Below, one piece after another: positions 1-35,695 of a stretch of DNA of 35,695 bases (the stretch's first letter is position 1; each line of letters begins with the position of its first letter). The DNA is from Humidesulfovibrio sp. (GTDB lineage Bacteria; Desulfobacterota; Desulfovibrionia; Desulfovibrionales; Desulfovibrionaceae), in NCBI RefSeq assembly GCF_031082295.1, contig NZ_JAVHLD010000032.1:1-35695 (forward strand). Direction: 5' to 3'. Made by a program: the position numbers and the translations under genes. Below the pieces are notes generated by a model. That model was not told the DNA's origin and did not search any database. It was given only the letters and a program-made list of their open reading frames with translations.

Positions 1-1
1 C

Positions 2-799
2 TTGATCCATCCGGCCAGGTCATTGGAATCGGGTAAGGCCCGGGGGGCCCGAGAGTCGTCCAGATCGTCGGCGGGAGCCGGGGCGGTGGCGGCGGGCCTG
101 CACGGATTCTTCGCCATCAGCCTGGGCGCGAACCAGGTGCTCTCCGGCCTGGCCTTGTCGCTGCTCGGCGCGGGGCTCACCGGCGTGCTCGGCCGCGACC
201 TGCTCGGCGCGCCGGGGCTGGTGCTCCCGTCCGTGCCGGTGCCGGCGCTCTCGGAGCTGCCCGTGGTCGGCCCGGCCCTGTTCAACCAGCCCGTGCTGAC
301 CTACCTGGCGCTCGTCCTGGCCCCGCTTTTGTGGTGGGCGCTGGCCCGCACGCGCCTGGGGCTTCTGGTGCGCGCCAGCGGGGAAAACGCCTCCGCCGCC
401 TATGCCTCGGGCGTGTCCGTGCCTTTGGTGCGCCACGGCTGCACCTGTTTCGGCGGGGCGCTGGCGGGCCTGGGCGGAGCGTTCCTGTCGCTCTCCTACA
501 CGCCGGGCTGGAAGGAGGGCATGAGCGCGGGCCAGGGCTGGATCGCCATCGCCATGGTCATCTTCGCCACCTGGCGGCCAATGCGCGCCCTGTGCGGGGG
601 GCTCTTGTTCGGCGCGCTCACCGCCGCCCAGTTCTCGTTCCAGACCGAGGGCGCGGAGCTGGTGCCCGTGTGGGTGCTGCGCGCCGGGCCGTACCTGCTG
701 ACCATCGGCGTGCTGACCTTGGTGCAGGCCAGCGCGCGGCTGCGGCGATATTCCGGCCCGCCCGCCGACCTGGGCCGCTTCTTCCGTCCCGGCAGCTAG
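2..799 (+). CDS. ABC transporter permease, sugar/nucleoside type (5' partial)
   Basis: This is an inner-membrane permease of the branched family that imports nucleosides or simple sugars together with a Bmp-type lipoprotein and a double ATPase. From about residue 28 the protein shows the family signature GANQVLSGLALSLLGAGLTG, a large periplasmic loop with a PVPALSELPVVGPALFNQ stretch, then several hydrophobic segments and a conserved LGLLVRASGENASAAYASGV cytoplasmic loop. The last segments contain GWIAIAMVIFATWRPM, also typical. Family members are about 300 residues, so the front end is missing. The first 27 or so residues before AGAGAVAAGLHG are Arg/Ser-rich and do not look like a permease, and frame 1 and frame 3 give nothing better. 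The real start is outside the window or the edge is damaged. Upstream partner genes are not visible. The frame ends convergent with the YHS gene. Confidence 0.8.
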   Translation: MIHPARSLESGKARGARESSRSSAGAGAVAAGLHGFFAISLGANQVLSGLALSLLGAGLTGVLGRDLLGAPGLVLPSVPVPALSELPVVGPALFNQPVLTYLALVLAPLLWWALARTRLGLLVRASGENASAAYASGVSVPLVRHGCTCFGGALAGLGGAFLSLSYTPGWKEGMSAGQGWIAIAMVIFATWRPMRALCGGLLFGALTAAQFSFQTEGAELVPVWVLRAGPYLLTIGVLTLVQASARLRRYSGPPADLGRFFRPGS

Positions 800-830
800 G
801 CCCGCTGACCGGAGAAGATCCGGAGAAGGC

Positions 831-1280
831 CTAGCGCCCCAGCACGCCCGGCCAGTTGCGGTCGGCCTGGTCGATGTAGCCCTTCGTGTCCAGCAGCCAG
901 GTCTCGCGCACGGACTTGGAGTAGTTGAGGTACAGGTGCCCGTCCACGATGCTCCAAGCCTCCGGGTCGATGCCCGCGGTGGAGCCCTTGGCCACGGCGT
1001 AGGCGCAGTAGCCGCCGTATCGCGGCGCGTACTTCTCCGGGGTCGCCATGAACAGCCTCAGGTGTTCCGCCGAGGCGAAACGCCACTCCGCGCCGCTCCA
1101 CTTCAGGCTGTGCTCCTTCTTGCCCTCCACGAACCTGCCTTGGGTGAAGTAGGCCACCACGTCCGCGCCTTTCACCGCCACGACGCCAAAAAAGCCGGTG
1201 TTCACGGCGCTCTTGGCGGCCAGGGCGGTGCTCGCGGCGAGGCAGAGCAGCAGGGTCAGGATCACGGTGCGTAGACGCAT
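831..1280 (-). CDS. Secreted YHS domain protein, (seleno)protein-type subfamily
   Basis: A small exported protein of 149 residues. MRLRTVILTLLLCLAASTALAAKS is a clean signal peptide. The mature part is one YHS-type domain: KGADVVAYFTQGRFVEG, WRFASAEHLRLFMATPEKYAP, then GGYCAYAVAKG and DPEAWSIVDGHLYLNYS, ending NWPGV. This is the pattern of the YHS subfamily in which some relatives carry selenocysteine. Here the GGYC position is an ordinary Cys. YHS domains are generally thought to bind metal, and the exact role of this branch is not known. The start at 1280 is chosen because GGAGG lies a few bases upstream and the signal peptide begins there. A longer open frame upstream is only read-through in the frame overlapping the hydroxylase gene. 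It lies 23 bases after the hydroxylase stop, so it is probably the last gene of the four-gene minus-strand run beginning at 3509. Confidence 0.85.
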   Translation of the reverse strand: MRLRTVILTLLLCLAASTALAAKSAVNTGFFGVVAVKGADVVAYFTQGRFVEGKKEHSLKWSGAEWRFASAEHLRLFMATPEKYAPRYGGYCAYAVAKGSTAGIDPEAWSIVDGHLYLNYSKSVRETWLLDTKGYIDQADRNWPGVLGR

Positions 1281-1303
1281 AAGACCTCCGGTGTCGCAGG
1301 CGA

Positions 1304-2101
1304 TTACGCGAAGGGCATGCGCAACAGCCCCCAGAGCCCGGCCCAGGCGCGGTCGCGGAAGATGGTGAGGCCGATGGTCATGCCCGCGTGGCCCAGGGCT
1401 GGCTGGTCCAGGTAGGTGGCGAAGAGCCGGTCCCACCAGGGGAAGCAGAAGCCGAAGTTGGTGTTGGCCTCGCGCATGTCCGCGCTGTGGTGCACGCGGT
1501 GCATGTCCGGCGTGACGAGCGCCAGCCGCAGGGCGCGGTCCAGCGCCAGGGGCAGGCGAACATTGGCGTGGTTGAACATGGGCAGGGCGTTCAGCAGCAG
1601 CTCGAAGGCCAGCACCGCCCAGGCCGGGGGGCCGAGGGCAAGCACCAGCAGAAGCTTGTAGGCCAGGGACGCCAGCATCTCCAGCGGATGAAAGCGCACC
1701 GCCGTGGTCAGGTCGAGCACGGTGTCCGCGTGGTGCACGCGGTGCAGCCGCCAGAACCAGCGCCAGCGGTGCGAGGCCACATGCTGCCAGTAGATGGCGC
1801 AGTCGAGCAGCAGGATGGCGCACAGCCCGGCGGCGGGTTCCGGCAGCGGCAGCCCCAGCGCGGCAAGCAGGTTGAACAGCCCCCAGCCCTTGGCCTGGGC
1901 CAGGGCGGCCAGGCCCACGGGCAGCACCGGCACGCTCAGGCGGATGACGAGGGTGGACACGGCCACCAGCCCCAGGTTGGCGGGCCAGCGCAGCCGCCGC
2001 TCGGCCGGGCGCGCCAGGCGCGGGGCCAGTGCCTCCGCCAGGGCCAGGGCCAGCGCCACGCCCAGGAACGTGGACAGCCGCAGCAGCGCCTCGTGGTTCA
2101 T
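1304..2101 (-). CDS. Membrane sterol desaturase / fatty acid hydroxylase family protein
   Basis: An integral membrane di-iron oxygenase-type protein of 265 residues. Several hydrophobic helices surround the histidine clusters that define the family: HVASHRWRWFWRLHRVHH, RFHPLE, FNHANV and HRVHHS. These would hold two irons and hydroxylate or desaturate a lipid or other hydrophobic substrate. The substrate cannot be read from the sequence. The ATG overlaps the TGA of the upstream glycosyltransferase as ATGA, so the two are translationally coupled. Placement directly behind two arsenosugar-type glycosyltransferases makes a lipid linked to that pathway a reasonable guess, but this is inference only. 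Confidence 0.88.
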   Translation of the reverse strand: MNHEALLRLSTFLGVALALALAEALAPRLARPAERRLRWPANLGLVAVSTLVIRLSVPVLPVGLAALAQAKGWGLFNLLAALGLPLPEPAAGLCAILLLDCAIYWQHVASHRWRWFWRLHRVHHADTVLDLTTAVRFHPLEMLASLAYKLLLVLALGPPAWAVLAFELLLNALPMFNHANVRLPLALDRALRLALVTPDMHRVHHSADMREANTNFGFCFPWWDRLFATYLDQPALGHAGMTIGLTIFRDRAWAGLWGLLRMPFA

Positions 2102-2757
2102 GTTGCGCCCGCCTTTGCCCCGACGTCATCGGCCTCCAGCAGACGGGCGGCCTCCGGGTGGCTCTCCAGGTAGTCGGCCAGCCCGGCGCGGTCGTCGATG
2201 TCGCGCCAGGGCGGCAGCATGTAGGCCGTGCGGCCCGCCTCGCGCAGGGCGTCCAGGGTTTGGGCCAGCACCTTGGGCGTGCTCCAGTCGATGCCGGAGA
2301 AGATTTCCGGCGCGAAGCTGCCCCGACGCAGGGCGATGAGGTGGTAGCCGCCGTCCAGGGCCGGGCCGAGCACCGCGTCGTGGTCGTCCAGCCGCGCCAG
2401 CGCCTCGCTTAAGAACTCCGCGGGCCTGTCCGGGGCGTCGGTGCCCACCAGCACGGCGCGTTCCGCGCCACGGGCAAAGGCGTCCTCGAAGGCGTGGCGC
2501 ATGCGCAGCCCCAGGTCCTCGCCCCTCTGCGGCGCGTAGTCGTACCCGGAGCCCAGCCAGGACGAGAACTCCCCCCCGCGCCGGGCCGGGGCGAAGCTGA
2601 CAGTCACGGGCAGGCCGAGGCTCGCCGCCGCGGCCAGGGTTTCCTCCGCGAAATGCCGCGCCAGCCGCGCCGCCGCCGCATCGCCGACTTCGGCCGCCAG
2701 CCGCGTCTTGACCGCGCCGGGCTCGGGAAACTTCAAAAACACGATGACGCGCCTCAT
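2098..2757 (-). CDS. TIGR04282-type (DUF2064) nucleotidyl/glycosyl transferase of arsenosugar clusters
   Basis: A soluble 219-residue protein of the DUF2064/CofC-like fold. Family marks are KFPEPGAVKTRLA at the N terminus, LVGTDAPDRP in the middle and GPALDGGYHLIALRRG, followed by WSTPKVLAQTL and DIDDRAGLADYL near the end. This family co-occurs with the radical SAM protein ArsS and with TIGR04283 glycosyltransferases, and is therefore named as arsenosugar-associated. The activity itself has not, to my knowledge, been shown directly. The start MRRVIVFLKF is chosen because it is the family N terminus and its ATG overlaps the upstream TGA at 2754-2756. Its own stop overlaps the next start at 2099-2101. 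A much longer open frame extends upstream, but it is antisense-free read-through over the neighbouring gene in another frame. Confidence 0.92.
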   Translation of the reverse strand: MRRVIVFLKFPEPGAVKTRLAAEVGDAAAARLARHFAEETLAAAASLGLPVTVSFAPARRGGEFSSWLGSGYDYAPQRGEDLGLRMRHAFEDAFARGAERAVLVGTDAPDRPAEFLSEALARLDDHDAVLGPALDGGYHLIALRRGSFAPEIFSGIDWSTPKVLAQTLDALREAGRTAYMLPPWRDIDDRAGLADYLESHPEAARLLEADDVGAKAGAT

Positions 2758-3509
2758 GTGTAGAACCTCGCAAGGCGTTGCGGGCCGACGCCCAGGTGGT
2801 AGAGCGCGCGCAGCAGCACGTTGCGGGCGGTGCAGAACAGCAGGCCCTCGGCCTCCCAGCGCCGGGCCGAGGTGGACGCGCAGGCGGACAGAAGCCGGAT
2901 GCGGCGCCCGGAACGGCGCAGGCGGGTCATGAGCTCCAGGTCCTCCATGAGCGGGATGTCCGCGAAGCCGCCCACGGCCGCGAAGCAGTCCCGTCGCAGG
3001 AAGATGGCCTGGTCGCCGTAGGGCGCGCGCGTGAGGCGCGAGCGCAGGTTGGCCGCCCAGGCGATGAACCGAAGGCCGGGGCCGGGCGGGCCGCTCTCCG
3101 GCATGATGCGGAGCCGGAAGGCCCCGCCGCAGATTACCCCGCCGCCGGTATCGCCGGTCTCGGGCGCCAGGGCGTGCTCGATGCGCGCGAAGGCGTCCAG
3201 CGGCAGGCGCGTGTCCGCGTGCAGAAACAGCAGCACATCGCCGCGTGCCGCTGCGGCCCCGGCGTTCATCTGCCGCGCGCGGCCCTTGGCCGAGGCAAGG
3301 CCCTTCACGCCTGCTGTGTCCGCGCCCTCTCGCAGCGCCGCCAGGGTGGCCTGTTCCGGGTCGCCGTCCACCACGAGGATCTCCACGCTGCCAGCGCTCG
3401 GGCCGCCCGGGGCCGGAATGCGCGCCAAGTGCGCGAGCAGCGCGCCAATGCGCGCCTGTTCCCGGTACGCGGGGATGACGACGGAGAGGGCAGGGCGGGG
3501 GTGGTCCAT
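2754..3509 (-). CDS. TIGR04283-type family 2 glycosyltransferase of arsenosugar clusters
   Basis: A 251-residue GT-A fold glycosyltransferase. The N terminus has LSVVIPAYREQARIGALL and the nucleotide-binding ILVVDGDPEQATL. The subfamily hallmark KGRARQMNAGAAAARGDVLL-FLHADTRLP follows at about residues 75-105, with the HAD motif as the metal/sugar-nucleotide site. Later come YGDQAIFLRR and VGGFADIPLMEDLELMTRLR, the acceptor-side ED motif. It is the first gene of the minus-strand run 3509-831 and ends inside the ATGA overlap with the TIGR04282 gene. The pair is the usual companion of ArsS-type radical SAM proteins, consistent with the ArsS gene about 2.4 kb away. No Shine-Dalgarno sequence is visible before the ATG at 3509. 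Confidence 0.92.
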   Translation of the reverse strand: MDHPRPALSVVIPAYREQARIGALLAHLARIPAPGGPSAGSVEILVVDGDPEQATLAALREGADTAGVKGLASAKGRARQMNAGAAAARGDVLLFLHADTRLPLDAFARIEHALAPETGDTGGGVICGGAFRLRIMPESGPPGPGLRFIAWAANLRSRLTRAPYGDQAIFLRRDCFAAVGGFADIPLMEDLELMTRLRRSGRRIRLLSACASTSARRWEAEGLLFCTARNVLLRALYHLGVGPQRLARFYT

Positions 3510-3555
3510 GACGCATGGTAGCAGGTGCGCGGAGGAAACGGAAGGCTTGGCCGCG

Positions 3556-3584
3556 TTGCGGCGGCAGCGGGAATGCGCTAGGCT
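3556..3584 (+). promoter_or_regulatory. Possible promoter for the TVP38-oxidoreductase pair
   Basis: TTGCGG at 3556-3561 and TAGGCT at 3579-3584 are spaced by 17 bases in the 81-base gap between divergent genes. Each box is a weak match. If real, transcription would begin at or next to the ATG at 3591, and no ribosome-binding site precedes that ATG. Confidence 0.25.
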
Positions 3585-3590
3585 CGTGGC

Positions 3591-4307
3591 ATGAGCCAGT
3601 CGCAGACCCCCTCCCCCCCGGGCGGCAACGCCCCCAGGTTCGCGCTGGCGGCTCTGCTGCTGCTCGGCGTCGCGGCCTTCTTCGGCCTTGGGCTGGACAA
3701 GTACCTGACCCTGGCGGCGCTCAAATCGTCCCTGGGCGAGCTGCGCCAGTGGACCGACCAGCGGCCCTGGGTTTCGGCCTCGGGGTTCTTCGCCCTGTAC
3801 GTCACGGTCACCGGGCTGGGGCTGCCCGGCGCGGCGGTCATGACCATCGCCGGGGGCGCGCTGTTCGGCTTCGTGGAGGGCGTGGCGCTGGCCTCCTTCG
3901 CCAGCACGGGCGGCGCGGTGCTGTCCTGCCTGTCGGCGCGCTACATCCTGCGCGGCTGGGTGCAGGCGCGCTTCGGTTCCCGGCTGGCGGCCGTCAACCA
4001 GGGCATCGAGCGCGAGGGCGCGTTCTACCTGTTCACCATGCGCCTCATCCCGGCCCTGCCGTTCTGGGCCATCAACCTGCTCATGGGCCTGACGCCCATG
4101 CCCGTGCGCACCTATGCCTGGGTTTCGCAGGTGGGCATGCTCCCAGCGACCATGGTCTTCGTCTACGCCGGGACGCGCATCGCCCTTGTGGAGTCTTTGG
4201 CCGACGTGCTCTCTCCAGGCCTCATCGCGGCCTTTGCCCTGCTCGGGCTGTTCCCCATCACCGCGCGCAAGCTGGTGGCCTGGCTGCGCGGCAGGCGGCG
4301 GTCCTGA
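3591..4307 (+). CDS. TVP38/TMEM64 (DedA/VTT superfamily) membrane protein
   Basis: A 238-residue inner-membrane protein. A first hydrophobic segment at about residues 18-36 is followed by a short soluble stretch and the VTT core. The core has LPGAAVMTIAGGALFGFVEGVALASFASTGGA, the conserved re-entrant glycine-rich loop, then RYILRGWVQARFG, the amphipathic stretch GAFYLFTMRLIPALPFWAINLLMG, and a last pair of helices with PATMVFVYAGTRIA. The family includes lipid scramblase-like and ion-linked transporters, and no specific substrate can be assigned. It lies 23 bases before a disulfide oxidoreductase on the same strand. The same pair of families is known next to arsenosugar genes in other bacteria (from memory). 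The ATG has no Shine-Dalgarno sequence. Confidence 0.9.
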   Translation: MSQSQTPSPPGGNAPRFALAALLLLGVAAFFGLGLDKYLTLAALKSSLGELRQWTDQRPWVSASGFFALYVTVTGLGLPGAAVMTIAGGALFGFVEGVALASFASTGGAVLSCLSARYILRGWVQARFGSRLAAVNQGIEREGAFYLFTMRLIPALPFWAINLLMGLTPMPVRTYAWVSQVGMLPATMVFVYAGTRIALVESLADVLSPGLIAAFALLGLFPITARKLVAWLRGRRRS

Positions 4308-4330
4308 CCTTCATCCGCAAGGAGGCGTCC

Positions 4331-5806
4331 ATGGCAAACTACGACTACGACATCGCCATCATCGGCGGCGGAGCGGGCGGGCTTTCCGTGGCCGCCGGAG
4401 CGGCCCAGTTGGGCGCGCGCACCCTGCTCGTCGAGCGCGAGGAGCACCTCGGCGGGGATTGCCTGTTCTACGGCTGCGTGCCGAGCAAGACCCTCATCGC
4501 CACCGCCAACGCTCGCCACGTCATGTCGCGCGCGCAGGATTTCGGCCTGCCCGCCGTGGACCTGCCGCCCGTGGACTTCGCCAAGGTGCGCGAGCGCATC
4601 GAGAGCGTCATCATGGGCATCCGTGGGCACGACTCCATCGAGCGCTTCTGCGGCCTGGGGGCCGAGGTGCGCTTCGGGGCGGCGCGCTTCGTCGACGATC
4701 ATGTGGCTGAAATCGACGGCAAGCGCGTGAGCGCGGCCAAATGGGTCGTGGCCACGGGCGCCCGCGCGCAGGTGCCGCCCATTCCCGGCCTGGCCGAGAC
4801 GCCGTTTCTGACCAATCGCGAAATCTTTTCGCTGGAACGCCTGCCGGAGCGCCTGGTGGTGCTGGGCGGCGGGCCCATCGCCGTGGAGCTGGCCCAGGCC
4901 TTCCGCCGCCTGGGCTCCCAGGTGGACGTCGTCCAGCGCTCCACGAGCATCCTGACCCGCGACGACGCGGACATGGCCGCCGAGGTGCGGCAGACCCTGG
5001 AGGCCGAGGGCGTGCGCTTTCATCTGGGCGCGGCGCTTGCTTCCGTGGGGCTGGAGAAGGGGCGCAAGGTCGCGCGCTTCACCCAGGACGGGCAGGAGCG
5101 CAGCGTCGGCGGCGACGTCCTGCTGGTGGCCCTGGGCCGCACGCCCAACGTGGAGGGCCTGAGGCTGGAACAGGCCGGAGTCGAGTACGGCCCCAAGGGC
5201 ATCACCGTGGACGCGCGCCTGCGCACCAGCCGACCGCACATCTTCGCCTGCGGCGACGTGACCGGGGCATGGCAGTTCACCCACGCGGCCGGGTACGAGG
5301 CGGGCGTGGTGGTGGCGAACGCAATCTTCCGCCTGCCGCGCAAGGCCGACTACACCTGGATGCCCTGGTGCACCTACACCGAGCCGGGCCTGGGCGGCCT
5401 GGGCCTGAACGAGGCCGCGGCCCGGAAGGCGGGCCTGAAGCCCGGCGTGGACTACCGGGTGGTGGTGGAGCATTTCGCGGACAACGACAAGGCCCGGGCC
5501 GAGGCCGAGACCGGGGGCAGGCTCAAGCTGCTGCTGGATTCCGGGGGCAAGCCGCTGGGCGTGCAGATCGTCGGTTCCGGCGCGGGCGAGCTTTTGGGCG
5601 AGTGGGCGGCGGTGCTGGCGGGCAAGGTCTCGCTGACCACGCTGGCGGGCACCACGCACCCGTACCCCACGCGCTGCGAGTCGGCCAAGGCCGTGGCCGG
5701 GCGCATCGTGGGCGAAAAGCTGTTCTCGCCCACGGTCAAGAAGGCCCTGCACTACGTGTTCGGGCTCAAGGGCCGGGCCTGCGTGCCGGCGGAGCCGCCT
5801 GCCTAA
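4331..5806 (+). CDS. FAD-dependent pyridine nucleotide-disulfide oxidoreductase, mercuric reductase-like
   Basis: A cytoplasmic flavoprotein of 491 residues, the normal size for the dihydrolipoamide dehydrogenase/mercuric reductase group without a metal-binding front domain. FAD-binding IIGGGAGGLSVAAGAA is at residues 9-24. The redox pair lies in GGDCLFYGCVPSK. The NAD(P) site is VVLGGGPIAVELAQAF, and the second FAD motif is HIFACGDVTGAWQFTHAA. At the C terminus the dehydrogenase His-Glu region reads HPYPTRCE. The catalytic base His of true dihydrolipoamide dehydrogenases is replaced by Tyr, so it is probably not Lpd. No C-terminal CC pair for Hg(II) is present either, so the substrate is open. 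The start at 4331 has AAGGAGG upstream. The stop is 25 bases from the end of the convergent ArsS gene. Confidence 0.92.
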   Translation: MANYDYDIAIIGGGAGGLSVAAGAAQLGARTLLVEREEHLGGDCLFYGCVPSKTLIATANARHVMSRAQDFGLPAVDLPPVDFAKVRERIESVIMGIRGHDSIERFCGLGAEVRFGAARFVDDHVAEIDGKRVSAAKWVVATGARAQVPPIPGLAETPFLTNREIFSLERLPERLVVLGGGPIAVELAQAFRRLGSQVDVVQRSTSILTRDDADMAAEVRQTLEAEGVRFHLGAALASVGLEKGRKVARFTQDGQERSVGGDVLLVALGRTPNVEGLRLEQAGVEYGPKGITVDARLRTSRPHIFACGDVTGAWQFTHAAGYEAGVVVANAIFRLPRKADYTWMPWCTYTEPGLGGLGLNEAAARKAGLKPGVDYRVVVEHFADNDKARAEAETGGRLKLLLDSGGKPLGVQIVGSGAGELLGEWAAVLAGKVSLTTLAGTTHPYPTRCESAKAVAGRIVGEKLFSPTVKKALHYVFGLKGRACVPAEPPA

Positions 5807-5821
5807 ATGCGCGTGGTGCTC

Positions 5822-5840
5822 GCGGCCTGAACTAGGCCGC
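5822..5840 (-). promoter_or_regulatory. Candidate bacterial SECIS hairpin of arsS
   Basis: On the minus strand a perfect 7-base-pair stem (5840-5834 with 5828-5822, GCGGCCU and AGGCCGC) carries a five-base loop AGUUC. The loop begins 19 bases after the in-frame UGA at 5855-5853 and has G as its second base. Both fit the published bSECIS rules as I recall them: a loop 16-37 bases after UGA and G among the first two loop bases. No T-run follows on either strand, so it is a poor terminator. Confidence 0.65.
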
Positions 5841-6806
5841 CACTGAGCCGCCTCAGGTGAAGCCCGACCCGGCGGTGCAGGCGAAGCAGTGCTCGCCCAC
5901 GGGGATGGCCGCGCCTTCGTCGTGGGCCAGATAGTCGCGCACGTGCCGCGCCCCGCTGGCGGGGATCCCTGCGGCCTGATGGAAGTCGCAGTCGTAGAGG
6001 CTGCCGTCCCACCCCACGGACACGATGTTGCGGCACATGAGCGAGCAGAGCACGCCGGGGTTGAAGCGCTGGCGCAGCAAATCCATGTAGCCGCCCAGGT
6101 TGCCGGAGCGCTCAAGCCAGTTGTGGAAGCGCCCCAGCGGCACGTTGGCGAAGACGAAGAGCGAGTCGAAGCGGATGCCGCGGCGGTCGAGGGCCTGGCG
6201 GAAGGTCCTGGTGGCCGAGGCCTGGGCGGGCGGCAGGAAGGCGCCGCCGGGATTGGACACCAGGTGCAGTTCCAGTCCGGCGCCCTGCCCGAAGCCGCGT
6301 GAATTCAGCCTGTGCAGCATGTCGAGGCTCTTTTCGAACACCCCCGCGCCACGGATCGCCTCCACCTGCCCGGCGTTGACCGCGGGCAGCGACGCCCCGA
6401 TGCTCCAGCCGCCCTTGGCCAGCAGGTCCACCAGCGCGTCGCGGCCGTCCATCTCCAGCAGCGCCAGCAGGTTGGTGCGGAAGATTCGCCCCGTGGCCTT
6501 GTTCGCCGCCAGGGGGCCGAGGTGCGTCAGCAGGTGCGCCAGGTCCGGGTTCAGCTCCGGCGCGCCGCCGGTGACGTCCACCGAGGCGAAGGGGACGCGC
6601 CGGGCCAGGGCGATGACCTCGTCCATGGTGGCGCGGCTCATGGCCTCGGTGCGCGTCGGCCCGGCCTCCAGGTGGCAGTGGCGGCAGGATAGGTTGCAGG
6701 CATAGCCCACGTTGACCTGCAGGCAGTCTGCGCGGCCCTTGCGCAGGCTCAGGCCGTGTTCCGCCAGGGTTTCGGCGAAGGTCATCTCGCTCGTGGGCGC
6801 GCTCAT
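5832..6806 (-). CDS. arsS: Arsenosugar biosynthesis radical SAM selenoprotein ArsS (UGA recoded)
   Basis: A radical SAM enzyme that in characterised relatives joins the 5'-deoxyadenosyl group to dimethylated arsenic. The iron-sulfur motif is C37-x3-C41-x2-C44 (YACNLSCRHCHLEAGPT). VTGGAPELNPDLAHLL is the conserved central strand. The C-terminal Cys-rich half has CSLMCRNIVSVGWDGSLYDC and HCFACTAGSG. The frame meets TGA at 5853-5855 after GSGFT but continues GGSVAA to TAG at 5832-5834. Family members end in AGSS-Cys-GG or AGSS-Sec-GG, so the UGA sits exactly at the known Cys/Sec position and the full product is 324 residues with Sec318. A hairpin of SECIS type follows. Ending the gene at 5853 would cut it short by seven residues. 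It lies nine bases after the peroxidase-like gene. No arsenic methyltransferase gene (arsM) is in the window. Confidence 0.9.
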
Positions 6807-6815
6807 GAGGCTGGC

Positions 6816-7145
6816 CTACAGGGTCTTCTTGTCCAGGATGTTGCGCATCTGCACGCCGTGCACCAGGGTGGCCCCTCCGCGGATGGCCGCGGCCACGTGC
6901 ACGGCCTCGGTCATCTCGTCGGGGTTGGAGCCCTTTTCCAGGCAGGTGTTGGTGTAGGCGTCGATGCAGTAGGGACACTGCACCGCGTGGGCCACGGCCA
7001 GGGCGATGAGGGCCTTTTCGCGCTCGGAGAGCGCGCCCTCGGCAAAGACCTCGCCGTAGTAGGCGAAGAACTTCTTCGCCGCCTCTGGCGCGTTCTTGCC
7101 GATGTCGCCGAATTTGGCCAGGTCCTGCGGGTTGTAGTAGTCCAT
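6816..7145 (-). CDS. Arsenosugar-associated peroxidase-like protein (AhpD/CMD fold, TIGR04169-type)
   Basis: A 109-residue protein of the carboxymuconolactone decarboxylase/AhpD fold. It opens MDYYNPQDLAKFGDIGKNAPE and has REKALIALAVAHAVQCPYCIDAYTNTCLEKG with the redox CPYC pair and downstream His-rich helix region EAVHVAAAIRGGATLVHGVQ. AhpD-type proteins reduce peroxides or partner disulfides with this CxxC. The branch found beside ArsS is annotated from context, with some relatives carrying selenocysteine. Here both positions are Cys. AAGGAG lies eight bases before the ATG. It sits between MsrAB (50 bases upstream) and ArsS (9 bases downstream), so the three probably share a transcript. The product would supply or protect thiol/selenol chemistry for ArsS, which is inference. 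Confidence 0.9.
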   Translation of the reverse strand: MDYYNPQDLAKFGDIGKNAPEAAKKFFAYYGEVFAEGALSEREKALIALAVAHAVQCPYCIDAYTNTCLEKGSNPDEMTEAVHVAAAIRGGATLVHGVQMRNILDKKTL

Positions 7146-7195
7146 CGGTGCCGCTCCTTGCGCTTGCGGGGGTGGTGGGTGACTGTAAGGGGCTC

Positions 7196-8308
7196 CTACT
7201 TGAACAGGCTCAAGTACTTGCCGTAGCCTTCCTTTTCCAGGTTCTCCCTGGGCACGAAGCGCAGCGCCGCGGAGTTCATGCAGTAGCGCAGGCCAGTGGG
7301 CTTGGGGCCGTCGGGGAACACGTGGCCCAGGTGGCTGTCGGCCAGCCTGCTGCGGACCTCGGTGCGCGTGGCAAACAGGGTGTTGTCCGCGCGCTCCACG
7401 ATGTTGCCGGGCTCAAGCGGCCGGGTGAAGCTGGGCCAGCCGGTGCCGGAATCGAACTTGTCCCTGGAGCTGAAGAGCGCCTCGCCGGACACGATGTCCA
7501 CGTAGATGCCCTCGCGCTTGTTGGTGTCGTATTCGTTGCGGAAGGGCGGCTCGGTGCCGTCCTCCTGCGTGACCTTGAACTGCATGGGGGTCAGCCTCGC
7601 CTTGAGCTGCTCGCGGGTGGGCTTGCGCCAGCCGCTCGCTGCCTCCGCCGAGAAGGCCGAGAACGGCTTGTCGGCCTCTGTCCCCCACAGGGCGCGGATG
7701 GTGTTGTCGCGGCCGCAGTTGTAGCGGTAGAACTTGTAGCGGATGGGGTTCTTCTCGAAGTAGCGCTGGTGGTACTCCTCCGCCGGGTAGAAGGTGGTGT
7801 AGTCGAGGATGGGCGTGACCACAGGGCGCTTGAGCGCATTGGAGTCCGCCACGGCCTTCTTGGAGGCCTCGGCCTCGCGCCGCTGCTCCGGGGTGTGCAC
7901 GAAGATGGCCGGGCGGTACTGGTTGCCCCGGTCGCAGAACTGGCCGCCGTCGTCGGTGGCGTCGTGGTGCCGCCAGAACCATTCCAGCAGCAGCCGGTAG
8001 CTGACCTTGGTCGGGTCGTAGCGCAGCTGCACGGCCTCCAGGTGGCCGGTCTGCCCGGCGGAAACCTGCTTGTACGTGGGGTCCTTCTCCTTGCCGCCCG
8101 CATAGCCCGAGGTCACCTGGACCACGCCGGGGATGTGGACGAAGTCGGACTCGACGCACCAGAAGCAGCCGCCCGCGAAGGTGGCCACGCCGAGCTTGTC
8201 CTGGGTCATGACTGCTCCTTTGTGTTCCTGCGCCTTCTGGGGCGCGGCCATGGCCACAGGGATGCTGCAGGCCAGCAACAGCGCCAGAAGTGTGATTGCC
8301 CTCTTCAT
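7196..8308 (-). CDS. msrAB: Periplasmic fused peptide methionine sulfoxide reductase MsrA-MsrB
   Basis: A 370-residue fusion that repairs both stereoisomers of oxidised methionine in exported proteins. [21 protein letters not shown] is a signal peptide. The MsrA domain (about 40-190) has [11 protein letters not shown] with catalytic Cys48, [17 protein letters not shown] and [17 protein letters not shown] linker leads to the MsrB domain (about 225-350) with [25 protein letters not shown] and [11 protein letters not shown], where Cys343 is catalytic. The zinc-binding CxxC pairs of some MsrB proteins are absent. No thioredoxin-like domain is fused, so an external reductant is needed. The ATG at 8308 is chosen over an in-frame TTG at 8326 because GGAG is well placed and the signal peptide starts there. 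A sigma-70-type promoter lies just upstream at 8347-8374. Confidence 0.94.
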
Positions 8309-8346
8309 GTCCAACGCTCCAGCCAAAGGTGTTCAAGCCAAACAGG

Positions 8347-8374
8347 AATGTATGCCATTTTGGCCTGTAGTCAA
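8347..8374 (-). promoter_or_regulatory. Predicted sigma-70 promoter of the msrAB-ahpD-like-arsS run
   Basis: On the minus strand TTGACT (8374-8369) and TACATT (8352-8347) are separated by 16 bases in an AT-richer patch of the 157-base divergent gap. The expected transcript would begin about 30 bases before the msrAB start. It is the only good promoter I see for the three minus-strand genes ending with arsS. Confidence 0.6.
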
Positions 8375-8465
8375 TGGGCGGGTGCGTCGGCTTGCGCAAT
8401 CCATTCCCCTGGCGTAGGAAGAGGCAATCAGGGAATCCCCCCAGCCGCCCAGCCCGGAGGCCGCC

Positions 8466-10121
8466 ATGCGCGCTCTTGCGCACTATGTTTTTGCCGCCAC
8501 CATCACCGTCTTCTATGGCGGGCGGGTGTGCCCGTTCATCAATCAGCTGACCATCGTGCAGTGGGCGCAGTCCGTGGCCGTGGCCTTTGCCCTGGGGTAT
8601 GCGCTGCACCGCTTCTACATCCGGCCCAGGGTGGAGAAGGGGCCTGTGCTGGGGCGGGTGCTCCGGCTGGCCAGGGCCGAGTTCGCGCTGTTCATGCTCC
8701 TGGGGGTCGCCCTGGCGGCGAACAACACGCTGGTGCTGGGCTTTCCGCTTCTGGCCAGCGGCGGCAAGGTGGTGCTGGGCTGCCTGATCCTGGGGGCCTT
8801 CGCCGCTGCGGACCTGGCCCTGGAGGAGGAGCGCAACCTGGCCCGGGAGTTCCTGCGCACCAACCAGGAAATCCCGGTGGGCGAGAAGATGTTCCCGCTG
8901 ACCAGGCAGTTCGCCCTGGCGGCCACCTTCGTGCTGTTCTCCGTGGTGCTGGTGGTGTTTCTGATCCTGGTGCGCGACTTCGAGTGGGTCAAGGGCGTGG
9001 AGCACGGCAGCCTGGAGCTGCCCCTGCGCGCGGTGCTGGTGGAGTTCGCCTTTGTGCTGGCGGTGGCCCTGGCCGAGATACTGAACCTCATCAATTCGTT
9101 TTCGCGCAACCTGCGGCTGGCCTTCGACAATGAGAACGGCGCGCTCATGCAGGTGGCCGGGGGCAACCTGGACACGCGGGTGGTGGTCAGCAGCAACAAC
9201 GAGTTCGGGCTCATGGCCAGCTACACCAACCGCATGATTATGACCCTTGGGGAGCGCACCCGCGAGCTGGCAACGGCCCAGGCCGAGGAGGAGAAAAGCA
9301 AGCTGCTGGCGGGACTCTCGGCCAGCCTGTCCAAATACCTCTCGCCCCAGATCGTGAACTCGCTGCTGACCGGGGAGAAAGGCACGGAGCTCGTCACCCA
9401 GCGCAAGAAGCTGACGGTCTTCTTCAGCGACATCAAGGACTTCACCAAGACCACCGAGAGCATGCAGCCCGAGGACCTGTCCAGCCTGCTGAACAGCTAC
9501 TTTACCGAGATGTCCAGGATCGCCCTGGACTACGGGGCCACCATCGACAAGTTCATCGGCGACGCCATGCTCATGTTCTTCGGCGATCCCGAGACAAAGG
9601 GCGTGAAGGCGGACGCCGAGGCCTGCGTGCGCATGGCCGTGGCAATGCAGCGCCGCATGGGGGAGCTGCAGGGAGAATGGCGCGAGCGCGGCTACAACAA
9701 GCCCTTCCACATGCGCATCGGCATCAACACCGGCTTCTGCAACGTGGGCAACTTCGGCAGCGAAGACCGCATGGACTACACCATCATCGGCGGCGAGGTG
9801 AACCTGGCCGCGCGCCTGGAAGCACAGGCCGAGCCAGACGGCATCCTCATCTCCGCCGACACCTATGCGCTCGTGAAGGACATTGTGGAGGCCGAGGAGC
9901 GCCCCAGGCTTGAGGCCAAGGGCATCGAGCGCGAGGTCATCCCCTACGCCGTCACCGGCATTTTTGGAGAAACGCCCGGCGGGACGGATGTCTTCCGGAA
10001 GGAGCTCGACGGGCTGCGCATCGTCGCGGACCTGGAGAAGGTCAGCGACGGGGACAGGGCCGCCGCCATCGCCAGCGTGCAGGAGCTGCTGGCGCGTCTG
10101 CGCGGCGGGCGCACCGGCTGA
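8466..10121 (+). CDS. Membrane-bound class III adenylate cyclase with HAMP domain
   Basis: A 551-residue protein making cAMP from ATP. Six hydrophobic segments span about residues 5-30, 36-46, 72-93, 99-115, 140-168 and 180-205. A HAMP-like stretch (about 208-265, QVAGGNLDTRVVVSSNNEFG) and a signalling helix with KYLSPQIVNSLL lead into the catalytic domain. There FFSDIKDFTK carries the first metal Asp (D322), and DKFIGDAMLMFFGDP supplies Lys and the second Asp region. MDYTIIGGEVNLAARLE gives the adenine-reading Asp and the Asn-Arg pair of the transition state. All key residues are present, so it should be active and specific for ATP. There is no periplasmic sensor domain of recognisable type. 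The input may be sensed within the membrane part. Confidence 0.93.
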   Translation: MRALAHYVFAATITVFYGGRVCPFINQLTIVQWAQSVAVAFALGYALHRFYIRPRVEKGPVLGRVLRLARAEFALFMLLGVALAANNTLVLGFPLLASGGKVVLGCLILGAFAAADLALEEERNLAREFLRTNQEIPVGEKMFPLTRQFALAATFVLFSVVLVVFLILVRDFEWVKGVEHGSLELPLRAVLVEFAFVLAVALAEILNLINSFSRNLRLAFDNENGALMQVAGGNLDTRVVVSSNNEFGLMASYTNRMIMTLGERTRELATAQAEEEKSKLLAGLSASLSKYLSPQIVNSLLTGEKGTELVTQRKKLTVFFSDIKDFTKTTESMQPEDLSSLLNSYFTEMSRIALDYGATIDKFIGDAMLMFFGDPETKGVKADAEACVRMAVAMQRRMGELQGEWRERGYNKPFHMRIGINTGFCNVGNFGSEDRMDYTIIGGEVNLAARLEAQAEPDGILISADTYALVKDIVEAEERPRLEAKGIEREVIPYAVTGIFGETPGGTDVFRKELDGLRIVADLEKVSDGDRAAAIASVQELLARLRGGRTG

Positions 10122-10178
10122 GATGCCGCCGGGGGCCGCCATCTTTCTTGAACGAACAAGGCGCAGGAGGCCGAATCC

Positions 10179-11978
10179 ATGCCACCGACCGTGAAGCCCT
10201 TTCGGCTGCTGCAATGCGCCGCGCTGCTGTTGCTGCTCTGCGCTGGCTGCGCGCGGCCGCCGCACCAGCCCCTCACCCTGACCATCGCCCACGTCAACGA
10301 CACGCACTCCAACCTTGAGCCCGTGGACACCGGCCTGACCCTGGCGGGCGAGAAGGTCAAGGCGCAGCTGGGCGGGTTCGCGCGGCTCAAGACGGCACTC
10401 GACGCGGTGCGCGCGCGCGATCCCAACGTGCTGGCGCTGCACGCCGGGGACGCGGTGCAGGGCACGCTGTTCTTCAACGTGTTCCAGGGCCGGGTGGACT
10501 TCGCGTTCCTCAATCAGTTGGGGTTGGATGCCATGACCCTCGGCAACCATGAGTTCGACAAGGGCCCGGCCCTCACGGGTTCGCTGGTGGCCCGTGCCAG
10601 GTTCCCGGTGGTCTCGGCCAATCTCGACGTTTCGGTGGAGCCGGCCCTGGACGGGCGCATCCGGCCCTCGGTGGTGCGGCTCTACGGCGGCGAGCGCGTG
10701 GGCGTCATCGGCGCCACCACGCCCAGCACGCCCAAGATCACCAGCGATGTGGGCGGGGTGGTGTTCCACCCCGTGGCCCCGGCGGTGGCGGCGGCCATCG
10801 CGGAGCTGAGCGGCCAGGACGTGGACAAGATCGTGGTGCTCTCGCACCTGGGCTACGAGTCCGATATCGCCCTGGCCAAGGCCGTGCCGGGCATCGACGT
10901 CATCGTGGGCGGGCATTCCCACACGCTGCTTGGCGATCCGGCCAGGCTCGGGAAACTGGGCCTGACCCCGGCGGGGCCGTATCCCACCGAGGTGCGCGGC
11001 CCGGACGGCGGCAGGGTTCTGGTGGTGCAGGCCTGGCGCTGGGGCGTGGAGCTCGGTGTGCTGAAGGTCTCCTTCGACGCGGCGGGGGAGGTCGTGGGCT
11101 TCGATGCCCGGCCCATGCTGCTGGCCGGGGATGACTTTTCCCGGGACGGCAAGGCCGTGGCCAAGGGGTCGCCCGAGCAGGCGCGGCTCACGGCGGCGCT
11201 TGCGGACTCCGGCGTGGCGCAGGTGGTCGCCGAGGACCCCGCCCTGGCCAAGCGGCTGGAGCCTTTCGCCCGGCAGCTCGATCCCTTCCGCAACGCCCGC
11301 ATCGGGGCTCGCGCGGCGGTGGACCTCGTGCGCGGCACCTCCACGGATCCCGGGCCCATCGTGGCCGACGCCTACCTCGCCAAGGTTCCCGACGCGCAGG
11401 TGGCCCTGCTCATGCCCGGCGGCCTGCGCCAGGATATCTTCCAGGGCGAGATCACCCAGGGCATGGTCATGGGCGTGCTGCCCTTCGGCAACACCCTGGT
11501 CACCGTCGACCTCACCGGGGCCGAGTTCAAGCAGGCCCTGGAGGACGCCGCCGAGTTCCGGCTCAAGACCCATCCGCCCGCCGGAGCCGATATGCGCAAT
11601 GTCCGGCTGTTCCACGCCTCCGGCTTCACCTGCGTGGTGGATCCGGCGCGGCCTTCGGGCCTCCGCGTCAGCGGCATCCGCGTGCGGCAGTCAGGCGAGC
11701 ATGGCGGCGGCGTGGCGGAGCTTGACCCGGAGGCCACCTACCGGCTCGTGACCAACAGCTTCGTGGCGGGCGGCGGCGACGGCCTGACGACGCTCAAGAA
11801 CGCCGCGGGCGAGCGTCTGGACACCGGCTACCTGGAATCCGACGCCCTGGCGGAGCATTTGAAGGCGCTCGGCGTGGTCACTGCCCCGGAGGAGCGGCGC
11901 GTGGCCATCGAAGCGGGGTCTGCAGCACCGGTGTCCCGGCTGCGGTCCGGCCGGGCCAGGCTTGGGGAAGCGGCGTAG
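10179..11978 (+). CDS. 5'-nucleotidase / cyclic phosphodiesterase family lipoprotein (UshA/YfkN-like)
   Basis: A 599-residue exported hydrolase of nucleotides. LLLLLCAGC gives a lipobox with Cys24, so it is a lipoprotein. The metallophosphatase domain has HVNDTHSNLEP, ALHAGDAVQGT, TLGNHEFDKG, VLSHLGYESD and VIVGGHSHTLLG, which together bind two metal ions. The C-terminal substrate domain (about 370-560) has MPGGLRQDI, MGVLPFGNTLVTVDLTG and TNSFVAGGGDGL, the last holding the aromatic base clamp. It would release nucleosides from extracellular nucleotides, possibly including cyclic ones. AGGAGG lies ahead of the ATG. It is 57 bases after the membrane cyclase, so a shared transcript is possible, which would place a cAMP maker and a nucleotide hydrolase together. 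Confidence 0.9.
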   Translation: MPPTVKPFRLLQCAALLLLLCAGCARPPHQPLTLTIAHVNDTHSNLEPVDTGLTLAGEKVKAQLGGFARLKTALDAVRARDPNVLALHAGDAVQGTLFFNVFQGRVDFAFLNQLGLDAMTLGNHEFDKGPALTGSLVARARFPVVSANLDVSVEPALDGRIRPSVVRLYGGERVGVIGATTPSTPKITSDVGGVVFHPVAPAVAAAIAELSGQDVDKIVVLSHLGYESDIALAKAVPGIDVIVGGHSHTLLGDPARLGKLGLTPAGPYPTEVRGPDGGRVLVVQAWRWGVELGVLKVSFDAAGEVVGFDARPMLLAGDDFSRDGKAVAKGSPEQARLTAALADSGVAQVVAEDPALAKRLEPFARQLDPFRNARIGARAAVDLVRGTSTDPGPIVADAYLAKVPDAQVALLMPGGLRQDIFQGEITQGMVMGVLPFGNTLVTVDLTGAEFKQALEDAAEFRLKTHPPAGADMRNVRLFHASGFTCVVDPARPSGLRVSGIRVRQSGEHGGGVAELDPEATYRLVTNSFVAGGGDGLTTLKNAAGERLDTGYLESDALAEHLKALGVVTAPEERRVAIEAGSAAPVSRLRSGRARLGEAA

Positions 11979-12031
11979 GCTTTCTGGACGTGAGATGAGC
12001 GGGTGGGAATTGTTCCTGGCACCCCGCCCCA

Positions 12032-12060
12032 TTGACAAAATTCCGCAAATATCCTCTACT
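12032..12060 (+). promoter_or_regulatory. Predicted sigma-70 promoter of the coiled-coil/cyclase/PilZ operon
   Basis: A perfect TTGACA at 12032-12037 and TCTACT at 12055-12060 are spaced by 17 bases in an AT-rich patch between the nucleotidase stop and the coiled-coil gene. The transcript would have a leader of about 45 bases. Confidence 0.65.
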
Positions 12061-12112
12061 TTATCAAGACTAGCGATTGTTTCGACTGAAACCTGACCAG
12101 GACAGCGAAATC

Positions 12113-12556
12113 ATGACCCATTCGCCCAGCAAGACCGACGAACTCAGCGCCCTGCACGCCGAGAACCGCCACCTCAAGGAAACCGTCGCGGCCATGCGGG
12201 ACACCCTTGAGGCCATGGTGCTTGAGAAGAATTCGGCGGTGCAGCGGCAGGCGGCGGCCAGCCGGGACGAGATCGAGAACATGAAGTCCGCCGTGGTGGC
12301 CCTGCGCGACGCTCTGGAGAACCTGCGCATCGAGCGCGACCGCCAGGTTCAGGAGGCCGTGGCCCGGGGCAAGGCCGAGAACCGCGAACTTCAGAACGCC
12401 GTCCAGGCGCTGCGAGACCGTCTGGATCAGGCCCTGCTGGATGAACGCGACCGCTTCCGGCTGGAGCGCCGGGGGCTTGAGGACGAGTTGGCGCAGCTGC
12501 GCCAGACCGTGACGGTGTTGCGCGAGGCCCTTGAGGCCAAAGGCCGGACCCCATGA
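12113..12556 (+). CDS. Coiled-coil protein of unknown function
   Basis: A soluble 147-residue protein made almost entirely of charged heptad-like helix, for example ALHAENRHLKETVAAMRD and ERRGLEDELAQLRQTVTVLR. It has no signal peptide, no membrane segment and no known domain. I do not recognise a family. The ATG at 12113 with AGGA upstream is preferred over an in-frame TTG at 12077, which would add 12 poorly coding residues. Its TGA overlaps the ATG of the GAF-cyclase as ATGA, so the two proteins are probably made in fixed ratio and may bind each other, for example as a dimerising or docking subunit. That last point is inference. Confidence 0.75.
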   Translation: MTHSPSKTDELSALHAENRHLKETVAAMRDTLEAMVLEKNSAVQRQAAASRDEIENMKSAVVALRDALENLRIERDRQVQEAVARGKAENRELQNAVQALRDRLDQALLDERDRFRLERRGLEDELAQLRQTVTVLREALEAKGRTP

Positions 12557-14862
12557 CCCCGCCCGCAAAATCCTCCGTCCGGACAAAAAAGCCCGCCAAG
12601 GGACCCGCCAGGACCCCGGCCGCGGTCAAGCATCTCGCGCAGGAGCGCTCGGAGATGCTGCTCGGCGTGTCGCACCGTATGGCCGCCCTGGACACCCTGG
12701 ACGAGATGCTCCAGGCCCTGGTGGAGATGACCAGCTGGGAGCTGGGGGCCGAGCGCGGCTCCCTGTTCCTGAACGACCCCGAGAGCGGGGAGCTGTATTC
12801 CATCGTGGCCCTGGGCAACCAGCGCCGCCGCATCCGCATCCTGAACACCACCGGCGTGGCCGGGCGGGTGTTCACCACCGGCAAGGGCATGGTGGTTGCC
12901 GACGCCTACAAGAGCAAGCATTTCAACCGCGAGGTGGACCTGCAGACCGGGTTCGTGACCCGCAACATCATCTGCGCGCCCATCCGCACGGTGAAGGGCG
13001 AGATCATCGGCGTGGCCCAGGTGCTGAACAAGAAGGAAGGGGCCTTCACCCGCGAGGACCTGAAGCTGCTGGAAGCCATCGCCATGCAGGCGGCCATCGC
13101 CTTGTCCGGCGCGCAGTTCGTGGAGAAGATGCAGGCCTCCCGCGCCAAGGAGCTGGAGTTCCTGAACGTCGTGGCCGACGTGACCTCCGAGATCGAACTC
13201 GGCACGCTCCTGCGCAAGGTCATGGGCGAGGCCACCAAGATGCTCGCCGCCGAGCGCTCCACGCTGTTCCTGAACGACGAGAAGACCAATGAGCTCTGGT
13301 CCATGGTGGGCGAGGGCATCGCCGCCACCCAGATACGCTTCCCCAACCACCTGGGCATCGCGGGGGCCGTGTTCACCAGCGGCCAGTCCGTCAACATCCC
13401 CCACGCTTACGCCGACCTGCGCTTCAATCCGGCCTTCGACAAGAAGACGGGCTTCTTCACGCGCTCCATCCTGTGCACCCCGGTGGTCACCAAGGAAGGC
13501 AAGGTCATCGGCGTGACGCAGGTGCTGAACCGGCACGGCGGCCCCTTCACCAGCGAGGACGAGTCCCGGCTCAAGGCCTTCACCGCGCAGATCTCCATCG
13601 CGCTGGAGAACGCCAAGCTCTTCAGCGACGTGCAGAACATGAAGAACTACAACGAGAGCATGCTGCACAGCATGAGCAACGGGGTCATCACCCTCGACGA
13701 GGACGGCCGCATCAAGACCTGCAACGCCGCCGGGCTGCGCATCCTCTCCGCCGAGGCCGCTGGCCTGCTCGGCACGCCCTTTGCCGAGTTCTTCACCGGC
13801 GCCAACGCCTGGCTGGTGGACAAGGTGGCGGCGGTGGACGCGTCCCTGCTGCCGGAAACCACCGTGGACGCCGAGCTCGTGCTGGCCGAGCGCAACGTGT
13901 CCGTGAACGTCTCGGTGCTGCCGCTCTTGAGCGGCGAGCAGAAGAAGCTCGGCACCATGCTCATGATCGAGGACATCTCAAGCGAGAAGCGCATGAAGTC
14001 CACCATGAGCCGCTACATGGACCCCAAGCTGGCCGACCAGCTCATGGCCGGGGGCGAGGACATTCTGGGCGGCAAGGTGGTGGACGTCACCGTGCTGTTC
14101 TCCGACATCAGGAGCTTCACCACCCTGACCGAGAGCCTGGGCGCCCAGGGCACGGTCAGCTTCCTGAACGACTATTTCACGCTCATGGTGGATTGCCTGC
14201 AGGCCGAGGGCGGCATGCTCGACAAGTTCATCGGCGACGCCATCATGGCCGTGTTCGGCATTCCGCTGCCCCACGAGGACGACGAGGACCGGGCCCTGCG
14301 TTGCGCCATCGCCATGATCCGCTCCCTGTCCGTGTTCAACGCCCAGCGCGCGGCCCTGGGCAACAAGCCCATCGACATCGGCATCGGGCTCAACTCGGCC
14401 CAGGTGGTCTCGGGCAACATCGGCTCGCCCAAGCGCATGGACTACACCATCATCGGCGACGGGGTGAACCTGGCCTCGCGCCTGGAGAGCGCCTGCAAGC
14501 AGTACAGCGCGCGCATCCTGATCAGCGAGTTCACCCAGGCCAGGCTGAAGGGCATCTACCGGATGCGGGACGTGGACGACGTGGTGGTGAAGGGCAAGAC
14601 GGAGCCCGTGCGCATCTACGAGGTGCTGGACTACCACACCGACCAGACCTTCCCGAACCTCATGGAGGCCACGGGGCATTTCCAGGAGGGCCGCAAGGCC
14701 TACCGCGCCGGGGACTTCGCCAAGGCCACCAAGGCCTTTGCCGAGGCCCTGCGCCTGAACCCCTCGGACAAGCTCTCCAGCACCTATCTGGGCCGGTGCG
14801 AAACCCTGGCCGCGGACCCGCCCAAGGATTGGCGCGGGGTGTGGACCATGACCTCGAAGTAG
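12553..14862 (+). CDS. Soluble GAF-GAF-PAS class III adenylate cyclase with C-terminal TPR-like tail
   Basis: A cytosolic 769-residue cyclase. Two GAF domains cover about residues 45-205 and 225-375. Each ends in a motif close to the NKxxxFxxxDE signature of cyclic-nucleotide-binding GAFs: N159-K with FTREDL, and N326-R with FTSEDE. A PAS-like domain follows (about 380-490, MSNGVITLDEDGRIKTCNAA). The catalytic domain has VLFSDIRSFTTLTE with metal Asp518, LDKFIGDAIMAVFG and MDYTIIGDGVNLASRLE, all needed residues for ATP cyclisation. A single TPR-like helix pair (about 705-745) closes the protein. The architecture resembles cyanobacterial CyaB1-type cyclases that are stimulated by cAMP. The near-consensus motifs mean ligand binding is plausible but unproven. 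It is in an operon with a coiled-coil protein before it and a PilZ protein 24 bases after it. Confidence 0.93.
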   Translation: MTPPAKSSVRTKKPAKGPARTPAAVKHLAQERSEMLLGVSHRMAALDTLDEMLQALVEMTSWELGAERGSLFLNDPESGELYSIVALGNQRRRIRILNTTGVAGRVFTTGKGMVVADAYKSKHFNREVDLQTGFVTRNIICAPIRTVKGEIIGVAQVLNKKEGAFTREDLKLLEAIAMQAAIALSGAQFVEKMQASRAKELEFLNVVADVTSEIELGTLLRKVMGEATKMLAAERSTLFLNDEKTNELWSMVGEGIAATQIRFPNHLGIAGAVFTSGQSVNIPHAYADLRFNPAFDKKTGFFTRSILCTPVVTKEGKVIGVTQVLNRHGGPFTSEDESRLKAFTAQISIALENAKLFSDVQNMKNYNESMLHSMSNGVITLDEDGRIKTCNAAGLRILSAEAAGLLGTPFAEFFTGANAWLVDKVAAVDASLLPETTVDAELVLAERNVSVNVSVLPLLSGEQKKLGTMLMIEDISSEKRMKSTMSRYMDPKLADQLMAGGEDILGGKVVDVTVLFSDIRSFTTLTESLGAQGTVSFLNDYFTLMVDCLQAEGGMLDKFIGDAIMAVFGIPLPHEDDEDRALRCAIAMIRSLSVFNAQRAALGNKPIDIGIGLNSAQVVSGNIGSPKRMDYTIIGDGVNLASRLESACKQYSARILISEFTQARLKGIYRMRDVDDVVVKGKTEPVRIYEVLDYHTDQTFPNLMEATGHFQEGRKAYRAGDFAKATKAFAEALRLNPSDKLSSTYLGRCETLAADPPKDWRGVWTMTSK

Positions 14863-14886
14863 CCTGCGGCAGGCAATGGAGCGCCC

Positions 14887-15222
14887 GTGAACACAACCGG
14901 AAAACCCCCTGGCCCGAGCCAGCCCACGCCTTCCGGCGCGGACCACAGAAGCCATGCCCGCCACACGGTGCTTGTGGCCGGGCGGCTCTGGAGCGGCAAC
15001 GAGTGGCAGACCTGCGAGGTGGTCAACGTGTCCGTGGGCGGGGCCAAGCTGCGCGTGCTCGGCATCTACTGCAAGGACCAGGAGCTCGTCATGGAGATCA
15101 AGTCCTGCGGCAAGTTCCCCGGCGTGGTGGCCTGGGTGCGCGGCGACGAGGTGGGGCTCCATTTCACCGGCGACCCGGCAGAGATCGCCGAAGCGCTCAT
15201 TGCCTTGGCCACCTTCGGCTAG
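14887..15222 (+). CDS. PilZ domain c-di-GMP-binding protein
   Basis: A single-domain protein of 111 residues. It has the two c-di-GMP contact motifs, RxxxR (R21-SHA-R25) and NVSVGG (residues 47-52), followed by the beta-barrel and GVVAWVRGDEVGLHF. The start is a GTG with GGAG five bases before it, and there is no ATG nearby. It follows the GAF-cyclase by 24 bases and is likely the third gene of that operon, which would let a c-di-GMP receptor be made with a cAMP producer. The C terminus ends 18 bases from the convergent tex stop. A partner or output domain is not present in the protein itself. Confidence 0.88.
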   Translation: MNTTGKPPGPSQPTPSGADHRSHARHTVLVAGRLWSGNEWQTCEVVNVSVGGAKLRVLGIYCKDQELVMEIKSCGKFPGVVAWVRGDEVGLHFTGDPAEIAEALIALATFG

Positions 15223-15240
15223 GGGCCAGCTTCCGTTGAC

Positions 15241-17409
<2,169 letters not shown>

Positions 17410-17463
17410 GGTGCTTCCTTGCGTGCGGGATAAGGCTTGGCGCTGCGGCGCTTGCGCAACGTA

Positions 17464-17500
17464 CCGCAAAAGGTTGCGGCGCGAAACCGGAGAAATCCGG
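17464..17500. other. Two small hairpins in the tex leader
   Basis: CCGCAA (17464-17469) pairs with TTGCGG (17474-17479) over a four-base loop. CCGGA (17487-17491) pairs with TCCGG (17496-17500) over GAAA. They lie 55-91 bases before the tex start. Either could shape the leader of tex or be chance in GC-rich DNA. Confidence 0.25.
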
Positions 17501-17525
17501 CTGGGAGCGGCGGGGATGAAGCGAA

Positions 17526-17558
17526 AAGCGGGCGGCCTGGTGGTCAGGCCGCCCGCTT
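17526..17558 (-). terminator. Rho-independent terminator of the RND efflux operon
   Basis: A perfect 14-base-pair stem (17526-17539 with 17545-17558) has a five-base loop and is followed on the minus strand by a short T-run (CTTTTCGC). It starts 22 bases after the RND pump stop and separates that operon from tex. Confidence 0.85.
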
Positions 17559-17580
17559 CGGGTGCGCGTTGCTCGCTGGT

Positions 17581-20500
17581 TCAGACGTCCGTGGCGTCGT
17601 GCTTCGGCGTCGGCTCCAGCGTGGGCGCTTTGCCGCGCCGGGCCAGGCTGTACACCAGCACGAAGAACACCGGCACGAAGTAGATGCCGAGCACCGTGGC
17701 CGAGAGCATGCCGCCGATGACGCCGGTGCCGATGGCCTTCTGGCTGCCGGAGCCAGCGCCGGTGCTGAGCGCGAGCGGCAGCACGCCCAGGATGAAGGCC
17801 AGGGAGGTCATGAGGATGGGGCGCAGGCGCAGGCGAGAGGCCTCCAGGGTGGCCTCAAGCACGCCGTAGCCCTTTTCAACCAAGTCCTTGGCGAACTCCA
17901 CGATGAGGATGGCGTTCTTGGCCGCCAGCCCGATGGTGGTGAGCAGGCCCACCTGGAAGTACACGTCGTTGGTCAGTCCCCGGCTCATGGTGGCCAGCAC
18001 CGAGCCGATGATGCCCAGCGGCACCACCAGGATGACCGCCGTGGGCACGCTCCAGCTCTCGTACAGCGCGGCCAGGCACAAGAACACCACCAGGATGGAG
18101 ATGGCGTACAGGGCCGGGGCCTGGGAGCCGCTCATGCGCTCCTGGTAGGACAGGCCAGTCCACTCCAGGCCGATGCCAGCCGGGAGCTTGGCGGCGATGG
18201 CCTCGATGGCCTCCATGGCGTGGCCGGAGCTCTTGCCCGGCGCGGGCATGCCCTGCACCTCCACGGCGGGGAAGCCGTTGTAGCGCTCCAGGCGCGGCGA
18301 GCCGTAGGTCCAGCGGCCAGTGGCGAAGGCGCCGAAAGGCACCATGCCGCCCTGGGTGTTGCGCACGTACCAGCGGTTGATGTCCTCGGGCAGCATGCGG
18401 AAGGGCGCGTCGCCCTGCACGAAGACCTTCTTCACGCGGCCACGGTCGATGAAGTCGTTGACGTAGGCCCCGCCCAGCACCGTGGACAGGGTGTCGTTGA
18501 TGTCGCCCAGGTTCAGGGCGAAGGCCCCGGCCTTGGCCTGGTCGATGTCGATCTGGTACTGCGGGGTGTCCTCCTGGCCGTTGGGGCGCACGGCCATGAG
18601 GTTCGGGTCCTTGGCGGCCATGCCCAGCAGCTGGTTGCGCGCGTTCATGAGGGCCGTGTGGCCCAGCCCGGCGCGGTCCTGCAGGTACAGGTCAAAGCCC
18701 GAGGCGTTGCCGAGTTCCATCACCGCGGGCGGGGTGAAGGCGAAGACCATGGCGTTCTTGATCTGCGAGAAGGCCCCCATGGCCCGCCGGGCGATGGCTG
18801 CGGCGCGGCTGGCCTCGCCCTTGCGCTCGTCCCAGTCCTTGAGCTGGATGAAGGCCAGGCCGGTGTTCTGGCCGCTGCCCGCGAAGCTGAAGCCCGCCAC
18901 CGTGAAGATGGAGCTGACCGTGGCCTTCTCCGTCTCCATGAAGTGGTGCTCCACCTTCTTCAGCACCTCCAGGGTGCGCTCCTGGGTGGCGCCCGTGGGC
19001 AGCTGGATGAGCGAGAAGATGACGCCCTGGTCCTCCTCCGGCAGGAAGGAGGAGGGCAGGCGCAGGAACAGGAGGACCAGGCCGGCCACGATGACCGCGT
19101 AGACGACCATGGTCCGCTTGGTGCGGCCCAGGAGGCCGCCCACGCCGGTCACGTAGCCCCGCGAGGTCTTGTCGAAGAGGCGGTTGAACCAGCCGAAGAA
19201 GCCGTGCTGGTGCGCCTCGTGGCCGCCCTTTTTCACCGGCTTGAGGAAGCTGGCGCACAGGGCCGGGGTGAGCACGATGGCCACCAGCACCGAAAGCGCC
19301 ATGGCCGAGACGATGGTCAGCGAGAACTGGCGGTAGATGACGCCCGTGGAGCCGCTGATGAAGGCCATGGGGATGAACACCGCCGAGAGCACCAGGGCGA
19401 TGCCCACCAGCGCGCCGGTGATCTGCCCCATGGATTTCCTGGTGGCCTCACGCGGTGGCAGGCCTTCCTCGGTCATTATTCGCTCCACGTTTTCGACCAC
19501 CACGATGGCGTCGTCCACGAGGAGCCCGATTGCCAGCACCACGCCGAACATGGTCAGCGTGTTGATGGAGAAGCCGAAGGCCGCCATGACCCCGAAGGTG
19601 CCCAGCAGGACCACGGGCACCGCGATGGTTGGGATGACGGTGGCGCGGAAGTTCTGCAGGAACAGGTACATGACCAGGAACACCAGCAGGATGGCCTCGG
19701 CCAGGGTCTTGACGACCTCTTCCACCGAGGCGCGAACGAAGGGCGTCGTGTCATACGGGAACACCACGCGCACGCCCTGGGGGAAGGTCTTGGAGAGCTG
19801 GTCCATGGACGTTTTCAGGGCCTTCACCGTGTCCAGGGCGTTGGCGCCGGTGGCCAGCTTAACGGCCAGGCCAGCGGCGGGCTTGCCGTTGAAGTGGGTG
19901 ACGGTGCTGTAGTTCTCGCGCCCCAGTTCGCAGCGGGCCACGTCGCCCAGGCGCACGGCGGAGCCGTCCTGGTTCACGCGCAGCAGGACCTTGCTGAACT
20001 GCTCGGCGGTTTCCAGGCGCGTCTGCGAGAGGATGGTGAAGTTCATCTGCTGGCCGGGGACGGCGGGGTTGCCGCCGATCTGGCCCGCGGAGATCTGGGC
20101 GTTCTGGGCGGTGATGGCGCTCTTCACGTCGGCCGGGGTCAGCTTGTAGCTGTTCAGCTTGTCCGGGTCGAGCCAGACGCGCATGGCGTACTGCGAGCCG
20201 AAGAGGGTGGCCTCGCCCACGCCGTTGACGCGGCTGATGGGGTCGAGCACGTAGGCGGCCACGAAGTCGGCCAGGTCGCCGCCGGTCATCTTGTCGTCGT
20301 CGGAGACGAAGCCCAGCACCATGAGGAAGTTGCGGGCGCTCTTGGCCACGGTGATGCCCTGGCGCTGCACCTCTTGCGGCAGCAGCGGGGTGGCCAGGGC
20401 CAGCTTGTTCTGCACCTGCACCTGGGCGATGTCCGGGTCGGTGGAGGAGTCGAAGGTCAGGGTGATGTTCACCTGGCCCGTGGTGTCGCTGGTGGACGAC

Positions 20501-20733
20501 ATGTAGCGCAGGTTGTCGATGCCGTTCATCTTCTGCTCGATGACCTGGGTGACGGTGTCCTCCAGGGTCTTGGGCGAGGCGCCGGGATACATGGCGGTGA
20601 TGCTGACGGCTGTGGGCGCGATGCGCGGATATTGCGAGATGGGCAGGCGCATGATGGACAGCGCGCCCGCCAGCATGATGATGATGGCGATGACCCAGGC
20701 GAAGACCGGGCGGTCGATGAAGAACTTGGCCAT
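17581..20733 (-). CDS. RND efflux pump inner-membrane transporter (HAE1/AcrB type)
   Basis: A 1050-residue proton-driven drug exporter, full length for the AcrB/MexB group. It starts [18 protein letters not shown] and [19 protein letters not shown], the usual TM1 and porter entry. TM4 carries [16 protein letters not shown] with the Asp pair for proton relay. Two sets of six helices flank two large periplasmic loops, and the second loop has [21 protein letters not shown] typical of HAE1. It lies 18 bases after the adaptor gene on the same strand, with GGGAG before the ATG. Substrates cannot be read from sequence, but the hydrophobe/amphiphile group exports antibiotics, dyes and bile salts. An outer-membrane TolC-type channel is not encoded here. 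Confidence 0.97.
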
Positions 20734-20751
20734 GTGCGGAGGCTCCCGGTG

Positions 20752-22113
20752 CTACTGCTGGGCGGACTTGGGTCCGGGCTGCTGTGCGGTCTGGTTCTCG
20801 GACGGACGGGGGGCGGGCTGCCCGGCCTGAACGTCAGGCTTGGCGGCGGGTTTGGGCTCCTCGTTCTGGGCGGTCTGGAGCTTGGCGGCCTCGGCGGCCT
20901 GGGGTGCGGGGGCGACCTGCGCCGGCTTGGCCTGCTCGGCATTGGCCTGAGCGGCATTTGCCTGAGCAGGGCCAGCGGCTTCCACGGCCTTGACCTTGGC
21001 GCCGGGCCGGGCCTTCTGCAAACCTTCCACGATGATGCGCTCGCCCGCGGCCAGGCCGGAAGTCACCAGCCACTTGTCGCCCACGGCGCGGCCCACCTCG
21101 ATGACGCGGGGCTCGACCACGCCGTCCTGCTTGACCACCATGACCAGGGGCTCGCCCTTGCTGTTGCGGCTGACGGCGGTCTGCGGCGCCAGGATGGCCT
21201 GCTCCTCCACGCCCTCCTCCAGCACGGCGCGCACGTACAGGCCGGGCAGCAGGTCGTGCGCCGGGTTCGGGAACACGGCGCGAAGGGTGATGACGCCGGT
21301 GCTCTGGTCCACCGTGATGTCGGAGAACTGCAGCGTGCCCTCCACGGGGTAGGGGGTGCCGTCCTCCATCAGCAGCTTGACCTTGGCCCCGCCATCCGCG
21401 GATTTCTTGAGCCTGCCGGAGGCCAGGTCGCGCTTCAGGCGCATGACCTCGCTGCTGGACTGGGTCACGTCCACGTAGATGGGGTTGGTCTGCTGGATGG
21501 TGGCCAGCGGCGTTCCCTGGCTGGCCGTGACCAGCGCGCCGGGAGTGACGGCGGACTTGCCGATGCGTCCGGCGATGGGCGCGCTGACGCGGGTGTAGGA
21601 GAGGCTGATGCGGGCGGCTTCCAGGGCCGCGCGCGCGGCGCCGACCTCGGCCTCGGCCTGGCGGTGGGCGGCCAGGGCGTCGTCGTTGTCCTGAACGCTT
21701 ACGGCGTTGGACTGGGCCAGGGCGCTGAAGCGCTCGCCCTTGAGCCGGGCGGGCCTTGCGTTGGCCTCGGCCTTGGAAAGGGCGGCCTTGGCGCTGTTGT
21801 AGGCGGCCTGGTAGGTGGACGGGTCGATCTGGTAGAGCACCTCCCCGGCCTTGACCTCGGAGCCCTCCTTGAACAGGCGCTTCTGCACGATGCCGCTCAC
21901 CTGGGGGCGGACTTCGGCCATGAGAAAGGCGGAGGTGCGCCCGGACAGCACAGTCGTGAGGGTCAGTTGCTCGGGGGCGATGGTGACCACGGCGACCTCG
22001 GGCTCGGCGCTCGGGGGCGGGGTGCTGGCCTGGGTGGACTGGCCGCAGCCGGAAAGAACTGCCGCGAGGGCGGCGACAACAAGAAGCGAGGAAATGAGCT
22101 TGCCAAAATGCAT
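20752..22113 (-). CDS. RND efflux periplasmic adaptor lipoprotein (AcrA/MexA type)
   Basis: A 453-residue membrane-fusion protein linking the RND pump to an outer-membrane channel. LAAVLSGC gives a lipobox with Cys23. The lipoyl halves are VRPQVSGIVQKRLFKEGSEVKAGEVLYQID and YTRVSAPIAGRIGKSAVTPGALV, separated by a coiled-coil hairpin (about 100-165). The beta-barrel and membrane-proximal domains follow to about residue 375. The last 75 residues are an unusual low-complexity tail rich in Ala, Gln and Pro (AQANAAQANAEQAKPAQ and similar), longer than in AcrA or MexA. The start is 47 bases after the TetR gene, consistent with one operon controlled by that regulator. Confidence 0.95.
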   Translation of the reverse strand: MHFGKLISSLLVVAALAAVLSGCGQSTQASTPPPSAEPEVAVVTIAPEQLTLTTVLSGRTSAFLMAEVRPQVSGIVQKRLFKEGSEVKAGEVLYQIDPSTYQAAYNSAKAALSKAEANARPARLKGERFSALAQSNAVSVQDNDDALAAHRQAEAEVGAARAALEAARISLSYTRVSAPIAGRIGKSAVTPGALVTASQGTPLATIQQTNPIYVDVTQSSSEVMRLKRDLASGRLKKSADGGAKVKLLMEDGTPYPVEGTLQFSDITVDQSTGVITLRAVFPNPAHDLLPGLYVRAVLEEGVEEQAILAPQTAVSRNSKGEPLVMVVKQDGVVEPRVIEVGRAVGDKWLVTSGLAAGERIIVEGLQKARPGAKVKAVEAAGPAQANAAQANAEQAKPAQVAPAPQAAEAAKLQTAQNEEPKPAAKPDVQAGQPAPRPSENQTAQQPGPKSAQQ

Positions 22114-22160
22114 GGTGTGTCCTGATCTGTTAGATGTGGAAAATTGGTTGTGCCGTAATG

Positions 22161-22817
22161 CTAGGCCGTGGCCGAAGCTGCCAGTCTAGAGCGCAGCCTC
22201 TCAATGCCGCCGAGTGAAAAATCCATGATGAAGTCGGTAATTGTGTCAATGTTTTCAGCTTTTAGCGCCATCTCCGGGGTAACTATGGGGATGGCCTCCT
22301 TGGCGAAGTCGAAGAGCACGCACTGGCCGATGATGCTTGAGGCGCAACGAGCGATGGTCGTCTCGTCGGCCCCGGGCAAGAACAGGCGGACGATCTCCAG
22401 CAGGAGGTTGTGCGCGCGTCGGCAATGGCTTTCAAAAATCACGCCAAAATACTGGGAAGGTTCAATGATTTCCTGGGTCAGCCTGCGGCCGAGCAACTCG
22501 TCCACGGGGTCCCCATCGCCAAGGATCTGGAGCAGGTGGCTTCTGACGTAGGCGCGCAGGCGCTCCACAGGCGTGCTCTCTGGCGTCAGGTCCTGCTCGC
22601 GAGGGTGGCGGCGCTCTTCGCGCTCGATGTAGTCCTTGAGCACGGCCACATAGAGCTCTTCCTTGCTGCCGTAATGGTAGCACACGGCGGCCACGTTGGC
22701 CTCGGCGCGGTCGCAAATGTCGCGCACAGTGGCGTTCTTCAGGCCCCGCTCGGCAAAAACCTGGCGCGCGGCCTGCAGCAGCCTGGCTTTGGTCCCTGCG
22801 TCTTTCGTGCTTTTCAT
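22161..22817 (-). CDS. TetR-family repressor of the efflux operon (CerR/YbiH-like)
   Basis: A 218-residue DNA-binding regulator. The N-terminal helix-turn-helix is VRDICDRAEANVAAVCYHYGSKEELY, with the TetR lead helices AGTKARLLQAARQVFAERGLKNAT before it. The C-terminal part resembles the DUF1956/CerR ligand domain (RLTQEIIEPSQYFGVIFES, SSIIGQCVLFDFAKEAI). It is the first gene of the operon with the adaptor and pump, so it most likely represses itself and the pump until a toxic ligand binds. The ATG at 22817 is chosen for its GAGG site. An upstream TTG/ATG extension at 22850 reads into the AT-rich promoter region and is unlikely. Confidence 0.92.
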   Translation of the reverse strand: MKSTKDAGTKARLLQAARQVFAERGLKNATVRDICDRAEANVAAVCYHYGSKEELYVAVLKDYIEREERRHPREQDLTPESTPVERLRAYVRSHLLQILGDGDPVDELLGRRLTQEIIEPSQYFGVIFESHCRRAHNLLLEIVRLFLPGADETTIARCASSIIGQCVLFDFAKEAIPIVTPEMALKAENIDTITDFIMDFSLGGIERLRSRLAASATA

Positions 22818-22852
22818 CGGCCACCTCATTAAAACAAATGGCTGAAACATGA

Positions 22853-22881
22853 TTTAGAACTAAGTTTAAAAATGGGTTTAA
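22853..22881 (-). promoter_or_regulatory. Possible promoter/operator of the TetR-efflux operon
   Basis: On the minus strand TTAAAC (22881-22876) and TCTAAA (22858-22853) are 17 bases apart, about 35 bases before the tetR start. An inverted repeat TTAG-AA-CTAA (22854-22863) overlaps the -10 box, and AAACAT/ATGTTT arms (22845-22850, 22881-22886) flank it. One of these may be the repressor site. Confidence 0.4.
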
Positions 22882-23235
22882 TGTTTGGTTTGGCCTGTGT
22901 CAAGGTCTGAGAATAGTCAGTTTTGGGCTGGAGTTGGGCGTTTGGTGCTTGTAAGACGGTGGAGCTTTAACGATCCGGATTGTTTTTGCAGTGTCGGATG
23001 AAGGCGCGGAGGGCGGGGGGGAGAGAACCGGCGTCAGTTGCCCAAAGAGCAGGTCTTTCAAGGGTGGCTGAAGGCAAGGGGCGACTCCGCCAAGTGCTCG
23101 GCGTCCGTGCTGGGCGGAGCGAGATTCAGCGCAGCTCGCTCTGGCGTGCCCGGCGATGGGAACGCTTTTGTGCGGGTTGGCAGGATGCCGCTTGGGCAGG
23201 AGCGGCACACGGCCTGTACATGGCCCAAATTGATC

Positions 23236-23264
23236 TTGCCATATTCTCAGCGTTGGGGGAAAAT
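23236..23264 (+). promoter_or_regulatory. Possible promoter of the CHAT-caspase-OmpA-CHAT locus
   Basis: TTGCCA at 23236-23241 and GAAAAT at 23259-23264 are spaced by 17 bases, about 70 bases before the first CHAT start. It is the best sigma-70-like match in this gap. Confidence 0.45.
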
Positions 23265-23334
23265 GTGTTTGCTTGGGGTCTAGGCCCACGACAGGTTTTG
23301 CTTGTGGCATCAGCGGGACTTCGGGAGGTGAACG

Positions 23335-26013
23335 ATGTTCTGTCTCTCAATGACTGCGGCTCGCTATCGGCTTGTCGCCGCCACCCTGAGCTTGGCGTTT
23401 CTGCTTTCCGGCTGCATCTTCGCCTATATTCCGCAGCCCTTGCCGATATTCCCCTATGGCCCGGACGCCAAACCCATTCCCGACCGCAAAGAGCTCTCCG
23501 TTGTCGATGAGACCCTGACGGGCGGCTCCAACAGCACGGGCTCACGCTCGGTGTTCATCGCCATGCGCGGGACGCGTGTCGTCGGCAAGGAGAGCAAGCT
23601 GGACGAGCAGGATGTGCTTAAGGAAATCCCGGCGCCGGACTTCAAGCCCTCCGTCATCTCGTCCGTCGCTCCGCCGCTGTTCCGCACGCCCAAGGAGGGC
23701 GACCGCCACTATTTCAACTTCACCCTGAGCAAGGACTTCGCCGAGGGCATCACCGCGTTTTTCGCCGGGGAAAGCGAGAAGTCCGTCAAGGCCTTCGAAC
23801 GCGTCCTGGCGGACCCGGAGGTGAAGCGCCCGGCCGCGTGGCAGGCATCCATGCACCTGGTGTACCTGCATCTGATGATGGGCCGTCCGGACCTGGCCGA
23901 GACCGAGGTGCAGCGCACCGAGCTGTGGGAAAAGAAGATGACGGAGGGCAACAACGCCTATTCCCGCGCGGTGCGCGCCGAGGTGCGCTACTGGGCCGGG
24001 GACTTCGAGGGGGCCATCGCGGACGCCAAGGACGTGCTGGCATCCATTGGCGACTGGACCATACCGACCATCTATCCTTCCCCCCCGCGCGACCAGGTGG
24101 ACGTGGTCCGCTTCGGCGCGGCCAAGGTCCGCGCCATGACCGTGCTGGGCATGCTGTACACGGCCAAGGGCATGTACAAGGAAGCCATGCCCTGGCTGGA
24201 GCAGTCGGCCAAGGAGATGAACAACGTCGTCTTCCTGCACTGGGTGCCGCTGTATGCCGTCTACATCACGGCCAACAACTGGGAGGTGTTCTACGGCCAG
24301 GGCTGGAGCCTGACGAGCCTGGCCACCGCGCTGCTCGCCCAGGACCCGGACTCCGCCCGCGCCGCGGAGATGTTTGCCGACGCGCAGAAATTTTTCGACG
24401 CCATCGGCTACGTGGCCGGCAAGGTGCTGATCGAGAGCTTCAAGGCCCAGGTGCTGCTGGCCACGGGGCACTACCAGCGCGCGGAGCGGCAGGCCACGGT
24501 TGCCCTCTCGCACGCCAGGAAGAGCAGGCTGCTGGATTTCATTTGGCGGCTGGAGGCCGTGCGCGGCGAGGCCCTGCTCAAGCTGGACCGCTGGGCTGAG
24601 GCCGAGCAGTCGCTGCGCGCCGCGCAGACGATCGTGGACCAGCTCTCCGGCACCATGGTCAGCGACATGGCCAAGGTCCGCTTCGGCGTGGGCAAGGAGA
24701 TCATCACCAGGAATCTGGTGAAGATAGACGTGCGCAAGCGCGACTGGCCGACGCTGTTCCAGGACCTGGAGCGTGGGCGGGCCAGGGCCTTTGTCTCCAT
24801 GCTGGCCAACCGCAGCGTGGGCGCGGGGAGCAACGTCGAGCTGACCGAGCGCATCCACGCCCTGGACAAGGAGATCCTAGGCGAGCGTCAGCGCAAGTAC
24901 GGCTTCATGCAGAATGCGACCGTGGAGTCCGGCCGGGAGGAGGACCTCCTGGCCAGGCGGCAGAAGATCGTCGAGGAACTGCACGCCAAGAACCCGGACC
25001 TGGCCGAGGCATACGCCGTCTCCACCGTTGGGCTGGCCAGGGTTCAACGCTCACTCGACGCCGGGGACCTGATGCTCTACGCCCTGCCGACCCAGGGGGA
25101 TGAACCGCTGTCCTTGCTGCAGGTGACCGCCCGGGATGTGCAACTGCGCATTCTGCCGGTCACGACCCGCCAGTTCGGCCAGCACCTGAAGGATTTCGTC
25201 GCCACCCTCTGGACCGCGCAGCCCAAGGCCCAGCATGCCTCGCTCGCGCAGCTGGGGCAGGATCTGGCGCTGGCCTCCTGGGGCAAGCCTGCCAACGTCC
25301 TGGTGGTGCCCAGCGGCGACCTGCACTTCGTGCCGTGGGGCGCGCTGGATGTTTCCTTCGCCGTTGGCGTGCTGCCGACCGGAGGCTGGATCGTGCGTTC
25401 TCCGCACAAGTCCCTGGGGCGCATCCAGGCCTGCGTCGTCGGCGACCCGGAGTTCGGCGGCGTGCTGCCCCAGTTGCCCGACGCCCGCGACGAGGCCGTT
25501 GCGCTGGCGAAGCTGTACGGCACGCAGGCCATCATCGGGTCGGATGCCACGGAGCAGGCCCTGCGCCGGCGCGTGGGCGCTGGGGTGGACGTGCTGCACC
25601 TGGCCACCCACGCCCTGTACGACCCGCTGTACCCCTTGCAGTCTTCGCTGATCCTGAGCGACGGCACAAAGGCCGTGCCCCTGTCTGCGGAAAAGCTCTA
25701 CAGAGCCCCGCTCTCGTCACGGCTCGTGGTGCTTTCCGCCTGCGAGACGGGCATGGGCCAGGTCATCTCCGGCGACGACCTGCTTGGACTGACGCGCAGC
25801 TTCTACCTGGGCGGCACCAACGTCATCCTGAGCAGCCTGTGGCCGGTGAGCGACGAGGCTACGCGCATCTTCATGGAGCAATTCCACAAGAGCGCCCGCG
25901 GCGGCGACTATGGCAAGGCCTGGCTGGCCGCCCGCGACGCCGTGCGCTCCAGGGGCGCCACGCCGGCGGAGTACGGCGCCTTTGTCCTGGGCGGCATGCC
26001 CCGCGAGCGTTGA
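23335..26013 (+). CDS. TPR-CHAT lipoprotein, caspase-clan protease
   Basis: An 892-residue exported protein. LSLAFLLSGC is a lipobox (Cys27), so it should be membrane-anchored outside the cytoplasm. Residues of about 110-480 are helical repeats of TPR type (for example AAWQASMHLVYLHLMMGRPDLAETEV, ARKSRLLDFIWRLEAVRGEALLKLDRWAEAEQSLRAA). The CHAT protease domain occupies about 600-890 with VVPSGDLHFVPWGAL, the His motif HLATHALYD (H759) and the Cys motif LSACETGMGQV (C803), followed by GTNVILSSLWPVSD. Both catalytic residues are present, so activity is expected. TPR-CHAT proteins are known as proteases switched on by a partner. The partner here is unknown. GGAGG is seven bases before the ATG. 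It begins a four-gene same-strand set with a caspase-like protein, an OmpA protein and another CHAT protein. Confidence 0.92.
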   Translation: MFCLSMTAARYRLVAATLSLAFLLSGCIFAYIPQPLPIFPYGPDAKPIPDRKELSVVDETLTGGSNSTGSRSVFIAMRGTRVVGKESKLDEQDVLKEIPAPDFKPSVISSVAPPLFRTPKEGDRHYFNFTLSKDFAEGITAFFAGESEKSVKAFERVLADPEVKRPAAWQASMHLVYLHLMMGRPDLAETEVQRTELWEKKMTEGNNAYSRAVRAEVRYWAGDFEGAIADAKDVLASIGDWTIPTIYPSPPRDQVDVVRFGAAKVRAMTVLGMLYTAKGMYKEAMPWLEQSAKEMNNVVFLHWVPLYAVYITANNWEVFYGQGWSLTSLATALLAQDPDSARAAEMFADAQKFFDAIGYVAGKVLIESFKAQVLLATGHYQRAERQATVALSHARKSRLLDFIWRLEAVRGEALLKLDRWAEAEQSLRAAQTIVDQLSGTMVSDMAKVRFGVGKEIITRNLVKIDVRKRDWPTLFQDLERGRARAFVSMLANRSVGAGSNVELTERIHALDKEILGERQRKYGFMQNATVESGREEDLLARRQKIVEELHAKNPDLAEAYAVSTVGLARVQRSLDAGDLMLYALPTQGDEPLSLLQVTARDVQLRILPVTTRQFGQHLKDFVATLWTAQPKAQHASLAQLGQDLALASWGKPANVLVVPSGDLHFVPWGALDVSFAVGVLPTGGWIVRSPHKSLGRIQACVVGDPEFGGVLPQLPDARDEAVALAKLYGTQAIIGSDATEQALRRRVGAGVDVLHLATHALYDPLYPLQSSLILSDGTKAVPLSAEKLYRAPLSSRLVVLSACETGMGQVISGDDLLGLTRSFYLGGTNVILSSLWPVSDEATRIFMEQFHKSARGGDYGKAWLAARDAVRSRGATPAEYGAFVLGGMPRER

Positions 26014-26130
26014 GCGTTCGGGAGGGCCAGTCGGGGTTGGTCCGCCGAGGCGGAAATGGCGCATTGCTGGTGGTCCAGCAAGGCATTCATTGTTGGGTCA
26101 GGTGTCATGATACGTTGCAGGAGGTTCGCC

Positions 26131-27483
26131 ATGCTCCGGAAGTGTCTGCTCTTGCTTGCCTGCTTCCTCTTCCTGGCGGCCCAGCCTGCTCGAGCCGAGC
26201 GCCGCACCGCCCTGGTGATTGGCAACAGCGCCTACCAAAGCGCGCCGCTCAAAAATCCTGTCAACGACGCCAGGGCAATGGCTGTGGCGCTCAATAACCT
26301 GGGCTTCGAGGTCATACACCTGGAGAACGCCAGCCAGGCGGTCATGCTGGATGCGGTAAACACGCTGGGGAGACGGCTCGCCCAGGGCGGCGTGGGCCTG
26401 TTCTACTACGCCGGGCACGGGGTGCAGTCAGAAGGGCGCAACTACCTCATCCCGATCCAGGCCTCCCTCACGCGGGAGAGCGACCTGCGCGAGCAAGCTG
26501 TGGATGCGTCTTTGGTGCTCGAGCGCATGGAGCAGGCCAACAACGACCTGAACATCGTCATTCTGGACGCCTGCCGCAACAACCCCTTCGCCAGGAAGCT
26601 GCGCTCCGGCAGGGGCGGGCCGGGGGGCCTGGCCGCGATGCAGGCCCCCAAGGGGTCGCTCATCGCCTTCGCCACCTCGCCAGGGTCCGTGGCCTCGGAC
26701 GGGGCCGGAGACAACGGCGTGTACACCAAGCACCTGCTCGAAAACATGAGCACCCCCGGCATCCAGGTGGAGCAGATGTTCAAGCGTGTCCGCACCGGGG
26801 TTATTGAGGATACAAACAACAAGCAGCGCCCCTGGGAGACGACCTCGATCCAGGGCGATTTCGTCTTCGCGGAGGGTGCCGCGCCAGCTCCCGGGACGCC
26901 CCAAGCCGTTGCGCCCCTGCCGCAGACCGCAAGCCCCGCCATGAAGCCGGTCCCGCAGGCGCGCTCGAACCCCATCCAGGTGGAGTTCTCCATGTTCAAG
27001 GAAAACGGCAAGAGGCCGCCCACGCCGGTCAAGACCGGCGACAGCATGCGTTCCGGCGACTCGTACTTCTTCCACATCCGGCCCAGCAAGGACTGCTTCC
27101 TGTACCTGTTCCAGGTGGACGCAACGGGCAAGGCCTTCCGCCTGTTCCCTAGCGACACGTATCACACGCAGGCCAACCCGGTGCTGGGCAAGACAAGCAT
27201 CACCCTGCCGAACCAGACCGAGGTGTTCTACCTGGACCAGACCGTGGGCAAGGAGGAATTCTACTTCCTCGCCTCCGATGAACCGGTGGAACTGCTCGAA
27301 AACTTCGACAGCGGCACCGTGGATGGCATCATGCGCTCCGGACTGACCCTGCGCGGCCCGGCGGGCGTCAAGGCCGCCACGGGCATGGTTTCATCCAGCG
27401 GAGCAGGAGAACAGGCCCTGAAGGTGCAGGAGTTCTCATTCGTGAAGAGCTTCGTGCACGCCATCGCCATCAAGCATAAGTAG
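26131..27483 (+). CDS. Exported caspase-like (peptidase C14) protein with DUF4384
   Basis: A 450-residue secreted protease. MLRKCLLLLACFLFLAAQPARA is a signal peptide, cut before ERR. The caspase p20-type domain (about 23-250) has RRTALVIGNSAYQ, LKNPVNDARAMAVAL, the His motif FYYAGHGVQ (H96) and the Cys motif ILDACRNNPF (C148), so the dyad is complete. A Pro-rich linker leads to a DUF4384 domain (about 285-400) with GDSYFFHIRPSKDCFLYLFQVDATGKAFRLFP, an Ig-like module common in bacterial caspase and kinase proteins of the envelope. After it comes LRGPAGVK (407-414), repeated in the next protein. The start at 26131 is fixed by AGGAGG six bases upstream. An upstream in-frame ATG at 26107 would lengthen the signal region without a ribosome site. 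Confidence 0.93.
   Translation: MLRKCLLLLACFLFLAAQPARAERRTALVIGNSAYQSAPLKNPVNDARAMAVALNNLGFEVIHLENASQAVMLDAVNTLGRRLAQGGVGLFYYAGHGVQSEGRNYLIPIQASLTRESDLREQAVDASLVLERMEQANNDLNIVILDACRNNPFARKLRSGRGGPGGLAAMQAPKGSLIAFATSPGSVASDGAGDNGVYTKHLLENMSTPGIQVEQMFKRVRTGVIEDTNNKQRPWETTSIQGDFVFAEGAAPAPGTPQAVAPLPQTASPAMKPVPQARSNPIQVEFSMFKENGKRPPTPVKTGDSMRSGDSYFFHIRPSKDCFLYLFQVDATGKAFRLFPSDTYHTQANPVLGKTSITLPNQTEVFYLDQTVGKEEFYFLASDEPVELLENFDSGTVDGIMRSGLTLRGPAGVKAATGMVSSSGAGEQALKVQEFSFVKSFVHAIAIKHK
27349..27372 (+). repeat. LRGPAGVK-coding repeat, copy 1 (caspase gene)
   Basis: These 24 bases encode LRGPAGVK near the end of the caspase-like protein. They match 22 of 24 bases at 27692-27715 in the neighbouring ompA-type gene, which encodes the same eight residues. 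Confidence 0.8.
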
Positions 27484-27496
27484 CCGGAGCTGGAAC

Positions 27497-28099
27497 ATGC
27501 CAAGCGCAACACAACACCGCAGGAGACGTCTGGCAGCGCTGCCGCTGGCCTGTCTGCTCGGCCTGCTGGCCGGGCTGCTTTGGGCGGCCTCGGCCCTGGC
27601 CCAGGAGCAGATGGTCCCCAAGGAGGAGCTGATCCGCCAGCTGGGAGGCAAGGAGCCCGCGGCAACGCCCACAAGGCTTGGGAAGGTGCGCCTGCGCGGC
27701 CCGGCCGGAGTCAAGAGCACCGGCGACCAGCTTGAGCAGCCAGCCCGGCCAAAGGAAGTCGCCATCCTGATCCACTTTCGCTACGACTCCACGGAACTGG
27801 CGGACGAGTTCTCCCGCCAGCAGCTGCGCGAGGCCGGCGCGGCCTTCTCGTCCAATGAGCTTCGCGGGCTTGCGTTCGAGATCGGCGGACACACGGACGC
27901 GCAGGGTTCGGAGGCGTATAACCTGGAGCTTTCGCGGCGGCGCGCCCAGGCTGTGAAGGACGCCCTGTGCCGGGGCTACAAGGTGGACTGCGGCGCGTTT
28001 GAGGTCAAAGGCTACGGCATGTCCGAACCCGTGGCCGGGAACGACGACGAGGTCGGCCGAAGCCTGAACCGCCGGGTGGTGTTCAAGAGACTGCGCTAG
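27497..28099 (+). CDS. OmpA-family peptidoglycan-binding protein
   Basis: A 200-residue exported protein. RRRRLAALPLACLLGLLAGL is the core of a long signal peptide ending ASALAQ. A linker of about 50 residues contains LRGPAGVK (66-73), the peptide also found at the end of the caspase protein. The OmpA/MotB domain fills about 85-200: ILIHFRYDSTELADEF, IGGHTDAQGSEAYNLELSRRRAQAVKDAL and VKGYGMSEPVAGNDDEVGRSLNRRVVF. The conserved Asp and Arg for peptidoglycan binding are present. There is no beta-barrel, so it is a free or anchored periplasmic cell-wall binder. GGAG precedes the ATG. The start is 13 bases after the caspase stop, so the two are co-translated and may form one complex at the wall. 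Confidence 0.92.
   Translation: MPSATQHRRRRLAALPLACLLGLLAGLLWAASALAQEQMVPKEELIRQLGGKEPAATPTRLGKVRLRGPAGVKSTGDQLEQPARPKEVAILIHFRYDSTELADEFSRQQLREAGAAFSSNELRGLAFEIGGHTDAQGSEAYNLELSRRRAQAVKDALCRGYKVDCGAFEVKGYGMSEPVAGNDDEVGRSLNRRVVFKRLR
27692..27715 (+). repeat. LRGPAGVK-coding repeat, copy 2 (ompA-type gene)
   Basis: Second copy of the 24-base unit, 22 of 24 bases identical to 27349-27372, inside the linker ahead of the OmpA domain. Confidence 0.8.
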
Positions 28100-28113
28100 G
28101 CATCAAGGCGCAA

Positions 28114-28148
28114 GCCTCCGGCCGGGTAACCGCTGGCCGAGGGGAGGC
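28114..28148. other. Hairpin between the OmpA and second CHAT genes
   Basis: GCCTCC (28114-28119) can pair with GGAGGC (28143-28148), and inside it GGCC (28120-28123) with GGCC (28135-28138), with a four-base bulge. No T-run follows. It could be a processing or attenuation point between the two cistrons, or chance. Confidence 0.3.
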
Positions 28149-28206
28149 TGCGCGGCACCGGAATAGCCCTCCCGTTTCCGGGCAAAGCGAACAAAGGAGG
28201 ACTTCC

Positions 28207-30492
28207 ATGCGAAGGGCTCTGCTGCGGTTTGCTCTCATCATCATGACGCTTCTGAACAGCGCCTGTGCCGCGGGCATTTACCAGGCCATCGCCCCGGAAG
28301 GGGACGAGAACAACCTGAAGGCCCGCTTCGACGAGAACATCGCCCTCTTCGAACCCCGATTCGAGCAGAATGCGCTGGTCAACACCCAGCTCATGTATCT
28401 GTGCGAGGCGTATTCAAGGACGAAGCGCTTCACCAGGCTCAACGCCTGTCTCGACCGGATGGAGGAGCGCTACAACGCCGGCGAAAAGACGTACTTCAAC
28501 ATTGACCTGTTCGACTACGTCGCGGTCTTGCGCACCAGGGCCTTGATCGACCTGGGCGACTACGCCGGGGCCGTGTCGTACAGCGAGGGGTACCTGGGCA
28601 AGAGAAAGGCCGACATGAGCCGCATGTTCATGGTGCAGCAGCTCGCCTATTCCGGGCTTGCGAAAGCGCTCAGCGGCGACCGGCAGGGCGCGGAGGCGAC
28701 AATCGCGGAGATGGAGTCCGTCTATCTTGGCTACCCGTTCAGCATGATCCAGCCGGAGCGGAACGAGGGCGAGGCCAGGATCTTCATGGCGCTCAAACAG
28801 TACGACAAGGCCTACGAGGTGATGCAGCGGTCCTCCGCCTTCGCGGAATTCGCCAAGTCGGTGGCGCAGGCAGCCATGGGCAGCCCCGGCTGGTTCGTCA
28901 TCCTTGAGCTGCCCACGCAGTACATGCGGGCAAGGGCGGCGTATCTCTCCGGGAGGCTGGAGGAGGCGAAGCAGGGCTATGACGCCCTGTTGACCAACGA
29001 ACGCACCCGCGACAACGGCGAGATCCTCTGGCAGCTCTTGTTTGATCGCGGGCGCATCGCCGAAGTTGAAGGCAAGGGCGAGGTGGCTCTGCGCTTTTAC
29101 ATGCAAAGCGTCGAGGTGGTGGAGCAGCAGCGCAGGTCCATCTCGACGGAGACCTCCAAGATCGGCTTCGTGGGCAACAAGCAGGCTCTGTACCAGAGCC
29201 TCATAGCCCTGCTGATACGGCGTGGGCAGCCCGCCAAGGCCTTCGAATACGTGGAGCGAGCCAAGTCACGCGCCCTGGTGGACCTGCTGGCCGAGCGCCA
29301 GAACCTCCTGCCCAAGGACCAGCCGAACGTCACCCAGGCGCTGGGGCAGTTGGCCAGCCTGGAGCAGCGCTCCGCCTACATCCACGCGGGCGGGACAGAG
29401 AGCGCAAGGCTGCGCAGCGCCATGGCCAGCGCAGTGGGGGAGCTGCGGCAAAAGGCCCCGGAGCTGGCGTCGCTGGTCACTGTGGAGGCGCCCGACACCG
29501 CCAGCATCCAGGCCCATCTCGGGCCGGACGAGACCCTGCTCGAATACTACGGGCTGGGCGACGAGCTTTACGCCTTCACCGCCACCCGCGAGTCCGTCAC
29601 CGCCAAGATGCTCGATGGCGCGGGCCTGGAGGCCGAGGTGCGGGCCTTCCGCGAGGCCCTGGGCAACGTGGAAGGCGAGGCCTGGAAGCCCCTGGCGCGG
29701 AAGCTCCACGCCCGGCTTGTGGAACCCGTGGCCGACGCGCTGGCAAGGCCGAAACTCATCCTCGTCGCGCATGGCGCGCTGCACTATCTGCCCTTCAACG
29801 CCCTATTTGACGGCAAGGATTACCTGCTCGACAAGGTCACGCTGCAACAGCTGCCCTCGGCCAGCGTCATGGAGTTCCTGGCCAGCCGCAAGCCAGCCAC
29901 AGCCAAGGATATGCTGCTGCTCGGCAATCCCGACCTGGGCGACGTGGCCATGGACCTGCCTGGCGCCGAGGCTGAGGCGCGGGCCATCAAGGGCATCTGG
30001 CCCAACTCCGTCATGCTCATGCGCAAGGCCGCCACAAGGGGTGCGCTGGCCAAGGCCGGGCAGCTGTTCCGGATCATCCATGTGGCGGCCCACGGCGAGT
30101 TCGTCAGCGATCAGCCGCTCAAGTCGCGCCTGCTCTTGAGCCCTGAAGGAGCCGACAACGGCCAGCTCACCGCAGGGGACTTGTATGGGCTGCGGCTCAA
30201 TGCCGACCTTGTGACGCTCTCGGCCTGCGAGACGGGCATGGGGAAGGTGCTCTCCGGCGACGACGTGGTGGGGCTTACGCGGGGGTTCCTGTATGCCGGG
30301 GCCAATTCCATAGTGGCCAGCCTGTGGCCGGTGTCGGACGACGAGACGAAGTATCTCATGACAAGCTTTTACAAGAACCTGAAAAGCATGCCCAAGGCCC
30401 GGGCCTTGCGTCAGGCCCAACTGGAGACAAGGAAAAAGTACCCGCATCCGTTCTACTGGTCCGCTTTCCAACTCACGGGCTTGGGGAGATAG
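28207..30492 (+). CDS. Second TPR-CHAT protein, exported caspase-clan protease
   Basis: A 761-residue protein with the same plan as the first CHAT gene product but clearly diverged. The N terminus LRFALIIMTLLNSACAAG is a signal sequence. It has a Cys at 20, but Asn at the -3 position is a poor lipobox, so lipid attachment is uncertain. TPR-like helices run from about 35 to 370 (FDYVAVLRTRALIDLGDYAGAVSYSEGYL, GQPAKAFEYVERAKSRALVDLLAER). The CHAT domain (about 470-760) has LILVAHGALHYLPFNAL, HVAAHGEFVSD (H629) and LSACETGMGKV (C674), then ANSIVASLWPVSDDETKYLM. Catalytic residues are intact. AAAGGAGG is six bases before the ATG. The 107-base gap after the OmpA gene holds a possible hairpin but no strong promoter, so it probably belongs to the same unit. 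Confidence 0.92.
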   Translation: MRRALLRFALIIMTLLNSACAAGIYQAIAPEGDENNLKARFDENIALFEPRFEQNALVNTQLMYLCEAYSRTKRFTRLNACLDRMEERYNAGEKTYFNIDLFDYVAVLRTRALIDLGDYAGAVSYSEGYLGKRKADMSRMFMVQQLAYSGLAKALSGDRQGAEATIAEMESVYLGYPFSMIQPERNEGEARIFMALKQYDKAYEVMQRSSAFAEFAKSVAQAAMGSPGWFVILELPTQYMRARAAYLSGRLEEAKQGYDALLTNERTRDNGEILWQLLFDRGRIAEVEGKGEVALRFYMQSVEVVEQQRRSISTETSKIGFVGNKQALYQSLIALLIRRGQPAKAFEYVERAKSRALVDLLAERQNLLPKDQPNVTQALGQLASLEQRSAYIHAGGTESARLRSAMASAVGELRQKAPELASLVTVEAPDTASIQAHLGPDETLLEYYGLGDELYAFTATRESVTAKMLDGAGLEAEVRAFREALGNVEGEAWKPLARKLHARLVEPVADALARPKLILVAHGALHYLPFNALFDGKDYLLDKVTLQQLPSASVMEFLASRKPATAKDMLLLGNPDLGDVAMDLPGAEAEARAIKGIWPNSVMLMRKAATRGALAKAGQLFRIIHVAAHGEFVSDQPLKSRLLLSPEGADNGQLTAGDLYGLRLNADLVTLSACETGMGKVLSGDDVVGLTRGFLYAGANSIVASLWPVSDDETKYLMTSFYKNLKSMPKARALRQAQLETRKKYPHPFYWSAFQLTGLGR

Positions 30493-30756
30493 GCGCACAG
30501 GGGCTTCATGCCCGCGGCGTTCGCCTTCCCCAAATCGGCCAGGGCCGGAGTGGTGGGCTCTTCCATGCAGGTAGAGTGCACTGCTGCTGGCGCGTTGCGC
30601 GACGCGTGTGCCGCACCAGGGGCGTACACAGGCAAGCATACCTTCTGGACCGGCAGCGCTTCCGAACGGCGTGAACGTAGCTGTAGCTTACGGGCTGTTT
30701 AGCAGTGAATATTATATTGACTGGTTGACTTCTTAGGACCTGGCTGGATTATCAAA

Positions 30757-30779
30757 TGGCGGAGAGGGCGGGAGCCGAA
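30757..30779 (-). other. Serine-tRNA 3'-end fragment, possible attachment-site remnant
   Basis: The plus strand TGGCGGAGAGGGCGGGA (30757-30773), read on the minus strand, equals the acceptor-stem and T-arm end of many bacterial tRNA-Ser genes including the terminal CCA. The TTCG of the T loop follows in register at 30776-30779, with two mismatched bases between. The rest of a tRNA (anticodon and D arms) is not present beyond 30780. Such short 3'-end copies are left where an integrase uses a tRNA gene as attachment site. Confidence 0.5.
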
Positions 30780-31312
30780 TGTGATGCGTAACACATTGAA
30801 TGTTATTGCAAAAAGTGATAAATTGTAAAATTTTCATACCCCCAGGGTTGCCCCTGGTCCCTCTGGATGCAAATGGACCGCGTTGGAGAGTCATACCCAA
30901 GTCCCATCCGTGAGTTTCTCCCAAGTATTGGTCCAGAATTATGGCAAAAAGCCAGACAGAATTGAACTCACGGCCTCTTGCATGATGCTTAAGCGATGTG
31001 GCACATGCTTCCAAGAAATCTGTGCATTCTGCGAATGCACTCCAAACGATAGACTTCAGGGCGACATTTGCAGTGCGGATTTGTGGCGCAGCCTCCCGTG
31101 TGCAAGGAAGACATGCGCCCACTACCGCGGCGTAGTAATTCGGTGCCGCTGCCCTTGGTTTGGTGCCCGGATGCGGAGCCTCATGGCTAGCGTTTAGCCA
31201 ATTACTATACGCCCCCGCTCAAGGGCAGATTCATGCATCATGAATAGTGGTTGATTTTCAGTTGAATGGAGCTGCGCAGAAGAAGCGGAACGCAGGCTCT
31301 GAGGTGGCAAAG

Positions 31313-31358
31313 CAATGCACGGCCGTCGGGCCTCTCCTCCGCCGACGGCCGTGCATTG
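31313..31358 (-). terminator. Strong hairpin terminator after the binding-protein gene
   Basis: A perfect 17-base-pair stem (31313-31329 with 31342-31358) has a 12-base loop, 12 bases beyond the stop of the minus-strand gene. On the minus strand it is followed by CTTTGCC, so the T-run is short. Position and stem strength support termination. Confidence 0.75.
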
Positions 31359-31369
31359 TGCACGTGTGC

Positions 31370-32107
31370 CTAAAATCCGTTCTTTTGCATGATGGCCTTC
31401 AGGGTGCCGTCGGCCTTCATGGAGCTCAGGCCCTGGTTAAAGGCATCGCGCAGAGCCTTGGAGCCCGGCTTGGACTTGGGAAAACAGACGAAGAGTTCCT
31501 TGTTTTCAAGCACCGGACTCATGAACTCGATCTTGCTGGCGTCGCCTGGGATATCCTTCTTGGCGAGGTACAGGCCAACATACTTGTCGGCCACCATGAG
31601 GTCGATGCGGCCAGCCACAAGCTTCCTCAGGTTCAGGGTGTCCTCATCAACCTCGTCCTTCTTCAAGTCCTTGCGCGCGTCGAATTCGGCGGTGTTCACA
31701 TAGCCTCGCACCACGCCGATGCTGTAGGGCTTGAGGTCATCCAGGGTCTTCCAGGTGATGGCCTTGCTCTTGAGTTTGAAGAAGCCCAGCGGCCCGGCAG
31801 GGAAGGGGTCGGAAAGGAGGAAGTCTTTTTCCAGTTCCTTGGCGTAGTATTCGGGCAGGTACCCGTCGACCTCGCCTTTTTTCGCAACGGCGACAACGCG
31901 CGCCCAGGGCATGAACTCGAATTTTGCGTCCTGGCCCTGACGTTTGAAGGCCTCTCGCACCACCTCAGCCACGAAGCCGTTGCCTGGCATGGCGTGGCTG
32001 ATGTACGGCTCCCAGTCCAGGGTGGCCAGCTTCACGCTGCCCGCCCAGGCCGATGAAGCCAAAGTTAAGGAGAACAGAAGAAGCAGCGTAGACAACCATT
32101 TTTTCAT
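31370..32107 (-). CDS. Periplasmic solute-binding protein family 3
   Basis: A 245-residue exported protein. MKKWLSTLLLLFSLTLASSAWA is a signal peptide. The mature part follows the amino-acid/opine-binding fold: VKLATLDWEPYISHAMPGNGFVAEVVREAF, VDGYLPEYYAKELEKDF, the hinge region DLKPYSIGVVRGYVNTAEF and RIDLMVADKYVGLYLAKK. No ABC permease or ATPase gene is next to it. It lies just behind two chemoreceptor genes on the same strand, so it may feed a receptor as a binding-protein sensor or serve a transporter elsewhere. AAGGAGG stands six bases before the ATG at 32107. Frame extending to 32248 lacks any site. A strong terminator follows. Confidence 0.92.
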   Translation of the reverse strand: MKKWLSTLLLLFSLTLASSAWAGSVKLATLDWEPYISHAMPGNGFVAEVVREAFKRQGQDAKFEFMPWARVVAVAKKGEVDGYLPEYYAKELEKDFLLSDPFPAGPLGFFKLKSKAITWKTLDDLKPYSIGVVRGYVNTAEFDARKDLKKDEVDEDTLNLRKLVAGRIDLMVADKYVGLYLAKKDIPGDASKIEFMSPVLENKELFVCFPKSKPGSKALRDAFNQGLSSMKADGTLKAIMQKNGF

Positions 32108-32244
32108 TTCAAGCCTCCTTGGTTTAGCCTGTTTGTTGTGCCGGATGGTTTTTGGGCTCGTGACCACTGCACCCCGACATGCTGTGCAAAGGCCGATGCA
32201 GGTGCCAGCGCTGTCTGGTGTCCCCGATGGTCTTGACCGGGAAA

Positions 32245-34050
32245 TCATCGCCTTGCCGACCCGGTTTTAGCTCTTGACGCTTCCGCCTGGCCGGCCGGCT
32301 GCTTCACTGTGGCCAATGGCTTGGGCGCTGCCAACGGCCTGGGCGCAACGGCCGCAGATGGGCTCTTACGCTCCATGCCGCCTTCCTCCTCCATTTGCTC
32401 GATGAGCCTGCGCAAGATCTGAGCCTGTTCAGCCATCTTGCCCACGGCCTCGGCCGACTGGCGCATGGCGTCTGCCGTTTCAATGGAGAGTCGGTTGACA
32501 TCTTCGATGGAGTGCGAAATCTCCTCGCTGGCGGCGGATTGTTCTTCGCTCGCCGTGGCGATCTGGCGCACCTGGTCGGTCGTGGTGTCCACCAGGGACA
32601 CTATCTCCTTGAGGGCCTCGCCGGACTTCGCGGCCATGCCGGTGGAACTGGTTATGAGCGTCGCCGTCTCGTCGACATTGGCGATGCTCTTGTGCGCGCT
32701 GTCCTGGATGCCACGGATGGCGTTGCCCACTTCCTTGGTGGCCAGCATGGTCTTCTCGGCGAGCTTGCGCACCTCGTCGGCAACCACGGCGAAGCCGCGC
32801 CCGGCGTCGCCCGCTCGAGCGGCCTCGATGGCCGCGTTCAGGGCCAGCAGGTTCGTCTGGTCGGCGATGTCGGAGATGACGTTCATAACCTGCCCGATGC
32901 TTTGGGCCTGCTGTCCCAGAGCGTTCATGTCCTCCTTGAGAGCAACTGCCTGCTTTTGCACTTCGCCAATGCCCTGGACCACCTGGTCAACGATGTTGGC
33001 TCCGTCGATGGCCTTGTGCCTGGCCAGGTCCGCCGTCTCTGCCGCCTGGGCCGCATTCTTGGCCACCTCAAGCACGGTGGAGCTCATCTCTGTTATGGCG
33101 GCGGCGGTGTCGCCGATGCGACTGGATTGCTCCTCGGAACCCCGGCTTGATTCCTCGATCTGGGCGGAAAGCTCCTCAGAGGCGGAGCTCACAATCACCA
33201 CCACGCCCTCAAGCTGTTGCGCGGCCTGGAGCATGCCCTCCTGCTTGGCCTTTTCGGCCTGTTTCAAGGCCTGCTCCGCAACCAGGCGGGCTTCGTCGGC
33301 CTGACGGGCGCTCTCGGCGGCTTCCAGGCTTTTCTGGCGCACGGCCTCCAGGTTGGCCGATAAGTTGCACACCATGGTTTCCAGGTGGGTCTTCAGGGCG
33401 CCGAGTTCCCCGAGGAAATATCCGGCCATTGCCTGACAGGCCAGATTGCCCGAACCAACCTCCTGGGCATAGCCCTGCATGGCCGTAAGGGGCCGGATGA
33501 CGATCATGGTGATGACCAAAAAGAGGATGGCCACAACCGCGGCATCAACAATGAGCGTGCTGATGGCCGAGGCCCAGAGCATCTGCCTCAGTTCACCCTG
33601 CACGAATTTCTGGGTGAAGTTGACTTCGATGAAGCCAATGGCTGCCCCCTGGCGCTCGATGGTGGCCTTTGCGGAAATCGCCTGGGCATCGGCCGGGGTC
33701 TCAGTGATGTCCACAGCGTTCCAGGACGCATCACGTCCCTTGGCGGCGAAGATCTTCACCCCGTCCTGTTCGCGGATCACCAGTGATTGCACTTGCTTTT
33801 CGCCCATTTCCGAGAGCAGGGCTTCCTGGGCCTGCTTGGTGTCCATGCCCCAGATGGCCTGGGCCGTGCTCTTGGCCAGACGGCCAGCCACCCGCTGGGC
33901 GCTGTCACTCAGCTCCTTTGAGGCGGTGACGGAGCGCTCATGATAATTGTAATACCCAAAGCCGAAGAGAATGACTGTGGTCACCAGCACTAACGCAGCC
34001 GTCAGAAATGCCCCGATTGAACGGGAGGATATGGATCGGTGTTGTGACAT
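32245..34050 (-). CDS. Methyl-accepting chemotaxis protein B
   Basis: A 601-residue chemoreceptor. TM1 is at about 12-33, a periplasmic sensor of about 130 residues follows ([35 protein letters not shown]), then TM2 at about 160-187 and a HAMP domain ([18 protein letters not shown]). An inserted charged coiled coil (about 235-275, [25 protein letters not shown]) leads to the signalling hairpin with tip [41 protein letters not shown]. The C terminus is a Pro/Ala/Lys-rich tail without a CheR-binding pentapeptide. The sensor half is closely similar to the next receptor upstream, while the signalling half is not. GGAG precedes the ATG. No known ligand-binding domain name can be given. Confidence 0.95.
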
Positions 34051-34130
34051 TGTGTTCTCCGGTTCAAAGCCGTTATGAAACCCGGATGGTGCAACAATCT
34101 TGAGCCATCCAGATGCGGGCCGCGTGGAGT

Positions 34131-35615
34131 CTAGGTCCTGGACGTCGTTCCAGCGGGCAGCGCCTTGGCCTTGCCTGATTGAGTGACCTGAGCCATGCCC
34201 TCATCCACCTGGAAGAAGCTTATGCTTTGCTGCAACTGCCCGGCTAGGTTGGACAGTCCCTCGCTGGTGCTGGCCATCTCTTCCGAGGAGGAAGCATTTT
34301 GTTGGATCACGTTGTCCAGTTGCTGGATGGCCTTGTTGATTTGCTCTGCGCCGATGTTTTGTTCACCCGTTGACGCCGCGATCTCCTGCACCAAGTTCGC
34401 CGTGCGCTGGATGTCCGGCACAAGCCGTGCCAGCATCTCACCAGCCTTCTGGGAGATGTCCACGGTAGAGTTGGAAAGCTGACCAATCTCACCCGCAGCC
34501 TGGCCGCTACGCTCGGCCAGCTTGCGCACCTCGGCTGCCACCACGGCGAAACCCTTGCCGTGTTCGCCAGCGCGCGCGGCCTCGATGGCTGCGTTCAGGG
34601 CCAACAGGTTGGTCTGCCGGGCGATCTCCTCGACGATGCCGATTTTCTCGGCGATGGTCTTCATGGCGCTGACGGCCTTGCCCACGGCGTTGCCGCCCTC
34701 CTGTGCGTCCCGCGCCGCCTGCACGGCGATTCTCTGTGTCTGCTGGGCGTTGTCAGCGGTCTGCTTGATGTTTGCGGACATCTGCTCCATGCTTGAGGAC
34801 ACCTCCTCGATGGCTGCGGCCTGTTCTGTTGCGCCCTGGGACAGGGTTTCGCTTGATGCCGAGAGTTCCTCGGAGCCGCTCGCCACCTTGTCCGTGGCTT
34901 CGCGCACCTCGCTCACCACGTGGCGCAGGTTCAGAACCATGTCCTCCAAATGGAACTTCAGCGCCCCAAGCTCACCAAGGAAGCGGCCGGTCATCGCCTG
35001 GCAGGACAGATTGCCTGTGCCCACCGCCTGGGCATAGCCCTGCATGGCGGTTAGGGGCCGGATGATGATCATGGCGATGACCATGTAGAGGATGGCCACC
35101 ACCGAGACATCCACGATGAGGGTGCTGATGACCGAGATCCAAAGCATCCGCCGCAGTTCGGCCTGCACAAAAGCCTTGGTGATGCTGACCTCAATGACGC
35201 CGATGAGCTGGCCCTGGCGATCAATGGGGACCTTGGCGAAGACCGCGTTGCTGTCGACCGTGGCCTCGGCGAGGTCCACGGGGGCCCAGGCCGCATCGCG
35301 CCCCTTGGCGGCGAAGATCTTCACCCCGTCGGCCTCGCGGATGACCAGCGCCTGGATCTGCTTCTCGCGCATCTCCGAGAGCAGCGTCTCTTGGGCCTGC
35401 TTGGTGTCCATGCCCCAGATGGCCTGGACGGTGCTCTTGGCCAGGCGGTCGGCCACGCGTTGGGCACTTTCGTTCAGGTCTTTTGACGCATCGACGGAGC
35501 GCGCATGGTAGTTGTAATATCCGAAACCGAACAGAATGAGCGTGGTCACCAGCACCAGGGTCGCAGTCAGATAGGTCCCAACGGAAATGGTTGCCGATGA
35601 TTGGGGGCGGGGCAT
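34131..35615 (-). CDS. Methyl-accepting chemotaxis protein A
   Basis: A 494-residue chemoreceptor, first of the tandem pair. TM1 (about 10-33), a periplasmic sensor with [18 protein letters not shown] and [16 protein letters not shown]2 (about 155-187) and HAMP ([18 protein letters not shown]) match receptor B almost residue for residue up to about position 225. Then it goes straight into a shorter signalling domain: [36 protein letters not shown], tip [41 protein letters not shown], and [23 protein letters not shown]. This half is of the more usual receptor type. No CheR-binding tail. GAGGAG is placed before the ATG. The 80 bases to receptor B contain a weak hairpin, and the two may share a transcript. 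Confidence 0.95.
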
Positions 35616-35695
35616 CGTTCTCTCCTCTGCGGCATGTGGGGCAACGAGGGCGTCTTCATCCGGGCCTTGCCGCGGGGCGCGGCTCTCAACGTCTT

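Follow-up and report, generated by a model that had tools for sequence, protein, structure and literature searches.

The window analyzed here, the whole 35,695-nucleotide stretch of contig NZ_JAVHLD010000032.1 from Humidesulfovibrio sp., carries on its minus strand arsS (5832..6806), a gene that matches TIGR04167, encodes a radical SAM (seleno)protein of 324 residues when an in-frame UGA is read as selenocysteine (Sec), and has UAG as its stop codon. In the table of open reading frames, the ATG frame runs from 6806 to 5853 on this strand and yields 317 amino acids with the C-terminal end HCFACTAGSGFT; it is followed by TGA (5855-5853), by GGC GGC TCA GTG GCG GCC, which encodes GGSVAA, and by TAG (5834-5832). 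A preliminary description of this DNA had reported this frame break and continuation, and both are exact to the base in the sequence and the table. It had also warned of truncation at residue 317, the length of the ATG frame up to TGA, so that a routine gene call would end ArsS just before Sec. With TGA translated as U, the 324-residue product scores 331.7 bits against TIGR04167 (cut-off, 300) over positions 2-303 of the 303-position profile, and a scan of the gene with one TGA inside the match gives 326.8 bits; NCBI names the family "arsenosugar biosynthesis radical SAM (seleno)protein ArsS" (rSAM_SeCys). The cysteines of the radical SAM cluster motif CxxxCxxC (C37, C41, and C44) are invariant in all 53 of the chosen aligned ArsS proteins, as are C258, C273, C307, C310, and U/C318. 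An AlphaFold2 model of the protein has a mean pLDDT of 93.6, with residues 321-324 below 50, and a Foldseek search with this model returned radical SAM enzymes, such as SkfB.

Only 9 bases separate the arsS start codon from the stop of the gene for an arsenosugar biosynthesis-associated peroxidase-like protein (6816..7145, minus; TIGR04169, 197.3 bits, cut-off 120), and two genes for arsenosugar biosynthesis glycosyltransferases are found on the same strand, one of the TIGR04283 family (2754..3509; 220.7 bits, cut-off 182) and one of the TIGR04282 family (2098..2778, frame as scanned; 193.4 bits, cut-off 134). ArsM is encoded on another contig of the same genome (L211; 334.3 bits, cut-off 263), and the arsenosugar biosynthesis set is thus present as TIGR04169, TIGR04282, and TIGR04283 near arsS together with ArsM in the genome. 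Two further frames may be mentioned. At 831-1304 (minus) lies a member of the YHS domain-containing (seleno)protein family NF041384 (159.5 bits), by eye the Cys form (GYC). A second ArsM-like methyltransferase frame of this genome (L212, C44:2244-2891) scores 154.1 bits, below the cut-off, and has one in-frame TGA within the match, AWAA-U-REG, which by eye corresponds to the Cys of ECLAGA in the full ArsM; an 8-pair hairpin lies 23 nt downstream at -6.7 kcal/mol, short of the -7.5 cut, and this frame is possibly a further selenoprotein.

By its gene content, the cell is predicted to be able to read UGA as Sec. The preliminary description had called for a search for selA, selB, selC, and selD, and all four components are encoded in the genome: tRNA-Sec (80.9 bits, gathering threshold 47), SelB (384.6 bits) and SelA (584.1 bits), both over their cut-offs, and SelD, also over its cut-off (327.4 bits) and with one TGA inside (L026, C3:61675-62604, minus). 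The UGA of selD sits at GUAAK, which we take to be the usual Sec site of SelD, with a SECIS-like hairpin of -13.3 kcal/mol downstream; Sec-containing SelD is a known form.

Sec and Cys at residue 318

The UGA codon at 5853..5855 (minus) specifies residue 318, and the corresponding alignment column is C or U in 53 of the 53 chosen proteins, with Gly 320 likewise invariant. Among ArsS loci found by profile in the family and the phylum, C or U stands at the site in 84 of 85, three of the 84 having been judged by eye. The exception is a divergent locus (L062, G028:C1:599000-600700) that scores 188.5 bits, below the cut-off; its C-terminal end, CLGCVSGTGPAGLIWTA, shows no Cys and no Sec at the position where other copies have them. 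The family search found ArsS over the cut-off in 33 of 288 genomes, of whose loci 9, from 8 genomes, carry Sec and 25 carry Cys. Both forms occur within the same genus, Sec copies in G000, G153 (two), G159, and G164 and Cys copies in G156, G158, and G165; the two Sec-type copies of G153 (L056 and L059) differ from each other. Relatives with a true stop at this place and no GG after it, which the preliminary description had proposed as counterevidence, were sought among the other same-genus Sec loci, and all four (L056, L057, L059, and L060) continue as U-GG[AS], with the same GFT ahead of U. As side observations, L057 and L153 are identical over the 47 nt after UGA, and L055, the Sec copy of G141, has GFT-U-NG in place of U-GG, its best hairpin lying 25 nt after UGA, farther than usual, at -7.0 kcal/mol.

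For comparison across a wider range, genome contigs were scanned with a pattern that required UGA, giving at least 118 loci; among the matches listed, 116 have an ArsS C terminus with UGA at this place, and as these make up 116 of the 125 Sec copies compared here, the set of 125 is uninformative on how frequent Sec is. Five contig-end fragments with no tblastn match (L101, L131, L137, L143, and L155) were counted as Sec ArsS by their C-terminal motif alone. Over the first 60 nt, 122 of the 125 Sec rows are unique, and 130 of 134 in an enlarged set. Left out of the counts were L106 and L171 (pattern matches that are not ArsS), L062 (no motif), and L225, L228, and L238 (no motif match, by eye Cys forms); L238 (G566:C11:80050-81350) is an ArsS-like frame below the cut-off with a TAG inside. 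The AGSS-C/U-GG ending that the preliminary description had given for the family stands in part: AGSS-U-GG does exist, mainly in Bacillota and Actinomycetota, whereas the ending in the clade of the window is GFT-U-GG. Within TIGR04167, the Sec copies of Bacillota and Actinomycetota and 53 of 55 Cys copies have GSS before the site, and the clade of the window differs in having GFT before Sec.

A quick maximum-likelihood tree built from 95 chosen rows places the window in a 39-row clade (34 Sec and 5 Cys; SH-aLRT 100), away from where the Cys copies of the same genus fall; rows for the ArsS trees were chosen or randomly thinned, and the search was short. The separate places of same-genus Sec and Cys copies indicate older lineages rather than simple codon swaps. 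Within the clade, the five Cys rows carry GF[TS]-C-GG flanks and are likely Sec/Cys swaps. Other Sec copies, with GSS-U or GST-U, are placed in the Cys part of the tree, those with GSS-U being mainly from Bacillota and Actinomycetota. An earlier 92-row tree had contained a "pure Sec clade", 38 rows that were all of the Sec form; this was withdrawn when the addition of 20 loci brought in the five Cys rows, and the sampling of that tree is suspect because most of its Sec rows were fetched with the UGA pattern and its Cys rows from the phylum were the top-scoring ones. Nor did a survey of SelB link Cys copies to loss of the Sec machinery, as SelB was found in 47 of the 51 genomes surveyed and does not set carriers of Sec copies apart from carriers of Cys copies; the four with no SelB match (G164, G447, G242, and G248) are 73-82% complete, and G164 and G447 hold Sec copies.

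The predicted SECIS hairpin and its covariation

Behind the UGA lies the predicted bacterial SECIS hairpin (5822..5840, minus), GCGGCCU-AGUUC-AGGCCGC, whose arms at 5840-5834 and 5828-5822 form seven perfect pairs around a loop at 5833-5829, 19 nt after UGA, with a folding energy of -12.5 kcal/mol. In the loop, AGUUC, G is second and is followed by U. The stem, loop, distance, and second-position G reported in the preliminary description are all present in the sequence, as is the reported overlap of the hairpin with the final codons and the stop, the 5' arm being coding with UAG (5834-5832) at the apex; the hairpin also lies directly behind a convergent open reading frame, as had been noted, this frame ending at 5806 with 15 bases between. 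According to the passages on bacterial elements in PMC13188914, a bacterial SECIS has a loop of 3-9 nt, an upper stem of 4-16 bp, and 16-37 nt from UGA to the loop, with G in the first two loop positions and an energy of -7.5 kcal/mol or below, and the rules given in the preliminary description (16-37 bases, G in the first two loop bases) agree with these. The arsS hairpin lies within all four of these limits, with its 5-nt loop and 7-bp stem, G in second place, 19 nt, and -12.5 kcal/mol.

Taken alone, the hairpin is only moderately unusual and not beyond chance, and it is the comparative evidence that makes the case. When the 49-nt stretch is folded with RNAfold, its z is -1.26, and 24 of 200 shuffled versions fold just as well. 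When the 70 nt after UGA were shuffled with dinucleotides preserved (n = 1,000), a model hairpin of equal or greater stability appeared in 16 shuffles, and 121 passed the model; among the 822 TGA triplets on both strands of the window, 80 pass the SECIS model and 13, the one in arsS included, are as stable. An Rfam scan of 5750-5950 returned no SECIS match at E values up to 5.

Across relatives, a hairpin that passes all four criteria follows the site in 47 of the 125 listed Sec copies vs 2 of 55 Cys copies; 78 of the 125 miss the strict energy cut, and 8 have no hairpin in a scan that allowed neither bulge nor mismatch. For the enlarged set, the counts are 122 of 134 listed Sec copies vs 15 of 63 Cys copies for a stem of at least four pairs whose loop lies 16-23 nt on, and 88 of 134 vs 1 of 63 for one of at least six pairs. 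The Sec and Cys copies that share the clade of the window amount to a natural experiment, in which the hairpin lies behind most Sec codons and reaches model strength, -7.5 kcal/mol or below, behind none of the five Cys codons. One of these five Cys rows (L219) retains CCTGAGGTC after its Cys codon, but without a 4-pair stem; this is possibly a remnant of a SECIS.

Covariation was assessed in two gap-free sets, the first of 35 unique rows in which UGA is followed by G and, three bases on, by C, and the second, in the register of the window, of 8 rows hand-picked by loop register from 13 with UAG-UU, a choice that leans towards structure. The covariation score of the 35-row set was 0.280 vs 0.142 when shuffled, with 0 of 500 shuffles as high, and that of the 8-row set, in which five of seven pairs have changed on both sides, was likewise reached by 0 of 500, although related rows can beat such shuffles without any structure. 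As for pairs with a change in both partners, 34 of 500 shuffles attained the number seen in the 35-row set, whose loop-adjacent pair is uninformative, since the sets were chosen by apex letters. With the partner shifted by one column, the share of paired cells fell to 49.0-50.6% in the 35-row set (82.4% in register) and to 37.5-41.1% in the 8-row set (92.9% in register). For the predicted identity of the hairpin as a SECIS, this comparison across relatives is decisive.

The stop codon at the hairpin apex

The stop codon UAG of arsS (5832..5834, minus) lies within the SECIS hairpin, with its A and G as the first two bases of the loop. This arrangement is widespread among the 125 listed Sec copies: 103 of them have a next in-frame stop that shares one or more bases with the best hairpin, and in 75 of these it meets the loop itself; 14 have no such overlap, and the remaining 8 are those with no hairpin in the scan. 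Exactly six residues separate Sec from the stop in 89 of 130 unique listed Sec copies. In this six-residue register, the base after a UGA stop is G in 61 of 61 and the base after a UAG stop is U or G in 27 of 27, with AG[G/U] formed in 87 of these 88 (AGA in the other), and one further copy has UAA. By comparison, 28 Cys copies end with UGA at one of the two usual places, and G follows this stop in 10 of them.

The overlap follows from the meeting of two ordinary constraints. The tail after the site is five or six residues long in 50 of 63 Cys copies, and as the Cys copies share this short tail, its length looks like a constraint of the protein. The stop comes to lie within the SECIS because the tail, which in both Sec and Cys copies is mostly five or six residues long, meets a SECIS loop that mostly lies 16-23 nt after UGA. 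It is the hairpin and not the stop whose position is fixed, as five copies (L069, L087, L088, L113, and L154) keep the hairpin 19-20 nt after UGA with a stop farther downstream. We consider it somewhat probable that, in ArsS selenoproteins, UAG-[U/G] or UGA-G[U/G] serves both as the stop and as the AG[G/U] of the loop, such that selection on the SECIS fixes the stop codon and the bases next to it and termination takes place at the binding site of SelB. It is also possible that SelB bound at the apex tunes termination or the release of the ribosome.

Predicted Sec decoding in ArsS and known systems

The preliminary description had called ArsS a probable selenoprotein, and the family site, the sel genes, the SECIS criteria, the covariation, and the Cys counterparts agree with this. 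From the sequence comparisons, it is very probable, close to certain, that arsS encodes a Sec-containing ArsS in which UGA 5855-5853 is recoded by way of the hairpin 19 nt on and translation stops at the UAG of the apex. At this UGA, the SECIS hairpin would anchor SelB and Sec-tRNA-Sec for the insertion of Sec as residue 318, after which the ribosome would melt the hairpin, add GGSVAA, and terminate at UAG. Residue 318 closes a conserved tail with Cys258, Cys273, Cys307, and Cys310, and we infer that Sec318 most likely acts either on the trivalent arsenic substrate, by binding or reducing it, or as a ligand of an auxiliary iron-sulphur cluster, the two roles being about equally probable. Adenosylation of arsenic is the reaction named for ArsS in the relevant passage of PMC12159101, which cites Cheng et al. 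2021.

That the UGA is a true stop, with ArsS ending at residue 317 and GGSVAA arising by chance, would be in line with the normal use of UGA as a stop elsewhere, and the 317-residue product would still have its radical SAM core and all the conserved Cys residues that precede position 318. This is nevertheless very unlikely, given that the Cys/Sec site and Gly 320 are invariant in the 53 aligned proteins, that the five clade members with a Cys codon read on through the same flanks, and that the hairpin covaries. It is more improbable still that the hairpin is a transcription terminator rather than a SECIS: it is G+C-rich and lies between the ends of two convergent reading frames, but a terminator scan of 5600-6100 was empty, there is no T run after the hairpin on either strand, and relatives show the hairpin again at a similar spacing from UGA, with few cases behind Cys copies. 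Just as remote is the reading in which a second in-frame UGA of relatives, at the place where the window has UAG, also encodes Sec and gives rise to double selenoproteins. The next in-frame stop is indeed TGA in 63 of the 125 listed Sec copies, yet the other copies have UAG or UAA at the same codon place, and the frames past the second UGA share no common length. Moreover, a 4-pair stem at SECIS distance follows the second UGA in 10 of 60 vs 57 of 60 for the first, and a 6-pair stem in 0 of 60 vs 40 of 60.

By overlapping, the stop codon and the SECIS apex provide a compact example of double coding, which is relevant to prediction tools that look for a SECIS within the coding region or that need a long stretch of read-through. 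A narrow search of the open-licence literature, in the portions of text it returned, gave no prior account of a stop codon inside a bacterial SECIS or of this dual use of stop and SECIS letters, and we make no claim of priority. Bacterial SECIS elements in general lie within coding regions, as stated in the review passages of PMC13188914, whereas the arsS hairpin has a 3' arm that lies beyond UAG and is untranslated. That the family contains selenoproteins is not new: two reviews, PMC13188914 and PMC9312934, give "Radical SAM domain protein, TIGR04167" in their tables as a predicted selenoprotein family with the motif GxxU (e.g., AAR34688.1). The arsS of the window is alike in kind to this TIGR04167 ArsS, as it passes the cut-off, has a Sec codon at the family site, and has arsenosugar biosynthesis genes as neighbors. 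The radical SAM protein of Geobacter sulfurreducens is a known selenoprotein that one such prediction method missed, its Sec lying too near the carboxyl end for the method according to the relevant passage of PMC1242214, and the ArsS described here resembles it, by that description, in likewise having Sec near the carboxyl end.
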